A DNA stretch of 64,000 bases from the NCBI RefSeq assembly GCF_016906305.1, contig NZ_JADDOL010000016.1:1-64000 (forward strand), written 5' to 3'. The stretch comes from Alloalcanivorax marinus (GTDB lineage Bacteria; Pseudomonadota; Gammaproteobacteria; Pseudomonadales; Alcanivoracaceae). Positions 1 through 64,000 of the stretch are shown piece by piece (within the stretch, counting starts at the first letter, position 1; every line of letters begins with the position of its first letter). The notes below the pieces were generated by a model. The model saw only the letters and a program-made list of their open reading frames with translations, did no database searches and was not told the DNA's origin. Position numbers and translations under genes: made by a program.

Positions 1-119
1 GCGTAATCTGATGAAATCTCATCGATCAGATGGTGCTAACTTGGGGGAAAGGTCAAGTGCGATTCGGGCGGAGGCCGCGGGCGGACTCCGGTTCATCCCT
101 GAACGCCTGTTATTAATAG

Positions 120-131
120 TCAGTATGCTGA
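120..131. promoter_or_regulatory. candidate MarR-family operator, copy 1
   Basis: TCAGTATGCTGA is a near-perfect palindrome and shares the core TCAGTRTRCT with two sites upstream of nicD (3582-3593 and 3691-3702). The flanks extend the symmetry (ATAG to the left, CTAT to the right, offset by one base). With no rightward gene nearby, it may serve a leftward gene just beyond the window edge. Regulator assignment is inference from the neighbouring MarR gene at 3743-4246. Confidence 0.4.
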
Positions 132-263
132 TCTATTGGCGGAAGCTGACCGCTCCAATGAGGATCAAGAGCAATTGTTGTGCCAGCCCCAGGCCCGCCA
201 ATGTCCGACTTTTTTGTATACTAGAGCACTTTATTGGTGCTATTGCACCGCTTTGATTCATAT

Positions 264-287
264 GGCGGGTCGGTTGCCCGCCTTTTT
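264..287 (+). terminator. rho-independent terminator (plus strand)
   Basis: GGCGGG (264-269) pairs with CCCGCC (277-282) and is followed by five T residues (283-287). It reads on the plus strand, so it would end a transcript coming from the left. It does not serve the leftward catabolic operon, because the minus-strand version has no T tract. Confidence 0.6.
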
Positions 288-311
288 ACCGCGCCGGCAG
301 GCCGGCGGCGT

Positions 312-1274
312 TTAAAGTTTCAAAAGCCGCTTGGCGTTGTCGCGGCACACCTTGGCGCGCACTTCGTCGCTCATCGGCGCATCGTCGATAAAGCGGGTGG
401 CCAGCTCCGTGGATTCGTAGGGGTAGTCCACGGAGAACAGCACGCCGTCCTCGCCCATCTCGCCGATGGCCGCCATCAGGGTCGGCGCCGAGCACACCCC
501 GGACGTGGTGATCACGATATTGCGGCCGAAATACTCGGACGGTGCCCGCTCCAGCGTCACGCCCTGGGCGTACACCGGGAAGCGGCTGTCGAAACGCCAG
601 CGCATGAACGGCAGCCCCTCGCCCATATGGCCGAGGATGATTTTCAGGTTCGGGAAGCGATCAAAGACACCGCCGAACAGCAGCCGCAGGGCGTGGGTGC
701 CGGTTTCCACGCCCCAGCCCCACACGGCGCCGGCCAGTTCCGGATGGCCGCGCATGGAGTCCACTTCCTTCCAGGGATTGATCGGGTGCAGATACAGCGG
801 CACGTCCAGGTCCTGCATGCGTTCCCAGAAAGCGTCGTAGGCCGGATCGTCGTAATAGACGCCGTTGGTATGGCCGTTCACCAGTGACCCCTTGAAGCCC
901 AGTTCGCGCACCGCGTATTCCAATTCATCGGCGGCCGCCGCCGGGTCCTGCATGGCCAGGGTGGCGAAGCCGGCAAAGCGGTCGCCGTGGGGGGCGATGC
1001 GGTCGGCCAGATAGTCGTTGTTTTCCCGGGCGCGGCGAATCGCCCGTTGGGTGTCGGCTTCCGCCTGCACGCTCGGGCCGGACTGGGACAGCACCACGGT
1101 TTCGATGCCGTGGCGATCCATTTCTTCCAGCCGCAGCTGGTCGAAGTCGTCCAGTCGGGCGGCCAGTTCCCGCTGATCCGCCGATTCGATCTTGTCGAAG
1201 AACATGGCGGTGTATTCCTGGAAGCCCGGCGCCATGAAATGTTCTTCCAGGGCGATTTTCTTGATCGTGGTCAT
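312..1274 (-). CDS. amidohydrolase-2 family decarboxylase, probable 3,6-dihydroxypicolinate decarboxylase (PicC-like)
   Basis: This 320-residue protein belongs to the metal-dependent amidohydrolase-2 (ACMSD/gamma-resorcylate decarboxylase) family, which removes ring carboxylates without oxidation. The N-terminal ALEEHF motif supplies E10 and H12. H163 (LHPINPW), H216 (GHMGEGLP) and D283 (SVDYP) complete the usual metal and catalytic set, so the enzyme looks intact. It is the last gene of a four-gene leftward operon and its ATG overlaps the stop of the preceding amidase by four bases. In picolinate degradation a PicC decarboxylase of this family makes 2,5-dihydroxypyridine, the precursor of the substrate of the neighbouring deformylase. 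This assignment rests on context. A 2,6-dihydroxybenzoate decarboxylase is the main alternative. Confidence 0.72.
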   Translation of the reverse strand: MTTIKKIALEEHFMAPGFQEYTAMFFDKIESADQRELAARLDDFDQLRLEEMDRHGIETVVLSQSGPSVQAEADTQRAIRRARENNDYLADRIAPHGDRFAGFATLAMQDPAAAADELEYAVRELGFKGSLVNGHTNGVYYDDPAYDAFWERMQDLDVPLYLHPINPWKEVDSMRGHPELAGAVWGWGVETGTHALRLLFGGVFDRFPNLKIILGHMGEGLPFMRWRFDSRFPVYAQGVTLERAPSEYFGRNIVITTSGVCSAPTLMAAIGEMGEDGVLFSVDYPYESTELATRFIDDAPMSDEVRAKVCRDNAKRLLKL

Positions 1275-1909
1275 GGGGTCGTTCCCGCTTGCTTGAGATG
1301 GTCGAGGAAATCGGCGGTGTCGATCACATCGCCGTACTTGCCGTTGATGTCGAACAGGTTGGCCTCGTGGGGCGCCGGGTGGCGGTCGCCGACGGCGTCG
1401 CGCAACACCATCACGCGGAAGCCGTGTTGCAGGCCGTCCACCGCCGAGGCGCGAATGCAGCCGCTGGTGGAGCAGCCCACCAGCACCAGGGTGTCCACGC
1501 CCAGGGCGGTGAGCGTGGCGGCCAGGGAAGTGCCGAAGAAGGCGCTGGCGTATTGCTTGGTGATCACCAGCTCGTCGTCGAGGGGCAGCACCTGTTCGCA
1601 GAATTCCGCCAGCGGATTGCCGTTCACCATGGCTTTCATCACCGGCGCTTTCTTTACCCAGACGCCGCCGTCCAGGAACCGGCCGGGCTGATAGCGGATG
1701 TTGGTGTGGATTACTGGCAGGCCGGCGTCGCGGGCGGCGGCCAGGGCACGGGCGGCCGGGGGCAGGGCGGCCACCACGCCGGGGGCGTACAGATCGGCGC
1801 CGTCGGTGGTGTAGGCCTTCATGAAATCGATGCTGATCAACGCCGGGCGCCGGCCGAAGCCGATGCGCGTGTCCCAGACGCCGGCGTAGTTGTCGCTGGC
1901 GGAGGTCAT
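1271..1909 (-). CDS. nicF: maleamate amidohydrolase, isochorismatase-like cysteine hydrolase (NicF/PicF)
   Basis: This 212-residue cysteine hydrolase of the isochorismatase/N-carbamoylsarcosine amidase fold should hydrolyse maleamate to maleate and ammonia. The catalytic triad is visible as D28 (ISIDF), K118 (ITKQY) and C151 (TSGCIRA). I chose the ATG at 1909 (MTSASDNYAG); it overlaps the upstream maleate isomerase stop by four bases, as expected for translational coupling, while the longer open frame starts inside that gene. The function is supported by position between NicE and a decarboxylase in one operon. N-carbamoylsarcosine amidases share the fold, so sequence alone would not settle the substrate. 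Confidence 0.82.
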   Translation of the reverse strand: MTSASDNYAGVWDTRIGFGRRPALISIDFMKAYTTDGADLYAPGVVAALPPAARALAAARDAGLPVIHTNIRYQPGRFLDGGVWVKKAPVMKAMVNGNPLAEFCEQVLPLDDELVITKQYASAFFGTSLAATLTALGVDTLVLVGCSTSGCIRASAVDGLQHGFRVMVLRDAVGDRHPAPHEANLFDINGKYGDVIDTADFLDHLKQAGTTP

Positions 1910-2679
1910 GACGCCTTTGCCTCCGGGGTCGGGTAGCGGCCGCTCAGCAGGGCGCCGGCACCGGGCACCACGGGCTCCAGGCCAAGCCGGTCGAGCATGC
2001 CGCGTACCGTGCACACGGCGGTGGACACCACCGGAACGCCGAGCGCGTCCTCCACGGTCTGGATCGCCGGCAGCGAGGGCATCTGCACGCAGGCGGACAG
2101 CACCACCGCGTCCACGCCGCTGGTCTTCAGCTCGGCCACGTCCTCGATCAGTTTGAGCGGGTCGCGGCGGCCCACTTCCAGGTTGTCGGGAATTTCAAAG
2201 CAGCGCCAGTCAGTGACCTGCACGCCTTCGTGCTCGATGTAGGCCACCACTTTTTCGGTGAGCGGTTTCATGTAGGGCGCCAGCAGGGCCACTTTCCTGG
2301 CGCCCAGAATGTGCAGCCCTTCGACCAGCGCGCCGGCGGAGGTCATCACCGGCGCGTCGCAGTGATTTTCCCGGGCGGCCTGGCGCAGCTCTTCCTCGGT
2401 CTGGCGGTGGTAGCCCAGCCCCTGGGCCATGATCGCCACCAGGCAGGCGGTGCTCATCACGTCCACCCGGGCGTCGGCCAGCTCGGCGGCGCAGCGCACG
2501 CCCTGGGCGTTCATGGCTTTCAGCTCCTCCGGGGTCACCTTGTGCATGCGCATGCGGCTGGAATGGAAGGTGAAGCGCTCCGGGAAGCGGCTTTCCCGGG
2601 CGCGCAGCATGGCCGGGATTTCCGTTTCCATGGTGGTGTTGGAGCTGGGGACGATCTGTCCGATGCGATAGGGGGTCAT
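1906..2679 (-). CDS. nicE: maleate cis-trans isomerase (NicE/PicG)
   Basis: This 257-residue protein of the Asp/Glu racemase superfamily converts maleate to fumarate, the last step before the TCA cycle. The N-terminus (RIGQIVPSSNTTMETEIPAM) closely matches what I know of Pseudomonas NicE, and the two catalytic cysteines are present as C79 (STACL) and C197 (LSACVQM). The gene follows nicD by 43 bases and overlaps nicF by four, so all are probably made from one transcript. A ribosome binding site (AGGACC) precedes the ATG. Length matches the family. Confidence 0.92.
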   Translation of the reverse strand: MTPYRIGQIVPSSNTTMETEIPAMLRARESRFPERFTFHSSRMRMHKVTPEELKAMNAQGVRCAAELADARVDVMSTACLVAIMAQGLGYHRQTEEELRQAARENHCDAPVMTSAGALVEGLHILGARKVALLAPYMKPLTEKVVAYIEHEGVQVTDWRCFEIPDNLEVGRRDPLKLIEDVAELKTSGVDAVVLSACVQMPSLPAIQTVEDALGVPVVSTAVCTVRGMLDRLGLEPVVPGAGALLSGRYPTPEAKAS

Positions 2680-2722
2680 GGCGTGGGTCCTCTTCTTATA
2701 CGGGCCGTTGTACCCGGGGCGG

Positions 2723-3541
2723 TTAAAGCGGCTGATCGAGCAATTCGGAGAGGGCGCGGAAGAAACCTTCCAGATCGTCCCAGGGGATCATGTGCCCGGC
2801 GTCCGGCGCGCGGCTGATGCGCAGGTCCGGCAGTTGCTCGCGCAACTCCGCTTCGTCCTCGGGCAGGATCACATCGCCCCGGCCGGCCACCATCAGGCCG
2901 GTGCGGATACCGGTCAGGGCGGGCAGATCGGCGTGCACGTCGTCCTGGTGAAAGCCGTCGTAGCTGGTGCGAATGGCGCGCAGGTCGCAGGTGTGCAGCC
3001 ACTCCGCGCGCAGGCGCAGCTGCTCCTCGCTCCAGGTGGCGCAGTAGTGGCGCATGCGCTCCGCGTCGATGCCCTGCTGGCATTCCCGAATGGAGTCCTC
3101 ATACCAGGGCCAGGCGCTGGGGTAGGCCCGGCGGCCCGGGCCGGAGACCGGCGGGTCCACCATGATCAGGTGCGCGATACGGCTGTCCGCGCCGCCTCGC
3201 TTCACGGCGCGGATGCCGTGGCGGCCGCCCATGGAATGGCCGACCAGGATTACCTGGTGCAGGTCCTGGGCGCGGATCAGGGCCAGCACGTCGTCGGCGC
3301 AGGCGTCCAGGCCGTAGTCCAGATGTTCGCCGCTCTCCGACAGGCCACGGCCACGCACGTCCAGCACCCAGGTGTCGAAGTGCCGGCCCAGGCGTTCCGC
3401 CACGAAACCCCAGGTCACCGCCGGGCTGGTGATGCCGGGCACCAGCAGCAGGGCCGGGCCGTGGCCGCCGTAACGCAGTACGTGCTGGCGGATACCGTTG
3501 GCGTGGACATGGCGCCCGTACAGAAAGGTGGTGCCGGTCAT
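2723..3541 (-). CDS. nicD: N-formylmaleamate deformylase, alpha/beta hydrolase (NicD/PicE)
   Basis: This 272-residue alpha/beta hydrolase should cleave N-formylmaleamate, the ring-opening product of 2,5-dihydroxypyridine, to maleamate and formate. The sequence strongly resembles Pseudomonas NicD along its length (for example LVPGITSPAVTWGFVAERLG). The probable triad is S103 (GHSMGG), D129 (VDPPVSG) and H250 (AGHMIPWDD). It is the first gene of the leftward operon, with a good ribosome binding site (CAGGAG) and a promoter-like region just upstream carrying a candidate repressor site. The dioxygenase that would make its substrate is not in the window. Confidence 0.92.
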   Translation of the reverse strand: MTGTTFLYGRHVHANGIRQHVLRYGGHGPALLLVPGITSPAVTWGFVAERLGRHFDTWVLDVRGRGLSESGEHLDYGLDACADDVLALIRAQDLHQVILVGHSMGGRHGIRAVKRGGADSRIAHLIMVDPPVSGPGRRAYPSAWPWYEDSIRECQQGIDAERMRHYCATWSEEQLRLRAEWLHTCDLRAIRTSYDGFHQDDVHADLPALTGIRTGLMVAGRGDVILPEDEAELREQLPDLRISRAPDAGHMIPWDDLEGFFRALSELLDQPL

Positions 3542-3573
3542 GGACTGCTCCTGATTATTCCGCGATTGCTCGC

Positions 3574-3603
3574 AATATATATCAGTATACTTCCTAATTT
3601 CAA
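3574..3603 (-). promoter_or_regulatory. candidate nicD promoter with embedded operator (copy 2)
   Basis: On the minus strand TTGAAA (3598-3603) and TATATT (3574-3579) are 18 bases apart and lie 33 or more bases upstream of the nicD start. The palindromic element TCAGTATACTTC (3582-3593) sits in the spacer between them, the ideal place for a repressor to exclude RNA polymerase. Its likely partner is the adjacent MarR protein. The boxes are read by eye and no start site is known. Confidence 0.5.
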
Positions 3604-3690
3604 GGAAGAGTCCGGCGCCAGATTTCTCTATAAGTTATTGTATTTTATAGTTTTATCCATTGTTGGCGGCTTTTCGTGTCCGGCTAATAG

Positions 3691-3702
3691 TCAGTGTGCT
3701 TC
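3691..3702. promoter_or_regulatory. candidate MarR-family operator, copy 3
   Basis: TCAGTGTGCTTC repeats the element in the nicD promoter with a single R-to-R change at each of two positions. It lies in the 201-base gap between the MarR gene and nicD, about 100 bases upstream of the promoter copy. It may allow a second dimer to bind or control a second promoter. Confidence 0.4.
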
Positions 3703-3742
3703 CCAAATGACAAGACCCGGACGGAAAACGGCGCGGCTCGGC

Positions 3743-4246
3743 TCAGGTGGGATGGAACACGGCGCGGCCCAGGTGATTGTTGGCGCTCACCAGGCGCATC
3801 AGCATCATGATGAAGGCGTTCTGGTCTTCCGGCGGCAGCGGTGCCAGCAGCTTGTCCTGGGCGCGGCGCATGCTGTCGTACATCCGCCGGGTGATGCGCT
3901 CGCCTTCCTCGGTGAGGCGGCTGAGCTTCATGCGGCGATCGCGCTGGCTGGGGTGGCGGCTGACCAGGCCACGTTTTTCCAGGCGGCGCAGGATGTCGGC
4001 GGCGTTGCTGCGGTCGATGCCCACTTCCTGGGCCAGGGAGATCTGATCAATGTCCGGATGCTCGCGCAGCTCGGTGAGCACGCCGTACTGCACCGGGGTC
4101 AGGTCGAATTCCTCGCATTCGCTGAGGAACATGGCGTAGTGGATCTGGTTGAGCCGGCGGATCAGAAAACCGGCCCGGCTCCATAGCGGCATGGTTTCCG
4201 AATCCAGTGGCAGTGGATTCATGGGGGCGCTGTCTTGCTTCTTCAT
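3743..4246 (-). CDS. MarR-family transcriptional regulator (PicR/NicR-like)
   Basis: This 167-residue MarR-family winged-helix protein probably represses the adjacent catabolic operon until a pathway intermediate binds. The DNA-binding part reads LTPVQYGVLTELREHPDIDQ followed by a recognition helix around DRSNAADILRRLEKRGLV and the wing RDRRMKLSRLTEEG. I took the ATG at 4246 (MKKQDSAP) because GAGGAA precedes it at good distance; the frame extends further upstream without support. It reads in the same direction as nicD with 201 bases between. Its own upstream region holds an imperfect palindrome (GCAA-N3-TTGC near 4327-4337), possibly for autoregulation. Confidence 0.8.
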   Translation of the reverse strand: MKKQDSAPMNPLPLDSETMPLWSRAGFLIRRLNQIHYAMFLSECEEFDLTPVQYGVLTELREHPDIDQISLAQEVGIDRSNAADILRRLEKRGLVSRHPSQRDRRMKLSRLTEEGERITRRMYDSMRRAQDKLLAPLPPEDQNAFIMMLMRLVSANNHLGRAVFHPT

Positions 4247-4465
4247 TACCCGGATTTCCTCCGATGATGGTGGCCGGCGAAGGCGCCGGCAGGGGCGGTC
4301 GGACGGACCGCCCGGTCTCTGGGCTTGCAAATATTGCCTATTTTTCAATCCGTCGTCGAACCGCCGGCCCGGTCGGCGCCGTGATCGCCCATTTGGCCCG
4401 CCGCCCCGGGACGTTTATCATAGGCGCCCCTTTCTCCCCGCACGCTTTCGCAGGAGCGGCTGACC

Positions 4466-5134
4466 ATGTTCACAGGCATCATTGAGGCCCAGGGCCATAT
4501 CGCGGCGCTGCTGCCCGACAACGGCGACGTGACCTTGCGCATCCAGAGCGCGGAACTGGACTTCGGCGACGTCAAGCTGGGCGATTCCATCGCCGTCAAC
4601 GGCGTCTGTCTGACGGTCACCGCCCTGAGCGGCGGCGACAGCTTCAGCGCCGACGTGTCCGGCGAGACCCTGTCGCTGACGTCCCTGAAGCAGCTCAAGG
4701 CCGGCAGCCGGGTGAACCTGGAGAAGGCGATGACGCCGTCCACCCGCATGGGCGGCCACCTGGTCAGCGGCCATGTGGACGGTCTCGGCACGGTCCGGTC
4801 CCTGACCCGGGACGCACGCTCCGTGCGCATCGACATCGAGGCGCCGGCGGAGCTGGCCCGCTACATCGCCCAGAAGGGCTCGATCACCGTGGACGGCATC
4901 AGCCTGACGGTGAACAGCGTGGACGGCGCGGTGTTCTCCCTGAACATCATTCCCCACACCCAGCAGGTCACCACCATCCAGGATTGGGCGGTGGGGACGC
5001 CAGTGAATCTGGAAGTTGATATTATTGCGCGCTATCTGGAGCGGTTGCTGCTCGGCGAGCGCGCCGCCCAGGCCGGCTCCCAGGGCATTTCCATGGCGTT
5101 TCTGGCCGAGCACGGTTTTCTGAACGGCGTCTGA
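4466..5134 (+). CDS. ribE: riboflavin synthase alpha chain
   Basis: Riboflavin synthase (222 residues) dismutates two 6,7-dimethyl-8-ribityllumazines into riboflavin and the pyrimidinedione. Two homologous lumazine-binding barrels are visible: the first begins MFTGIIEAQG and carries NGVCLTV, the second begins around residue 98 and carries DGISLTVN. AGGAG precedes the ATG. It leads a collinear rib-nusB-thiL-pgpA run. I looked for an FMN riboswitch in the 219 bases upstream and saw none. The usual upstream neighbours nrdR and ribD are absent here; the catabolic cluster and its MarR gene occupy that side. Confidence 0.96.
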   Translation: MFTGIIEAQGHIAALLPDNGDVTLRIQSAELDFGDVKLGDSIAVNGVCLTVTALSGGDSFSADVSGETLSLTSLKQLKAGSRVNLEKAMTPSTRMGGHLVSGHVDGLGTVRSLTRDARSVRIDIEAPAELARYIAQKGSITVDGISLTVNSVDGAVFSLNIIPHTQQVTTIQDWAVGTPVNLEVDIIARYLERLLLGERAAQAGSQGISMAFLAEHGFLNGV

Positions 5135-5165
5135 CCCGGGGTCGGACGCGGACAAAGGCAGCTAC

Positions 5166-6275
5166 ATGCAACTCAACAGTATTGAAGAACTGATCGAGGA
5201 CATCCGTCAGGGCAAGATGGTGATCCTGATGGACGACGAGGACCGGGAAAACGAGGGCGACCTGGTGATGGCCGCCGAGCACGTGACCCCGGAAGCGATC
5301 AATTTCATGGCCAAATACGGTCGCGGCCTGATCTGCATGCCCATGTCCCGGGCCCGTTGCGAGCAGCTCGATCTGCCGCTGATGGTGCGCGCCAACGGCA
5401 GCGGCTTCGGCACCAAGTTCACGGTCTCCATCGAGGCCCGCGAAGGCGTCACCACCGGCATTTCCGCCGCCGATCGGGCGCGCACCGTGCAGGCCGCGGT
5501 GGCCCGTGACGCCAAGGCATCGGACATCGTCCAGCCCGGCCACATTTTTCCGCTGATGGCGGAGCCCGGTGGCGTGCTGCGCCGCGCCGGCCACACCGAG
5601 GCGGCCTGCGACCTGGCGGTGATGGCCGGCTGTGAAGCCGCCGGCGTGATCTGCGAGGTAATGAACGAAGACGGGTCCATGGCGCGCCGCCCGGACCTGG
5701 AGGCGTTCGCCGAGCAGCACGGCATCAAGATCGGCACCATCGCCGACCTGATTCAGTACCGGGCGCTCAACGAGCAGACCATCGAGCAGGTTTCCGAGCA
5801 CCCGCTGGACACCTGGTACGGTGAGTTCCGGCTGGTGGCCTTCAACGACACCGTGGACGGGCACCTGCACGTGGCGCTGGTGAAGGGCGAGATCCGGGAA
5901 GACAAGGAGGTGCTGGTGCGGGTGCATCAGGTGGACCCGCTGCGCGATCTGATGAGCGCCAAGCTGGACGGCCGCACCGGCTGGAACATGCACCGGGTGC
6001 TGGAAGCCCTGTCCGAGGCGGAGGCCGGCGTGGTGATCCTGCTGGCCCAGGACGAGGACGCGGAGCCCACCCTCAACCGCCTGCGGGCGTTCTTCGAGGG
6101 GCAGACCCAGGCGCCCAAGGGGCAGTCCCGGGCCTACCGCAATATCGGTACCGGCTCGCAGATTCTCAAGGCACTGGGTGTGCGCAAGATGCGCCTGCTC
6201 AGCTCGCCGATGCGCTTTAACGCGCTCTCCGGCTTCGGCCTGGAGATTACCGAATACGTGGAAGCGGACAGCTGA
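5166..6275 (+). CDS. ribB: 3,4-dihydroxy-2-butanone 4-phosphate synthase with degenerate GTP cyclohydrolase II domain (RibBX)
   Basis: The N-terminal domain (about residues 1-203) is a full DHBP synthase, making the four-carbon riboflavin precursor from ribulose 5-phosphate; [10 protein letters not shown] (residues 20-29) and [11 protein letters not shown] carry its active site. The C-terminal part (about 205-369) has the length and layout of GTP cyclohydrolase II but contains no cysteine at all. The segment that should hold the zinc-binding cysteines reads [17 protein letters not shown]. The domain is therefore very probably inactive for GTP, as in other RibBX proteins, and a separate RibA is expected elsewhere. 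It follows ribE by 31 bases. Confidence 0.93.
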
Positions 6276-6322
6276 CAGAGACGGCACTCGCGCGCCGCGC
6301 GGGCCAAAAAAGGAAACACGAC

Positions 6323-6793
6323 ATGCACGACATCAAGACCTTCGAAGGCACCCTGAACAACGTGGGCGGCCGTTACGCCCTGGTGGTGACCCGTTTCAAC
6401 AGCTTCGTGGTGGAAGCCCTGCTGGCCGGCGCGGTGGATGCCCTGGTGCGCCACGGTGTGAGCCGTGACGACATCGAAATCATCCGCGTGCCCGGTGCCT
6501 GGGAACTGCCGGTGGCGGTGAAGAACCTGCTGGCCAAGCGCGACTACGACGCGGTGGTGGCGCTGGGCGCGGTGATCCGTGGCGGCACCGCCCATTTCGA
6601 ATACGTGGCCGGCGAAGCGGCCAAGGGCCTGGCGGCGGTCCAGAACGACTCCGGCGTGCCGGTGGCGTTCGGCGTGCTGACCGTGGACAGCATCGAACAG
6701 GCCATTGAGCGCAGCGGTACCAAAGCCGGCAACAAAGGCGCGGAAGCCGCCCTGTCCGCGCTGGAAATGGTTTCCCTGCTCAAGGCGCTTTGA
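6323..6793 (+). CDS. ribH: 6,7-dimethyl-8-ribityllumazine synthase
   Basis: Lumazine synthase (156 residues) condenses the DHBP product with the ribitylaminopyrimidine to give the substrate of RibE, usually as a 60-mer or decamer. The binding motifs are clear: [40 protein letters not shown] (catalytic His near residue 92) and [14 protein letters not shown]. Its stop codon overlaps the nusB start as TGATG, coupling the two. Confidence 0.97.
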
Positions 6794-7290
6794 TGACCGT
6801 TCCGTCTTCCCCCTCCGCGCGCCGCAAGGCGCGCCGTTACGCTCTGCAGGCGCTGTATCAATGGCAGCTGGCCGGCAGCGCGCTGAGCGACATCGAGGCG
6901 CAGTTCCTGGCCACCAACGATATGGAAAAGGTGGACCGCGTCTATTTCCACGACCTGCTGCACGGCGTGCCGGGTCAGGTCGGTGAACTGGACGAGGCGC
7001 TGCGGCCGTTTCTGGACCGCCGCGTGGAGGAACTCTCCCAGGTGGAGAAAGCCCTGCTGCGACTGGGCGCCTTCGAGCTCAAGGAGCGCCTGGACGTGCC
7101 CTACCGGGTGGTGATCAACGAGGGCATCGAGCTGGCCAAGGTGTTCGGCGCCGAGGATTCCTTCAAATACGTCAACGGCGTGCTCGACAAGCTGGCGCGG
7201 CGCCTGCGCTCCGCGGAAACCGCCCATCGCCGCCGTGAGCCGGACAATACGGATCAGGACAGCGGCGACCGGGACGGCGGCGACGCCTGA
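6793..7290 (+). CDS. nusB: transcription antitermination factor NusB
   Basis: NusB (165 residues) binds boxA RNA with NusE/S10 and supports processive rRNA transcription. The sequence starts with the typical basic stretch [19 protein letters not shown] and carries [23 protein letters not shown] and [26 protein letters not shown], all diagnostic. I prefer the ATG at 6793, which overlaps the ribH stop by one base, over the TTG three bases earlier. The charged Asp/Gly-rich tail from about residue 145 is unconserved. Confidence 0.96.
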
Positions 7291-7308
7291 GCCGCCCGGG
7301 AGCGGGCC

Positions 7309-8232
7309 ATGGATGAATTCTCCCTGATCGAACGCTACTTTCGCCGTTCCGGTGGCCCGGGCGGCGAAGGCGTGCTGCTGGGCCCCGGCGACGACGCCGC
7401 GCTGCTGGCCCCGCCCGCCGGCGAACAGCTGGTGATGACCCTGGACACCAGCATTGCCGGTCGCCACTTCCCCGAGGATCTGCCCGCCTTCGAGACCGGT
7501 CACCGCTGTCTGGCGGTGAACCTGTCCGACCTGTACGCCATGGGCGCCCGCCCGCTCTGGTTTCTGCTGTCGTTGACCCTGCCCCGGGTGGAGGAAGCCT
7601 GGCTGGCGGAGTTCAGCCGGGGCCTGTTCGCCCTGGCGGACCGGGCCGGCATCGAGCTGGTGGGCGGGGACATCACCCGGGGCCCGCTGAGCGTGGCGAT
7701 TCAGGCCACCGGCGCGGTGCGCGCCGACCGGGTGCTGCGCCGCGACGGCGCCCTGCCGGGGCAGGTGCTGGCGGTGGGTGGCGTGCCCGGCCTGGGCGGG
7801 CTGGGGTTGCGTCACTGGCAGGCCGGTCGCCGGGATTCGTTCAGCGCCCGCCATTTCGCCGCCCCGGACCTGGACCTGACCCTGGGCCAGCGCCTGGCCG
7901 GCCGCGCCGGCGCCTGCATCGACATCTCCGACGGCCTGCTCCAGGACCTGGGCCATGTGCTCAAGGCCAGCGGCGGGCTGGGCGCGGTGATCGACACCGC
8001 GGCGCTGCCGGTGAACGAGGAACTGGCCGCCCTGGACGCGGACGATCGGTTGGCGCTGCAGCTGTCCGGCGGCGACGACTACCGGCTGCTGTTCACCTGG
8101 CCCGCCGACGAGCCCCTGCCGGAGGGCACCGTTGCCATCGGCCGCATTACCGGCCCCGGCCCGGTGCGCCTGCGCGACCCGGACGGCACCGAGCGCCCCG
8201 CCGACATCCCCGGCTGGCGCCATTTTTCGTAG
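7309..8232 (+). CDS. thiL: thiamine-monophosphate kinase
   Basis: ThiL (307 residues) phosphorylates thiamine monophosphate to thiamine pyrophosphate. Family hallmarks are GPGDDAALL for ATP/Mg binding, TLDTSIAGRHF, NLSDLYAMGA, GGDITRGP and DISDGLLQDLGH. It is 18 bases downstream of nusB in the conserved nusB-thiL-pgpA order and probably in the same transcript. The product also feeds the downstream Dxs, a ThDP enzyme, although dxs reads the opposite way. Confidence 0.95.
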   Translation: MDEFSLIERYFRRSGGPGGEGVLLGPGDDAALLAPPAGEQLVMTLDTSIAGRHFPEDLPAFETGHRCLAVNLSDLYAMGARPLWFLLSLTLPRVEEAWLAEFSRGLFALADRAGIELVGGDITRGPLSVAIQATGAVRADRVLRRDGALPGQVLAVGGVPGLGGLGLRHWQAGRRDSFSARHFAAPDLDLTLGQRLAGRAGACIDISDGLLQDLGHVLKASGGLGAVIDTAALPVNEELAALDADDRLALQLSGGDDYRLLFTWPADEPLPEGTVAIGRITGPGPVRLRDPDGTERPADIPGWRHFS

Positions 8233-8282
8233 AAACGCCGCTCCTGCAATAGCCGCACGGAATCCAACCAAGGAAACGCCCT

Positions 8283-8774
8283 ATGCATCCGGAATCCTTT
8301 CTCGTCCTGCTGGCCCAGGGCCTGGGCGCCGGTCTTTCCCCCTGGGCGCCGGGCACGGTGGCCTCGTTGCTGTTTCTGCTGCTCTGGTGGCCGTTGGCGA
8401 GGCTTTCCCGGCCGCGCTATCTGCTGGTGGTGTTGCTGGTGGCGGTGGCCGGCGTGCCGCTCTGCGGGCTGGCGTCCGGGACGCTGGGCGTCCATGACGC
8501 GGCCTCGGTGGTCTGGGACGAGCTGGGTGGGTTGCTGCTGGCCCTGGCGGTGGTGCCCCGGCATCCGGGCTGGGGCCTGGCGGGCTTCGCGGCGTTCCGT
8601 TTCTTCGATGTGCTCAAGCCGGGCCCGGTGGGCTGGGTGGACCTGCACCTGAACGGGGGGCTCGGCATCGTGCTGGACGATCTGGTGGCGGGCGGGCTGG
8701 CCCTGGTGGTGCTGTGGTTGATGGTATGGGGGCGCGGCAGGGGCGGTTTTAGCCGAGATGGCCATACAGATTGA
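8283..8774 (+). CDS. pgpA: phosphatidylglycerophosphatase A
   Basis: PgpA (163 residues) is an inner-membrane phosphatase removing phosphate from phosphatidylglycerophosphate to form phosphatidylglycerol. The family pattern is seen in GLSPWAPGTVASL near the N-terminus, the VVWDELGGLLLAL segment and FRFFDVLKPGPVGW followed by DDLVAG. Three or four hydrophobic segments are evident. It closes the operon; repeat-rich DNA follows before convergent dxs. Confidence 0.93.
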   Translation: MHPESFLVLLAQGLGAGLSPWAPGTVASLLFLLLWWPLARLSRPRYLLVVLLVAVAGVPLCGLASGTLGVHDAASVVWDELGGLLLALAVVPRHPGWGLAGFAAFRFFDVLKPGPVGWVDLHLNGGLGIVLDDLVAGGLALVVLWLMVWGRGRGGFSRDGHTD

Positions 8775-8890
8775 TCGCGGCTAAAGCGGATTGCCACCCA
8801 GCCGCTCCTGCTAAACCGGACTGTCGTCATGGCTACCACCGCCGTTGTGGCGGAACGCCGCCGCCCGCTCTACAACGGCGCCTGCCGCTA
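8774..8890. repeat. degenerate REP-like and palindromic repeats between convergent genes
   Basis: The gap between pgpA and dxs holds ATCGCGGCTAAAGC (8774-8787) and GCCGCTCCTGC (8801-8811), which match parts of the perfect REP at 33223-33277 but no longer pair well. An inverted repeat GCCGTTGT (8841-8848) and ACAACGGC (8872-8879) follows. The region may act as a terminator for both converging transcripts. Confidence 0.5.
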
Positions 8891-8897
8891 AGCGGAC

Positions 8898-10820
8898 TCA
8901 GGCCCGGTGGGGCAGGGCGCTTTCCAGCCGCTTGAGGCGTTCGCGCACGCTGGCCTCGATGCCGGCGGCGTCCAGGCCGTGCTGGGCCAGCAGCTCGTCG
9001 CGCTTGCCGTGATGGATAAAGTGGTCCGGCAGCCCCAGATTGAGCACCGGCACCGCCAGGCCCTCGTCCAGCACCAGTTCGTTCACCGCCGAGCCGGCGC
9101 CGCCCATGCGTTGATGGTCTTCCAGGGTCACCAGCAGGCTGTGGCGGGCGGCGGCGTCCAGCACCGCCTCGCGGTCCAGGGGTTTCACCCAGCGCATGTC
9201 GATGACGGTGGCGTCCAGCTTCTCCGCCGCCTCCCGGGCCGCCGGCACCAGGGCGCCGAAGGCGAGCAGGGCGGCCGGGCCCTTGCCCTGGCGCAGGGTG
9301 CGGCTCTCGCCCACCGGCAGGGCGGTCATGGCGTACTGAATGGCGGCGCCGGGGCCGGTGCCGCGCGGGTAGCGCACCGCCGCCGGGCCCTCATGCAGCC
9401 AGGCGGTGTAGAGCAACTGGCGGCACTCGTTTTCGTCGGAGGGCGCCGCCACGATCATATTGGGCACGGTGCGCAGGTAGGCCAGATCGAACACGCCGCC
9501 GTGGGTGGCGCCGTCCTCGCCCACCAGGCCGGCCCGGTCCAGGCCGAAGGTCACGTCCAGGTTCTGCAGGGCCACGTCGTGGATCAGCTGATCGTAGGCG
9601 CGCTGCAGGAAGGTGGAGTAGATCGCCACCACCGGCTTGCGGCCCTCGCAGGCCATGCCGCCGGCCAGGGTCACCGCGTGCTGCTCGCAGATCGCCACGT
9701 CGTGGTAGCGGTCCGGGAAGCGACGGGCGAAGTCCACCATGCCGGAGCCTTCACACATGGCCGGGGTGATGCCGATCAGCCGTTCATCCTTCTCCGCCAG
9801 GTCGCACAGCCAGTCGCCGAACACCTGCTGGTACTTGGGCCCCTTGGGCGCCGCCGGTTTGGCCACCTGGACCTTGGGTTTGGGCTCGATCTTGTTGATC
9901 GCGTGGTAGCCCACCGGGTCCGCCTCGGCGGGGCCGAAGCCCTTGCCCTTGGTGGTGTAGACGTGCAGCAGCTGCGGGCCTTCCAGGTCGCGCATGGTGG
10001 CCAGGGTGGCGGTGAGCTCGTCCAGGTCGTGGCCGTCGATGGGACCGATGTAGTTGAAGCCGATGGCCTCGAACAGCATGTCCGGGCTCACCATGTTCTT
10101 CATGCTCTCTTCGGTGCGGCGCGCGAAGTCCCAGGCGGCCGGCATGGCGGAGAGCACCTTCTTGCCGCCCTCGCGCAGGGCGATATAGGTCTTGGAGGCC
10201 CAGATGCGGGCGAAGTAGTTGGCCAGCCCGCCCACGTTGTGGCCGATGGACATGGTGTTGTCGTTGAGCACCACCAGCAGGTTGGCGCGGGTGTGGGCGG
10301 CGTGGCTGAGCGCCTCGAAGGCCTGGCCGGCGGTCATGGCGCCGTCGCCGATCACCGCCACCGTGCGGCGCTTCTCGCCGGCGTTTTCGGCGCCCAGGGC
10401 CATGCCCAGGGCGGCGCTGATGGAGGTGGAGGAGTGGCCCACGCCGAAGGTGTCGTACTCGGATTCACCGCGCTTGGGGAAGCCGGACGGTCCGCCCTGC
10501 TGACGCACCTTGAGCAGGTCGTCGCGGCGGCCGGTAAGAATCTTGTGCGGGTAGCACTGGTGGCCCACGTCCCAGACCAGCCGGTCGTGGGGCGTCTCGA
10601 ACAGGTAATGCAGCGCCAGGGTCAGCTCCACCACGCCCAGGCCGGCACCGAAGTGGCCGCCGCTGCGGCCCACCGCGTAAAGCAGGTAGGCGCGCAATTC
10701 GTCGGCCAGCCGCTCCAGTTGCGCCTCCGGCAGCTGGCGCAGGTCCGCCGGCGCCGCGATGCGGTCCAGCAGTGGCGTGTTCGGGCGGGTCAACGGAATG
10801 TCGGTGAACGTCTTTGGCAT
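8898..10820 (-). CDS. dxs: 1-deoxy-D-xylulose-5-phosphate synthase
   Basis: Dxs (640 residues) condenses pyruvate and glyceraldehyde 3-phosphate, the first step of the MEP isoprenoid pathway. The ThDP-binding segment runs from GDGAMTAG to LNDN near residues 155-185, the early GGHFGAGLG and [15 protein letters not shown] motifs are present, and the transketolase central and C-terminal domains are complete ([24 protein letters not shown]). It is the downstream partner of ispA, with 84 bases between. Full length for the family. Confidence 0.97.
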
Positions 10821-10904
10821 GGATTCGAGCCTGAATCAGTCAGCGGCGGCATGACAAGGGCGAAGTATAACGGTCACGGCCGGGGTGCGTCAGTGGCCGC
10901 GCCG

Positions 10905-11807
10905 TCAGTGCGTGCGCTGCACGATAAAGTCCGCCAATTGTTGCAGAGGCCGGGCGGCGGCGCCGTAGCCGTCCAGGGCGGCGAGGGCCTGCTCGCACAG
11001 GGCCTGGGCCCGTTGGCGGCTGGCGTCCAGGCCGAGCAGGGCCGGGAAGGTGCTTTTACCGTGTTTTTCATCGGAGCGGCTGGGCTTGCCCAGCTGATCG
11101 GTGTCGGCGGTGACGTCGAGAATGTCGTCCTGAATCTGGAAGGCCAGGCCGATGGCGTCGCCGAAGGCGATCAGGGCGGCTTCCAGGTCGGCGTCGGCGC
11201 GCTCCGCCGCGTGGTAGCCGAGCAGCAGGCTGGCGGTGATCAGGCGCCCGGTCTTCAGGTAGTGCATGCGTTCCAGGGCGGCCAGGTCCTGCAGGCGGCC
11301 GTGGGCGGCCATGTCCAGCATCTGGCCGGCGGCCATGCCGGTGCCGCCGGCGGCCCGGCACAGCACCCGCACCATGGCCACCCGGGCGGCGTCGGAGTAG
11401 TCGCCGCTGCCGGCCAGCAGATCGAAGGCCAGGGTGTGCAGGGTGTCGCCGGCGAGAATCGCGGTGGCCTCGTCGAAGGCCCGGTGGCAGGTGGGTTTGC
11501 CGCGCCGCAGGTCGTCGTCGTCCATGGCGGGCAGGTCATCGTGAACCAGGGAGTAGGCGTGGATCGCTTCCACCGCCACCGCCGCCACGTCGGCGCGCTC
11601 CGGCTCGCCGCCGGCCAGCCGGCAGGCGGCGTACACCAGCATCGGGCGGATGCGCTTGCCGCCATTCAGCGCCGCGTAGCGCATCGCCTCGGCCAGCCGC
11701 GGGCTGGCGCTGGTGGCCGGGTCCGGCAGCAGGCGCTGCAGCGCCGCCTGGAGCCGGGCGCGGGCTTCGTCGGCGAACGGCTCGAGCCGGTTCGGGTCAC
11801 TGTTCAT
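10905..11807 (-). CDS. ispA: farnesyl diphosphate synthase (short-chain polyprenyl synthase)
   Basis: This 300-residue prenyltransferase extends dimethylallyl diphosphate to geranyl and farnesyl diphosphate. Both aspartate-rich motifs are visible, [10 protein letters not shown] (first) and [10 protein letters not shown] (second). It sits in the conserved xseB-ispA-dxs order; its ATG lies inside the last codons of xseB (11-base overlap), implying coupled translation. The IspA identity rests on length and context; geranylgeranyl synthases are similar. Confidence 0.95.
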
Positions 11808-12033
11808 CGCGGTCTTCGAACGGCGCGGGCTCCGCGTTCGGGTCCTGGTCGAGCAGAATGCGCACCTTCTGCTCGGCCCGGGTCAGGGCCTGCTGGCATT
11901 CGCGGGTCAGCTTGACCCCCTGTTCGAAGGCCGCCAGCGATTCCTCCAGGGTCAGGTCACCGGACTCCATCCGCTCCACCAGGGCTTCCAGGCTGTCCAG
12001 GGCTTCTTCCAACTGCGGGGCTTTACTGGCCAT
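11797..12033 (-). CDS. xseB: exodeoxyribonuclease VII small subunit
   Basis: XseB (78 residues) is the small subunit of exonuclease VII, which trims single-stranded DNA. The family pattern [42 protein letters not shown] is recognisable here in its start [19 protein letters not shown] took the ATG at 12033 (MASKAPQ) rather than nine codons upstream, as a purine-rich GAGAGAGA precedes it. The large subunit XseA is not in the window. Confidence 0.94.
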
Positions 12034-12107
12034 GGGTCTCTCTCTCGGAATGCGGCGCAACAGTACTGGAGCGCCGTGGGGCGGTCAATCCGGCGGGGGT
12101 TCCGGTG

Positions 12108-12518
12108 CTAGGCGCCCGGGAGCCCGGCGTACTTCTTGGCGCCGATGCCGGGCTCGTACCATGCGGCCCGGTCTTCCCAGAAAATGTGGTCGTTGGGGTC
12201 CATATCCGGGGACTGATCCAGGCCGCCGGCGGGGATTACCGCCACGTCGCTGCCCCGACTCAGGTGGGGCACCATGCTGCCGCACTCACTGCAGAACGCC
12301 CGGGAGAAGGACTTCGCTTCGGGCAGGTCAAAACGCCGCACCAGGTCCTCGCCGCTGAGCCATTCCAGGCTGTCCGCGGGGGCCATCAGGTTGGCGGCGT
12401 GGGCGGTGCCGCTGAAGCGCCGGCAGCGGGAGCAGTGGCAGAGGTGAAACTGATGAAAAGGGCCATGGATCCGGTAACGCACCTTGCCACACAGGCAACC
12501 GCCATCATGGGTACTCAT
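12108..12518 (-). CDS. GFA-family (glutathione-dependent formaldehyde-activating-like) zinc protein
   Basis: This 136-residue protein has the compact GFA zinc fold. Three cysteine groups are visible: GGCLCGKVRY near the N-terminus, LCHCSRCRRFSGTAHA, and FCSECGSMV. These bind two zincs in the family. Family members range from formaldehyde-glutathione adduct enzymes to proteins of unknown substrate, so I would not assign a reaction. The ATG at 12518 has AGGA eight bases upstream; longer versions of the frame lack support. It stands alone with no functional neighbour. Confidence 0.82.
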   Translation of the reverse strand: MSTHDGGCLCGKVRYRIHGPFHQFHLCHCSRCRRFSGTAHAANLMAPADSLEWLSGEDLVRRFDLPEAKSFSRAFCSECGSMVPHLSRGSDVAVIPAGGLDQSPDMDPNDHIFWEDRAAWYEPGIGAKKYAGLPGA

Positions 12519-12797
12519 GGGCAAAATCCTCATTCCAAAAGGGTCTAACCACGGCCTTCCGCCGGGGTGCCGGGCCACCTATAGTGAAATGCCCGCCGGG
12601 TCGTCGCAAGCGGCTTCTTCCTCTGATCTCCTTATATCTATGGCGTTTCGCTTGCGGTGCCGGCGGGGTCTCAATGCTGCATTGTTTTACCTTTGCGCGC
12701 TTGGCGTCCGCCCCGCGCCCTTCCTAGACTGACCCGGAACGTTTCAAAAACACGGCCGCAGGACGCGGTCCGTCCGTCGACGACGAAGGAGTGCATC

Positions 12798-13652
12798 ATG
12801 AGCGACGAACATTTTCCGCCGCAGCACCAACAGCACCAGCCGGGCCAGGAACACCGCATGGACCCGGAACCGAAATACATCCGTGACGATTACCGGGGCG
12901 CCGACAAGCTGAGTGGCCGGGTGGCGCTGATCACCGGCGGCGACAGCGGCATCGGCCGCGCCGTGGCGCTGCATTTCGCCCGCGAGGGCGCGGACTGCGC
13001 GCTGGTCTATCTGGACGAGGAAACCGACGCCGAGGACACCGCCCGGCTGGTCCGCGAGGAGGGCCGCCGTTGCCTGACCCTGCGCGGCGACGTGGGCGAC
13101 CCGGACTTTTGTGAGGAGTCGGTGCGACGCACAGTGGAGGAACTGGGCGGCCTCAACGTGCTGGTTCTCAACGCCGCCGAGCAGTACGACTGGAAGCGCA
13201 TCACCGAACTGGAAAACGACCAGTTGGAGCGTACCTTCCGCACCAATGTGTTCAGCCATTTCTACCTGACCAAGGCGGCGCTGCCTCACCTGGAGGAAGG
13301 CGACAGCATCATTTCCACCTCCTCGATCAATGCCTTCAAGGGCAACGACACCCTGCTGGACTACACCGCCACCAAGGGGGCGGTGCAAGCGCTGGTGCGG
13401 TCGTTTTCCGGCGCCTTGCTGGAGCGCGGCGTGCGCGTCAACGCGGTGGCACCGGGGCCGATCTGGACGCCGCTGATCCCGGCCAGCTTCGACGCCGACA
13501 AGGTGGCGCAGTTCGGCGGTCAGGTGCCGATGAACCGGGCCGGCCAGCCCTGCGAGGTGGCGCCGGCTTATGTGTACCTGGCCAGCAATGACGCCAGTTA
13601 CATCACCGGCCAGACCATCCACGTCAACGGCGGCGCCGTTCTCAACACCTGA
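12798..13652 (+). CDS. SDR-family oxidoreductase, general-stress type (YhdG/YghA-like)
   Basis: This 284-residue short-chain dehydrogenase carries a long hydrophilic His/Gln-rich N-terminus (about 45 residues), typical of the stress-linked SDR group that includes Bacillus Gsp39 and E. coli YghA. The cofactor motif TGGDSGIGRA, the LVLNAAEQ segment, the catalytic Ser in ISTSSINA and the YTATK motif are intact. GAAGGAG precedes the ATG at 12798. The 279-base upstream gap holds no gene. Physiological substrate is unknown. Confidence 0.85.
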   Translation: MSDEHFPPQHQQHQPGQEHRMDPEPKYIRDDYRGADKLSGRVALITGGDSGIGRAVALHFAREGADCALVYLDEETDAEDTARLVREEGRRCLTLRGDVGDPDFCEESVRRTVEELGGLNVLVLNAAEQYDWKRITELENDQLERTFRTNVFSHFYLTKAALPHLEEGDSIISTSSINAFKGNDTLLDYTATKGAVQALVRSFSGALLERGVRVNAVAPGPIWTPLIPASFDADKVAQFGGQVPMNRAGQPCEVAPAYVYLASNDASYITGQTIHVNGGAVLNT

Positions 13653-13691
13653 CCGGGCTCAACCGCGAAACGGGTGCTAGACTACGCGCCC

Positions 13692-14636
13692 ATGAAACTG
13701 ATCCTCGCCCCCATGGAGGGCCTGGCGGACTACTGGGTCCGTCAGGCCCTCACCGCCTCCGCCCGCTACGACTGGTGTGTCAGCGAATTCGTCCGCGTCA
13801 GCGGCGAAGTGCTGCCGCCGCGCGTCTTTTATCGCTGGTGCCCGGAGCTGCGCCACGGCGCCCGCACCCTGGCGGGGACGCCGGTGCATTTGCAATTGCT
13901 CGGCTCCGACCCGGCCTGCGTGGCGGACAACGCGGCGCGGGCGGTGGAGCTGGGGGCGCCGGCCATCGACCTGAACTTCGGCTGCCCGGCGAAAACCGTG
14001 AACCGCCATCGCGGCGGCGCCGTGCTGCTGGACGAACCGGAGCTGGTGCACGCGGTCACCGCCGCCGTGCGTGCCGCCGTGCCGGCGGCGGTGCCGGTGT
14101 CGGTGAAGATGCGCCTGGGCAATGCCGATGACGGCCGGGCTCTGGACAACGCGGTGGCGGTGCAGGACGCCGGCGCCGCCTGGCTGACCGTGCACGGGCG
14201 CACCAAGCGCCAGGGCTACCGGCCGCCGGCCTACTGGGATCGCATCGGCGATATTCGCCGGGCGGTGGCCCTGCCGGTGATCGCCAATGGCGAGATCTGG
14301 ACCCGCGAGGACGCCCGCCGCTGCCAGCGCGAGAGCGGCTGTGACGATCTGATGCTGGGCCGGGGCGCGGTGGCCGATCCGCTGCTCTGCCGGGAAGTGC
14401 GTGGTGGCCCGGCGGCGGGTTGGGACGAGGTGCTGGCGGTGCTTTGCCGGTTCGCCGATGCCATCGTCGACACCGGCACCGACGCCCAGCTGTGCGGTCG
14501 GGTCAAACAATGGCTCAGCTATTCCCGACGCCGCTGGCCGGAAGCCGGCCCCCTGCTGGAATCCGTGAAACGGGAAACCCGTCTTGCCCCTCTGACCGCC
14601 GCGCTGTACCGCGCCGCCGGTACCCAGCCGGCCTGA
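13692..14636 (+). CDS. dusC: tRNA-dihydrouridine synthase, DusC-type
   Basis: This FMN enzyme (314 residues) reduces uridine to dihydrouridine in tRNA; the DusC class acts on U16. The TIM-barrel signature APMEGLADYWVR, the catalytic cysteine in NFGCPAKTVNRHRGGAVLL and the FMN-phosphate region VIANGEIWT..LMLGRGAVADP are present. The FVRV segment near residue 30 is typical of DusC rather than DusA or DusB. The start ATG at 13692 begins the usual MKLILAPMEG; a GTG six codons upstream is possible but lengthens the protein beyond relatives. Confidence 0.9.
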   Translation: MKLILAPMEGLADYWVRQALTASARYDWCVSEFVRVSGEVLPPRVFYRWCPELRHGARTLAGTPVHLQLLGSDPACVADNAARAVELGAPAIDLNFGCPAKTVNRHRGGAVLLDEPELVHAVTAAVRAAVPAAVPVSVKMRLGNADDGRALDNAVAVQDAGAAWLTVHGRTKRQGYRPPAYWDRIGDIRRAVALPVIANGEIWTREDARRCQRESGCDDLMLGRGAVADPLLCREVRGGPAAGWDEVLAVLCRFADAIVDTGTDAQLCGRVKQWLSYSRRRWPEAGPLLESVKRETRLAPLTAALYRAAGTQPA

Positions 14637-14756
14637 GCCCGCGCCGCCCCTCCCCTGCGTTCGACTAAAGTCATACTGTGGCCGCTCGCGCCTTTGTTTA
14701 GTCTCTGCGGCAAGACTCGCAAGAGTTTTTCAGTCAGTACGCAGAGGGGTAGACCA

Positions 14757-15014
14757 ATGAAAGAAGAAAATGCCCGCGCCTACTGGGCCGCCAACGTCCG
14801 GTTGATTCTGAGTTACCTGGTTGTCTGGTTCGTCGTGTCCTACGGTTGCGGCATCCTGCTCGCGGATGCGCTCAACAACATTCAGTTCTTCGGTTTCAAA
14901 CTGGGCTTCTGGTTCGCTCAACAAGGCTCGATCTATGTGTTCCTGGCGCTGATCATCATGTACGCGCGCTCGATGAACAAACTGGATCGCAAATTCGACG
15001 TCCACGAAGAGTAA
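14757..15014 (+). CDS. DUF4212 small subunit of sodium/solute symporter
   Basis: This 85-residue protein has two transmembrane segments (about residues 15-38 and 55-75) and belongs to the DUF4212 family, which is found immediately upstream of ActP-like SSS symporters. It is 19 bases upstream of the symporter gene and is probably an accessory subunit. The start MKEENARAYW is supported by the GAGGGG ribosome binding site. Confidence 0.88.
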   Translation: MKEENARAYWAANVRLILSYLVVWFVVSYGCGILLADALNNIQFFGFKLGFWFAQQGSIYVFLALIIMYARSMNKLDRKFDVHEE

Positions 15015-15033
15015 TAAAAAGAGGACCGGAAAA

Positions 15034-16830
15034 ATGGATGTTCAACTTCTGACTTATCTGTTTGTGGGCGGGTCGTTCGCGCTGTACATCGGCATTGCGA
15101 TCTGGTCCCGGGCGGGTTCCACCAAAGAGTTCTATGTGGCCGGTGGCGGCGTGTCGCCGCTGGCCAACGGCGCGGCCACCGCCGCGGACTGGATGTCGGC
15201 GGCATCCTTTATCTCCATGGCGGGGATCATCGCCTTCGCCGGTTACGATGCGTCGGTTTACCTGATGGGGTGGACCGGCGGCTATGTGTTGCTGGCCATG
15301 CTGCTGGCGCCCTATCTGCGTAAGTTCGGCAAGTTCACCGTGCCGGACTTTATCGGCGACCGTTACTATTCCAACGTGGCCCGCACCGTGGCGGTGATCT
15401 GCGTGATCTTCGTTTCGTTCACCTACGTGGCCGGGCAAATGCGCGGCGTCGGCATCGTGTTCGCCCGCTTCCTGGAAGTGGATGTGAACGTGGGCGTGAT
15501 CATCGGCATGGCGATCGTGTTCTTCTATGCGGTGCTGGGTGGCATGAAAGGCATCACCTACACCCAGGTGGCGCAGTACTGCGTGCTGATCTTCGCCTTC
15601 CTGGTGCCGGCGGTGTTCCTGTCCATCATGATGACCGGCCATGTGCTGCCGCAGACCGGCTTCGGCGCCACGGTACTCGATGCCGCCGGCAACGACACCG
15701 GCGTATACCTGCTCGACCGGCTGGATCAGATCGTTCAGGACCTGGGCTTCGGCGCCTATACCGACGGCTCCAAGAGCACCATCGATGTGTTCTTCATCAC
15801 CGCCGCCCTGATGTGCGGTACCGCCGGTCTGCCCCACGTGATCGTGCGCTTCTTCACCGTGCCGACGGTACGCGACGCACGCATCAGCGCCGGCTGGGCC
15901 CTGTTCTTTATCGCTCTGCTGTACACCACCGCGCCGGCGGTGGGCGCCTTCGCGCGCACCAACCTGATCGAGACCGTCAACAACACCGAGTACCAGGAGC
16001 TGCCCGGCTGGTTCTATAACTGGGAAAACTCCGGTCTGATCGGCTGGCTGGACAAGAACAACGACGGCCGCGTGCAGATGGCCGCCGGCGACCCCTTCAA
16101 GGGCGCGCCGACCTTCGCGGGCAGCCGTGAGGAAGCCACCGGCGACGTGGGTCAGCGGGTGATCACCAACGCGCCCACCGACAACGCCTCCGAGATCTAC
16201 GTGGACCGGGACATCATGGTGCTCGCCAACCCGGAAATCGGCAATCTGCCGGCCTGGGTGATCGCCCTGGTGGCCGCCGGTGGCGTGGCCGCGGCGCTGT
16301 CCACGGCGGCCGGGCTGTTGCTGGTGATCTCCTCGGCGGTGTCCCACGACCTGCTCAAGAAGACGCTCAAGCCGGACATCAGCGAGAAGCAGGAGCTGTT
16401 GGCCGCGCGGCTGGCGGCGGTGGTGGCGATCATCATCGCCGGCTACTTCGGCATCAATCCACCGGGCTTCGTGGCGCAGGTGGTCGCCTTCGCGTTCGGC
16501 CTGGCGGCGGCCAGCTTCTTCCCGGTGATTCTCATGGGCATCTTCTACAAGCGCATGAACAAGGAAGGGGCGATCGCCGGCATGGCCGTGGGCCTGGCCT
16601 TCACCTTCTGCTACATCGTTTACTTCAAGTTCGTGTCGCCGGAGCTGAACACCGCGGACAACTGGCTGTTCGGGGTGTCACCTGAGGGCATCGGTACCGT
16701 GGGCATGATCCTCAACTTTATCGTCGCCCTGGTGGTGTCCCGCGTGACCGCGCCGCCGCCGGAGCACATCCAGCATATCGTCGAGGACATCCGTGTACCG
16801 CGCGGCGCCGGAGCGGCCCAGGCCCACTGA
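15034..16830 (+). CDS. sodium:solute symporter, ActP-like (VC_2705 subfamily)
   Basis: This 598-residue inner-membrane protein of the SSS family probably takes up acetate or a related short-chain carboxylate with sodium or protons. About 13 hydrophobic segments are visible, with SSS motifs such as EFYVAGGGVSPLANGAATAADWMSAASF split over residues 30-60 and GTAGLPHVIVRFFTVP in the middle. The insert near residues 315-395 is soluble and charged. It follows the DUF4212 gene and sits in the same run as a CrbS/CrbR pair, the known regulators of acetate uptake and activation, which supports the substrate guess without proving it. Confidence 0.88.
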   Translation: MDVQLLTYLFVGGSFALYIGIAIWSRAGSTKEFYVAGGGVSPLANGAATAADWMSAASFISMAGIIAFAGYDASVYLMGWTGGYVLLAMLLAPYLRKFGKFTVPDFIGDRYYSNVARTVAVICVIFVSFTYVAGQMRGVGIVFARFLEVDVNVGVIIGMAIVFFYAVLGGMKGITYTQVAQYCVLIFAFLVPAVFLSIMMTGHVLPQTGFGATVLDAAGNDTGVYLLDRLDQIVQDLGFGAYTDGSKSTIDVFFITAALMCGTAGLPHVIVRFFTVPTVRDARISAGWALFFIALLYTTAPAVGAFARTNLIETVNNTEYQELPGWFYNWENSGLIGWLDKNNDGRVQMAAGDPFKGAPTFAGSREEATGDVGQRVITNAPTDNASEIYVDRDIMVLANPEIGNLPAWVIALVAAGGVAAALSTAAGLLLVISSAVSHDLLKKTLKPDISEKQELLAARLAAVVAIIIAGYFGINPPGFVAQVVAFAFGLAAASFFPVILMGIFYKRMNKEGAIAGMAVGLAFTFCYIVYFKFVSPELNTADNWLFGVSPEGIGTVGMILNFIVALVVSRVTAPPPEHIQHIVEDIRVPRGAGAAQAH

Positions 16831-16915
16831 CGCCCGCCACGGTAAACGGAGTAAACTGAAATCGGGGTGGCGCGTGGCGCCGCCCCGATTGCCGTTTGGA
16901 CACCGGTGCATCGCC

Positions 16916-18742
16916 ATGATCGACGTGGATTTCGAGCAACTGCCGTTCTCCCTGCTGGAGGACGAGCACCGCGAGCGTCTCAAGGCGGCCATGGAAATGG
17001 CCTTCTTCGAGGCCGGGCAGGTGTTGCTGGAAGCACGCCGGCCCGCCGATTACGTGTACGTGGTGCACAAGGGCGCGGTGCTGGAGCTGGACCCCACCCT
17101 GCCGGCGGACGCCGGCCGGCTCGGGGTCTACACCGCCGGCGATGTGTTTGGCGCGCTGAGCGTGCTGAACGGCCGCAGCCGGTACCGGTTCGTCACCGAG
17201 GAAGAAACCCTCTGCTATCTGATTCCCGCCGCTCTGTTCAAAACCCTGTGCGATGAACAGCCGGCGTTCGCCGACTATTTCCGTCAGCGCCTGGCCAGCA
17301 AGAACCGCCTGCTCGCCGAGCGCCGCGAGGGCGGCGTCACCATGGCCGGTTTCATGCTCGCCAACGTGCACCAGTGCATGCGCGAGCCGCTGGTGCTGCC
17401 CAGCGGGGGCACCGTGCAGCAGGCGGTGGCGGCGCTCAATGAACGGCAGGCGGACAGTCTGCTGGTGGAGCGGGACGGCCATGTCGGCGTGATCACCAAA
17501 ACCGACCTGCTGCGCGGGCTGGTGGACGAAGGGCTGACGCCGGCCTCGCCGGCCCTGTCCCTGGCCACCTTCCGGCTGGTCAAGGTGCCGCCGGACGAAT
17601 ACCTGTTCGCCGCCCTGGTCAGCATGACCCGCCATGAGGTGGAGCGGGTGGTGGTCATGGAAGGGCGCAAGCCGGTGGGGGTGGTGGAGCTCACCGATGT
17701 GCTCAGCTTCTTCTCCAGCCGCTCCTATGTGGTGGGGCTGGAAGTGGAGCGCGCCGACAACCTGCAGGCGCTGTCGCTGGCCAGCGCGCGCCTGCCGGAG
17801 CTGGTGCGGGCGCTGATGGCCCAGGGCGTGAAGATGCGTTTCGCCATGGACCTGCTGGCCGCGCTCAATGGCCGCATCATCAGCAAGGCGTTCCAATTCG
17901 TGGTGCCGGAGGCCCATCAGGAACACGGCTGCCTGCTGGTGTTGGGCAGTGAAGGGCGCGGTGAGCAGATTCTCAAGACCGACCAGGACAACGCCCTGAT
18001 CCTCGACGACGCCGCGCACTGGCCGGAGCGCGACGAACACATGCGCCGTTTCACGGAAACCCTGCTGACCCTGGGCTACCCCCGTTGCCCCGGCAATATC
18101 ATGGTGTCCAACCCGGAATGGGTGGGGTCGCTGTCGGACTGGCGCGAGAAGGTGTCGCGCTGGGCCGGCCAGGGCGACGACGCGGCGATGATGAACCTGG
18201 CGATTCTGATCGACGCCCATCCGGTGGCCGGCCGGGCGGAACTGGTGGAGTCGCTGCGCGAGACCCTGTTCCAGCGCTGCAGCGGCGACCAGATCCTGCT
18301 GTCCCGGTTCGCCCGGCCGTCGCTGAAGTTCGCCACCCCGCTGAACTGGTTCGGCGCCCTGAAAAAGCCCGACCAGGGCATCGACATCAAGAAGGGCGGC
18401 CTGTTTCCGGTGGTGCACGGGGTGCGCGCCATGAGCCTGGAGCATCGGGTGCGGGACACCGGCACCCTGGCGCGGCTCAACCGGCTGGTGGACGCGGGCC
18501 AGATGGACGCGGGCTTCGCCGAGGAACTGGGCGAGGCCATGGCCCTGTTCGCGGAACTGCGCCTGCGCCAGCAACTGGCCCGTCTGGAAGGCGAGGGCGG
18601 CCAGGACCCGGCGGGGTTGCCCGGCAATCAACTGCTGGTGGACCGGCTTTCCGCCCTGGAGCGGGACCTGCTGCGCGAATCCCTGCAGGTGGTCAACGAA
18701 TTCAAGAAGCGTTTGTCCCGGCGCTTTCATCTGGAGTATTGA
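16916..18742 (+). CDS. CNMP-binding / CBS / DUF294 nucleotidyltransferase-like signalling protein
   Basis: This 608-residue soluble protein has an N-terminal cyclic-nucleotide-binding-like domain (about 10-130), a pair of CBS domains (about 150-270), a DUF294 putative nucleotidyltransferase domain with LGSEGRGEQILKTDQDNALI (about 335-355) and the DUF294_C helical domain to the end. The GSEGR and DxD features resemble GlnD-type nucleotidyl transfer sites. The combination occurs beside SSS symporters and an exonuclease in Pseudomonas and Vibrio, suggesting a role in controlling transport. The target is unknown. The ATG at 16916 gives the start of the CNMP domain. Confidence 0.85.
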   Translation: MIDVDFEQLPFSLLEDEHRERLKAAMEMAFFEAGQVLLEARRPADYVYVVHKGAVLELDPTLPADAGRLGVYTAGDVFGALSVLNGRSRYRFVTEEETLCYLIPAALFKTLCDEQPAFADYFRQRLASKNRLLAERREGGVTMAGFMLANVHQCMREPLVLPSGGTVQQAVAALNERQADSLLVERDGHVGVITKTDLLRGLVDEGLTPASPALSLATFRLVKVPPDEYLFAALVSMTRHEVERVVVMEGRKPVGVVELTDVLSFFSSRSYVVGLEVERADNLQALSLASARLPELVRALMAQGVKMRFAMDLLAALNGRIISKAFQFVVPEAHQEHGCLLVLGSEGRGEQILKTDQDNALILDDAAHWPERDEHMRRFTETLLTLGYPRCPGNIMVSNPEWVGSLSDWREKVSRWAGQGDDAAMMNLAILIDAHPVAGRAELVESLRETLFQRCSGDQILLSRFARPSLKFATPLNWFGALKKPDQGIDIKKGGLFPVVHGVRAMSLEHRVRDTGTLARLNRLVDAGQMDAGFAEELGEAMALFAELRLRQQLARLEGEGGQDPAGLPGNQLLVDRLSALERDLLRESLQVVNEFKKRLSRRFHLEY

Positions 18743-18760
18743 GCGATCCGGAGTATCGAT

Positions 18761-19366
18761 GTGCTGAAAAGACTGGTACAGAAACGGCGCCACGGCAGCG
18801 GGCCCTACGGTCATTTGTTCCGCACGCCCAATGGCCGGGAGCTGATGGCCCTGGATTGCGAGACCACCGGGCTGGACCCGCGCCGGGCGGAGCTGGTGTC
18901 GGTGGCGGCGGTACCGATCCGCGAAGGCCGGGTGCGCGCCGGCGCCGCCCTGGAGCTGCACCTGGCGCCGCCGGCCAGCCTCAGCGGGGACTCGATCCGC
19001 ATCCACCGCCTGCGTGGCGTGGACCTGGAACAGGGGGTGACCGTCGACCACGCCCTGGAGCAACTGCTGGCGTTCATCGGCAACCGGCCGCTGGTGGGCT
19101 GGTGCCTGGACTTCGACCTGGCGGTGATCAATCGTTACCTGCGGCCGGCGCTGGGCTTTGACCTGCCCAACCCGGTGGTGGAGCTGTCCGATCTGTACCG
19201 CAAGCGCGAACGCTACCGCAGCCCGGACGCGCTGCCGGACCTGCGCTTCGAGCGCGTGGCCGGCAAACTGGGGGTGCCGGTGATCGGCCGGCACACCGCC
19301 CGCGGCGACGCCACCACGGCGGCGCTGATGTATCTGAAACTGAACCCCGCCGTCGCCGACCAATAA
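18761..19366 (+). CDS. DEDDh 3'-5' exonuclease (DnaQ/RNase T-like)
   Basis: This 201-residue protein has all DEDDh exonuclease motifs: LDCETTGLD (Exo I), LVGWCLDFDLAVINRY (Exo II) and HTARGDATTAA (Exo III, H-x-A-x3-D). It starts at a GTG 18 bases after the DUF294 gene and is probably co-transcribed. It is not the PolIII epsilon subunit, as it lacks the C-terminal alpha-binding tail. In related genomes such a nuclease lies next to the DUF294 gene; the link to transport is unexplained. Confidence 0.85.
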   Translation: MLKRLVQKRRHGSGPYGHLFRTPNGRELMALDCETTGLDPRRAELVSVAAVPIREGRVRAGAALELHLAPPASLSGDSIRIHRLRGVDLEQGVTVDHALEQLLAFIGNRPLVGWCLDFDLAVINRYLRPALGFDLPNPVVELSDLYRKRERYRSPDALPDLRFERVAGKLGVPVIGRHTARGDATTAALMYLKLNPAVADQ

Positions 19367-19377
19367 GGAGAATCCTC

Positions 19378-19599
19378 ATGGCGTACCTGCAAGGCGTGCT
19401 GTTGCTGCTGGGCCTGACGCTGGTCCTGTTCGCCTACGGACATTACATTCATCGCACCGGCGACTGGGGCGGCGTGCTGCGTTTCTGGACCCGGGGCATG
19501 ACACTCTCGGTGGTGGAGTTCAAGATTCAGCGCGCCGGCCTGTTGGTGCTGATCCTGGCGGTGGTGGTACGGTTCTGTCAGGTTCTGTTTCAGTGGTGA
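19378..19599 (+). CDS. small two-helix membrane protein, unknown function
   Basis: This 73-residue protein has two hydrophobic segments (about residues 3-22 and 48-68) with a short loop containing GDWGGVLRFWTRGMTLSVVEFKIQ. AAGGAG precedes the ATG. It lies 11 bases after the exonuclease and four bases before the sensor kinase, so it is in their operon and could assist the membrane sensor. I do not recognise a named family. Confidence 0.75.
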   Translation: MAYLQGVLLLLGLTLVLFAYGHYIHRTGDWGGVLRFWTRGMTLSVVEFKIQRAGLLVLILAVVVRFCQVLFQW

Positions 19600-19603
19600 T
19601 CCC

Positions 19604-22600
19604 TTGCTGAGTCTATGGCAGCTCGGCCTGCTGGCCCTGTTGTATGTGATGGTGCTGTTCGTGATCGCCTGGTGGGGCGACCGTGCCGAGCGGCGCGGCC
19701 TGCCGGTGGTCAACAACGCCTGGACCTACAGCCTGGGGCTGGGGGTGTACTGCACCTCCTGGACGTTCTACGGGGCGGTGGGCGAGGCGGCCCACAGTGG
19801 CTGGACCTACCTGCCCATTTATCTGGGCCCGATTCTCACCATGCTGCTGGGTGGGGAGCTGATCTACAAACTGGTGTCGGTGGGCAAGCAGCACCACATC
19901 ACCTCCATCGCCGACTTCCTGGCGGCGCGCTACGGCAAGTCCCGGCAACTGGCGGTGCTGGTCACGGTGGTGGCCATCGTCGGCGTGCTGCCTTACATCG
20001 CCTTGCAGCTCAAGGCCGTGACCCTGTCCTTCGAACATGTGGTGGGCATCAACGCCACGCCGCCGCTGGACATCGCCCTGGCGGTGTCCGCCCTGATGGC
20101 GGTGTTCACCCTGCTGTTCGGCACCCGCCATATCGACGCCACCGAGCACCAGTCCGGGCTGATGCTGGCGGTCAGCTTCGAGTCCTTTATCAAGCTGGTG
20201 GCGTTCGTGATCATCGGCCTGTTCTGCCTGTTCGTGGTGTTCAACGGTCCTCTGGATCTGTGGCGCAACATGATGGCCTCGCCGCGGATTCGCGGCACCT
20301 TTGAACCGGCGCTGTTCTCGCAGAACTTCGTCACCGCGCTGCTGCTGTCGATGCTGGCGATTCTCTGCCTGCCCCGGCAGTTCCACGCCGGGGTGGTGGA
20401 GAACAACGACCTGCAGCATTTGCGCAAGGCGCGCTGGCTGATGCCGCTCTATCTGGGCTTGTTCGCCCTGTTCGTATTGCCGATCGTGGCCGCCGGCCTG
20501 CTCACCCAGTCCCACGGCGGGCCGGCGGACATGTACATGCTGTCGCTGCCCATGGCCACGGGCAACAACGGCATGATGCTGCTGGCCTTTATCGGCGGCA
20601 TCGCCGCGGCCACCGGCATGGTGATCATGTCGACCATGGCCCTGGCGATCATGCTCACCAACGAGGTGCTGATGCCGGCCTGGGTGCAGTATCGGATCCA
20701 GGGCGACGAGGAGCTCTCCGACCTGAGCAATCAGGTGCGTCTGCTGCGGCGGCTGAGCATCGTGGTGCTGCTGGCGCTGGCCTTTCTGTTCCACATTCTG
20801 ATCGACCGTTTCGAGGGCCTGGCGCGCATCGGTTTGTTGTCGTTCGCGGCGGTGGCGCAGCTGGCGCCGGCGCTGCTGGGCGGCCTGTACTGGCGGCGCG
20901 GCCATCAGAGCGGCGCCTTTGTCGGCCTGATCCTCGGTTTCCTGGTCTGGTTCTATTGCCTGCTGCTGCCGCTGGTGCTGCCGGTGAGCTGGGTGGACTA
21001 CCTCAACCAGAGCGGGCTGCTGGGCCTGGGCATTCTGCGGCCCTATGCTCTGTTCGGTATCGAGGGCCTGGAACCGCTCACCCACGGGGTGTTCTGGAGC
21101 CTGAGTCTGAACCTGCTGGCCTATGTGTCGTTCTCCCGCCGCGCCCGGCACAGTCCGCTGGACGAAACCCAGGCCACCCGCTTCGTCGATACCCCCACCG
21201 ACTGGTGGCGGGAGGGCATGGGCCACCCGCTGATCACCACCGGTGAACTGCTGCAGGTGTGCGAGCGGGGGCTGGGTCACCCCCGGGCCCGGCCGCTGTT
21301 CTTCGATTATCTGCACCGGCGTCAGATCTCCGAGGACCCGTCGCTGCCGGCGCCGCTGCATCTGGTGCGCTATGTGGAGCGCCTGCTGGCCGGCGCCATG
21401 GGCGCCTCCACCGCGCGCATCGTGATGGGCTCGCTGCTCAGCAAGCAGAGCGTGCGCCGCGACGACATGGTGCGGATCATGGACGAGGCGTCCCAGCTGA
21501 TTCAGTTCAACCATCAGCTGCTGCGCACCACCATCGAGACCATCAGCCAGGGCATCTGCGTGGTGGACCGGGACCTGAACATCGTCGCCTGGAACCAGGC
21601 CTACGTGGCCCTGTTCGGCTACCCGGAAGGTTTTATCCGGCTGGGCCGGCCCATCGAGGAGGTCTACCGGCACAACGCGGAGCGCGGCTTCTACGACGGC
21701 CGTGATCTGGATGAGGACGTGCGCAAGCGCGTGCAGCTGCTGCGCGAGGGCAGTGCCCACCGCTTCGAGCGGGAGCTGCCCAACGGCGTGATCGTCGAGG
21801 TGCGCGGTAACCCCATGGAAGGCGGCGGCTTCGTCAGTACCTATATGGACATCACCGAGCGTAAGCGCGACGAGATCGCCCTGCGTCAGATCAATGAGAA
21901 CCTGGAGCAGATGGTCTCCGAGCGCACCCGGCGTCTGTCCGAGGTGAACAGCCAGCTGGAGCAGGCCAACGAGGGCAAGACCCGCTTTCTGGCCGCCGCC
22001 GGCCACGACCTGATGCAGCCGCTCAACGCCGCCCAGCTGTTCGCCTCCTCCCTGGCCCAGCGGCTCGGCCAGCGCGGCGACGAGTTTGGCTATGAAAGGC
22101 AGGTGCTGGGCCATATCGACAGCTCCCTGCGCGCCGCCGAGCAGATCATCTCGGCGTTGCTGGAAATCAGCCGCCTGGACACCGGCACCATGCAGGCCCA
22201 TCCCTCGGTGGTGGCGGTGCGCCCGCTGATGGAACAGCTTGGCGAGGAATTCAGTGTGCTGGCCCGGGCCGAAGGGCTGGATCTGCACACCGTGTTCAGC
22301 GACCTGCGGGTGCGCACCGACGAGGCGTTGCTGCGGCGGGTGCTGCAGAATCTGCTGTCCAACGCGGTGCGCTACACCGAGCGGGGGCGGGTGCTGTTCG
22401 GCTGCCGCCGGCGGGGCGACACCCTGCGCATCGAAATCTGGGACACCGGCCCGGGCATCCCGGAGGATCAGCACACCCGGGTGTTCCATGAGTTCATGCG
22501 GTTGCCGCAGCAGGGGCGCCGGCAGGTGAAGGGCCTGGGCCTGGGGCTGGCCATCGCCGACCGCATCTGCCGGCTGCTCGGGCATCGCATCACGGTGGAC

Positions 22601-23074
22601 TCCTGGCCCGGGCGGGGCACGGTGTTTTCCGTCTATGTGCCCCTGGCCGGGGCGGAGGCGCCACCGGCCCTCCCGGCGGCGCCCGCGCCGGCGGTGGAGG
22701 ACCGCCGCCATCTGGCCGGTACCCGGGTGTTCTGCGTGGACAACGACCCGGGGCTGCTGGCCAGCCTGGAGGCGCTGCTGCGCGCCCTGGGCTGCGACCC
22801 GGTCACCGCCCGCTCCCGGGAGGAAGCCCTGCGCCGGGCCGCCGGCGCCCCGGAACCGGATCTGCTGCTGGTGGATTATCAACTGGATGACGGCGAGAAC
22901 GGCTTCCAGGTGATCGAGGCGTTGGACGGTTACTGGGAAGAGGTGGTCCCGGCGGTGCTGATCACCGCCGACCGGCGCGTGGAGATCCGCGCGGAGGCCG
23001 AGGAGCGGGGCGTGGGCTTTCTGCAGAAGCCGGTCAGCGAGGAAGCCATTCTGCGTGTGCTGCGGGGGCTGTAG
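19604..23074 (+). CDS. crbS: hybrid sensor histidine kinase with SSS transporter-like sensor domain (CrbS-type)
   Basis: This 1156-residue protein joins an N-terminal solute-symporter-like membrane domain of about 490 residues (12-13 helices), a linker, a PAS domain near residues 640-750 (ICVVDRDLNIVAWNQAYVAL), a coiled coil, a HisKA domain with phospho-acceptor H801 (GHDLMQPLNAA), a HATPase domain (NLLSNAVRYTERG, GLGLGLAIADRICRLLG) and a receiver domain with phospho-acceptor D1091 (LLVDYQLDD). CrbS proteins sense acetate-related signals and control acs and actP through CrbR. Translation probably starts at the TTG at 19604. The convergent neighbour is the matching response regulator. Confidence 0.87.
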   Translation: MLSLWQLGLLALLYVMVLFVIAWWGDRAERRGLPVVNNAWTYSLGLGVYCTSWTFYGAVGEAAHSGWTYLPIYLGPILTMLLGGELIYKLVSVGKQHHITSIADFLAARYGKSRQLAVLVTVVAIVGVLPYIALQLKAVTLSFEHVVGINATPPLDIALAVSALMAVFTLLFGTRHIDATEHQSGLMLAVSFESFIKLVAFVIIGLFCLFVVFNGPLDLWRNMMASPRIRGTFEPALFSQNFVTALLLSMLAILCLPRQFHAGVVENNDLQHLRKARWLMPLYLGLFALFVLPIVAAGLLTQSHGGPADMYMLSLPMATGNNGMMLLAFIGGIAAATGMVIMSTMALAIMLTNEVLMPAWVQYRIQGDEELSDLSNQVRLLRRLSIVVLLALAFLFHILIDRFEGLARIGLLSFAAVAQLAPALLGGLYWRRGHQSGAFVGLILGFLVWFYCLLLPLVLPVSWVDYLNQSGLLGLGILRPYALFGIEGLEPLTHGVFWSLSLNLLAYVSFSRRARHSPLDETQATRFVDTPTDWWREGMGHPLITTGELLQVCERGLGHPRARPLFFDYLHRRQISEDPSLPAPLHLVRYVERLLAGAMGASTARIVMGSLLSKQSVRRDDMVRIMDEASQLIQFNHQLLRTTIETISQGICVVDRDLNIVAWNQAYVALFGYPEGFIRLGRPIEEVYRHNAERGFYDGRDLDEDVRKRVQLLREGSAHRFERELPNGVIVEVRGNPMEGGGFVSTYMDITERKRDEIALRQINENLEQMVSERTRRLSEVNSQLEQANEGKTRFLAAAGHDLMQPLNAAQLFASSLAQRLGQRGDEFGYERQVLGHIDSSLRAAEQIISALLEISRLDTGTMQAHPSVVAVRPLMEQLGEEFSVLARAEGLDLHTVFSDLRVRTDEALLRRVLQNLLSNAVRYTERGRVLFGCRRRGDTLRIEIWDTGPGIPEDQHTRVFHEFMRLPQQGRRQVKGLGLGLAIADRICRLLGHRITVDSWPGRGTVFSVYVPLAGAEAPPALPAAPAPAVEDRRHLAGTRVFCVDNDPGLLASLEALLRALGCDPVTARSREEALRRAAGAPEPDLLLVDYQLDDGENGFQVIEALDGYWEEVVPAVLITADRRVEIRAEAEERGVGFLQKPVSEEAILRVLRGL

Positions 23075-23104
23075 CCCCCCGGGCTCATTCCAGCCCGGGG
23101 GGCT
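23073..23104. terminator. hairpin shared by convergent crbS and crbR 3' ends
   Basis: A 13-bp perfect inverted repeat (23073-23085 and 23092-23104, six-base loop) spans the crbS stop codon and the last codons of crbR. No T tract follows in either direction. It probably protects or ends both transcripts while also encoding the CrbR C-terminus. Confidence 0.55.
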
Positions 23105-23732
23105 CGATGGCCAGGTCCTTGAGCGCCAGCACCGCCTGGGTGCGGTTGCGCACGCCGAGCTTGCGGAAAATGGCGGTCATGTGCGCCTTCACGGTGGCCT
23201 CGGACACCTCCAGTTCGTAGGCGATCACCTTGTTCTGCATGCCTTCCATCAGCATGCCCATGACGCGGAACTGTTGCGGCGTGAGCTGGGTGATACGCTC
23301 GCGCATGCCGGCGAACTCTCCCGGGTCCGGCGGCGCGTGCCGGCGGGCGTACTCCGGCACCCAGCGTTCGCCGCCGATGATCCGGGACAGGGCCCGGGTC
23401 ATGGCGTCCACCGAGGCGGATTTGGGGATGAAGCCGTCGGCGCCGAACTGCAGGGAGCGCTGCACCACTTCCACCGCTTCGTTGGCGGAGATCACCACCA
23501 GCGGTACCTTGCGATACAGCTCGCGCAGATAGATCAGGCCGGAAAAGCCATGGGTGCCGGGCATATGCAGATCGAGCAGGATCAGATCGAAGGGCACCTG
23601 GTCCTCGCCCAGTTTTTCCAGGGCGGCCAGGGAGTCGGCTTCGACAATGTCGGCGCGCGCGAAACTGACGTCCACGGCCTGGCGCAGAGCGGCGCGAAAT
23701 AAGGGATGGTCGTCGGCGATCAGTATTTTCAT
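23085..23732 (-). CDS. crbR: LuxR/NarL-family response regulator (CrbR-type)
   Basis: This 215-residue protein has a receiver domain with phospho-acceptor D54 (ILLDLHMPG) and conserved D7/D8 and K104-region residues, followed by a LuxR-type helix-turn-helix (LTPQQFRVMGMLMEGMQNKVIAYELEVSEATVKAHMTAIFRKL split over residues 150-195). It should be phosphorylated by the convergent CrbS and activate acetate-use genes such as acs and the symporter here. I chose the ATG at 23732 (MKILIADDHP); the frame upstream is low-complexity and not family-like. The 3' ends of crbS and crbR are ten bases apart. Confidence 0.87.
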   Translation of the reverse strand: MKILIADDHPLFRAALRQAVDVSFARADIVEADSLAALEKLGEDQVPFDLILLDLHMPGTHGFSGLIYLRELYRKVPLVVISANEAVEVVQRSLQFGADGFIPKSASVDAMTRALSRIIGGERWVPEYARRHAPPDPGEFAGMRERITQLTPQQFRVMGMLMEGMQNKVIAYELEVSEATVKAHMTAIFRKLGVRNRTQAVLALKDLAIEPPGLE

Positions 23733-23840
23733 TATTGGGGCCTGTGACTCGTTATCCCGCCAGTATACACGGCCAGGACCCGGCTGCCGCGCCCTTGACC
23801 GGCATCCGGCGGAGGTCGGCGCCGGGCAAAAAAACGGAGC

Positions 23841-23864
23841 AAAAAAAAAGAGGAGGGCCCCTCC
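23841..23864 (-). terminator. rho-independent terminator or attenuator upstream of crbR
   Basis: On the minus strand GGAGG-GGC-CCTCC (23864-23852) is followed by TCT and nine T residues (23849-23841). No annotated gene ends here. An upstream alternative stem, CCCTTCC with GGGAGGG (about 23876-23858), would use the same GGAGGG strand, so the two structures exclude each other. Confidence 0.5.
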
Positions 23865-24030
23865 CGGAGGAAGGGCACCGTGGAAACTCTCCAGAGCCGT
23901 TAACAATGTCGGTGCAAGGCAAGGTTCACCGGTACGTGGCGGTTTCCCGGGCCGCCGCGAAAGTGGTTGTACTATGGCTAAAATCCAGGGGCGCCTGAAT
24001 TAGACCTTGGTCGACGCCTGGCGCACCCAT

Positions 24031-24060
24031 AAAAAAAGCGGAGCCCGGGGGCTCCGCTTT
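24031..24060 (-). terminator. ectC terminator
   Basis: On the minus strand a 10-bp stem AAAGCGGAGC / GCTCCGCTTT with a six-base loop is followed by four further T residues (24034-24031). It lies 28 bases past the ectC stop and ends the ect operon. Confidence 0.85.
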
Positions 24061-24088
24061 CGGTGTTCGCACCGAACCAACCGGAGGA

Positions 24089-24487
24089 TCAGTCCAGGTC
24101 GGCGGGGTAAACGCCGTTTTCGTCGTGGACTTCCTTGCCGCTCAGCGGGGGGGTGAAGGCGCAGGCCACCACCATGTCTTCGTTCTCGCCACCGTAGAGA
24201 TAGTGCTCGTCGTGCTGGTCGAGCAGATAAATGGTGCCGGGGGTGAGTTCGTGCACATCCCCGCTCTCGACCATCTCGATTTTGCCCTTGCCGGAAATCA
24301 CATAGACGGATTCCCAGTGGTTGGCGTATTTGATGTGGGTTTTGGTGCCCTTGAAGATGGTGGTGATGTTGAAGGAATGGCCCATGCCATCTTCCTTCAG
24401 GGACAGGCGCACGGACTGCCAGTTGCCGTTCTCGGCGACCACGCGACGTTCCGTTTTTTCAGCTTCCGCCAGGGTACGAACAATCAT
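24089..24487 (-). CDS. ectC: L-ectoine synthase
   Basis: EctC (132 residues) is a cupin that cyclises N-gamma-acetyl-diaminobutyrate to ectoine. The typical start MIVRTLAEAE, the iron-binding cupin residues around HIKYANHWESVYVISGKG and the segment LLDQHDEHYL are present. The ATG at 24487 has GGAGG upstream. It is the last gene of the ect operon but is separated from ectB by a strong terminator hairpin, so its level may depend on readthrough. Confidence 0.97.
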   Translation of the reverse strand: MIVRTLAEAEKTERRVVAENGNWQSVRLSLKEDGMGHSFNITTIFKGTKTHIKYANHWESVYVISGKGKIEMVESGDVHELTPGTIYLLDQHDEHYLYGGENEDMVVACAFTPPLSGKEVHDENGVYPADLD

Positions 24488-24524
24488 CTGGACCTCCAAA
24501 GGATTGGAATAAAGGGAAAGGGAT

Positions 24525-24553
24525 AAAAAACCGGCCGCCGGGAAGGCGGCCGG
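24525..24553 (-). terminator. intercistronic terminator between ectB and ectC
   Basis: On the minus strand CCGGCCGCC (24553-24545) pairs with GGCGGCCGG (24539-24531) and is followed by six T residues (24530-24525). It has the full form of a rho-independent terminator yet sits inside the operon, 16 bases past the ectB stop and 38 before the ectC start. Confidence 0.8.
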
Positions 24554-24568
24554 TGTCGGCGTTTTGAA

Positions 24569-25924
<1,356 letters not shown>

Positions 25925-25941
25925 TCAGGCGTTCTTCGCGT

Positions 25942-26484
25942 TCAGGCGTCGTCCCGGTTGAACGGGCCGATCCGCAGAAGGTGTTCATCGTTGTGCTGCC
26001 CGGCGAAGTGGATGCGCGAGTCGAACAGGATGAACTCCTCGGTGGGCATCCGCCGCTCATAGGCGAAGCTGCGGAACATGCCCCAGGATGCTTCATTATC
26101 CGGGGTGATGGTGGTGTCGATGAACTGCACGTCCCGGCTCTCGTCCCGCTCGATCAGGTTGGCCAGCATGCGCTTCGCCAGACCGTGACCGCGGGCCTTG
26201 GCGTGCACCGCCACCTGCCACACGAACAGGGTGTTCTGCTGTTTGGGCGGGATGTAGCCGGAAATAAAACCCACCAGTTCGCCGTCCATCTCGGCCGCCA
26301 CGGAGGTGTCCGCGAAGTGCGTGCACTGCAGCAGGTTGCAGTACACGGAGTTCTCGTCCAGCGGCTTGCACTCGGCGATCAGCTTGTGCACGCGTGGGCC
26401 GTCCTGACTTTCAGGCTTGCGCAGAATGATCTCTTTTTTGATGTCGGCGGGGGTCGAGGCCCCTTTTTGATCGTCTGATGGCAT
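25942..26484 (-). CDS. ectA: L-2,4-diaminobutyrate N-acetyltransferase
   Basis: EctA (180 residues) is a GNAT enzyme that acetylates the gamma-amino group of diaminobutyrate. The acetyl-CoA site is seen in VWQVAVHAKARGHGLAKRML, and the family features VYCNLLQCTHF and FVSGYIPP-like GFISGYIPPK are present. I prefer the ATG at 26484 over a GTG nine bases upstream, because GGAAG lies at better distance. Five bases separate it from the ectR stop. Confidence 0.96.
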   Translation of the reverse strand: MPSDDQKGASTPADIKKEIILRKPESQDGPRVHKLIAECKPLDENSVYCNLLQCTHFADTSVAAEMDGELVGFISGYIPPKQQNTLFVWQVAVHAKARGHGLAKRMLANLIERDESRDVQFIDTTITPDNEASWGMFRSFAYERRMPTEEFILFDSRIHFAGQHNDEHLLRIGPFNRDDA

Positions 26485-26489
26485 TCGGT

Positions 26490-27026
26490 TCACTTCCGGT
26501 CAGGTTGATAGGATGAAGAGTCGCGACGCCGGCGCTGGCCGTCGCCGTTGGGCTGGATGCGGTCGATGGCGCCCAGATCCAGCACCGGCGAGGCGTCGAT
26601 GTCGCCGGCGTTCATCATCGCCGCGACACGCTGCAGCGAGCTGAGAATCAACGACTGCTCCCAGTCCTCGAGCCGCTCGAAGCGGGCCATGAACTCGTCC
26701 TGAAGCGGCGTCGGGGCCCGCTCCATGATGTCGCGGCCGGCCGTGGTCAAATAAGCATAGACCCGCCGTTTGTCCCGTTCACCCCTTTTGCGCTCGATCA
26801 AGCCGCGCTTCTCGAGGCGATCGAGGATGGTGGTCACGGTGGCCTGGCTGACCGACACCTCCGTGGCGATGTCCCCCATGGTCATCTCACCCCGCGAGGC
26901 AATCGCCTGCAGGATCAGCAGCTGGGGCGCCGTGAGGCCGGCGACCTTGCTCAGCTTGCGCGAGTAAAGGTCGGTGGCGCGGATGATTTGGCGTAGAGCA
27001 ATCAGCACTTCGTCGTGTCGGGCCAT
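26490..27026 (-). CDS. ectR: MarR-family regulator of ectoine synthesis (EctR-like)
   Basis: This 178-residue MarR-family protein is the first gene of the ect operon. Its winged helix reads GLTAPQLLILQAIASRGEMT, then VSVSQATVTTILDRLEKRGL and the wing GERDKRRVYAYLT. EctR1 proteins of halotolerant methylotrophs repress ectABC at low salt, and this protein is the same type by sequence style and position. The C-terminal 25 residues are Arg/Ser/Asp-rich. The gene lies immediately upstream of ectA in the same direction, which implies autoregulation of the whole operon. Confidence 0.85.
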   Translation of the reverse strand: MARHDEVLIALRQIIRATDLYSRKLSKVAGLTAPQLLILQAIASRGEMTMGDIATEVSVSQATVTTILDRLEKRGLIERKRGERDKRRVYAYLTTAGRDIMERAPTPLQDEFMARFERLEDWEQSLILSSLQRVAAMMNAGDIDASPVLDLGAIDRIQPNGDGQRRRRDSSSYQPDRK

Positions 27027-27084
27027 GGTCGTTAATTCTCTGGATAACAAACTAATATGACCGTGTCGCGTCAGCGTCATTTTG

Positions 27085-27105
27085 ATGTAAAAACAGGTTT
27101 TACAT
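27085..27105. promoter_or_regulatory. perfect palindrome upstream of ectR, candidate EctR operator
   Basis: ATGTAAAA (27085-27092) and TTTTACAT (27098-27105) form an 8-bp perfect inverted repeat with a five-base spacer, in the 201-base gap between divergent ectR and the TRAP genes. It lies 59 bases upstream of the ectR start. A promoter-like pair (ATGACG and TATTAG, 17 apart, minus strand) follows it toward ectR. Toward the TRAP genes, a TATAAT box sits at 27177-27182. A MarR dimer would fit this symmetry. Confidence 0.45.
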
Positions 27106-27227
27106 TTGCTTTTCGGCTGCAGAGCAACGGCATGGCCGAGCGATTCCTTGCGAATAGTGGTAGGCTAGTTTAGAGATATAATATTTAGATGTCAAAGTAC
27201 TTATGTCCGCTGGGGTAGTAGAGATCC

Positions 27228-27821
27228 ATGAACAACGCCTTCAAGGGGCTGCTGACCGCGCTGGCCGCGTTTGATCGCGTCATCGGTGTGGTCGAGCGGC
27301 TGGTCATCGGCGGCACCGTGCTGTTGATGGCGCTGCTGATGAGTGTCCATGTGGTGGGGCAACTGGTGTTCGACCGGGGCATCCCCGGCACCTATGAAGT
27401 CACCGAAATGCTGATCGTGGTGATGACCTTCGTGGGCGTCAGCTACGCCGCCCGCCATGCCCGTCACATCCGGATGTCCGCGCTTTACGAGCAGCTGAGG
27501 GGCCGCGCCCGCAAGGGGCTGTTGATGCTGATCTGCCTGGGCACGGCGGCGCTGATGTTCTATTTCGCCTGGAAGTCCGGCCAGTACGTGATCGACATCC
27601 ACGACCGGGGCCGGGTCAGCTCGTCCCTGGGCCTGCCCATGTGGATCGTCTACCTGGCACTGCCCGCCGGGTTCGGCCTGGCCGGCATCCAGTACCTGCT
27701 GACCCTGGCCCGCAACGCCCTGTCACCGGGTATCTGGCGCTCGTTCAACGAACGGGAAACCTATTCGGATACGCCGGTGCACGGCGGGGAAATGGGAGGG
27801 GCCGGCGATGACCGTGTCTGA
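27228..27821 (+). CDS. TRAP transporter small membrane subunit (DctQ/TeaB-like)
   Basis: This 197-residue protein has four transmembrane segments and is the small (Q) subunit of a tripartite ATP-independent periplasmic transporter. Segments near residues 25-48 and 62-80 carry the DctQ-type stretch GTYEVTEMLIVVMTFVGVSYAARHARHIRM. It is 27 bases upstream of the large subunit and divergent from the ect operon. Its length is close to that of Halomonas TeaB, and ectoine or hydroxyectoine is the likely cargo by context. Confidence 0.88.
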   Translation: MNNAFKGLLTALAAFDRVIGVVERLVIGGTVLLMALLMSVHVVGQLVFDRGIPGTYEVTEMLIVVMTFVGVSYAARHARHIRMSALYEQLRGRARKGLLMLICLGTAALMFYFAWKSGQYVIDIHDRGRVSSSLGLPMWIVYLALPAGFGLAGIQYLLTLARNALSPGIWRSFNERETYSDTPVHGGEMGGAGDDRV

Positions 27822-27848
27822 ATCGCGAACCGGCCGGAGGGCGCCCAC

Positions 27849-29132
27849 ATGCTGATCGCCCTGGTTCTGATCATGCTGGTCCTGCTGCTGCTGGGCTATC
27901 CGATGATGGTGCCGCTGGCGGTGGGCACCCTGTTCATGATGTTCTCCGGGCTGACCTTCTTCGGCCCCGAGCAGGCGGTGACCTGGATGATCACCGGCGT
28001 GGGCAGCTGGGTGCTGGCGGCGGTGCCCATGTTCATCTTCGCCGCCGACATCCTCACCAAGGGGCACACCGCCAACCGTCTGCTGGACCTGGTGGACTCG
28101 TTCAGCCGCCACTGGCGCGGCGGGCTGCCGATCACCACGGCGGCGGGTTGCGCGGTGTTCGGCGCGGTGTCCGGCTCCACCCAGGCCACCGTGGTCGCCA
28201 TGGGGGGGCCGATGCGGCCGCGCCTGCTGGCCAAGGGCTACTCGGACAGCTTCGCGCTGGCGCTGATCATCAATGCCAGCGACATCGCTTTGCTGATCCC
28301 GCCCAGCATCGGCTTCATCGTCTACGGCGTGGTGATGGGCACCTCCATCGGTGACCTGTTTCTGGCCGGCATTCTGCCGGGCATCCTGATTCTGCTGATG
28401 TTCGCCGCCTACTGCTGGGTCGGCGCGCGTGTCCAGGGCATCGAGCCGGAGCCGCGGGCCAGCTGGGCGGAACGTTTCAAGGCCCTGCGCGGCGCCATCC
28501 TGCCGCTGGGCTTCCCGGTGCTGGTGGTGGGCGGCATCTATCTGGGCTTTTTCAGCGCCGTGGAGGCTTCCGCCGTGGCGGTGGCCTACGCCCTGTTGCT
28601 GGAAGTGGTGATCTACCGGAAAGTGAGCCTCCGCGATCTGGGCGGTCTGGCCCTGTCCTCGGGGATGATCACCGCGGTGGTGTTCATTCTGGTGGCCATC
28701 GGCGCCGCCTTTTCACACACCCTGGGCACCGCCGGCATACCGGAACAGGTGCTCGGCCCCGCCATCGAGGCCATCGGCGATAACAAAACGGCGGCCCTGG
28801 CACTGATCGCGGTGGCGTTCTTTATCGGTTGCATGTTCGTGGATCCGATCGTGGTGATCCTGATCCTGGTGCCGATCTTCAAGCCGCTGGTGCAGTCCGC
28901 CGGGCTGGATCCGGTCCATGTGGGCGTGATCGTGACCCTGCAGGCGGCCATCGGCTCGGCCACGCCGCCGTTCGGCTGCGACATCTTCACCGCCATCGCC
29001 GTGTTCCGCCGGCCCTATCTGGAAGTGATTCGCGGCACGCCGCCGTTCATTTTGATCCTGATGCTGGCCACGGTGATTCTGGTCGCCTACCCGCAGATTT
29101 CCCTGTGGCTGCCGTCCCTGGGCAGTCCGTGA
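27849..29132 (+). CDS. TRAP transporter large permease subunit (DctM/TeaC-like)
   Basis: This 427-residue protein with about 12 hydrophobic segments is the large (M) permease subunit of the TRAP system, driving uptake with a sodium gradient. DctM motifs include FGAVSGSTQATVVAMGGPM, NASDIALLIPPSIGFIVYG and a C-terminal ATPPFGCDIF segment. GGAGG precedes the ATG. Its length matches TeaC (about 426). It ends at a bidirectional terminator shared with the convergent binding-protein gene. Confidence 0.92.
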   Translation: MLIALVLIMLVLLLLGYPMMVPLAVGTLFMMFSGLTFFGPEQAVTWMITGVGSWVLAAVPMFIFAADILTKGHTANRLLDLVDSFSRHWRGGLPITTAAGCAVFGAVSGSTQATVVAMGGPMRPRLLAKGYSDSFALALIINASDIALLIPPSIGFIVYGVVMGTSIGDLFLAGILPGILILLMFAAYCWVGARVQGIEPEPRASWAERFKALRGAILPLGFPVLVVGGIYLGFFSAVEASAVAVAYALLLEVVIYRKVSLRDLGGLALSSGMITAVVFILVAIGAAFSHTLGTAGIPEQVLGPAIEAIGDNKTAALALIAVAFFIGCMFVDPIVVILILVPIFKPLVQSAGLDPVHVGVIVTLQAAIGSATPPFGCDIFTAIAVFRRPYLEVIRGTPPFILILMLATVILVAYPQISLWLPSLGSP

Positions 29133-29145
29133 TCGCGGGCCCATC

Positions 29146-29174
29146 AAAAAGCCCGGCGCCAGGCCGGGCTTTTT
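29146..29174. terminator. bidirectional terminator between TRAP permease and binding-protein genes
   Basis: AAAAAGCCCGGC (29146-29157) pairs with GCCGGGCTTTTT (29163-29174) over a five-base loop. The A and T runs give a U tail on both strands, so it ends both convergent transcripts. Confidence 0.9.
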
Positions 29175-29197
29175 GAGGGAGCGGTCGGGTCGGCGGG

Positions 29198-30220
29198 TCA
29201 GGATTGATCGCCGGCCTGGTCGAACGCCTGGAGCAGGGTATCCAGGGCCCGCTGGCCGCGCTCGCCGACTTCGTCGATATAGATCTGGCGTACCGGCCGG
29301 GCCTGTTCGCGGAAGGCCTCGCGCTGGGCGTCGTTCAGTTCGATGATCTCGATGTCGCTGTCCTTGCGGATCGCCTTGAGCCGCTTCTTGTTGAAGCCGG
29401 TCTGCAGCTCGTGGCCTTCACGCACCAGTTTACCGACCACCTTGTCGACCATGGCCCGGCGCTCCCCGGAGAGGCCGTCGTACCATTGCTCGTTGCCCAT
29501 CAGGGTCGCCACGAACTGGGATTGGCGGGCGAAGATCATGTACTGCTGCACCTCGTAGAACCCCATCTCCTGATGGGCGAACACCGGCTGGATATTGGCC
29601 TCCGCCTGGCCCTGCTGCAGGGCACTGTACAGCTCGCCGTAGGCGATGGTGGTGGGGGCCGCGCCGTAGGCCTGGTAGGTGGCGCGCAGCAGGCTGTTGT
29701 CCATCACGCGGATCTTCAGGCCCTTCATGTCCGCCGGCTCGCGGATGGCCCGGTTGGCGGTCCACACCTGGTAGCCCTCGGGCAGCTCGGCCAGCGGTAC
29801 CAGGTCGCGCTGGCGGAACGATTGCTGCCAGGCGTCGCTTTTCAGAAAGGCGTCGGAGTTCAGTACCCGGGCGGTGCGCCACTCATCGGCGGGCATCACG
29901 AAGTTCAGGTTGAGCAGCTGGCTTTCCGGCACCGTGCCGCCCAGGGCGCCGGAGCCGAACGCCATCTGGATGGCGCCATTCTGCACCGCGTCGTAGAGCG
30001 CGGTGTAGGTGGAGCCCCAGGTCCCGTAGGGCAGCAGTTGCACGGTGATGTCGCCGTCGCTGCGTTTCTCGATCAGTTCCTTGAAGCGCTCCGCGTAGCG
30101 GTGCTGGACGCTGCCTTCGATCTCTTCCAGGCCGAGGCGCCAGGTTTCCGCCGTGGCGCCGGCGCTGAACGCCATCAGCAAGAGCGCCGCGGCGGCGCCC
30201 ATGAGTCGTGGGATTCTCAT
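29198..30220 (-). CDS. TRAP transporter substrate-binding protein (DctP/TeaA-like)
   Basis: This 340-residue periplasmic protein has a signal peptide (about residues 1-24, ending GATA-ETW) and the DctP fold. The mature start WRLGLEEIEGSVQHRYAERF resembles the ectoine-binding protein TeaA (W-R-x2-x-EE-x-EG-x-VQ), and the conserved ligand arginine lies in LKIRVMDN. The ATG at 30220 has AAGGAG. The gene faces its permease genes tail-to-tail, unlike the usual teaABC order. Ectoine as ligand is inferred from sequence style and the neighbouring ect operon. Confidence 0.85.
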   Translation of the reverse strand: MRIPRLMGAAAALLLMAFSAGATAETWRLGLEEIEGSVQHRYAERFKELIEKRSDGDITVQLLPYGTWGSTYTALYDAVQNGAIQMAFGSGALGGTVPESQLLNLNFVMPADEWRTARVLNSDAFLKSDAWQQSFRQRDLVPLAELPEGYQVWTANRAIREPADMKGLKIRVMDNSLLRATYQAYGAAPTTIAYGELYSALQQGQAEANIQPVFAHQEMGFYEVQQYMIFARQSQFVATLMGNEQWYDGLSGERRAMVDKVVGKLVREGHELQTGFNKKRLKAIRKDSDIEIIELNDAQREAFREQARPVRQIYIDEVGERGQRALDTLLQAFDQAGDQS

Positions 30221-30433
30221 GAAACTCCTTGGTGTTGGCATGCGGGATCAACTCACTACATGGCATCGCGGGAAGCCTGTCAAGCGCGCTCCGGTTCGCT
30301 TTTGCCCGGTTCAGGCTGGCGGCGGGCGGGTCTTAATGCCACCATACTCGCGGCGTCGGCCGGTGGCGGCGCCCGCGCGCCGGCCACCCGTGATGAATCC
30401 GAATTGAAGATCTGAGAGAAAGAGGAAGCGGTC

Positions 30434-31336
30434 TTGTTCAAGCGTTGCCTGAAGGCGGGAATCTGGGTGCTGTTGCTGACCATGAGCGCCATGGCGGGCG
30501 CCCAGTCGGAACCCGCCGACCCCCGTCCGGAGTCGGAGAGCGAGATCGAGAAGGGCCCGGTGATCTCCCAGTTCCGCGAGAACTGGATTCTCGGTGAGCT
30601 GCGCGCCATCCGTCAGGACATGATGGAATACCGCAACGACATGAACCGCATCGTCACCGACCGCGAACTGGAGGTGGCGGACAAGGCCATGGGTTACGCC
30701 ACCAACACGGTGACCTACTTCTTCTATCTGATCGCCGGTGCCGCCTCGATCCTGGCCCTGGTGGGCTGGTCCACCATCCGTGACCTGAAGGACAACATCC
30801 GGGTTTACGCCGAGAAGGAGATGTCCCGGCTGACGGTGGAGTACGAGTCGCGGCTGGCGGACCTGGAGCAGGAGCTGCGCCAGAAATCCCGCACCATCGC
30901 CGAGAACCAGGAAGAGATCGAGCGCACCAACGAGATCCATAGCCTGTGGCTGAAAGCCACCAAGGAAGGCAGCTACAAGGAGAAGATCGAGCTCTACGAC
31001 CGGATCCTGGAGCTGCGCCCGGACGATCCGGAGGCGCTGGCCTGGAAAGCCGACGCCGCCCTGGAGCTGGGCGAGCAGCGCTGGGCCCTGAGCCTGTGCG
31101 ACCGGGTGCTGGAGGTGGACGAGGACAACGCCCACGCCCTCTACCAGCGGGCCTGCGCCTGGGCCGGCCTGGGCGAGAACGACAATGCCCTGCGCGACCT
31201 GCAACAGGCGGTGAACATTTCCGAGGCCCTGCGGCGTCACGCCCGGGCGGAAGAAATGTTCGTGCCGTTGCGCGATCTGGAGCGCTTCCAGGAAGTGGTG
31301 GGCCGTCCCGAGGACGACCCGGAGTCGCTGCTGTAG
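30434..31336 (+). CDS. membrane-anchored TPR protein, function unknown
   Basis: This 300-residue protein starts at a TTG with GAGGAAG upstream. It has a signal peptide (1-23), an acidic linker, a transmembrane segment near residues 85-107, a coiled coil (about 120-170) and two or three tetratricopeptide repeats (about 172-270; GSYKEKIELYDRILELRPDDPEALAWKADAALELG begins the first). Such proteins usually mediate protein-protein contacts. No neighbour reveals the partner. Confidence 0.75.
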   Translation: MFKRCLKAGIWVLLLTMSAMAGAQSEPADPRPESESEIEKGPVISQFRENWILGELRAIRQDMMEYRNDMNRIVTDRELEVADKAMGYATNTVTYFFYLIAGAASILALVGWSTIRDLKDNIRVYAEKEMSRLTVEYESRLADLEQELRQKSRTIAENQEEIERTNEIHSLWLKATKEGSYKEKIELYDRILELRPDDPEALAWKADAALELGEQRWALSLCDRVLEVDEDNAHALYQRACAWAGLGENDNALRDLQQAVNISEALRRHARAEEMFVPLRDLERFQEVVGRPEDDPESLL

Positions 31337-31556
31337 GCGGCCGGAACGCCCTGTTTACCCTGCTATGGGCGGGCCCGGATTGATAGACCGGGCCTGTCAC
31401 CGCCATTGCCAAACCCCGCCCGCCGGAAGGTCTATTTGTGCGGGTGATTCTGCTACACTTCGCGTCCCTGTGTGATCGGGCGATGACAATCAGGTTGCCA
31501 TTTCATTCACCTGATCGGCGTCATGATGCGCCGCCGTCGTCCCTACGGAGATTCCC

Positions 31557-32519
31557 ATGAAGCGCGATAGTGGTGCAGATACCACCAAATCCATGCCCGA
31601 TGTGGCGACCAATTCCATGGTGGACCACCTTCACAGCACCCTGGACTGGGTCGGCATGAGCGAGATACATCTGCCCGCCCGGATCAGCGACACCCTGGCC
31701 GGCGAACGGCCGGTGAGCACCTCCATCCAGGCCTACGTGAGCCTGTCCAATCCGGACGCCAAGGGCATTCACATGTCCCGGCTGTACCTGATGCTGGAGG
31801 AGACGTTCGGGGACCACTCGGTGAGCGCTCACTCCATCGAGACGCTGCTGGATAACTTCCTGGATACCCACGACGGCCTCAGCGACAAGGCCTTCGTGCA
31901 GTTCGATTTTGAATACTCCATGCGCCGCCCGGCCCTGAAGAGCAGCTACGCCGGCTGGAAGAGCTACCCGGTGACCATCAAGGCCACCAAGGCGCCGGAC
32001 GGCCTGCGCATCGAGCTGGCCGTGGAAGTGCCGTACTCCTCCACCTGCCCCTGCTCCGCGGCTCTGGCCCGGCAGTTGATTCAGGAGCAGTTCCGCGAGG
32101 ACTTCGGCAAGGACAGCCAGGTGGACGTGGACAAGGTGTTCGAATGGCTGGGCACCGAGGAAGGCATCATGGCCACGCCGCACAGCCAGCGCTCCGTGGC
32201 CCAGGTGCGGGTGCTGCTGGATGCCGGCTGTGACGAGGCGTTCCCGATCACCGCGCTGATCGACACCATCGAGGGCGCCCTGAAGACGCCGGTGCAGACC
32301 GCCGTGAAGCGGGTGGACGAGCAGGAGTTCGCCAAGCTCAACGGTCAGAACCTGATGTTCTGCGAGGACGCCGCCCGGCGCCTCAAGCAGGCCCTGGACC
32401 CGCAGCCGTGCTATCAGGATTTCTGGCTGCGCGTGAATCACCTGGAAAGCCTGCACGCCCACAACGCCGTGGCGATCGTCACCAAACAGGTGGATGGCGG
32501 CTATCTGCCGATTCCCTGA
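31557..32519 (+). CDS. folE2: GTP cyclohydrolase I, FolE2 type (IB)
   Basis: FolE2 (320 residues) makes dihydroneopterin triphosphate for folate synthesis. Unlike zinc-dependent FolE it can work with other metals. The family signature is complete, including [16 protein letters not shown] near the N-terminus, the metal-site cysteine in [14 protein letters not shown] (near residues 158-171) and [16 protein letters not shown]. In many proteobacteria folE2 is a Zur-controlled zinc-sparing gene. Its place beside zinc-related genes fits, but I see no Zur box in the 220 bases upstream, so it may also be the sole housekeeping enzyme. Confidence 0.95.
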
Positions 32520-32542
32520 TTCATCGCCCGCACACCGGCCAT

Positions 32543-32574
32543 AAAAAAGCCGCGCTCTTCAGCGCGGCTTTTTT
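32543..32574. terminator. bidirectional terminator between folE2 and the porin-like gene
   Basis: AAGCCGCGCT (32547-32556) pairs with AGCGCGGCTT (32561-32570) across a CTTC loop, flanked by A and T runs that give U tails on both strands. Confidence 0.92.
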
Positions 32575-32599
32575 GTGCCCGCGGTCGCGGGTGGCGGGT

Positions 32600-33130
32600 T
32601 CAGAACCTGCCGTTCAGACCCACGCCGATGTTGTTGATCTCATCGCCGCCGCTGTCCACCGCGCGCAGATACTCCACGCTCAGGAACACCACGTCGGTGA
32701 GACTGATGTCGGCGCCCAGGCCCAGGGACAGGCCGCTGTAGTTGTCGCCGCTGGAGCCGCCGTCGGGGTAGTCAACGGTGGTTTCCACGCGGGTCAGCCC
32801 GATCAGGCCGTAGGGGCGCACCGGCAGGGTATTGGGGAACTGGCCACGGAAATAGGCGCCGTAGTAGCGGTCGATTTCCACGTCAACGCCACCGCCCAGG
32901 CTGTCGTCGCCGATGCCCAGGCCCAGGCGCAGCTCGCCGCCCAGGGTTTCGTTGCGATTGATCCAGCTGCCGAACTTGAATTGCAGAGCGGAGGGATCGG
33001 CGCTGCCGCCGTGATCGGGATTGATGTCCGCGCTGACGTAATCCAGGCCGGCGTAGCCCGCCGCCAGTACCGGGGCGGACAGAACGGAAAAGGGCAGGGC
33101 AAGGCCAGCGGCCAACAGCCATCGTTTCAT
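32600..33130 (-). CDS. small outer-membrane beta-barrel protein
   Basis: This 176-residue protein has a signal peptide cut near residue 23 (VLA-AGYAG), alternating hydrophobic strands and a C-terminal phenylalanine (NIGVGLNGRF), all marks of an eight-stranded outer-membrane barrel. Relatives are the OmpA-like or OprG-like small porins of unknown cargo. It stands between folE2 and the zinc genes and is separated from both by terminator or REP hairpins, so a link to zinc is only positional. Confidence 0.8.
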   Translation of the reverse strand: MKRWLLAAGLALPFSVLSAPVLAAGYAGLDYVSADINPDHGGSADPSALQFKFGSWINRNETLGGELRLGLGIGDDSLGGGVDVEIDRYYGAYFRGQFPNTLPVRPYGLIGLTRVETTVDYPDGGSSGDNYSGLSLGLGADISLTDVVFLSVEYLRAVDSGGDEINNIGVGLNGRF

Positions 33131-33222
33131 GGGAGACTCCGAGTTCCACTGCTTTGAGGACGAGACTCATTGTAGTGAAAAGCGGTGCCCATGGCGACGC
33201 GGCAAGAGGGGCGACGCGGTGT

Positions 33223-33277
33223 ATCGCGGCTAAAGCCGCTCCTACAACAATATCGTAGGAGCGGCTTTAGCCGCGAT
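33223..33277. repeat. REP element, 23-bp perfect inverted repeat
   Basis: Arms at 33223-33245 and 33255-33277 are perfect inverted copies around a nine-base loop. The arm core GTAGGAGCGGCTTTAGCC is the well-known Pseudomonas-type REP sequence. It lies in the 158-base gap between the aztD-like gene and the barrel gene. No REP-associated transposase is in the window. A decayed relative lies at 8774-8811. Confidence 0.92.
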
Positions 33278-33288
33278 CAGGCCGACGA

Positions 33289-34596
33289 TCAATGCTCGTG
33301 ATCGTGGTCGCCGTCTTCCCCGCCGTGGTCATGGGCCGCCACGGTGCCGGTCCAGGCCAGCCCGGTGGGGGCGAAGTCCAGATCCACGGTGTCCACCGAC
33401 AGCGCTTCCAGATCGACGATGTGCAGGGCCCGTGCCGCCGGGTCGCTGACGAACGCCTGGTCACCGCTGCCGCTCACCGCCAGCGTCGGCGCCGGGCCGG
33501 CACCGGGAACCGTGTCGAGCAGGGCCAGGGCGGCGCGGTGGGACCAGTCAGAGGTCTCCAGCACGTGCAGGTCGCCCTCGCTGTCCAGCACCAGCAGATG
33601 CTCACCGTGAGCGTCGAACGCCTGGGCCTTCGGTGCCACCGGGGCGCCGCCGCCGTCCACGGCGCCGTCCCGCCAGTCCACCTGGGTGGCGGTGCCCGCC
33701 TCCGGGTCGATGGCGTACAGGTTGCCATCCGGGTAGGACACGCCGATCAGCGCTTCCACGTCCGGGTGGCCCAGCACCGTGGCGATTCGCTCCGGCACCG
33801 CCACCTTGGCGTCGTGGAAATGGTCGCCGTGCAGTTCCGCCACCAGCACCCCGTCCTGGCAACCGAAGACACTGTAGACGCCGTGGCTGGCGGCGCCGTG
33901 CAGGCCCGGGCAGGCGGTGGCCAGCTCGCCCTCGCCGTGGAAATGATCGCCGTGCAGTTCGAACACCGTGACGCCGTCCGCCGGGCCGCCGCTGGTGGCG
34001 GCATGGCTGGCCAGCACCAGCCCCTCCTGGGGCTCGGCCACGCCGTGGTGGGCGGTGTCCAGGGTCTGGGACGCCAGCACGCCACCGTCGGTGAGGCTTT
34101 CGTCGCTGAACAGCTGGAAGCGGCTCATCTGCGCGGTGGCACTGTCGCCGTCAAAGTAGAGGGCGGCGTGTTCACCGTTGACCCGGTAGTGGGTGGGGGC
34201 CACGCCGTTCAGGGTGAAGCCGAGCATGGACGGCGCGTCTTCGTGCACGTGGTCGTCGTGCAGATGGATGCCGCTGTCCAGGAATTCCACCTGATCGTTG
34301 TCGCGCTGCACGATGACCGCGTAGCGGCCTTCGGGGCTGGTGTAGACGCCGGTGGCCGGGTGCACCAGGGCGAAATCGTTGATCGTTTCGCCGCTTTCCA
34401 GGTCGTGCACATAGACCCTTGAGTTGGCGCCGTCGGCGTGGGTGAACACCAGCCGGCCGGCGGCTTCGCCGTGTTCATGCTCGTGATCGTGGTCGTCGCC
34501 GGGCAGCTCGGTGCTGCCGGTGTCGTTGTTACAGGCGGCAAGCAGCACCGAGGCCGCCAGCAGGGCGGCGCCGGTGGGAGAAAAATAGCGTTTCAT
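33289..34596 (-). CDS. AztD-like zinc metallochaperone lipoprotein, histidine-rich
   Basis: This 435-residue lipoprotein (lipobox LLAAC, Cys22) has His clusters near the N-terminus (HDHEHEH, 36-42) and at the C-terminus (GDHDHEH). In between is a beta-propeller-like repeat pattern with conserved features of the AztD family: SGIHLHDDHVHED, GDHFHGEGELA and AHHGVAEP. AztD hands zinc to the periplasmic binding protein of the AztABC importer in Paracoccus. Here no AztABC is adjacent; instead the gene follows a ZnuD-like receptor by 34 bases. Being a lipoprotein rather than soluble is unusual for what I know of AztD. Confidence 0.8.
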   Translation of the reverse strand: MKRYFSPTGAALLAASVLLAACNNDTGSTELPGDDHDHEHEHGEAAGRLVFTHADGANSRVYVHDLESGETINDFALVHPATGVYTSPEGRYAVIVQRDNDQVEFLDSGIHLHDDHVHEDAPSMLGFTLNGVAPTHYRVNGEHAALYFDGDSATAQMSRFQLFSDESLTDGGVLASQTLDTAHHGVAEPQEGLVLASHAATSGGPADGVTVFELHGDHFHGEGELATACPGLHGAASHGVYSVFGCQDGVLVAELHGDHFHDAKVAVPERIATVLGHPDVEALIGVSYPDGNLYAIDPEAGTATQVDWRDGAVDGGGAPVAPKAQAFDAHGEHLLVLDSEGDLHVLETSDWSHRAALALLDTVPGAGPAPTLAVSGSGDQAFVSDPAARALHIVDLEALSVDTVDLDFAPTGLAWTGTVAAHDHGGEDGDHDHEH

Positions 34597-34630
34597 CGTG
34601 GTCTCCGAATTCGTTTTTCAGTGGATCGCG

Positions 34631-36703
34631 TCAAAAGGTCATGCGCACGCCGGCGGTCAGGTTGCGACCGGGTTCCGGGACGGTGCGCGCCAGGAAGGAC
34701 GCGTGGTTCCACACTTCCTCGCCGAGCAGATTGCTGGCCCGCAGGAAGACGTTGTATTGGGGTTGGCCGGTGAAGGTGTAGCTCACCGTGGCATTGAGCA
34801 TGTCGTGGCCCGGGGTGCGGGTCTCGAAAGCGGCGATGTCGTCCTGGGCGAACACCCGGTAGAACTCCACTTCGCCGTCGAACGCGCGCCAGAAGGTGTT
34901 CACCCGGGCGCCCAGACGGTGGGCCGGGATGCGCGGCAGGCTGTCGCCGCCGTCCTTGAACTCCCCGCGTACCGTGTCGCCGAACAGGGTGGTGGAGAAG
35001 CGTTCGGTCCACTGGTAGGTGGCCTCGGCCTCGGCGCCGGTGAATTCCACGTCCGCCTGGCTGTACTTGATCAGGCGGAATTCCTCGATCTGATCCAGGG
35101 TGCGGGCATAGACGTAGTCGTTCACCCGGTTGTGGAACAGGCCCAGGTCGAAGGTCAGGTCGCCACTCACCTTGCGCAGGTTGATGCCGGCGTTGTAGGA
35201 GGTCTCGGTCTCCAGACCGGCGTCGTTGCCGGCGCCGCCGCAGGTGAAGCTATCGGCGAGCAGGCCGCACTCATAGGTGTTGGTGGCCAGATGCACGCCG
35301 CGCGCGTAGACCTCCTGGGCCTGGGGCAGCCGCTCGGAACGGGCCAGGGACACGGACACGTTGTAGTCCGGGCGGAATGCCCAGGTCAGCGCCGTGGACA
35401 GGGAGGTGGCGGACTCGCTGTAGGAAGGCAGCGGCCGGTCGGCGTCGTCCGGGTCCAGCTTCTGATGTTCGAAGCGGGCGCCGGCTTCCAACTGCCAGCG
35501 CTCGTTGAAGCGGTAACGTTCCACGGCGAACACCGCCGCGGTGCGGGTGTCGGTTTTCGGTACCACCGCTTCCTCGCCGCTGGTCTCGATCTGGCCGTCG
35601 GTGATCTGGGTGCCGAAGGTACCGCGCCAGCCGAGGATCGGCGCGTGCTCCGCTTCCACCCGGGCGTCCACGCCCCGGTGCCGGAAGGTGGTGCCGATCA
35701 CGTCTTCCTCGATCTCGTGGTGGCGATAGTCGGTGTGGCTGGCGCGCAGGCGTACCGCCTCGATGCCGGCCACCGGCTGCCGGTATTCGCCGCGCAGGTC
35801 CACCCGGCGGCTGTCCAGGTCCACGAACGGGGCCTCGTGGGCACCGTGTTCGTGGTCGTGCTCTTCCTCGGCGCACTCCAGGGTGGCGCCGTTGGCGGTG
35901 CAGCCCTCGAACTCGTGGCTGTGACCGGGCAGGCCGTACTGGTCGCCCCGATAGGAGTAGGCCAGACCCAGGTAGCCCCGGTCGCCGATCCAGGACAGGC
36001 CGACGCTGCCGTTGTTGCTTTCCGCCCAGGTGCCGTCGATGGTCGGATCGGTGAAGCCGTTGACCTCGTAGTCGTCCGCGTCCCGGCGGGCGCCTTCCAC
36101 GTGCAGGGCCAGGTTTTCACCGGCGCGGGTGGTCAGGCCGAAGGCGGCGGCGGCTTCATCGGCCACGGTGTTGCCGCGACCCTCGAAGAACCCTTCCACC
36201 GGTCCGTCCGGCATGCGGGTGGGAATCTTGTTGTCGAGCACATTGACCACGCCGCCGATGGCGCCGCCGCCGTAGAGCAGGGTGGACGGGCCGCGCAGCA
36301 CTTCCACCTTGCGGCTGAGCATGGGCTCCACGGTGGTGGCGTGGTCCGGCGAGATGGCGGACATGTCGAACAGCTGGGCACCGTCGGACAGCACGCTGAC
36401 CCGGGGCGCGGTCTGGCCGCGAATCACCGGCCGGCTGCTGCCGCCGCCGAAGGTGTCGGAATGCACGCCGGGCAGGCCGTTGAGGGTGTCGCCCAGGGTC
36501 GCTTCGCTTTGCTGGAACAGCAGTTCGTCTTCCAGCAGGTCGTAGGACGCCGGGGTCAGATTGGCGTCGCTGCCCAGGGGCAGGGCGGACACTTCCACCG
36601 CGTCGAGGCGGTTTTCGTTGGAGTCAGCGGGCTGGGCAAACGCCACGGGCCCGCCCACGGCGGCCAGGGTGGCGGCCGCCATGGGGAAAATTACGCGTTT
36701 CAT
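34631..36703 (-). CDS. znuD: TonB-dependent outer-membrane receptor, ZnuD-like (zinc uptake)
   Basis: This 690-residue receptor has a signal peptide (1-23), a TonB-box region (VEVSALPL, about 37-44), a plug domain (about 60-170, with RGPSTLLYGGGAIGGVVNVLDN) and a 22-strand barrel ending in F. An external loop carries HSHEFEGC and EEEHDHEHGAHE (about 261-291), where His residues lie between two cysteines. Such a His-rich loop is typical of ZnuD zinc receptors. Copper or heme receptors are alternatives but lack this loop. The next gene downstream is the AztD-like chaperone. Confidence 0.85.
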   Translation of the reverse strand: MKRVIFPMAAATLAAVGGPVAFAQPADSNENRLDAVEVSALPLGSDANLTPASYDLLEDELLFQQSEATLGDTLNGLPGVHSDTFGGGSSRPVIRGQTAPRVSVLSDGAQLFDMSAISPDHATTVEPMLSRKVEVLRGPSTLLYGGGAIGGVVNVLDNKIPTRMPDGPVEGFFEGRGNTVADEAAAAFGLTTRAGENLALHVEGARRDADDYEVNGFTDPTIDGTWAESNNGSVGLSWIGDRGYLGLAYSYRGDQYGLPGHSHEFEGCTANGATLECAEEEHDHEHGAHEAPFVDLDSRRVDLRGEYRQPVAGIEAVRLRASHTDYRHHEIEEDVIGTTFRHRGVDARVEAEHAPILGWRGTFGTQITDGQIETSGEEAVVPKTDTRTAAVFAVERYRFNERWQLEAGARFEHQKLDPDDADRPLPSYSESATSLSTALTWAFRPDYNVSVSLARSERLPQAQEVYARGVHLATNTYECGLLADSFTCGGAGNDAGLETETSYNAGINLRKVSGDLTFDLGLFHNRVNDYVYARTLDQIEEFRLIKYSQADVEFTGAEAEATYQWTERFSTTLFGDTVRGEFKDGGDSLPRIPAHRLGARVNTFWRAFDGEVEFYRVFAQDDIAAFETRTPGHDMLNATVSYTFTGQPQYNVFLRASNLLGEEVWNHASFLARTVPEPGRNLTAGVRMTF

Positions 36704-36778
36704 GGTCTCTCCTGGATACAGGCACGGCCGGGGCGTTACGCCTGGACGGTCCGTGTGAACAACATCAAAGGGTCGTGA

Positions 36779-37069
36779 TCAGGAGAAAACCGGTGGGGCG
36801 CGGGCGGGGTGCACCCGGGGGCGCGGAAGATCGGGGGCGCCCACCGGATAAGGGACGGTGAGCGGGGGGGTGAAGCGTGCCGGCGGCAGATCGGCCACCG
36901 GCGAGCAGGCCAGGCCGTGGCCGTGCAGCGCCTGACAGTCCTGCTGAGCGACCGGGCCGTGGCCATGGCCGTCGAGAATGTGGCTGGGGCCATGCCAGAC
37001 CACCAGGGTCTGCGCCACCAGCAGCAGGGCGGCGAGCAGCAGATGACGACGCAGGCGGCGCTCAGTCAT
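36779..37069 (-). CDS. small His/Cys-containing membrane-anchored protein, unknown function
   Basis: This 96-residue protein has one hydrophobic N-terminal segment (about residues 8-25), then a short region rich in His and Cys ([23 protein letters not shown]) and a Pro-rich tail. It resembles the DUF2946-like proteins often found beside metal TonB receptors, which may bind metal in the periplasm. It overlaps the yidD stop region by eight bases and precedes the receptor gene by 75. Function is inferred from context only. Confidence 0.65.
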
Positions 37070-37292
37070 GGTCGGTCTCGCGGCCGGGGACCGGGTCGAA
37101 CCCGCCCGGGTGCCAGGGGTGGCATTTGCAAAGCCGCCGGGCCGCCAGGGCGCTGCCGCGCAGGCTGCCATGGGTCTCCACCGCCTGCCGGGCGTACTCC
37201 GAGCAGGTCGGATAGAAGCGGCACTGGTTGCCCACCCAGGGGCTGAGCACCAGTTGGTAAAACCGCAGACCGGCAAGCAAAACGGGTTTCAC
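37062..37292 (-). CDS. yidD: membrane protein insertion efficiency factor YidD
   Basis: YidD (about 76 residues) is a small amphipathic protein that helps YidC-dependent membrane insertion. The family core is clear: [20 protein letters not shown] with [12 protein letters not shown] and [13 protein letters not shown]. The start is uncertain: a GTG at 37292 gives the usual length, while a TTG at 37322 would add ten residues. yidD normally lies between rnpA and yidC; here it stands in a zinc-related gene run, so it may be a second copy. Confidence 0.82.
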
Positions 37293-37340
37293 GGCGACAT
37301 CCGCAGACGGAGGTGAATTCAACGGCGCATCATAAACCGA

Positions 37341-37358
37341 ACACTATAACAAAAACCA
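37341..37358 (-). promoter_or_regulatory. candidate promoter element upstream of yidD with GTTATA half-site
   Basis: On the minus strand this reads GGTTTTTGTTATAGTGTT. TATAGT could be a -10 box, and GTTATA is the left half of a gammaproteobacterial Zur operator. The right half does not match (TGTTCGG instead of TATAACA) and there is no good -35. It lies in the only sizeable gap (about 100 bases) between cysS and the receptor genes. Confidence 0.22.
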
Positions 37359-37394
37359 GCACGGCCCCCGCCCGCTTTCCGCCCGGCGCCGGCC

Positions 37395-38780
37395 TCAGCC
37401 CCGGGTCCAGCGGGTGCCTTCGCGGGTGTCCTCGAGCTGGACGCCGGCGTTCTTGAGCTGGTCGCGGATCTCGTCGGCGCGGGCGAAATCCCGGTCTTTC
37501 TTGGCCTGATTGCGCTCTTCCACCAGGGCATCGATGGTGGCGCTGTCCAGCTCATCCTCGCCGCCGCCCTGTTTGTTCTGGAACCAGCCGGTGGGGTCGG
37601 CCGCGAGCAGACCCAGCAGGCCGGCGCCGGCCAGCAGTTCCGCCTTCAGGGCCGGTTTGTCGTCCGGCTCCGCCTTGTTCAGGCGGGCGGCCACCGCGTG
37701 CAGGGCGCTGATCGCCTCGGCGGTGTTCAGATCGTCGAGCAGGGCGGTGACCACCGGGTGGTCATCGGGCAGCCGGTAGTCCGGATCGGCGCGCACGATA
37801 CGGCCCCGGCCCAGCAGGGCGTAGTAGAGCGAGTCCAGGCTGCTGCGGGCCTGCTCCAGCAGCTCCACGGAAAAATTCAGCGGCGAGCGGTAGTGGCTGG
37901 ACAGCAGCGCGAAGCGCAGCACCTCACCGGGGTAATGCTGGAGCAGATCGCGCACCAGCCGGAAGTTGCCCAGGGACTTGGACATCTTCTCGCCGTCGAT
38001 ATTGATGTAGCCGTTGTGCATCCAGTAGCGCACGTACTCGGTGCCGTGGGCGCAGCAACCCTGGGCGATCTCGTTTTCGTGGTGCGGGAAGATCAGGTCC
38101 TGGCCACCGCCGTGGATGTCGATCACATCGCCCAGATGACGGTGGATCATGGCCGAGCATTCGATGTGCCAGCCCGGGCGGCCGCGCCCCCAGGGCGAGT
38201 CCCAGCCGGGCTGGTCGGCCTCGCTGGGCTTCCACAGCACGAAGTCGCCCGGATGGCGTTTGTAGTCCGCCACTTCCACCCGGGCCCCGGCCAGCATGTC
38301 TTCCAGGTTGCGCCCGGAGAGCTTGCCGTAGTCGGGCATGGACTCCACCGCGAACAGCACGTGGCCCTGGGACTCGTAGGCGTGGCCCTTGGCGATCAGC
38401 GTTTCGATCATGGCGATCATGTCGCCGATATGATCGGTGGCCAGCGGGGTGATCGACGGCTCCAGCGCCCCCAGGGCGGCCATGTCCTCGCGGAAGGCGG
38501 CGGTGAAGCGGCCGGTCAGGGCTTCCATGGATTCGCCGGTGTCGGCGCAGGCGTTGATGATCTTGTCGTCGATGTCGGTGATGTTGCGGGCGTAGACCAC
38601 CTTGGGATACAGCCGTGCCAGCAGCCGATAGAGCACGTCGAACACCACCACCGGGCGGGCGTTGCCGATGTGGACGTAGTTATAGACCGTGGGTCCGCAC
38701 ACATAGAGCGTCACGCGCTCCGGATCCAGCGGCTGGAAAACGTCCTTCTGCCCGGTGAGGGTGTTGTGCAGTGTCAGCAT
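37395..38780 (-). CDS. cysS: cysteinyl-tRNA synthetase, alphaproteobacteria-like paralogue
   Basis: This 461-residue class-I synthetase charges tRNA-Cys. The zinc ligands C28 (YVCGPT), the Cys in WHIECS and His/Glu in FPHHENE are present, as is [10 protein letters not shown]. The ATP signature reads HIGN and the N-terminal stretch [18 protein letters not shown] is of the alphaproteobacterial style, whereas usual gammaproteobacterial CysS has CGMTVYDYCHIGH. It is next to hisI and thrS in one direction rather than near ppiB or folD. A paralogue expressed at low zinc is the likely role; this needs a genome-wide check for a second cysS. Confidence 0.93.
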
Positions 38781-38802
38781 GGAACAGGCACTTCGTCCGT
38801 GG

Positions 38803-39231
38803 TCAGTTTTTATAAAGGTCCGCCGGGTCGATCAGCGGCGTTTTGTCGATGGTGGCGCGGTCGCCGTCGAGCTTCCAGTAAAAGCAGTCCCGGCGCCCGG
38901 TGTGGCAGGCCGGGCCGGTTTGTTCCACCCGCGCCAGCAGCACGTCGCCGTCGCAGTCCGCGCGCAGTTCGCGCAGGGTCTGTACCTGGCCGGAGGATTC
39001 CCCCTTGCGCCACAGAGTGCGCCGCGAGCGCGAGTAATAACAGACCCGGCCGGTACGCAGGGTTTCCTCGATGGCCTCCCGGTTCATCCAGGCGAACATC
39101 AGCACCTCGCCGGTGTCGTGTTGCTGGGCGATCACCGGAATCAGGCCGGCGTCGTTGTACGCCAGATCATCCAGCGCCTCGCCCAGCGATACGCTGAACC
39201 CTTCCGCCTGCTGCTCGTTCTCTTTGAACAT
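38803..39231 (-). CDS. hisI: phosphoribosyl-AMP cyclohydrolase
   Basis: HisI (142 residues) opens the adenine ring of phosphoribosyl-AMP in histidine synthesis. The zinc cysteines are all present in [16 protein letters not shown] and [13 protein letters not shown]. The usual hisI partner hisE is absent, and no other his gene is nearby. Extra hisI copies are known beside zinc-starvation genes, which matches the setting between cysS and thrS (22 and 45 bases apart). GGAGG precedes the ATG. Confidence 0.93.
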
Positions 39232-39276
39232 CGTGCCTCCTGCCTGGCCGCCGCAGGAGCGACGACATCGGGGCCG

Positions 39277-41193
39277 TCAGATCGGTGCGCGGGTGGCCTG
39301 GGCCAGCTGTTCCACCGCCTCTTCCAGGGACAGCTCCTCGGTGTCCTTGGAGCCCAGGCTGCGAATCGCCACCTTGCGCTCCTGGGCTTCCTTCTCGCCG
39401 ACCACCCAGATGCGCGGGGTCTTGGTGCGGGAATGCTCGCGCACCTTGAAGCCGATTTTCTCGTTGCGGGTATCCAGCTCCGCCGGAATGCCCTTGGCCT
39501 TGAGCAGCGCCACCGCCTCGGCGGCGTAATCGTCCACCGCGTTGGTGATGGTGCACACCGCCACCGGAGTGGGCGCCATCCACAGCGGCAGATGGCCGGC
39601 GGTGGATTCGATCAGAATGCCCAGGAAGCGCTCCAGGGAGCCCAGCACCGCACGGTGCAGCATCACCGGACGCTGGCGGGAGCCGTCCTCGGCCACGTAT
39701 TCCGCGTCCAGGCGCTCGGGCAGCACGAAGTCCACCTGCAGGGTGCCGCACTGCCAGTCCCGCCCGATCGCATCGCGCAGCACGAACTCCAGTTTCGGCC
39801 CGTAGAAGGCACCTTCGCCCGGGTTCAGTTCGCATTCCAGGCCCAGGGATTCCACCGCGTCGCGCAGCGCCGCCTCGGCCTTGTCCCAGGTCTCGTCGGA
39901 ACCGGCCCGCTTCTCCGGACGGTCGGAGAACTTGATGCGGAATTCCTGAAAGCCGAAGTCCTCGTAGACCTCGCGCAGCATCTGGATGAAGGTGGCGGTT
40001 TCCGGATTGACCTGGGCTTCGGTGCAGAAGATGTGGGCGTCGTCCTGGCTGAACGAACGCGCCCGCATCAGCCCGTGCAGGGCGCCGTGGGCCTCGTTAC
40101 GGAACAGGGCGGTGAACTCGCCCAGGCGAATCGGCAGGTCCCGGTAGCTTTTGATGCCCTGGTTGAAGATCTGCACGTGGCCGGGGCAGTTCATCGGCTT
40201 GATGGCCATTTCCCGGTGGTCGTGGGTGCAGACGGTGAACATGTCGTCGCCATATTTGTCCCAGTGGCCGGACTTCTCCCACAGGATGCGGTCCATCATC
40301 TGCGGCGTGGACACTTCCTCGTAGCCGTATTTGACCATCTTGTCGCGGATGTAGTTTTCCAGGTTCTTGCGCAGTCGCCAGCCCTTGGGGTGCCAGAACA
40401 TGCTGCCCACCGCTTCCTGCTGGATATGGAACAGGCCCATCTCCCGGGCCAGTTTGCGGTGGTCCCGCTTTTCCGCTTCCTCAAGCTGCTTGAGGTAGAC
40501 GTTGAGTTCCTTCTTGTCCCGCCAGGCGGTGCCGTAGACGCGCTGCAGCTGGGCGTTGTCGGCGTTGCCGCGCCAGTAGGCGCCGGCCACCTTCATCAGC
40601 TTGAAGCCGTCGCCGAGCTTGCTGGTGGAGGGCAGGTGCGGGCCCCGGCACAGGTCGATGAACTCGCCCTGGCGGTACAGGGATACTTCCTGGTCGGCGG
40701 GCAGCTCACGGATGATTTCCGCCTTGAAGTCCTCGCCCTTATCCAGGAAGAAACGGACCGCCTCGTCCCGGTCCCAGACCTCCCGGCGGATGTCCTCGTT
40801 GCGGCGGACGATCTCCTGCATGCGCTTCTCGATGGCCTGCAGGTCTTCCGGCGTGAACGGGGCCTCCCGGTGGAAGTCGTAATAGAAACCGTTCTCGATG
40901 GTCGGCCCGATGGTCACCTGAGTATCGGGAAACAGCTCCTGGACCGCCTCCGCCATCACATGGGCGGCGTCATGGCGAATCAGCTCCAGGGCGTCTTCAT
41001 GGTCCCGGGTGATGATTTCCACTTCGGTCCCGTCGGTGAGCGGCAGATAGACGTCGGTCAGGCGCCCGTTGGCCTTCACGGCCAGCGCCTGCTTGGCGAG
41101 TTTCTTGCTGATCCGCTCGGCGATCTCCAGGGCGGAGGCCGGCTGATCAAACTCCAGGGTTGCCCCGTCGGGCAGTCGGTATTGCGCGCTCAT
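39277..41193 (-). CDS. thrS: threonyl-tRNA synthetase, probable paralogue
   Basis: This 638-residue class-II synthetase charges tRNA-Thr. A TGS domain (about 1-62), the editing domain with HDAAHVMAEAVQELFPDTQV, the catalytic core and the anticodon-binding domain are complete. Zinc ligands C336 (NCPGH), H387 (DDAHIF) and H513 (MLHRA) remain. The gene is not followed by infC-rpmI-rplT, the usual partners of housekeeping thrS; hisI and cysS follow instead. The TGS and editing segments look closer to alphaproteobacterial ThrS. I read it as a zinc-stress paralogue. The ATG at 41193 starts MSAQYRLPDG. Confidence 0.92.
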   Translation of the reverse strand: MSAQYRLPDGATLEFDQPASALEIAERISKKLAKQALAVKANGRLTDVYLPLTDGTEVEIITRDHEDALELIRHDAAHVMAEAVQELFPDTQVTIGPTIENGFYYDFHREAPFTPEDLQAIEKRMQEIVRRNEDIRREVWDRDEAVRFFLDKGEDFKAEIIRELPADQEVSLYRQGEFIDLCRGPHLPSTSKLGDGFKLMKVAGAYWRGNADNAQLQRVYGTAWRDKKELNVYLKQLEEAEKRDHRKLAREMGLFHIQQEAVGSMFWHPKGWRLRKNLENYIRDKMVKYGYEEVSTPQMMDRILWEKSGHWDKYGDDMFTVCTHDHREMAIKPMNCPGHVQIFNQGIKSYRDLPIRLGEFTALFRNEAHGALHGLMRARSFSQDDAHIFCTEAQVNPETATFIQMLREVYEDFGFQEFRIKFSDRPEKRAGSDETWDKAEAALRDAVESLGLECELNPGEGAFYGPKLEFVLRDAIGRDWQCGTLQVDFVLPERLDAEYVAEDGSRQRPVMLHRAVLGSLERFLGILIESTAGHLPLWMAPTPVAVCTITNAVDDYAAEAVALLKAKGIPAELDTRNEKIGFKVREHSRTKTPRIWVVGEKEAQERKVAIRSLGSKDTEELSLEEAVEQLAQATRAPI

Positions 41194-41332
41194 GAATGAA
41201 ATGGGATCCGAGGCTGAGGGTTGCAGAACCGGAGAATGGTAGGCAATCGCCCCCCGCCGTTCAAGCGAGCACGCTTTACCGTTACGACAGCCTGTGCCTA
41301 TGCTTGGCGCCAACGTCCAAGGAATCGACGCG

Positions 41333-42901
41333 ATGAGCAAGCTGGAACGGGTGCCCGGCACCCAGTTGCCGCCGCTGTTGCGGGTGGCCCGTCAGATCAA
41401 TGCGCAGAGCGATCTGGCGCCGCTCACCCGTACCGTTTTGGAGGAGGCGCTGGAGCTGGCCCGCGCCGAGGCCGGCGTGCTCTGGTTGCGGCGGGACGAC
41501 AACCGGGAAGAGTGGCTGGAGTGCGCCCGCCAGGCCACTGCCGGCGAGGCCGGCAGCGTCGGGCCCGGCCCGGACCAGCCGCGCCTGCCGCTGGACGACG
41601 CCCACCGGGGGCACCCGGCGGCGCGGGTGGTGCACGGCGGCGAAATGCTGCACCTGACCGACCCGGCGGCGCTGTCCGACGACGACCGGTCGCGGCTGGT
41701 GCCCGGGCTGGTGACCCGGGTGGTGTCCCTGTTGCTGGTGCCGTTGACCAACCATGAGAACCGGGTGGTGGGCGTGCTGCAGCTGGTCAACGCCCGGGGC
41801 GAAAGTGGGCCGGGCCCGTTCCCGGCGCGCACCCGCACGCTGCTGGGGGCGCTCGGCGGCTATGCCGGCATCGCCCTCAACAATCTGCTGCTGGTGCAGG
41901 AACTGAAGGACCTGCTGGACGCCTTCGTGCGGGTGTTCGCCCGGGCCATCGACGCCAAAAGCTCGCACACCAGCGCGCACTGCGAGCGGGTGCCACTTCT
42001 GACCGAATTGCTGGCCCGCGCCGCCTGCGACGACGGCGGTACCTTCGCGGACTTCCAGCTCGACGAGGACGAGTGGTACGAGCTGCGGGTGGCCGCCTGG
42101 CTGCACGATTGCGGCAAGCTGGCGATCCCCGATTCGGTGCTCGACAAGGCCACCAAGCTGCACGGCCTGCACGACCGTATCGAACTGGTGGCGGCGCGGT
42201 TTTCGGCCCTGCGCGCGAACATCGAACGCCGCTACGAGCGGGAGTCGCTCAGCGATCCGGCCCGGGAGCCGGAACACCGGCGTCGCCTGGAGAAGGACAT
42301 CGCCGACCTGGAATCCGATCTGGCCTTTCTGGAGCGCATTAACAAGGGCGGCGAGGCCATGGCCGCCGCCGACAAGGCGCGGGTGCGACGCATCGCCGAA
42401 CAGCCCTGGACCGACGCCCACGGCCAGACCCGGCCGCTGCTCACCGAGGACGAGGTGGACAACCTGTGCATCACCCGGGGCACGCTCACCGACCGGGAGC
42501 GGGAGATCATCAACGGGCACATGGACGTGACCCTGGAGATGCTGGAATCGCTGCCGTTCCCGCGCAATCTGCGGCGGGTGCCGGAGTATGCCGGCGGCCA
42601 TCACGAACGCATGGACGGCAGCGGTTTTCCCCGTGGTCTGACCCGCGAGCAGATGTCGATCCCGGCGCGCATCATGGCCATCGCCGATGTGTTCGAGGCC
42701 CTCACCGCCCGTGAACGCCCCTACAAAATCCCCCTGAAAATTTCCGAGGCGCTGGGCATCATGCAGCGCATGCGCGACAATCGGCACCTCGATCCCGACC
42801 TCTACCGGCTGTTCCTCGATGCCGGGGTGTGGCGTGACTACGCCCGCGTCGCCCTGGACCCGGAGCAGCTGGACGTGGTCGATCCCGCGCCTTTCCGTTA
42901 A
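41333..42901 (+). CDS. GAF and HD-GYP domain protein, putative c-di-GMP phosphodiesterase
   Basis: This 522-residue protein has a GAF domain (about 25-185) and a C-terminal HD-GYP domain. The HD pair lies in WLHDCGKLAIPDSVLDK, and the later HHERMDGSGFPRGL carries the GYP-like motif as GFP. A charged insert of about 100 residues separates the two HD segments. The protein probably hydrolyses c-di-GMP in response to a ligand. AAGGAA precedes the ATG at 41333. It runs with the MFS gene 15 bases downstream. Confidence 0.85.
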   Translation: MSKLERVPGTQLPPLLRVARQINAQSDLAPLTRTVLEEALELARAEAGVLWLRRDDNREEWLECARQATAGEAGSVGPGPDQPRLPLDDAHRGHPAARVVHGGEMLHLTDPAALSDDDRSRLVPGLVTRVVSLLLVPLTNHENRVVGVLQLVNARGESGPGPFPARTRTLLGALGGYAGIALNNLLLVQELKDLLDAFVRVFARAIDAKSSHTSAHCERVPLLTELLARAACDDGGTFADFQLDEDEWYELRVAAWLHDCGKLAIPDSVLDKATKLHGLHDRIELVAARFSALRANIERRYERESLSDPAREPEHRRRLEKDIADLESDLAFLERINKGGEAMAAADKARVRRIAEQPWTDAHGQTRPLLTEDEVDNLCITRGTLTDREREIINGHMDVTLEMLESLPFPRNLRRVPEYAGGHHERMDGSGFPRGLTREQMSIPARIMAIADVFEALTARERPYKIPLKISEALGIMQRMRDNRHLDPDLYRLFLDAGVWRDYARVALDPEQLDVVDPAPFR

Positions 42902-42916
42902 CGGACCCGAACAGTA

Positions 42917-44161
42917 ATGTCATCAAACGCTGAAACGGCGACGATGCCGGCGTGGCTGGTATGGATGCTGGCCACCGCCTGCGGTCTGATCGTCGCCAAT
43001 ATCTATTACACCCAGCCCCTGGTGGGCCCGATCGCCGAATCCCTGTCCCTGTCGCCGGCCGCCGCCGGCCTGATCGTGACCATGACCCAGGTGGGCTATG
43101 GCGTGGGCCTGCTGCTGATCGTGCCGCTGGGGGATCTGATCGAGAACCGCCGCCTGGTGATCTCGGTGATCCTGCTGGCCGCCGTGGCGCTGGTGGGGGC
43201 CCTGTTCGCCCGCCAGGCCACCCTGTTCCTGACCGCCGCCCTGTTCGTCGGCTTCGGATCGGTGGCGGTGCAGATTCTGGTGCCCTACGCCGCCCACCTG
43301 GCCCCGGCGGCGCGCCGCGGGCAGGTGGTGGGGACGGTGATGAGCGGCCTGATGCTCGGCATCATGCTGGCGCGACCGGTGGCCAGCGCGCTCACCGAGG
43401 CGTTCGGCTGGCAGGCGGTGTTCGTGCTGTCCTCGCTGCTGATGGTGGTGCTCAGCCTGGTGCTGGCGCGGGTCATGCCGCAACGGCGACCGACGGCGGC
43501 GCTGGGCTACGGCGGCTTGCTGCTGTCCATGGGGCGGCTGGTGCGCACCACGCCGATCCTGCGCCGGCGGGCCCTCTATCAGGCTTTTCTGTTCGCTGCC
43601 TTCAGCGTGTTCTGGACGGCGGTGCCGCTGCTGCTGGCCAGCCCGGTGTACGGCTTTTCCCAGGGCGACATCGCTCTGTTCGGCCTGGCCGGCGTGGCCG
43701 GGGCGGTGGCCGCGCCAATCGCCGGCCGGCTCGCCGACCGCGGGCTGACCCGTCCGGCCACGGTGACGGCGATGCTGATTGCCAGCGGCGCCTTCCTGCT
43801 CACCCTGATCGCCGAGCCAGGCACGGCGTTGGCGGTGGCACTGCTGGTGGTGGCGGCGGTGGTGCTGGATTTCGGTGTGTCCGCCAACGTGGTGCTGGGG
43901 CAGCGCGCCATCTACAGCCTGGGCGACAGCTACCGGGGCCGCCTCAACGGTCTGTACATGGCCACCTTCTTCACCGGCGGGGCGATCGGTTCGGCCCTGG
44001 GCGGCTGGTCCCAGGCCCACGGCGGCTGGGGACTGACCGGCTGGATCGGCGCCGCCCTGCCGCTGCTGGCGTTGCTGTACTTCCTGACCGAACTGGCGTT
44101 CGGCGTGCCCGAGCCGTTATGGATGGAAGGCGGTGAGGCGGAGGCCGGGGCCGGACGCTAG
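42917..44161 (+). CDS. MFS transporter
   Basis: This 414-residue major-facilitator protein has 12 hydrophobic segments. The N-terminus NIYYTQPLVGPIAESLSLSP and the first-loop motif GDLIENRRLV are typical of a drug/metabolite:H+ antiporter group of the DHA1 type (YnfM-related). Its cargo cannot be told from sequence. It follows the HD-GYP gene closely and converges on the GGDEF gene with four bases between the stops. Confidence 0.82.
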   Translation: MSSNAETATMPAWLVWMLATACGLIVANIYYTQPLVGPIAESLSLSPAAAGLIVTMTQVGYGVGLLLIVPLGDLIENRRLVISVILLAAVALVGALFARQATLFLTAALFVGFGSVAVQILVPYAAHLAPAARRGQVVGTVMSGLMLGIMLARPVASALTEAFGWQAVFVLSSLLMVVLSLVLARVMPQRRPTAALGYGGLLLSMGRLVRTTPILRRRALYQAFLFAAFSVFWTAVPLLLASPVYGFSQGDIALFGLAGVAGAVAAPIAGRLADRGLTRPATVTAMLIASGAFLLTLIAEPGTALAVALLVVAAVVLDFGVSANVVLGQRAIYSLGDSYRGRLNGLYMATFFTGGAIGSALGGWSQAHGGWGLTGWIGAALPLLALLYFLTELAFGVPEPLWMEGGEAEAGAGR

Positions 44162-44165
44162 CGCC

Positions 44166-45401
44166 CTAAAGCGTCGCCACCCGGCCCTGGTCGCTCATGT
44201 AGGCCACCCGGTTGCGGCCGGCGCCCTTGGCCTGATAGAGCGCCTCGTCGGCGCACTTGATCAGGGTGGTGGCGTCGGCGGCCCGCTCGCCGGCGCACAC
44301 CACCCCGACGCTGATGGTGACCACCTGACTGACCCGCGAGCCGCTGTGGGGCAGGCCCAGCTGTTCGATGCGGGTGCGCATCCGTTCGGCGAACACCAGG
44401 GCGTCCTTGAGACTGGTGTTGGCCAGCACCACCATGAACTCCTCGCCGCCGTAGCGGGCCACGAAGTCCTTGTCGCCCTGGGTCAGGGCGCGCGGAATGG
44501 AGGCCACCGTCTTCAGGCATTCGTCGCCGGCCTGGTGCCCGTAGGTGTCGTTGTACTGCTTGAAAAAATCGATATCGAACAGCAGCACCGAGGCGCGCTC
44601 GCCGGCACCGCCCCGGCCGAACCCGTGCAGCAGTTCGTCCAGCCGGGCCTCCATGCCGCGCCGGTTCAGGCAGCCGGTGAGGCCGTCCACGGTGGCCTGG
44701 CTCTCCAGTACGCGGTTGGCGGAGTGCAACTCGTCACGGTGCTGGAACAGCACGTTCTCGGACAGGAAATGCTGCCGCAGCAGGCGCTCGTAAATGTACT
44801 GCCCGAACAGGCTCATGCTGGCGCTGGCCAGGGACAGCAGCAGCAACACCAGCGACAGTTCCAGGCCGATGTGCGGGCTGGCGCGCAGACTGGCGGCCAG
44901 CGCCGCGATCAGCGCCACGCTGCCGGCCACCGCTCCGTAGAACGGAACCCGCAGCAGCACCGACATCAGCAGGATCGCCAGCGGGGTCTGCAGGAACAGG
45001 CTGAATCCGAGCGGGTGATTCACCGCCACGCCCATCCAGTCGCCGGTGAGGGCCACCGCGAAGGCCAGGGCCAGGCTCACCGTATGCAGCCAGCGCCGCC
45101 ACTCCGACCGCCGCGCCACCAGAATGGTGGCCACCGCCAGCATCGCGCACAGCAGCCGGGGCCGCCAGGTGCGCGCCGCCACCTCCGGTGAGATGTAGCA
45201 TTCCAGCGCCAGCGCCAGCGCCAGCAGCAGGATGACATTGAGCGCCGCCCAGGGCGCCACGGTGGCGACGCTGTTGCGGAAGAACTCGGCGAAATCCCGC
45301 TCCAGTGGACCCGGCAGGCGCAGGTGCCAGGGCAGGCGCAGATCGCTGCCGCTGGGCAAAACGCTGATCCGTTGCGATTCGTCTTTCAAGGTGTGTTCCA
45401 T
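44166..45401 (-). CDS. membrane diguanylate cyclase (GGDEF)
   Basis: This 411-residue protein has an N-terminal membrane region with six or seven helices (about 45-215), a short coiled coil and a GGDEF domain. The active site is GGEEF in ARYGGEEFMVVL and the metal site DIDFFKQYND. The inhibitory RxxD site is not intact: the Arg position is Gly in QGDKDFVARYGGEEF. The protein should make c-di-GMP with little product inhibition. It converges on the HD-GYP/MFS pair, so synthesis and breakdown genes are neighbours. Confidence 0.87.
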   Translation of the reverse strand: MEHTLKDESQRISVLPSGSDLRLPWHLRLPGPLERDFAEFFRNSVATVAPWAALNVILLLALALALECYISPEVAARTWRPRLLCAMLAVATILVARRSEWRRWLHTVSLALAFAVALTGDWMGVAVNHPLGFSLFLQTPLAILLMSVLLRVPFYGAVAGSVALIAALAASLRASPHIGLELSLVLLLLSLASASMSLFGQYIYERLLRQHFLSENVLFQHRDELHSANRVLESQATVDGLTGCLNRRGMEARLDELLHGFGRGGAGERASVLLFDIDFFKQYNDTYGHQAGDECLKTVASIPRALTQGDKDFVARYGGEEFMVVLANTSLKDALVFAERMRTRIEQLGLPHSGSRVSQVVTISVGVVCAGERAADATTLIKCADEALYQAKGAGRNRVAYMSDQGRVATL

Positions 45402-45519
45402 CCCCCCGACGCGGCCCCGCGGCCCGTCGCGACAAGCGGGTAAAAAAGACGGAAGTAGAGTAACAGCAAAGGTGCTCCGAATGCTTCCCTGGCGCGCCCT
45501 ATGGGCGGCGGCCCCGGCG

Positions 45520-45792
45520 TCAGTCCAGCAGCCCCAGCAGGGCGCGCTGACGGGCCGGGGTGAGCCGCCGGAAGCGTTGCAGCAGCACCTGCTCCTCGCG
45601 GCCCACCGGGATGGCGTGCTGCCCGGTGGTCTCCACCGTGGGCCAGTTGGCCAGGCTGTGCTGTATTCGGGCGACGATCTCCGCGTTCATGCTGCGGTGA
45701 TTGCGCGCCGCGGTTTCCGTGATGCGACCGCGCATGCCCGACGGAAACCGCACCACGAACTTCTCCGCCTGGCTGCTTGCGTCCTGCTTCAT
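45520..45792 (-). CDS. Arc-family ribbon-helix-helix DNA-binding protein
   Basis: This 90-residue protein has a ribbon-helix-helix domain in its first 50 residues (FVVRFPSGMRGRITETAARN, HRSMNAEIVARIQHSL), as in Arc repressors and the antitoxin ParD/Mnt group. A 35-residue C-terminal part ends LTPARQRALLGLLD. I see no toxin partner next to it. It is divergent from the LysR gene with 155 bases between, and may regulate itself. The ATG at 45792 follows GGTGGGG. Confidence 0.75.
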   Translation of the reverse strand: MKQDASSQAEKFVVRFPSGMRGRITETAARNHRSMNAEIVARIQHSLANWPTVETTGQHAIPVGREEQVLLQRFRRLTPARQRALLGLLD

Positions 45793-45947
45793 AGTCCCCA
45801 CCGACCTGAAAAAAAGAAGGGACCAAAATACGCACTTTTTTTCATCCGGGCGAGTGGCAAAGCGCCATGATCTGCCGGGACAGTGACGGAGTTAACAGGG
45901 GGCGGTGCTATACTCGTCCGGTTTTCCGGTTTTCGTCGAGCTCCTTC

Positions 45948-46898
45948 ATGAACATCGCCAGCGCCGATCTCAATCTGCTCAAGTACCTGGATGTGCTTCT
46001 GCGCGAAAAGAACGTGACCCGCGCCGCCGAGCAATTGGGCATCACCCAGCCGGCCATGAGCAACAGCCTCAAGCGGCTGCGGCTGATGTTCGGCGACCCG
46101 CTGCTGATTCGCACCAGCGAAGGCATGACCGCCACCGACCGGGCCCAGGAGCTGCAGCCGCTGGTACGGCAGCTGATCGCCCAGGCGGAGTCCCTGTTCA
46201 CGCCGGAGGACGGCTTCCGGCCGGCGGAAAGCCGCCGGGTGTTCCGCATCATGACCAGCGATTACGCCGAGGGCACCCTGGTGCCGCACATCGTGCGCCG
46301 GCTGCGCGAGGAGGCGCCCGAGGTGGTGCTGGATTTCGTCACCCCGTCGGACGTGAGCTACCCGGACATGGAGCAGGGGCGGGTGGACATGGCCATCAAC
46401 CGCTTCAACGAGATCCCCGGCTCCTTCCACCAGGTGACGCTGTGGCGGGACGCCTTCTCCTGCCTGCTCAACCGGGACAACCCCATCGCCCGCCATTTCG
46501 ACCTGGACAGCTACCTGTCCGCCCAGCACATCTGGGTGTCCAAGACCGGTTTCGGGGTGGGTTTCGGCATGAACCCGGAAAAGCTCGGCGGCCTGGGCTG
46601 GATCGACCATGCCCTGCAGCGGCTGGGCCGCAGCCGCAAGATCACCATCTTTACCCGCCACTATCAGATGCCCGGTCTGCTGGCCATGAACAACGACCTG
46701 GTGGCCACGCTGCCCAGCCGGGTGGCGCGCATGCAGGCGCAGAACCCGCAGCTGATCATCAAACCGCCGCCGTTCGAGATTCCCGAGTTCGAACTGAAAA
46801 TGGCCTGGTCGCCGCTGCTGCATCACAACGCCGCCCACCGCTGGCTGCGCCGGCTGATTCAGGAAGAAGCGGAACGGATTCTGGCGGAAGACCCCTGA
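45948..46898 (+). CDS. LysR-family transcriptional regulator
   Basis: This 316-residue LysR-type regulator has an N-terminal winged helix (LNLLKYLDVLLREKNVTRAA, then ITQPAMSNSLKRLRLMFGDPLLIRT) and a two-lobed ligand domain. It is of the NahR/NodD-like branch by its N-terminal pattern. Its targets are not evident; the downstream gene is convergent (seven bases between stops). A TATACT box lies 34 bases upstream of the ATG (45908-45913). Confidence 0.85.
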   Translation: MNIASADLNLLKYLDVLLREKNVTRAAEQLGITQPAMSNSLKRLRLMFGDPLLIRTSEGMTATDRAQELQPLVRQLIAQAESLFTPEDGFRPAESRRVFRIMTSDYAEGTLVPHIVRRLREEAPEVVLDFVTPSDVSYPDMEQGRVDMAINRFNEIPGSFHQVTLWRDAFSCLLNRDNPIARHFDLDSYLSAQHIWVSKTGFGVGFGMNPEKLGGLGWIDHALQRLGRSRKITIFTRHYQMPGLLAMNNDLVATLPSRVARMQAQNPQLIIKPPPFEIPEFELKMAWSPLLHHNAAHRWLRRLIQEEAERILAEDP

Positions 46899-46905
46899 CG
46901 CCGGC

Positions 46906-48343
<1,438 letters not shown>

Positions 48344-48440
48344 ACTCGCGACGCGTCGACGGGTCTCAGAGCACGGCCCGGGTCGTCCCGGCCCGGGTCC
48401 GAAGGACGACCACCCCGAACAATAAAAAAGGAGTGTACCC

Positions 48441-48839
48441 ATGAAACGCCTGCTGATTTCCGCCCTGGCCCTGTGCCTGGCCGGCCCGGCCCTGGCCGTG
48501 GCGCCGGAAAACCCGGAACGGATCAACGGCATGATCGCCGAGCTGGAGTCCCTGCACGCCAGCGGCCAGGCCCTGAAGAAGGGCTACGACCCCGCCGACG
48601 AGAGTGCCCTGAAAACCTGCCGCGCCGAGCACGGCGCGCTCCACGAGCAGGCGGTGGCCCTGCGCGACCGCGCCGCCAAGCTGCCGCAGCTGGCCTACCG
48701 GGTCAATCTGACCATGGCCGCCAGCGCCGCCGCCGATTGCGTGGCCTGTGACCAGGGCGCCGACCGGTGCGACGCGGTGGCCCCGGCCCTGGCCCGCACC
48801 CGTCAGCAGATGGAAACCCCCGCCGCCAAGCCGCAATAA
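48441..48839 (+). CDS. small secreted protein, unknown function
   Basis: This 132-residue protein has a signal peptide (1-19, ALA-VAPEN) and a mostly helical mature part with four cysteines (KTCRAEH, then DCVACDQGADRCD). There is no CxxCH heme site. AAAAAAGGAG precedes the ATG. I do not recognise the family; a periplasmic helical bundle stabilised by disulfides is a guess. Confidence 0.65.
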   Translation: MKRLLISALALCLAGPALAVAPENPERINGMIAELESLHASGQALKKGYDPADESALKTCRAEHGALHEQAVALRDRAAKLPQLAYRVNLTMAASAAADCVACDQGADRCDAVAPALARTRQQMETPAAKPQ

Positions 48840-48840
48840 A

Positions 48841-48878
48841 GGAAGGCGCCGCGCGGCCTGCGTCGCGCGGCGCCTTCC
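48841..48878. repeat. 15-bp perfect hairpin downstream of the secreted-protein gene
   Basis: Perfect inverted arms (48841-48855 and 48864-48878) surround an eight-base loop, starting two bases after the stop codon. There is no T tract on either side, so it may stabilise the mRNA 3' end rather than terminate. Confidence 0.7.
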
Positions 48879-48916
48879 GCTATGCTCAAGCTTCTGTTAT
48901 CACGCCGGGAGCCGCC

Positions 48917-49513
48917 ATGGCCCGCTGGATCGAACCGGTCATCCTGGAAGGCGATCGGGTCACGCTGGAGCCGCTGACGGCGGCCCACGCCGACGACCTG
49001 ATCGACGCCTGCCAGGATGGCGAACTCTGGAAACTCTGGTTTACCTTCGCGCCGTCCCCGGACCGGGTGGCGGCCTACATTGATGCCGCTTTGGCCGGCC
49101 GTGATCAGGGCGATCTGCCGTTCGCGGTGCGCCACAAAGCCAGCGGCCGGGTGATTGGCAGCACCCGCTTTTTCCGCGTCGACGAGGACCATCGCCGCCT
49201 GGAGCTGGGGCACACCTGGTACGCCGCCGCCCACCAGCGCACCGGCGTCAACACGGAGTGCAAATGGCTGTTGCTGCGCCACGCCTTTGAAACCCTGGAC
49301 GCCATCGCCGTGGAGTTCCGCACCCACTGGCACAACCGCGCCTCCCGGGCGGCCATCGCCCGGCTCGGCGCCAAGCAGGACGGCGTGCTGCGCAACCACA
49401 CGGTGAGCGAGGACGGCGTCTACCGGGACACGGTGGTGTTCTCGATCATCAATCAGGAATGGCCGGCGGTGCGCCAGAATCTGCGCTTTCTGATGGCGCG
49501 GGGCGGGCCGTGA
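48917..49513 (+). CDS. GNAT-family N-acetyltransferase (RimJ/RimL-like)
   Basis: This 198-residue protein has the RimJ/RimL-type acetyltransferase fold, with VTLEPLTAAHADDL at the start, the beta-bulge region LELGHTWYAAAHQRTGVNTE and the HNRASRAAIARLGAKQDGVLRNH acceptor-side segment. The substrate is unknown; relatives acetylate ribosomal proteins or small molecules. Its stop overlaps the acpH GTG start (GTGA). Confidence 0.82.
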   Translation: MARWIEPVILEGDRVTLEPLTAAHADDLIDACQDGELWKLWFTFAPSPDRVAAYIDAALAGRDQGDLPFAVRHKASGRVIGSTRFFRVDEDHRRLELGHTWYAAAHQRTGVNTECKWLLLRHAFETLDAIAVEFRTHWHNRASRAAIARLGAKQDGVLRNHTVSEDGVYRDTVVFSIINQEWPAVRQNLRFLMARGGP

Positions 49514-50112
49514 ACTACTTCGCCCATCTGGCCCTGGCCCAGCCCACCGCCGAATCCAAGGTGGGCAATCTGCTCGGCGATTTCATGCGCGGCGTGCGCG
49601 AGGAGGCCTTGCCCGAGCCGGTGCGGCGCGGCCTGCTCAATCACCGGCTGGTGGACCGGGTCACCGACGACCACCCGCCGGTGCGCCACAGCCGGCGGCT
49701 GTTCGCCGCGCCCCGGCGGCGCTTCGCCGGGGTCGCCCTGGACGTGCTGTTCGATCATTTTCTGGTGCGTCACTGGGACCGCTTCCACGATGAGCCCCTG
49801 CACCGGGCCATCGACCGGGACTACCGCCTGCTGGGCGAAGGGCGGGCACTGATGCCGGTGCCCATGCGGGCGGTGGTGGAGCGCATGGTGGCCCAGGACT
49901 GGGTGCGCCATTACGCCGAACTGGACACGGTGGGGCGGGCGCTGGACCGCATCGCCGCCCGGGTGCGCTTCGCCAACCGGTTCCAGGGCTGCCAGGCGGA
50001 TATCGAGTGCCACTACGAGCGTCTGGAGGCGGTGTTCCTGGACCTCTACCCCGGTCTGCAGCGCACCGTGGCCGAGCAGGCCCTGGAGCGGGCGCCCTTT
50101 ACAGGGGATTGA
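49510..50112 (+). CDS. acpH: acyl carrier protein phosphodiesterase (DUF479)
   Basis: AcpH (200 residues) removes the phosphopantetheine arm from acyl carrier protein. The start NYFAHLALAQPTAESKVGNL and LGDFMRG, the metal-site HRLVDRVTDDHP and LFDHFLVRHW are typical of the family. I chose the GTG at 49510, which overlaps the GNAT stop, because it gives the canonical (M)NYFAHL start. The last 14 bases overlap the convergent SDR gene. Confidence 0.87.
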   Translation: MNYFAHLALAQPTAESKVGNLLGDFMRGVREEALPEPVRRGLLNHRLVDRVTDDHPPVRHSRRLFAAPRRRFAGVALDVLFDHFLVRHWDRFHDEPLHRAIDRDYRLLGEGRALMPVPMRAVVERMVAQDWVRHYAELDTVGRALDRIAARVRFANRFQGCQADIECHYERLEAVFLDLYPGLQRTVAEQALERAPFTGD

Positions 50113-50932
50113 TGCCCAGCAGCTTCATGCTTTCCCGGTAGAGTTTTTCGCCGCTGGCCTTGTTGCGCGCCCGCGGTGACCGGGCGGCCGGGCCCTTGGC
50201 GTCGAAATAGCCGCCGGTGACGCCGTTGTAGCGGTCGTCCAGGGCCAGGCTCACCGGCAGGCGCGCGGCGTTTTCCGGGGTGGTCAGGGTGGGGCGGATG
50301 GCTTTCATCAGCAGTTCCGGCGTGTACCGGAAAATCGGCGTGTCCACGCCGCCCGGGTGCAGCGCGTTACTGGTGATGTCCTGGGCGGCCAGGCGCTGGG
50401 CCAGCACGTCGCTGAACAGAATATTGGCCAGCTTGGACTGCCCGTAGGCGTCCAGCATCAGATAGGGCCGGCGCCCGCGCCAGGTGCCCGGGTTGATGCG
50501 CCCCAGCCAGTGGGCCACCGAGGCCACATGCACCACCCGCGCGCCGGGACGCTGCTGCAGCAGCGGCAGCAGCAGATGGGTGAGCAGCACCGGCGCCAGG
50601 TAATTGACCCCGAACTGCATCTCGAAGCCGTCGGCGGTGAACTGCTGCCGGCGCGGCACCACGCCGGCGTTGTTGATCAGCACGTCCAGGCCGTCCAGTT
50701 CGTCGTTGAGCTGGCCGGCCACGCCGCGCACCCGGTTCAGGTCCGCCAGATCCAGGCTCACCACCCGTACCCGGGCGTCCGGGCTGTTGTGCTTGATGCG
50801 TGCCAGGGCCGCCTGCCCCTTGGCCCGGTCGCGGCAGGCGAGAATCACTTCCGCGCCGCGGGCCGCCAGTTGCTCGGCGGTGCACAAACCAATGCCGGAA
50901 TTGCCACCGGTGATCAGAACCCGTTTGCTCAT
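50099..50932 (-). CDS. SDR-family oxidoreductase (retinol dehydrogenase/protochlorophyllide reductase-like)
   Basis: This 277-residue short-chain dehydrogenase has the cofactor motif TGGNSGIG, NNAGVV, an HVASVAHW serine segment and the catalytic YGQSK. The arginine after the second strand (ACRDRAKG) suggests NADP use. It belongs to the broad group of retinol/WW-domain-type SDRs with unknown bacterial substrates. The downstream end overlaps acpH tail-to-tail by 14 bases. Confidence 0.82.
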   Translation of the reverse strand: MSKRVLITGGNSGIGLCTAEQLAARGAEVILACRDRAKGQAALARIKHNSPDARVRVVSLDLADLNRVRGVAGQLNDELDGLDVLINNAGVVPRRQQFTADGFEMQFGVNYLAPVLLTHLLLPLLQQRPGARVVHVASVAHWLGRINPGTWRGRRPYLMLDAYGQSKLANILFSDVLAQRLAAQDITSNALHPGGVDTPIFRYTPELLMKAIRPTLTTPENAARLPVSLALDDRYNGVTGGYFDAKGPAARSPRARNKASGEKLYRESMKLLGINPL

Positions 50933-51017
50933 GGTGCGGCTGTCTCCTGGAAAGAGGGAGGTTCGATCCTAGCAAATTCGCGGTGATCGCCGGGGCCTGA
51001 ACGCCGCCGGCCCCCTG

Positions 51018-51887
51018 TCAGTGGGGCAAGGTGGCCAGCCACTGCTCGATGGCGTCCACCACCGCCGGCCAGTGGCGGCCCTGCAAAAGCAGGTGCGGGC
51101 CGTCGGCGAAGTATCGATAATCGCCCCGTTCGCCCAGGTGCTGGTTCAGCCGCCGGATGCCGATGGCCGGCACCGAGGTGTCCTCACCGCCGTACAGCAC
51201 CAGGGTGGGGCGGGTCAGCCCGGGTGCCGCGTCGCTGGCGCTGTCCGCCAGCTTGATCAGCCCCCAGTAGGCGTCCATGCGCACCCGGCGCATCACCTGG
51301 GGGTCGTCCGCCAGGCGCCGGGCGGCGGCGGGCGCCAGCCGGGGGTCGTCCGGCGGGCGCGACACGTTCAGTTTGTAGCCCGGCGCCAGGGTGGCGGCGG
51401 TGGCGATCAGAACGTTCCAGCCGTAGCGCAGTCGAATGCCTTCGCGCACTGCCGGCGCGGCCAGAATCAGGCCGTCCACCGGCAGCTCCGGGTGGCGCGC
51501 CGCCACCAGGATGGCCACGGCGCCGCCCAGGCTTTCGCCGAGCAGATAGAGGGGCTGGTCCGGGTGCTGGCGGGCCGCCCGCCGCACCAGGTCGGCGGCG
51601 TCCGCCACCAGCCGCTGCTCGCCGGCCCAGCGGCCATCCAGGAGAGTGCGGTCGCCGAAGCCGGCCTGGTCGAAGGCGTACACGGTGTAGCCGGCGTCGG
51701 CCAGGGCCGGCGCCGCCAGATTGAAGGCGTCGTCGTGGTCGCCGAAACTGTGCAGAGCGACCAGCACGGCCCGCGGCGGGCCCTCGGCGGACCAGATCCG
51801 GGGTTCCGGCGGAGGCGGCGCGGGGACCGTGGCGCAGGCGGAAAGGGCGAACGGCATCAACAGACAAACCAGGAATCGCGATGACAT
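51018..51887 (-). CDS. alpha/beta hydrolase lipoprotein (monoacylglycerol lipase-like)
   Basis: This protein of about 289 residues is a lipoprotein (lipobox ALSAC) with a serine-hydrolase fold. The oxyanion region LVALHSFGDHDDAF, nucleophile GESLGG and late Asp (GGEDTSVP) and His (DGPHLLLQ) fit the S33/monoglyceride lipase group. It may act on lipids at the cell envelope. I prefer the ATG at 51887; a TTG at 51893 is also possible. Its start overlaps that of the divergent 3D-domain gene, an unusual arrangement. Confidence 0.8.
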   Translation of the reverse strand: MSSRFLVCLLMPFALSACATVPAPPPPEPRIWSAEGPPRAVLVALHSFGDHDDAFNLAAPALADAGYTVYAFDQAGFGDRTLLDGRWAGEQRLVADAADLVRRAARQHPDQPLYLLGESLGGAVAILVAARHPELPVDGLILAAPAVREGIRLRYGWNVLIATAATLAPGYKLNVSRPPDDPRLAPAAARRLADDPQVMRRVRMDAYWGLIKLADSASDAAPGLTRPTLVLYGGEDTSVPAIGIRRLNQHLGERGDYRYFADGPHLLLQGRHWPAVVDAIEQWLATLPH

Positions 51888-52351
51888 CGACAAAGTATGC
51901 CGACATCGAGGTGAAGGGCGGGTTCAGAACCCAACCGGCGCGCCGGCTCCGGGCGGCCGCCGCGTTGCTGGCCGTGCTGGCGGTGGCGGCGCCGTGGCCG
52001 GCGACGGCGCAGCATCCCCCCGCCGAAGCGTTCAAGGAAACCACCACGGTCACCGCCACCGCCTACAATTCCCTGGAGGGCCAGGGCGGCGGCAACGACC
52101 ACAGCGTGGCCGCCTGGGGCGATACCCTGGTGCCCGGCATGAAGGCCATCGCCGTGTCCCGGGACCTGATCGGCGCCGGCCTGGATTACGGCACTCCGGT
52201 GCGCATCGAGGGCCTGGACGGAGTCTGGTACGTGCGCGACAAGATGCACAGCCGCTGGCAGAACAAGATCGACATCTACATGGGCGAGGACCTGGACGCG
52301 GCCCGCGATTGGGGCCGCCGCCGGGTGGTGATCCACTGGGGCGAGGAATAG
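51881..52351 (+). CDS. secreted 3D-domain (double-psi beta-barrel) protein
   Basis: This 156-residue protein has a long signal peptide (cut near residue 44, ATA-QHPP) and a 3D domain, the fold shared with lytic transglycosylases such as MltA. The residues DKMHSRWQNKIDIYMGED resemble the three-aspartate motif. A role in cell-wall cutting is possible but the protein lacks other MltA parts. AGGAA precedes the ATG. It converges on the SDR gene downstream. Confidence 0.75.
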   Translation: MTSTKYADIEVKGGFRTQPARRLRAAAALLAVLAVAAPWPATAQHPPAEAFKETTTVTATAYNSLEGQGGGNDHSVAAWGDTLVPGMKAIAVSRDLIGAGLDYGTPVRIEGLDGVWYVRDKMHSRWQNKIDIYMGEDLDAARDWGRRRVVIHWGEE

Positions 52352-52360
52352 CCGCGCCGG

Positions 52361-53119
52361 TCAGCGGCTCAGCCGGCGCATCAGCTCCCGGGTGACCCAG
52401 CGCGGCGCCAGTTTTTCCAGTAACACCGTGACCCGGAACGGCAGGCCCACCGGGGTGTGGACCTTGCCGCTGTCCAGCGCCTGTTCCGCCGCCCGGGCGA
52501 CGTCGTCGGCGTTCAGCTTGACCCCCATGCGGTCCACCACCGCCGCCCGGTAGCGCTGGCCGGTGACCATCGGCGTGTTCACGAACGGCGGCATCAGATC
52601 CTGCACCACGATGCCGTGCCGCCGCCATTCCAGATTGAGCGCCTCGGTGAGGCCGCGCACCGCGAACTTGGAGGCGGAATACACCGCCAGGTCCGGCACG
52701 CCGTACAGGGCCGAGGCGGAGCTCATGTTCAGCACCCGGGGCCGGGTCGACCGCTTGAGGTGAGGCAGGCACGCCAGGCTCATGTGCAGCACCCCTTTCA
52801 CGTTGATGTCCAGGGTGCGGTGGTGGTTCAGCAGGGACACCTCTTCCACCGGTCCCATATGCAGCAGCCCGGCGCTGTTGAACAGCACGTCCAGGCCGCC
52901 GGCCTGGGCGGCGAAGGCGTCGGCGGCGGCCCGGCAGGCGGCCGGATCGGTCACGTCCACCGCCTGGAACCAGGTGTCGGCGCCCAGTTCGGCGTGCACC
53001 GAGCGCAGGGCATTGTCGTTGACGTCCACCAGCCCCACCTGCCAGCCCCGGGCGTGGAAGCGCTGGGCGGTGGCCAGGCCGATGCCGCTGGCGGCGCCGG
53101 TGATCAGAATGCGGTTCAT
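52361..53119 (-). CDS. SDR-family oxidoreductase of the monooxygenase operon
   Basis: This 252-residue short-chain dehydrogenase has TGAASGIG, FNSAGLL, MSSASALYG and the catalytic YSASK. It is the third gene of a leftward operon with a flavin monooxygenase and an esterase, overlapping the esterase by four bases. It probably interconverts an alcohol and ketone, feeding or following Baeyer-Villiger chemistry. The order equals that of Rv3083-Rv3084-Rv3085 in the mycobacterial mymA operon. Confidence 0.85.
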   Translation of the reverse strand: MNRILITGAASGIGLATAQRFHARGWQVGLVDVNDNALRSVHAELGADTWFQAVDVTDPAACRAAADAFAAQAGGLDVLFNSAGLLHMGPVEEVSLLNHHRTLDINVKGVLHMSLACLPHLKRSTRPRVLNMSSASALYGVPDLAVYSASKFAVRGLTEALNLEWRRHGIVVQDLMPPFVNTPMVTGQRYRAAVVDRMGVKLNADDVARAAEQALDSGKVHTPVGLPFRVTVLLEKLAPRWVTRELMRRLSR

Positions 53120-54057
53120 GGGCGTGCCTCCCCGTGGAAATGGCCGGCCAGGAAATCGCGGATCGAGGTCAGCGCCCGGTCCGCGTCGGCCAGCACCCCG
53201 GCGTGCAGCTGGAACACATGCCAGCGACCCGCGAACCGTTGGTAGCGGCCCTCGGTGTCCGCCCGGTCCAGGGCGTCGGCCAGCCGTTCGCTGTCGGCGC
53301 CGAGAATCTCGTCGCCGCCGCACTGGATCAGCAGCGGCGGCAGCCCGTTCAGATCGCCCAGCAGCGGCGACACCTCCGGCCGGTCCCGGCGCTCGCCGGC
53401 GTAGGCCCGGGCGGCGAAATCCAGCCAGGCGCGGCTGAGCATGGCCTCGCCGGCCACGTGCTCCGGCGTGTGCGCCAGGGTCAGATCCAGCCACGGCGAC
53501 AGCAGCACGCCGGCCGCCGGCAACGGCAGCGCGCCACCGTCCCGGAGGTGCTGCAGGAACGCCAGGCTCAGGCCGCCGCCGGCGGAATCGCCGGCCACCG
53601 CCAGCCGCTCCGGCCGGTGGCCGTGGTCCAGCAGCGCCCGGTACACCGCCAGGGTGTCGTCCAGGGCCGCCGGGCTGGGATGCTCCGGCGCCAGCCGGTA
53701 GTCCACCACCATCACGGTGGCGTCCAGCGCCTTCGCCAGCCGGGTGGTCAGGGCCCGGTGGGTGGCCGGGCCGCCGGCGATGTAGCCGCCGCCGTGCAGG
53801 TACAGCACGGTGCCGGCGCGGCCCTGGCCCACCACCTCCACCGGCACCCCGGCGAAACGGGTCGGGTGCCGGGGCACGCCCCGGGCGGGCAGGGTGGCCC
53901 GCGCCACGGTGGCCAGCCAGCGCCGCTGCAGCGACACCGGCGCCCGCGCCTGGAAGGCGGGGCTCAGCAGGCTTTTCAGGGCGCCGCGCAGGGTGGCGGC
54001 GATCAGGCGTTGCGACGGCCCCGGGGCCTCGCCGCCGTTTTCACGGATACAACTCAT
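53116..54057 (-). CDS. LipR-like alpha/beta hydrolase (HSL family esterase)
   Basis: This 313-residue esterase of the hormone-sensitive lipase family has the oxyanion motif LHGGGYIAGG, the nucleophile GDSAGGG, and late Asp and His in GADSERLADAL and WHVFQLHAG. It should hydrolyse the ester made by the upstream monooxygenase. I took the ATG at 54057 (MSCIRENGG); it lies 17 bases inside the 3' end of the monooxygenase gene. Confidence 0.87.
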   Translation of the reverse strand: MSCIRENGGEAPGPSQRLIAATLRGALKSLLSPAFQARAPVSLQRRWLATVARATLPARGVPRHPTRFAGVPVEVVGQGRAGTVLYLHGGGYIAGGPATHRALTTRLAKALDATVMVVDYRLAPEHPSPAALDDTLAVYRALLDHGHRPERLAVAGDSAGGGLSLAFLQHLRDGGALPLPAAGVLLSPWLDLTLAHTPEHVAGEAMLSRAWLDFAARAYAGERRDRPEVSPLLGDLNGLPPLLIQCGGDEILGADSERLADALDRADTEGRYQRFAGRWHVFQLHAGVLADADRALTSIRDFLAGHFHGEARP

Positions 54058-55495
54058 AATCGCGGGGATCCAATCGTCGGGTGCGGCGCCGGTACTGGAA
54101 GGTGAAACCGGGCCAGTTGTTGGTGTTCTTGCCGCTGGCGGTCTTGTACCAGCTCTCGCAGCCGCGCTCCCAGACGGTATCGCGCAGCCGCCGCTGCAGG
54201 TCCCGGTTGAAGCGGTCCTGCACGCCGGCGGACACCTCCAGCCGATCCACGCCGGGCCGTTCCAGGATTTCCAGGGCACTCAGCACATAGGCGATCTGCG
54301 ACTCCAGCATGTAGACGATGGAGTTGTGGCCCAGGTTGGTGTTGGGGCCGTACAGCATGAATAGATTGGGGAAACCGCTCACGCTGATGCCCAGGTAGGC
54401 CTCGGCGCCGTCCCGCCAGGCCTGGTTGAGGTCGCGGCCCTGGCGGCCGGTGATGGTCATGGGCGCCAGAAAATCCGTGGCCTGGAAGCCGGTGCCCAGG
54501 ATCAGCACCTGGGCGTCGTGATGCCGTCCCCGGGCGTCCACCACCCCGGTTTCGTCCACCGCCGTCACGCCGCCGGCGTGCACCTCGATACCGTGGCGCT
54601 CGATGGCCTGGAAATAGTCATTGGAGATCAGGATGCGTTTGCAGCCCATGGGGTAGTCCGGCGTCAGGGTGTCGCGCAGGGCCGGGTCGCTGATGGTGCG
54701 CCGCAGGTAACGCCGGAACAGCCACTCGTAGACCCGCATCACCCCCTGCAGGGCGGTGAAACCCAGCACCCGGCTCTCGTTCTGCGCGTAGATGCGCGCC
54801 CGGTCCAGGCGCTGCAGCACCGGAAAGCGCCGCATCAGGGCGTGCTCCAGGGCGGAATAGGGCCGGTCCGGTTTGGGAATCACATAGGCGGCGGAACGCT
54901 GGAACAGCTTTACCCGGGCCGCCACCCGCGCCACCTCCGGCACGAACTGGATGGCGCTGGCCCCGGTGCCCACCACCGCCACGGTCTTGCCGGCCAGATC
55001 CACGTCGTGGTCCCAGCGGGCGCTGTGGAAGGCGGCGTCCTGAAAACGATCCAGGCCGGGCAGCCGGGGCCAGGCGGGCCGGTTCAGCTGGCCGGTGGCG
55101 GTGATCAAGGCGCGGGCGGTGAGCGGGCCGTCGGCGGTGTCGATGTGCCAGAGGTTGTCGCTTTCGTCGAAACGGGCGCCGCGCACTTCACAGTGAAAAC
55201 GCAGATGCGGCGCCAGGTCATGGTCGCGCACGCACTGCTGAAGGTAGTCGAGGATCTCCGCCTGGGGCGCGAAACGCCGCGACCAGTCGAACTTGCGGGA
55301 GAACGAAAAGGAATACAGGTGCGAGGGCACGTCGCAGGCGGCGCCGGGGTAGGTGTTGTCCCGCCAGGCGCCGCCCACGCCGTCGGCTTTTTCGAGAATC
55401 ACCAGGGAATGGCGGCCGCGTTTTTTCAGTTCGATGGCCATGCCCAGCCCGCCAAAGCCGGCGCCGATGATGGCCACCTGAAAGTCCGGTTGCAT
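54041..55495 (-). CDS. flavin-containing (Baeyer-Villiger type) monooxygenase
   Basis: This 484-residue FAD/NADPH enzyme has two Rossmann motifs, IIGAGFGGLG near the N-terminus and VVGTGASAIQ near residue 175. Between them is a Baeyer-Villiger-like fingerprint, FQDAAFHSARWDHD, with Asp in the place of Gly. It should insert oxygen into a ketone to make an ester. Alkane-related AlmA proteins are distant relatives, so a role in hydrocarbon-derived ketone use is possible. It leads the operon with the esterase and SDR. Confidence 0.88.
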   Translation of the reverse strand: MQPDFQVAIIGAGFGGLGMAIELKKRGRHSLVILEKADGVGGAWRDNTYPGAACDVPSHLYSFSFSRKFDWSRRFAPQAEILDYLQQCVRDHDLAPHLRFHCEVRGARFDESDNLWHIDTADGPLTARALITATGQLNRPAWPRLPGLDRFQDAAFHSARWDHDVDLAGKTVAVVGTGASAIQFVPEVARVAARVKLFQRSAAYVIPKPDRPYSALEHALMRRFPVLQRLDRARIYAQNESRVLGFTALQGVMRVYEWLFRRYLRRTISDPALRDTLTPDYPMGCKRILISNDYFQAIERHGIEVHAGGVTAVDETGVVDARGRHHDAQVLILGTGFQATDFLAPMTITGRQGRDLNQAWRDGAEAYLGISVSGFPNLFMLYGPNTNLGHNSIVYMLESQIAYVLSALEILERPGVDRLEVSAGVQDRFNRDLQRRLRDTVWERGCESWYKTASGKNTNNWPGFTFQYRRRTRRLDPRDYELYP

Positions 55496-55621
55496 AGAAA
55501 GGCCCCTGCCAGATAACCGGCTGCTGGAGAAACCTCACTGTAGCCCGCCCGCCGGCGCCGGGGCATGACCGGAACGCTCGGCGCGGGGGCCGCCCGGGTC
55601 AGGTTGGGTCGTTTGGGGTCA

Positions 55622-55690
55622 GCGCAGCGGCCCTGTATGCGCGCAGCGGCGTTATATCAGCGCAGCGGCCCTTTACCTCAGCGCAGCGGC
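55622..55690. repeat. four tandem copies of a 10-bp core at a gene 3' end
   Basis: GCGCAGCGGC occurs at 55622-55631, 55641-55650, 55660-55669 and 55681-55690, spaced 19, 19 and 21 bases. The last copy is coding, giving the C-terminal Pro-Leu-Arg of the LEA-type lipoprotein; three copies (all but 55641) are preceded by TCA on the plus strand, which is TGA on the coding strand. The gene end seems to have been duplicated downstream. Confidence 0.65.
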
Positions 55691-56148
55691 ACCGTGTCCG
55701 GCAGCCGGAATTCGCCGCGCTGATCGAAGTTCAGCGGAAAGGCCAGGCCCTTGACCCGGGCGGTGCCCTTGATGCGGTAGTCCAGCGGTGCGCCCGGCTC
55801 CTGCTGCAAGCCCTTCAGCTTGCCCAGGGTCTGCATCAGGCTGGTGGTGATGCGGGTGCTCACCAGGGCGTCGCCCATGGCCGGCAAGGTCACGTCGTCG
55901 CCGGTCAGGCCGCGGGCCAGCTTCTCACCGTTGACGAACAGCTCGTAATCCAGACTTTTTAGCGTCAGGTCGCGGTCGTTGGGGTTGCGCGCGCGCAGCA
56001 CCACCTGCCACTGTTGCTCAAACACGCTGACCTGCTCCAGGCGGAGACTGGACAGGTTCACCTCCGGGGCTTCCAGCCCGGTGAGGGTCTGGCAGGCGCC
56101 GAGCAGGGCAAGCAGGCCCAGCACGCCGATTCGAGCCAGAGTTCGCAT
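55678..56148 (-). CDS. LEA type-2 family lipoprotein
   Basis: This 156-residue lipoprotein (lipobox LLGAC, Cys about 19) has a LEA14/WHy-type domain: VSVFEQQWQVVLRARNPNDRD and LKSLDYELFVNGEKLARG are typical. Such proteins are linked to desiccation or envelope stress, but the bacterial role is poorly known. The ATG at 56148 is preceded by GGGAGAA. It is divergent from the macrodomain gene. Confidence 0.85.
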   Translation of the reverse strand: MRTLARIGVLGLLALLGACQTLTGLEAPEVNLSSLRLEQVSVFEQQWQVVLRARNPNDRDLTLKSLDYELFVNGEKLARGLTGDDVTLPAMGDALVSTRITTSLMQTLGKLKGLQQEPGAPLDYRIKGTARVKGLAFPLNFDQRGEFRLPDTVPLR

Positions 56149-56233
56149 AGAGTTCTCCCATTCACGCTGTTTTAAACACACAGGCCCGCAGCGGATCATA
56201 CCCGAGCCGGGCCGCGATGCCAGGAAGCCCGTC

Positions 56234-56755
56234 ATGGCCCAGGTGAGCATAGAATGCCGGCAAGGCGACATTGCCGCGCAGACCGACATGGACGCGGTGG
56301 TCAACGCCGCCAACGCGCAATTGCGCACCGGCGGCGGCGTGGCCGGCGCCCTGCACCGGGCCGCCGGGCCGGGGCTGGCCGAGGAATGCGCGCCGATGGC
56401 GCCGATCCGCCCCGGCCAGGCCGTGATCAGCGGCGGCCATGGCCTGCCCAACCGTTATGTGATCCACTGCCTGGGGCCAGTGTACGGTCGGGACGAGCCC
56501 GCCGAGCGGTTGCTGGCGGACTGCTACCGCAACGCCCTGCGGCTGGCGGAGCGGGAGGGGCTGGAGAGCCTGGCCTTCCCGGCCCTGTCCACCGGTGCCT
56601 TCGGGTATCCGCTGGAGGACGCGGCGCGCTGCGCGGTGTCCACGGTGGTGGCGGAAAGCGCCGCCCTGACCCGGGTCAAACGGATCCGTTTCGTGCTGTT
56701 CGACGCCGCCGCCCTGGCGGCCCATCGTACCGTGCTCGATGCCCTGACCCGCTGA
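56234..56755 (+). CDS. macrodomain protein, O-acetyl-ADP-ribose deacetylase-like
   Basis: This 173-residue macrodomain binds ADP-ribose. The motifs DAVVNAANAQLRTGGGVAGALHRAAG (positions about 20-45), HCLGPVYGRD and ALSTGAFGYPLEDAARC correspond to the MacroD/YmdB-type deacetylase loops. It may remove ADP-ribose-linked acetyl groups. It precedes pncB, an NAD salvage gene, with 82 bases between, which is a plausible metabolic link. Confidence 0.87.
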   Translation: MAQVSIECRQGDIAAQTDMDAVVNAANAQLRTGGGVAGALHRAAGPGLAEECAPMAPIRPGQAVISGGHGLPNRYVIHCLGPVYGRDEPAERLLADCYRNALRLAEREGLESLAFPALSTGAFGYPLEDAARCAVSTVVAESAALTRVKRIRFVLFDAAALAAHRTVLDALTR

Positions 56756-56837
56756 AACACGACGCCGGGCCTTGAAAAGCGCCCGCCGCAGTGCAATCCA
56801 TAGCGGTGTTTGATACCACCAGCCGAAGGAAGCGCCG

Positions 56838-58178
56838 ATGACCGCAGTCTGGCCCCGGGCGGACGAACTGGGTCTGCTCACCGATCTCTACGAACTGAAC
56901 ATGGCCCAGGCCTACCACCTGGACCACCGGCGGGGCGAGGCGGTGTTCAGCCTGTTCTACCGGGTGTTGCCCGGCCAGCGTAATTTCGCCGTGGCCTGTG
57001 GCCAGGAGCACGCCGCCCGGCTGATCAGCGAGTTGCGCTTTCCCGAGGAGCAGGTGCGCCGCCTGGCGCCGCTGGGTTTCCGCGATGAATTCCTGGACTG
57101 GCTGGCCGGCTTCCGCTTCAGCGGCGAGGTGCGCGCGCTGCCGGAGGGCTCCCTGGTGTTCCCCCAGGAGCCGCTGCTGGAACTGCGCGCCCCGGTGGCG
57201 GAAGGGCAGCTGCTGGAAAGCCTGCTGATGAATTACGTCAACCTGGAAACCCTGCTCGCCTCCAAGGCGGCGCGGGTGGTGCTGGCCGCCGGCGACGCCC
57301 CGGTGCTGGACTTCGGCATGCGCCGCATGCACGGCCTGGAGGCCGCCTGGCGCAGCGTGCGGGCTTACCGGGTGGCGGGCATCCAGGCCACCAGCAATGT
57401 GCTGGGCGGGCTCACCTTCGACCTGCCGCTGCGCGGCACCATGGCCCACTCCTACATCCAGTCGTTCGACGACGAGACCGAGGCGTTCCGGCGTTATGCC
57501 CGGGACTACCCGGGCACCACCCTGCTGATCGACACCTACGACGCCCTGGCCGCCACCGACAAGGTGATCGGGCTGGTGCGCGACGAGGGCCTGGACGTGG
57601 GCGCGCTGCGCATCGATTCCGGTGATCTGGCGGCGCTGGCCCGGGCGGTGCGCGACAAGCTGGACGGCGCCGGCCTGTCGCGTATCCGCGTGGTGGTCAG
57701 CGGCGGCCTGGACGAATGGAAGGTGGCCGATCTGGTGGCCGGCGGCGCCCCCATCGACGGCTTCGGCGTGGGCACCGAAATGGGTTCGGTGGCGGACGCG
57801 CCGTCCCTGGATTTCGCCTACAAACTCACCGAGTACGACGGCCGGCCGCGCCTCAAGGCGTCGCCGGGCAAGCCGGTCTATCCTGGCGCCAAGCAGGTCT
57901 GGCGGCAGTACGACGGCGAGGGTCGGCTGGTGGGTGACGAGATCACCGCCGCCGACGAGGAACGCCACGGCGAGCCGCTGCTGCGCACCGTGGTGGCCGA
58001 CGGCGCGCCGGTGGTGCCGCCGCCGGACCCGGACGCCGCCCGCGAGCGCCTGCGCCGGGAACTGGCCTCCCTGCCGGCGGCGCTGCGCGGCACCGCCCGC
58101 GCCGACGCGCCCTACCCGGTGAGTTTCAGCGACGCCCTGGAAGACCTGCGCAAGCGCACCCTGGACCGGCTGCCCTGA
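56838..58178 (+). CDS. pncB: nicotinate phosphoribosyltransferase
   Basis: PncB (446 residues) links nicotinate to PRPP to give nicotinate mononucleotide in NAD salvage. The start TDLYELNMAQAYH, the FSLFYRVLPGQRNFAVACG segment, DFGMRRMHG, GTMAHSYIQSF and the C-terminal GVGTEMGSV and YKLTEY are typical. It ends nine bases before the convergent photolyase gene. Confidence 0.95.
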   Translation: MTAVWPRADELGLLTDLYELNMAQAYHLDHRRGEAVFSLFYRVLPGQRNFAVACGQEHAARLISELRFPEEQVRRLAPLGFRDEFLDWLAGFRFSGEVRALPEGSLVFPQEPLLELRAPVAEGQLLESLLMNYVNLETLLASKAARVVLAAGDAPVLDFGMRRMHGLEAAWRSVRAYRVAGIQATSNVLGGLTFDLPLRGTMAHSYIQSFDDETEAFRRYARDYPGTTLLIDTYDALAATDKVIGLVRDEGLDVGALRIDSGDLAALARAVRDKLDGAGLSRIRVVVSGGLDEWKVADLVAGGAPIDGFGVGTEMGSVADAPSLDFAYKLTEYDGRPRLKASPGKPVYPGAKQVWRQYDGEGRLVGDEITAADEERHGEPLLRTVVADGAPVVPPPDPDAARERLRRELASLPAALRGTARADAPYPVSFSDALEDLRKRTLDRLP

Positions 58179-58187
58179 GCGGCGCCC

Positions 58188-59516
58188 TCAGGGCCGCGTC
58201 CAGGGCGCCACCAGAGGGCGCTCCGGGCGGTGCCGCCGGTCCGCCGGCAGCGCCGCCCGCTCCGGCAGCCAGCGCGCCACGTAGTCACCGTGAGGGTCGT
58301 AGCGCTCCGCCTGGCTCAGCACATTGAACCAGCGGTGGCCGCGGGGATCGTTGCCGACCCCGGCCAGATAGGCCCAGTTGCCCCAATTGCTGGCCGGGTC
58401 GTAATCGATCAGGCAGGCCTCGAACCAGGCGGCGCCCAGCCGCCAGTCCTGGGCCAGTTCATGGACCAGAAAGCTGGCCAGATTCTGGCGCAGCCGGTTG
58501 GAGACGAAGCCGGTGGCGCTCAGCTCCCGCAGGCCGGCGTCGATCAGCGGCACCCCGGTACGGCCGTCGCGCCAGGCCCGCCAGCGCGCGTCGTCGGGCC
58601 GGCAGGCCGGCGGCTGGTCGCGCAGACCCCGCCGCCGGAACAGGGCCCCGCCGTGGCGGTACAGCACCCAGCGAAAATACTCCCGCCAGAGCAGCTCGAA
58701 GCGCAGCCAGTAGGTATTGTCGTCGCCGCCGTGCAGGGCCTCGAAGCGCAGGGTCTCGTGATAGACCCGGCGGGCGGACAGGGCGCCGCTGGCCAGCCAC
58801 GGCGACAGCTTGCTGGAGTCGTCGGCGCGCAGCAGGCCGTTGCGGGTGGCTTTGTAGTGGCGCAGGGCGCGCCAGCGCCACAGATAGGTGTGCAGGTGGC
58901 GCTGGCCGGCGGCCTCGCCGCCACGGAACACCATCACCGCCCGGGGATCGTGCCCGGCGGGTCCCGGCGCCACCGCCGTGCCGCGCGCGCCGGCGGGCAC
59001 CGGCGGCAGCCGTGACGGCGCCGGCCGGGGCGGCTCCACCCGGGCGTGGCTCTCCACCTGCCGGCGGAAGGCGCTGAAGGTGTCCGGCAGGGCGTCCACC
59101 GCGAACGGCAACGCCGCCGCGTCCAGCAGGCCGCCCTCCTCGATCTCCCGCAGCGGGCACGGCAGCAAGGTGGCCAGCCGCGCCACCTGGTCGCTTTCCT
59201 CGCTGCCCGGTTCCCGGCCCACCACCACCCGGTCCACCGCGAAGCACCGGCAAAGGTCCGGCAGCGCCTGCTCCGGCGCCGCCTCCACCACCAGCAGATC
59301 GCTGCCCCGGGCGCGCAGGGCGTCGCCCAGGGCGCGCAGGGTTTCGCGCAGAAACCGGTCCCGGTGCGGGCCCCGACGCGGCAGGCCCCCCGGACCGTCG
59401 GCCGGGTCCGGCGCCAGGCAGAACACCGGCAGCAGTCGCGGATCCCGGGCCGCCTCCGCCAGGGTGCGCTGATCGTCCAGACGCAGATCCCGGCGCAGCC
59501 ACAGCAGCGTGGTCAT
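58188..59516 (-). CDS. cryptochrome-DASH / deoxyribodipyrimidine photolyase
   Basis: This 442-residue flavoprotein belongs to the photolyase/cryptochrome family and repairs cyclobutane dimers, mainly in single-stranded DNA for the DASH class. The N-terminal antenna domain ([20 protein letters not shown]) and the FAD domain are complete. The C-terminal [20 protein letters not shown] and [17 protein letters not shown] are of the DASH style. Its ATG overlaps the stop of the small DUF2256 gene (ATGA). Confidence 0.88.
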
Positions 59517-59650
59517 CGGCGGCGCCTCCGGCAGCGTTCTGAGCAGTACACCACCCGGTCCCAGTCGCGGGCCCACTTGCGCCGCCAGCGGAACGGCCGG
59601 CCGCACACCGGGCAGGTCTTCTCGGGCAGGGTGGCTTTGTGGTGGCTCAC
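59513..59650 (-). CDS. DUF2256 small cysteine-rich protein
   Basis: This 45-residue protein starts at a GTG and reads (M)[18 protein letters not shown], then [17 protein letters not shown]. Four cysteines in two C-x2/3-C pairs should bind zinc. DUF2256 genes are commonly found beside photolyase genes. It overlaps the SDR stop (GTGA) and the photolyase start (ATGA), so the three genes are translationally coupled. Its role is unknown; a nucleic-acid-binding helper is a guess. Confidence 0.85.
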
Positions 59651-60387
59651 CAGGGAATGTCCTTGCCGTCCCAGGCCAGGAAGCGGCCGCTGTCCGCCTC
59701 GCCGGCGCCGTCGATCAGGCCCAGCAGCCGCTCCGCGGCGAAGTCCGGGGTAAACAGCTTTCCCTCCGGCACATTGCGCTGAAACGGGCGTGACAGGGCG
59801 GTGTCCACGGTGCCCGGATGCAGCGCCAGCACGATCAGACCCGGCGCCCGGCGCCGCGCTTCCACCGCGAAGGTGCGGATAAACTGATTCTGGGCCGCCT
59901 TGGAGGCCCGGTAGGCGTACCAGCCGCCGAGCCGGTTGTCGGCGATGCTGCCGACCCGCGCGGACAGGGAGGCGAACACCGCCCGTTGGCCACCACGCAG
60001 CAGCGGCAGGCCGTGTTTGGCCAGCAGCATGGGCGCGCTGGCGTTGAGCGCGAAGGCGCGGGCCAGGGCGGCGCCGTCCAGATCCTCCAAACGCTTCTCC
60101 GGCGCCAGCCCGTGGGCCTCGTCGTGCAACACGCCGGCGCAGTGAATCAGACTGTCCAGCGGCTCGCCGGCCCCGGCCACCCGCTCCATCAACGCGGCGA
60201 TGTCCTGTTCCCGGGTCAGATCCGCCGCCACCGGGATCAGCCGCTGCTCTCCATGAGCCACCGGCGCCCGGCCCTCGCCCGGCCGCCGGCTGACCGCGAA
60301 CACGGTATCCCCGGCCTCCAGGCAGCGCCGCGTCAGCGCACCACCGATCCCGCCGCTGGCGCCGGTGATCAAACGGACTTTCCCCAT
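59647..60387 (-). CDS. SDR-family oxidoreductase of the photolyase operon
   Basis: This 246-residue short-chain dehydrogenase has TGASGGIG, the [20 protein letters not shown] segment, [11 protein letters not shown] and YRASK. It resembles the C-factor/CsgA-like SDR group. The gene is first in the operon with DUF2256 and the cryptochrome-DASH gene, overlapping the former by four bases. This order recurs in other proteobacteria to my knowledge, but the reason is unknown. Confidence 0.85.
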
Positions 60388-60573
60388 ACCGCCTTCCTCG
60401 CTCCATGGAAACCCGGCCAGCCTAACCACGCCCGCGCCCAGACCCCGTGAACACCCGCCCCACCCGCCCCAACCACGGAGCCGCGCGGCCTCTACCGAGG
60501 GTTCAACCTTTGTTTGCAAAGCACCCCCGAATTTTTCACGACGGAATCACCATTCTCCGGGCACACTGTCCCC

Positions 60574-61584
60574 ATGACGAAGGACCAGTCCACGCCGCCG
60601 CTGATCGTGCCCACGGACCAGGGCCTGTACTGCGCCGCCGGCGACTTCCACATTGATCCCTGGCGCCCGGTCCCCCGGGCGGTGCTCACCCACGCCCACG
60701 CCGACCACGCGCGCACCGGCAGCCAGCGCTACTTCGCCCAGGCCGACGGCGTGCCCCTGCTGCGCCACCGGCTCGGCAACCAGGATTTCGAACCCCTCGA
60801 CTACGGCGAGCGGCGCCGCTTCGGCGCGGTACGCGTCAGTCTGCATTCCGCCGGCCACGTGCTGGGTTCCTCCCAGGTGCGGGTGGAGCACGACGACGGC
60901 CGGGTCTGGGTGTTCACCGGCGACTTCAAACGGGACGCCGACCCCACCTGCGCGCCCTTCGAGGTGGTGCCCTGCGACACCCTGATCACCGAAGCCACCT
61001 TCGCGCTGCCCTGCTACCGCTGGCCGCCGGTGGAGCGGGTCGGCGAGCGCATCCACCACTGGTGGTCGGCGCACCCGGACCGGCCCTGCGTTCTGTTCAC
61101 CTACGCCCTGGGCAAGGCCCAGCGGGTGCTGGCGGCGCTGACCGCGCACACCGATCGCACCGTCCACCTGCACGGCGCCATGGTGCCGTTGACCGAACTG
61201 TACCGGCGGGCCGGGGTGACCATGCTGCCCACCGAGCCGGTGTCCGCGCTGCCGCGCGGCCACGACTTCAGCGGCGCGCTGATCCTGGCGCCACCCTCCG
61301 CCGCCGGCAGCCCCTGGATGCGCCGCTTCAAGAATGCCAGCACCGGCTTCGCCTCCGGCTGGATGCGCATTCGCGGCAACCGTCGCCGGCGCGGCTACGA
61401 TTACGGCTTCGAACTGAGCGACCATGCCGACTGGCCGGCGCTGCTGCGAACCGTCCGCGACTGCGGCGCGCGCACCGTGCTCACCACCCACGGCCGCAGC
61501 GACGAGCTGGTGCGTTACCTCCGCGAAGTGGAGGGCGTGGATGCCCGCGCCCTGAGCACCCTGTACGGCGGGGAGGACGACTGA
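60574..61584 (+). CDS. ligase-associated DNA exonuclease (metallo-beta-lactamase/beta-CASP fold)
   Basis: This 336-residue nuclease has the metal motif THAHADHARTGS (HxHxDH), followed by SAGHVLGSSQVRVE, FTGDFKRD, a beta-CASP-like region and the late ELSDHADW and LTTHGRSDE. It belongs to the ligase-associated repair set and probably trims DNA ends before sealing. Its stop overlaps the ligase ATG (TGATG). The ATG at 60574 starts MTKDQSTPPL; a more upstream start is possible. Confidence 0.9.
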   Translation: MTKDQSTPPLIVPTDQGLYCAAGDFHIDPWRPVPRAVLTHAHADHARTGSQRYFAQADGVPLLRHRLGNQDFEPLDYGERRRFGAVRVSLHSAGHVLGSSQVRVEHDDGRVWVFTGDFKRDADPTCAPFEVVPCDTLITEATFALPCYRWPPVERVGERIHHWWSAHPDRPCVLFTYALGKAQRVLAALTAHTDRTVHLHGAMVPLTELYRRAGVTMLPTEPVSALPRGHDFSGALILAPPSAAGSPWMRRFKNASTGFASGWMRIRGNRRRRGYDYGFELSDHADWPALLRTVRDCGARTVLTTHGRSDELVRYLREVEGVDARALSTLYGGEDD

Positions 61585-63194
61585 TGCAGGCCTTCGCCGC
61601 CCTGTTCGCCGAGCTGGACGCCACCACTCGCACCCGCGTCAAGCTGGACGCAATGAAAGACTACTTCGAGCAGGTCGGGCCCACGGACGGCGCCTGGGCG
61701 GTGTACGTGCTCACCGGCCGGCGCATGAAGCGCCTGATCGGCGCGCGCAAGCTGCGCGACTGGCTCGGCGAGGCCAGCGGCCTGCCGGACTGGCTGGTGG
61801 AGGAGACCTACCAGCACGTGGGCGATCTGGCGGAAACCGTCAGCCTGCTCATGGACGACGGCGAGGACCGCCCGGCGGTGGAAGGCAGTCTGGCCGAGTG
61901 GGTGGAAGAGGGCGTGCTGGCCCTGCGCGGCCTGGACGAGCAGGACCAGAAGGCCCGGGTGCTGGCCCATTGGCGGCGGCTGCCCCGGTCCGCCTGTTTT
62001 CTCTACAACAAGCTGCTCACCGGCAGCCTGCGGGTGGGCGTGTCCCGGGGTCTGGTGGAGCGCGCCCTGGCGGAGCTGAGCGACCGGCCCCGGGCGCTGA
62101 TCGCCCGCCGGCTGATGGGCGAGTTCGAACCGTCCGCCGATTTCTACCGCCACCTGCTCAGCGAGGAACGGCGCGAGGAGCGTGACGGCCAGCCCTACCC
62201 GTTCTTCCTCGCCTCGCCGCTGGAAAGTGAGCCGCCCAGCCTGGGACCGCTCACCGACTGGCAGGCGGAATGGAAGTGGGACGGCATCCGCGCCCAGCTG
62301 ATCGCCCGGCCGGCGGACGCCGAGCCCAATCAGGTGTGGCTGTGGTCGCGGGGCGAGGAACCCATGGCCGGGCGTTTCCCGGAGGTGGAGGCCGCCGCCG
62401 GGGCGCTGCCGGAGGTGGTGCTGGACGGCGAACTGGTGGCCTGGAAGGACGGCGTGCTGCCGTTCTCCGAGATGCAACGGCGTATCCAGCGCAAGAAGGT
62501 CGGCGACAAACTGCTGCGCGAGGTGCCGGTGGCGTTTCTGGCCTACGATCTGCTTGAGTACCAGGGCCGCGACTGGCGGGCACGGCCGCTCAGCGAACGG
62601 CGCGCCGCCCTGGAAACGCTGATCGCGGACACCGACGCGCCGGCCCTGAAGCTCAGCCCCACGGTAAGGGCGGACGACTGGGCGGCGCTGGCGGCCCTGC
62701 GCGAGAACAGCCGCGCACACCGCGTCGAGGGCCTGATGCTGAAGCGCGCCGACAGCCCCTACCGCAGCGGCCGGGTGCGCGGCGACTGGTGGAAGTGGAA
62801 GCTCGATCCGCTGACCCTGGACGCGGTGCTGCTCTATGCCCAGCCCGGCCACGGCCGCCGCGCCAACCTGTACACCGACTACACCCTGGCGGTGCCGGAC
62901 GGCGACAGCTATGTACCCATCGCCAAGGCCTACTCCGGCCTCACCGACCAGGAAATCGGCCAGTTGGACCGCTGGATCCGCCGCAACACGGTGGAGAAGT
63001 TCGGCCCGGTGCGCTCCCTGCGCCCGCACCAGGTGTTCGAGATCGCCTTCGAGGGCATTCAGCCGTCGTCGCGGCACAAGTCCGGCATTGCCCTGCGCTT
63101 CCCGCGCATCGCCCGCTGGCGCCAGGATCTGACCCCGGACCAGGCGGACAGCCTGACCCAGGTGAAGGAGCTGCTGAATGCCTTCGGCAGCTGA
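61584..63194 (+). CDS. ATP-dependent DNA ligase
   Basis: This 536-residue ligase seals nicks using ATP, unlike housekeeping NAD-dependent LigA. The adenylation lysine lies in EWKWDGIRAQL (KxDG), with an N-terminal DNA-binding domain (about 1-200), nucleotidyltransferase (210-400) and OB-fold domain (410-536, with YSGLTDQEIGQLDRWIRRNT). It sits between the exonuclease and the helicase, overlapping both, as in the known four-gene ligase-associated module. Confidence 0.93.
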   Translation: MQAFAALFAELDATTRTRVKLDAMKDYFEQVGPTDGAWAVYVLTGRRMKRLIGARKLRDWLGEASGLPDWLVEETYQHVGDLAETVSLLMDDGEDRPAVEGSLAEWVEEGVLALRGLDEQDQKARVLAHWRRLPRSACFLYNKLLTGSLRVGVSRGLVERALAELSDRPRALIARRLMGEFEPSADFYRHLLSEERREERDGQPYPFFLASPLESEPPSLGPLTDWQAEWKWDGIRAQLIARPADAEPNQVWLWSRGEEPMAGRFPEVEAAAGALPEVVLDGELVAWKDGVLPFSEMQRRIQRKKVGDKLLREVPVAFLAYDLLEYQGRDWRARPLSERRAALETLIADTDAPALKLSPTVRADDWAALAALRENSRAHRVEGLMLKRADSPYRSGRVRGDWWKWKLDPLTLDAVLLYAQPGHGRRANLYTDYTLAVPDGDSYVPIAKAYSGLTDQEIGQLDRWIRRNTVEKFGPVRSLRPHQVFEIAFEGIQPSSRHKSGIALRFPRIARWRQDLTPDQADSLTQVKELLNAFGS

Positions 63195-64000
63195 CGGCCT
63201 GGCCCGCGTCGACGCCTGGTTCGCGGAACAGGGCTGGACGCCGGCGCCGTTTCAGCGCCGCGCCTGGGCGGCGTTCCGTCAGGGCCGCTCCGGGCTGATC
63301 CACTCGCCCACCGGCTCCGGCAAATCCCTGGCCGCCTGGCTGGGACCGGTGTCCCGGGCGCTGGAGAGTGACGACGGCCAGGCCGGCCTGCGGGTGCTGT
63401 GGATCACGCCGCTGCGCGCCCTGGCCGCCGACACCGCCGAGAATCTGCGCGCCGCCTTGGACGGTGTGGGCCTGGACTGGAAAGTGGAAACCCGCACCGG
63501 CGACACCGGCGCCGCCGCCCGCGCCCGCCAGCGCAAACGCCTGCCGGAGGCGCTGATCACCACCCCGGAAAGCCTGTCGCTGCTGCTCTCCTACAAACAG
63601 GCGGCGGACCGCTTTCGTCACCTGGACGCGGTGATCGTGGACGAATGGCACGAACTGCTGGGCAGCAAGCGCGGTGTGCAGCTGGAGCTGTGCCTGGCCT
63701 GGCTGCGCGCCCGCCGGCCCGGCCTGCCGGTGTGGGGGCTGTCAGCCACCCTGGGCAATCTGGACGAAGCCCTGGCGGTGTTGCTGGGCCCGCACGCGGA
63801 CGCCGGCGAACGCATCGCCGGCGACAGCGCCAAGACCCTCACCGTGCGTGGCCTGTGCCCGGAGCGGCTGGACCGCTTTCCCTGGGCCGGCCATTTGGGC
63901 CTGTCGCAGCTCCAGCCGGTGATTGACTATCTGGAGCAGGGGCGGAGCGCGCTGCTGTTCACCAACACCCGCTCCCAGGCGGAACTGTGGTTCGAGGCGC
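63178..64000 (+). CDS. ligase-associated Lhr-like DEXH-box helicase (3' end outside the window)
   Basis: The first 274 residues are present and the frame runs off the right edge. Walker A (SPTGSGKSLA), motif Ia (ITPLRALAAD), the TPESLSLLL segment, motif II (DEWHELLGSKRG) and motif III (SATLGN) are intact. These identify a large superfamily-2 helicase of the Lhr type. The ATG at 63178 lies 17 bases inside the ligase gene. Full length is expected near 800-900 residues. A phosphoesterase gene often follows in this module and would lie outside. Confidence 0.9.
   Translation, partial: MPSAADGLARVDAWFAEQGWTPAPFQRRAWAAFRQGRSGLIHSPTGSGKSLAAWLGPVSRALESDDGQAGLRVLWITPLRALAADTAENLRAALDGVGLDWKVETRTGDTGAAARARQRKRLPEALITTPESLSLLLSYKQAADRFRHLDAVIVDEWHELLGSKRGVQLELCLAWLRARRPGLPVWGLSATLGNLDEALAVLLGPHADAGERIAGDSAKTLTVRGLCPERLDRFPWAGHLGLSQLQPVIDYLEQGRSALLFTNTRSQAELWFEA

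Follow-up and report, generated by a model that had tools for sequence, protein, structure and literature searches.

Why do genes for zinc uptake lie beside thrS, hisI, cysS and folE2 in Alloalcanivorax marinus, and are these enzymes part of a response to zinc starvation? The question was raised by a 64-kb stretch of DNA (the window, meaning the whole stretch analysed). Judging from gene content and from comparison with relatives, we consider it likely that a conserved housekeeping scaffold carries here an inserted, Zur-repressed zinc-uptake module, and that thrS, hisI and cysS encode sole-copy consumers of zinc.

Gene content and layout of the locus

The locus begins with folE2 (31557-32519, plus strand), which encodes the GTP cyclohydrolase of the zinc-independent type and scored 324 bits against a cut-off of 215. 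All further genes lie on the minus strand. A small outer-membrane beta-barrel protein (omp, 32600-33130), a neighbour conserved in the family, is encoded between folE2 and an aztD-like gene (33289-34596), whose product is a periplasmic zinc chaperone predicted to be a lipoprotein with His-rich tails. The genes for a ZnuD-type TonB-dependent zinc receptor (znuD, 34631-36703) and a small secreted His/Cys protein (36779-37069) follow, and then yidD for the membrane-insertion efficiency factor (37062-37292), cysS for cysteinyl-tRNA synthetase (37395-38780), hisI for phosphoribosyl-AMP cyclohydrolase (38803-39231) and thrS for threonyl-tRNA synthetase (39277-41193), the last four with profile scores above the curated cut-offs. 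The profile scores thus agree with the sequence-only reading, which had described seven collinear leftward genes of these types near folE2. The start of yidD is likely the GTG at 37292 rather than the TTG at 37322. The small His/Cys protein is called DUF2946-like from a weak match, below the Pfam cut-off, in all four relatives scanned; the profile scan gave no DUF2946 match for the window's own protein.

The locus reads best as separate units, namely housekeeping thrS-hisI-cysS, a zinc-uptake group of yidD, the DUF2946-like gene, znuD and aztD, and the divergent folE2. A single seven-gene operon is unsupported, as opposite-strand genes lie between cysS and yidD in several relatives; in L018 and L019 they separate the two genes, so a shared cysS-yidD transcript is unlikely there. 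A TATGAT or TATCAT element stands 5' of yidD in 12 of 25 aligned upstream rows (by eye), which suggests that yidD has a promoter of its own. The sigma-70 scan of the cluster, with one match against 1.0 expected, carries no information.

Copy number and zinc ligands of the enzymes

The sequence-only reading took cysS, hisI and thrS for additional copies, serving as zinc-sparing or zinc-buffering paralogues, and called for a genome-wide search for second copies of these genes and yidD. In the genome (99.99% complete), cysS, thrS, hisI and yidD were each found once, and no match to folE was detected, so there is no FolE for FolE2 to replace in low zinc; copy number rules out zinc-sparing paralogues. 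Exactly one full-length cysS match was obtained in each of 38 genomes, and one thrS match above the cut-off in 23 of 24; G018, whose cluster contig is cut, had none. In CysRS, the residues aligned to the zinc ligands Cys28, Cys209, His234 and Glu238 of the E. coli enzyme are all present, as are those of ThrRS aligned to the E. coli zinc ligands Cys334, His385 and His511. HisI has its three conserved Cys, likewise zinc ligands. From these data, thrS, hisI and cysS look like ordinary essential genes and not like spare low-zinc copies, and a tempting but wrong annotation is removed. Because no folE was found, FolE2 would be a constant stand-in for FolE, and A. marinus probably depends on it for folate synthesis whatever the zinc supply.

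Zur boxes in the window and in relatives

The plain Zur-box pattern, GTTATNNNATAAC with at most two mismatches, had a single match in the window (at 20314), where chance alone would give 2.17. No match fell inside the cluster, where a full Zur box had already escaped the sequence-only reading. A Zur matrix was built from 20 sites, related and non-independent, leaving out L110, L113 (two sites) and L114, with L118-L122 and L134 as the test set. Its best score in the window (5.6) belongs to a degenerate site 5' of yidD (37333-37355, minus strand), which keeps the half-site GTTAT; the weakest accepted Zur site of the genome itself scores 10.6 (leave-one-out). Shuffling the whole window reached the score of the yidD site 6 times in 100, shuffling the surrounding 120 bases once in 2000, and shuffling a 60-base core 5 times in 2000. 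In the 99,915 own-genome bases scanned, 7 positions scored at least 5.5, true boxes included. Neither pattern nor matrix scan gave a Zur-type site 5' of thrS, hisI, cysS or folE2 in the window. Boxes of Zur type were found elsewhere in the genome, near Zur-like, ZigA, ZrgA-type and ZnuA genes; the gene for the Zur-linked GTPase ZigA and the zur-like gene are located on C55.

A strong Zur-type box lies directly 5' of znuD in 5 of 12 congeners (G001, G005-G008), and 5' of yidD in G014, which belongs to another genus. The degenerate yidD site of the window is at the promoter corresponding to the strong box of G014; the equivalent site scores -1.0 in G003, -14.2 in G011 and -3.3 in G012. The cluster contains znuD-aztD in 15 genomes, nine of which have no strong box there, and none was seen in the fetched stretches with porin-AztC-AztB cassettes (G015, G016, G019, G020, G022, G024). 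Since the pattern is not enriched over its reversed form (25 vs 22 in the genus, 56 vs 81 over the 25 genomes searched), the evidence from the boxes lies in their position and not in their number. No strong site was found by the matrix scan 5' of hisI or cysS in 22 family genomes, nor 5' of folE2 in the 18 of these whose stretch included it, so the proposed joint response of all these genes to low zinc is unsupported. The only strong site 5' of thrS, a 31-bit box in G021, stands between thrS and a divergent zinc-import cassette, and it would at least as plausibly belong to the cassette on its other side. Of the earlier proposal, the zinc-uptake part holds, as a ZnuD-type/AztD-family pair that is boxed in relatives, and the part on zinc-sparing paralogues falls with the sole copies. 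Judged from the relatives, Zur probably acts at the znuD or yidD promoter.

Conservation of the block

The order thrS, hisI, cysS, yidD, znuD, aztD, omp, folE2 is kept in all 12 congeners fetched, so the grouping is not due to chance. The small His/Cys protein was not detected in four of them (G005-G008), and some have extra genes between cysS and yidD. Of 25 family genomes, 22 have a zinc-import cassette adjoining the block; none was seen in the other three. Two kinds of cassette occupy the gap between yidD and omp, one of DUF2946-like, ZnuD and AztD genes and one of porin, AztC and AztB genes; in two genomes, an AztC-type cassette lies beyond the far side of thrS. The linkage thrS-hisI-cysS occurs without a visible cassette in G013 and G023. 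In the order-level set (G025-G037, 13 genomes), cysS stretches were taken from nine, leaving out G026, G027, G031 and G035; thrS or hisI was beside cysS in none of the nine, and yidD in two (G029, G030), there without zinc genes. The znuD-aztD pair was also found without thrS, hisI or cysS on a Moraxellaceae contig of 10.4 kb.

The receptor and the chaperone

Among 24 models, NF038289 (ZnuD) fitted the receptor best by a wide margin, with 670 bits over nearly the full length, a score below the curated NCBIfam cut-off of 950. The high-affinity site of ZnuD (Asp99, His100, Glu340, His499) is matched in the alignment with 4rdr (motifs SPDHA, YRHHE and GVHLATNT); the chain numbering of 4rdr is shifted by 14, as derived by hand from the segment 241-HSHEYDDCHAD-251 given in a passage of PMC4557270.

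The AztD-like protein scored 101 bits with NF038015 (cut-off 400), and by this measure it is a distant AztD relative outside the curated family. An AlphaFold2 model (pLDDT 86, pTM 0.82) retrieved nine AztD chains at ranks 1-9 of a Foldseek PDB search (E 6e-23 to 2e-20), followed by the next match at E 2e-11; as modelled, the fold is the AztD beta-propeller. At the pore (site 1: AztD His124, His167, His218), His136, His183 or His184, and His233 are aligned, and these, like Cys229/Cys246, are identical across the alignment of 11 sequences, the window's own and 10 others. The same holds for His113, His116 and the C-terminal His435, the last being the counterpart of AztD His408 of site 2. For the remainder of that site (AztD His99, His102, Asp104), His113, His116 and His/Asp at 118 fit the spacing, although the HMMER alignment differs by two residues and pairs His99 with Asp115; the kinds of residue suit the site, in one of two possible registers. 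The genome holds one PF01297 protein, on C1, which scored 95.8 bits as ZnuA and 82.5 bits as AztC, both below cut-off, and the genome search found no AztC, the solute-binding protein of an AztABCD transporter.

Proposed model and alternatives

We hypothesize that the Alcanivoracaceae scaffold consists of thrS-hisI-cysS-yidD on one side and omp with divergent folE2 on the other, all housekeeping, and that the small DUF2946-like protein, ZnuD and AztD form the inserted zinc-uptake module. In the window, the yidD promoter would probably drive expression of the module; five congeners have a Zur-boxed promoter directly at znuD. Considering its family and conserved ligands, ZnuD may carry zinc across the outer membrane, and the AztD-like lipoprotein may bind it in the periplasm and then hand it over or store it. 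Because no AztC was found, the receiver could be the single ZnuA, or AztD could be a reservoir. With ample zinc, Zur would repress the module, as suggested by the boxes in relatives and the weak site in the window. ThrRS, HisI and CysRS would be zinc-binding consumers and not substitutes.

A zinc-starvation island of Zur-controlled zinc-sparing paralogues, like the Cupriavidus and Pseudomonas clusters (PMC2770081), is very improbable here. HisI, CysRS and ThrRS do appear with FolE2 among the Zur-regulated paralogues listed in the relevant part of that study, where such paralogues are described as retaining the residues that bind zinc; the presence of these residues by itself therefore does not decide against an island. 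However, cysS, thrS and hisI have no paralogues, folE is missing, and hisI, cysS and folE2 lack strong boxes throughout the genomes scanned. There is close to an even chance that the yidD-omp gap is simply permissive and happens to receive zinc cassettes without any functional tie to the flanking genes. The cassette-free blocks, the isolated cysS-yidD pairs and the unrelated genes between cysS and yidD in several relatives fit this, but in 22 of 25 genomes it is zinc-import genes that occupy this gap or lie beyond thrS and, small ORFs aside, no other cargo of the gap was noted among the ORFs examined. This neighbourhood effect is compatible with the inserted-module model.

It differs from a linkage in which zinc import is kept beside sole zinc-requiring enzymes through selection for joint expression or inheritance. 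The two cassette kinds and the far-side AztC-type cassette, across 22 of 25 genomes, and the G021 box would be in line with such selection; nevertheless, we regard it as improbable, as a single insertion site in an ancestor, followed by local rearrangement, could explain the position, znuD-aztD also occurs alone in Moraxellaceae, and no shared promoter was seen. It is similarly doubtful, though not negligible, that differing zinc-import cassettes were repeatedly kept beside sole zinc-requiring ThrRS, CysRS and HisI across Alcanivoracaceae, with YidD drawn into a Zur-controlled zinc-uptake operon in at least one genus. It would mean that a supply-and-demand island ties zinc entry to essential zinc consumers and that ZnuD-AztD works without AztABC. 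Two testable points are left, namely the ZnuD-paired AztD-type chaperone in a genome where no AztC was detected and the position of zinc import near sole-copy zinc enzymes across the family.

Comparison with known systems

The Zur-regulated paralogue clusters described in 2009 by Haas et al. (PMC2770081), a study whose abbreviation list includes Alcanivorax borkumensis, share with this locus the FolE2, CysS, HisI and ThrS types and the clustering with zinc genes, whereas the enzymes here are sole copies and ZigA and the zur-like gene lie elsewhere. No open-access paper naming thrS, hisI, cysS and zinc together (as whole words) was found. In Caulobacter, znuK and znuL encode Zur-regulated TonB receptors with the box GATGTTATATCATAACAAT 5' of znuK (PMC4176598), the same form of Zur box 5' of TonB receptors; neither AztD nor a housekeeping block is described alongside in the corresponding part of that paper. 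In the comparison with Neisseria meningitidis ZnuD (PDB 4rdr), the alignment spans plug and barrel and takes in most of the receptor, and the His-rich insert and the four high-affinity residues are matched, but here an AztD-like gene follows and the score stays at 670 bits against the 950-bit cut-off. The chaperone has in common with AztD of Paracoccus denitrificans AztABCD (PDB 6ck1) the beta-propeller fold (TM 0.72-0.74 on the query), the pore-site His triad, the disulphide Cys pair, the C-terminal His and, at the turn of site 2, a cluster of His and Asp, but Gly100 of that site is not conserved; identity in the structural match is 23-24%, and a lipoprotein signal is present here. No open-access paper naming AztD together with ZnuD was found. 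In contrast to the Paracoccus system, aztABC does not adjoin and there is a single ZnuA-family protein; because the AztD-type chaperone is paired with a ZnuD receptor and no AztC was detected, the partner of the chaperone would be a new one.

Gene content and conservation of the locus

The locus is a real, conserved neighborhood that contains a zinc-uptake module. It lies on contig C8 of a 4.05-Mb genome (56 contigs, 99.99% complete), whose closest named relatives belong to Alloalcanivorax and Alcanivorax. ORFs and family scans bore out the genes named by the sequence-only reading, namely thrS (39277-41193, –), hisI, cysS, yidD, a small protein, a ZnuD-type receptor, an AztD-like protein (33289-34596, –) and folE2 (31557-32519, +), with folE2 on the opposite strand to the rest of the block and an outer-membrane barrel gene (omp, 32600-33130, –) also within it. 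The start of yidD is very probably the GTG at 37292, and its 3' end (37062) is overlapped by the gene for the small secreted His/Cys protein (96 aa). Between aztD and omp, a REP-like palindrome was observed at 33222-33277 (arms at 33222 and 33255, TATCGCGGCTAAAGCCGCTCCTAC and complement), with similar elements at the same position in the fetched stretches L014, L015, and L017. A leftward gene set at 24089-26493 resembles ectoine synthesis, its proteins presumably corresponding, by eye only, to EctC, EctB, and EctA.

The order thrS-hisI-cysS-yidD-znuD-aztD-omp with divergent folE2 was found in all 13 genus genomes, that of the window included, and in several of them unrelated genes separate cysS from yidD. 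In other genera thrS-hisI-cysS is retained, mostly together with yidD and omp. There, the yidD-omp gap holds a porin-AztC-like-AztB-like cassette in G015, G016, G020, G022, and G024 and both cassettes in G019; znuD-aztD is present in G014, and an AztC-type cassette lies on the far side of thrS in G017 and G021. A zinc-import cassette thus stands beside the block in 22 of 25 family genomes, none being seen in G013, G018 (where the contig ends), and G023. Among nine genomes fetched at order level, G029 and G030 have cysS-yidD without zinc genes. Several genera encode, ahead of the AztC/AztB-like genes, a porin-like protein containing a His-rich stretch (L137, 10733-12031, and relatives); the G019 copy matched no NCBIfam (E ≤ 0.001) or Pfam (E ≤ 0.01) model, and we regard the protein as a candidate zinc porin.

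Copy number and zinc sites of the enzymes

The neighborhood and uptake module of the proposed zinc-starvation island stand, but its low-zinc spare enzymes fail the refutation test set by the sequence-only reading itself, since cysS, thrS, hisI, and yidD each occur once in the genome, without second copies. One full-length cysS was detected (422 bits); three further matches (23-27 bits, covering 44 to 61 of 301 positions, two barely above the Pfam cut-off of 27 bits) fall in long ORFs, apparently those of other synthetases. For thrS, one match exceeded the cut-off and three more remained under it (27-71 bits), and no folE was matched at E ≤ 0.001. By comparing genomes, a single full-length cysS was found in 38 of 38 (extra matches ≤25 bits) and one thrS above the cut-off in 23 of 24, the exception being G018, whose cluster is interrupted by a contig end. 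Being sole copies, the four are housekeeping genes, and to call them spares is a misreading. Alignment to solved structures showed all zinc-site residues of CysRS, ThrRS, and HisI, at positions we take to be zinc-binding. Intact ligands alone are not decisive, because Zur-regulated paralogues of these enzymes likewise retain them, according to Haas et al. (PMC2770081); copy number decides. The thrS of G002 (L128, 4014-5924) is a mosaic, with roughly the first third 86-95% identical in DNA to the window and the remainder 63-78%; it is that genome's sole thrS over the cut-off, keeps its zinc-site motifs, and adjoins a hisI of about 90% identity.

Zur-type boxes

Behind a ZigA GTPase (698 bits), the genome carries a gene for a Zur-like member of the Fur family. 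Boxes following the pattern GTTATnnnATAAC, which is published for Caulobacter (PMC4176598), precede zigA (one mismatch) and znuA (two), and the genome's sole perfect match precedes a ZrgA-type gene. Across the 13 genus genomes there are 25 perfect sites; of the 24 fetched, 21 lie near zinc-linked genes by manual count, some being receptors of weak similarity only. Site number is no higher than for a reversed control pattern (25 vs. 22 in the genus, 56 vs. 81 over 25 genomes), so the evidence is site position. Within the cluster, strong matrix sites were found before znuD (G001, G005, G006, G007, and G008), before yidD (G014), and once before thrS (G021, divergent to a zinc cassette). Neither hisI nor cysS is preceded by one in any of 22 genomes, nor is folE2 in the 18 scannable there, and the remaining nine of the 15 genomes with znuD-aztD have no strong box in the cluster. 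The top score over all 64 kb of the window, 5.6, lies before yidD, in the same promoter as the G014 box; it was reached by 6/100 whole-window and 1/2000 local shuffles, and the site is lost in several close relatives. We read it as a putative operator, decayed or weak.

The zinc-uptake module

The receptor aligned with Neisseria ZnuD in two long stretches, matching all four high-affinity zinc ligands and a His-rich insert. The AztD-like protein scored only 101 bits against the AztD model; its predicted structure is confident (pLDDT 86), and the nine AztD chains took ranks 1-9 in a PDB search. The pore site and disulphide pair are identical in 11 of 11 aligned sequences, and the second site has suitable residues in place, in an ambiguous alignment register. 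Four relatives' small proteins matched DUF2946 below the Pfam cut-off (E 2.9e-4 to 0.045); the window's own copy gave no DUF2946 match, nor was the small protein itself detected in G005-G008. In G010, a MAG, the aztD match (C1:933719-934900) is split into overlapping pieces (residues 1-219 and 248-435), a frameshift or sequencing error. In a Moraxellaceae MAG (L020), the gene after znuD is an AztD-like ORF of 437 aa (5303-6616, +) that is circularly permuted in a single open frame (lipoprotein signal, approximately residues 262-424 of the window's protein, His-rich linker, approximately 42-258), a possible mis-assembly in one sequence only; some 0.7 kb upstream of the znuD ORF there is a Zur-type box scoring 33.7 bits.

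Worth following are the zinc-import cassettes repeatedly placed beside sole zinc enzymes and the pairing of ZnuD and AztD without AztABC. The genome encodes a single ZnuA-family protein, so that AztC, the partner with which Paracoccus AztD works, is missing here. Paracoccus AztD does not transfer zinc to ZnuA (PMC6689063) and apparently serves as a periplasmic zinc reservoir (PMC7731109).
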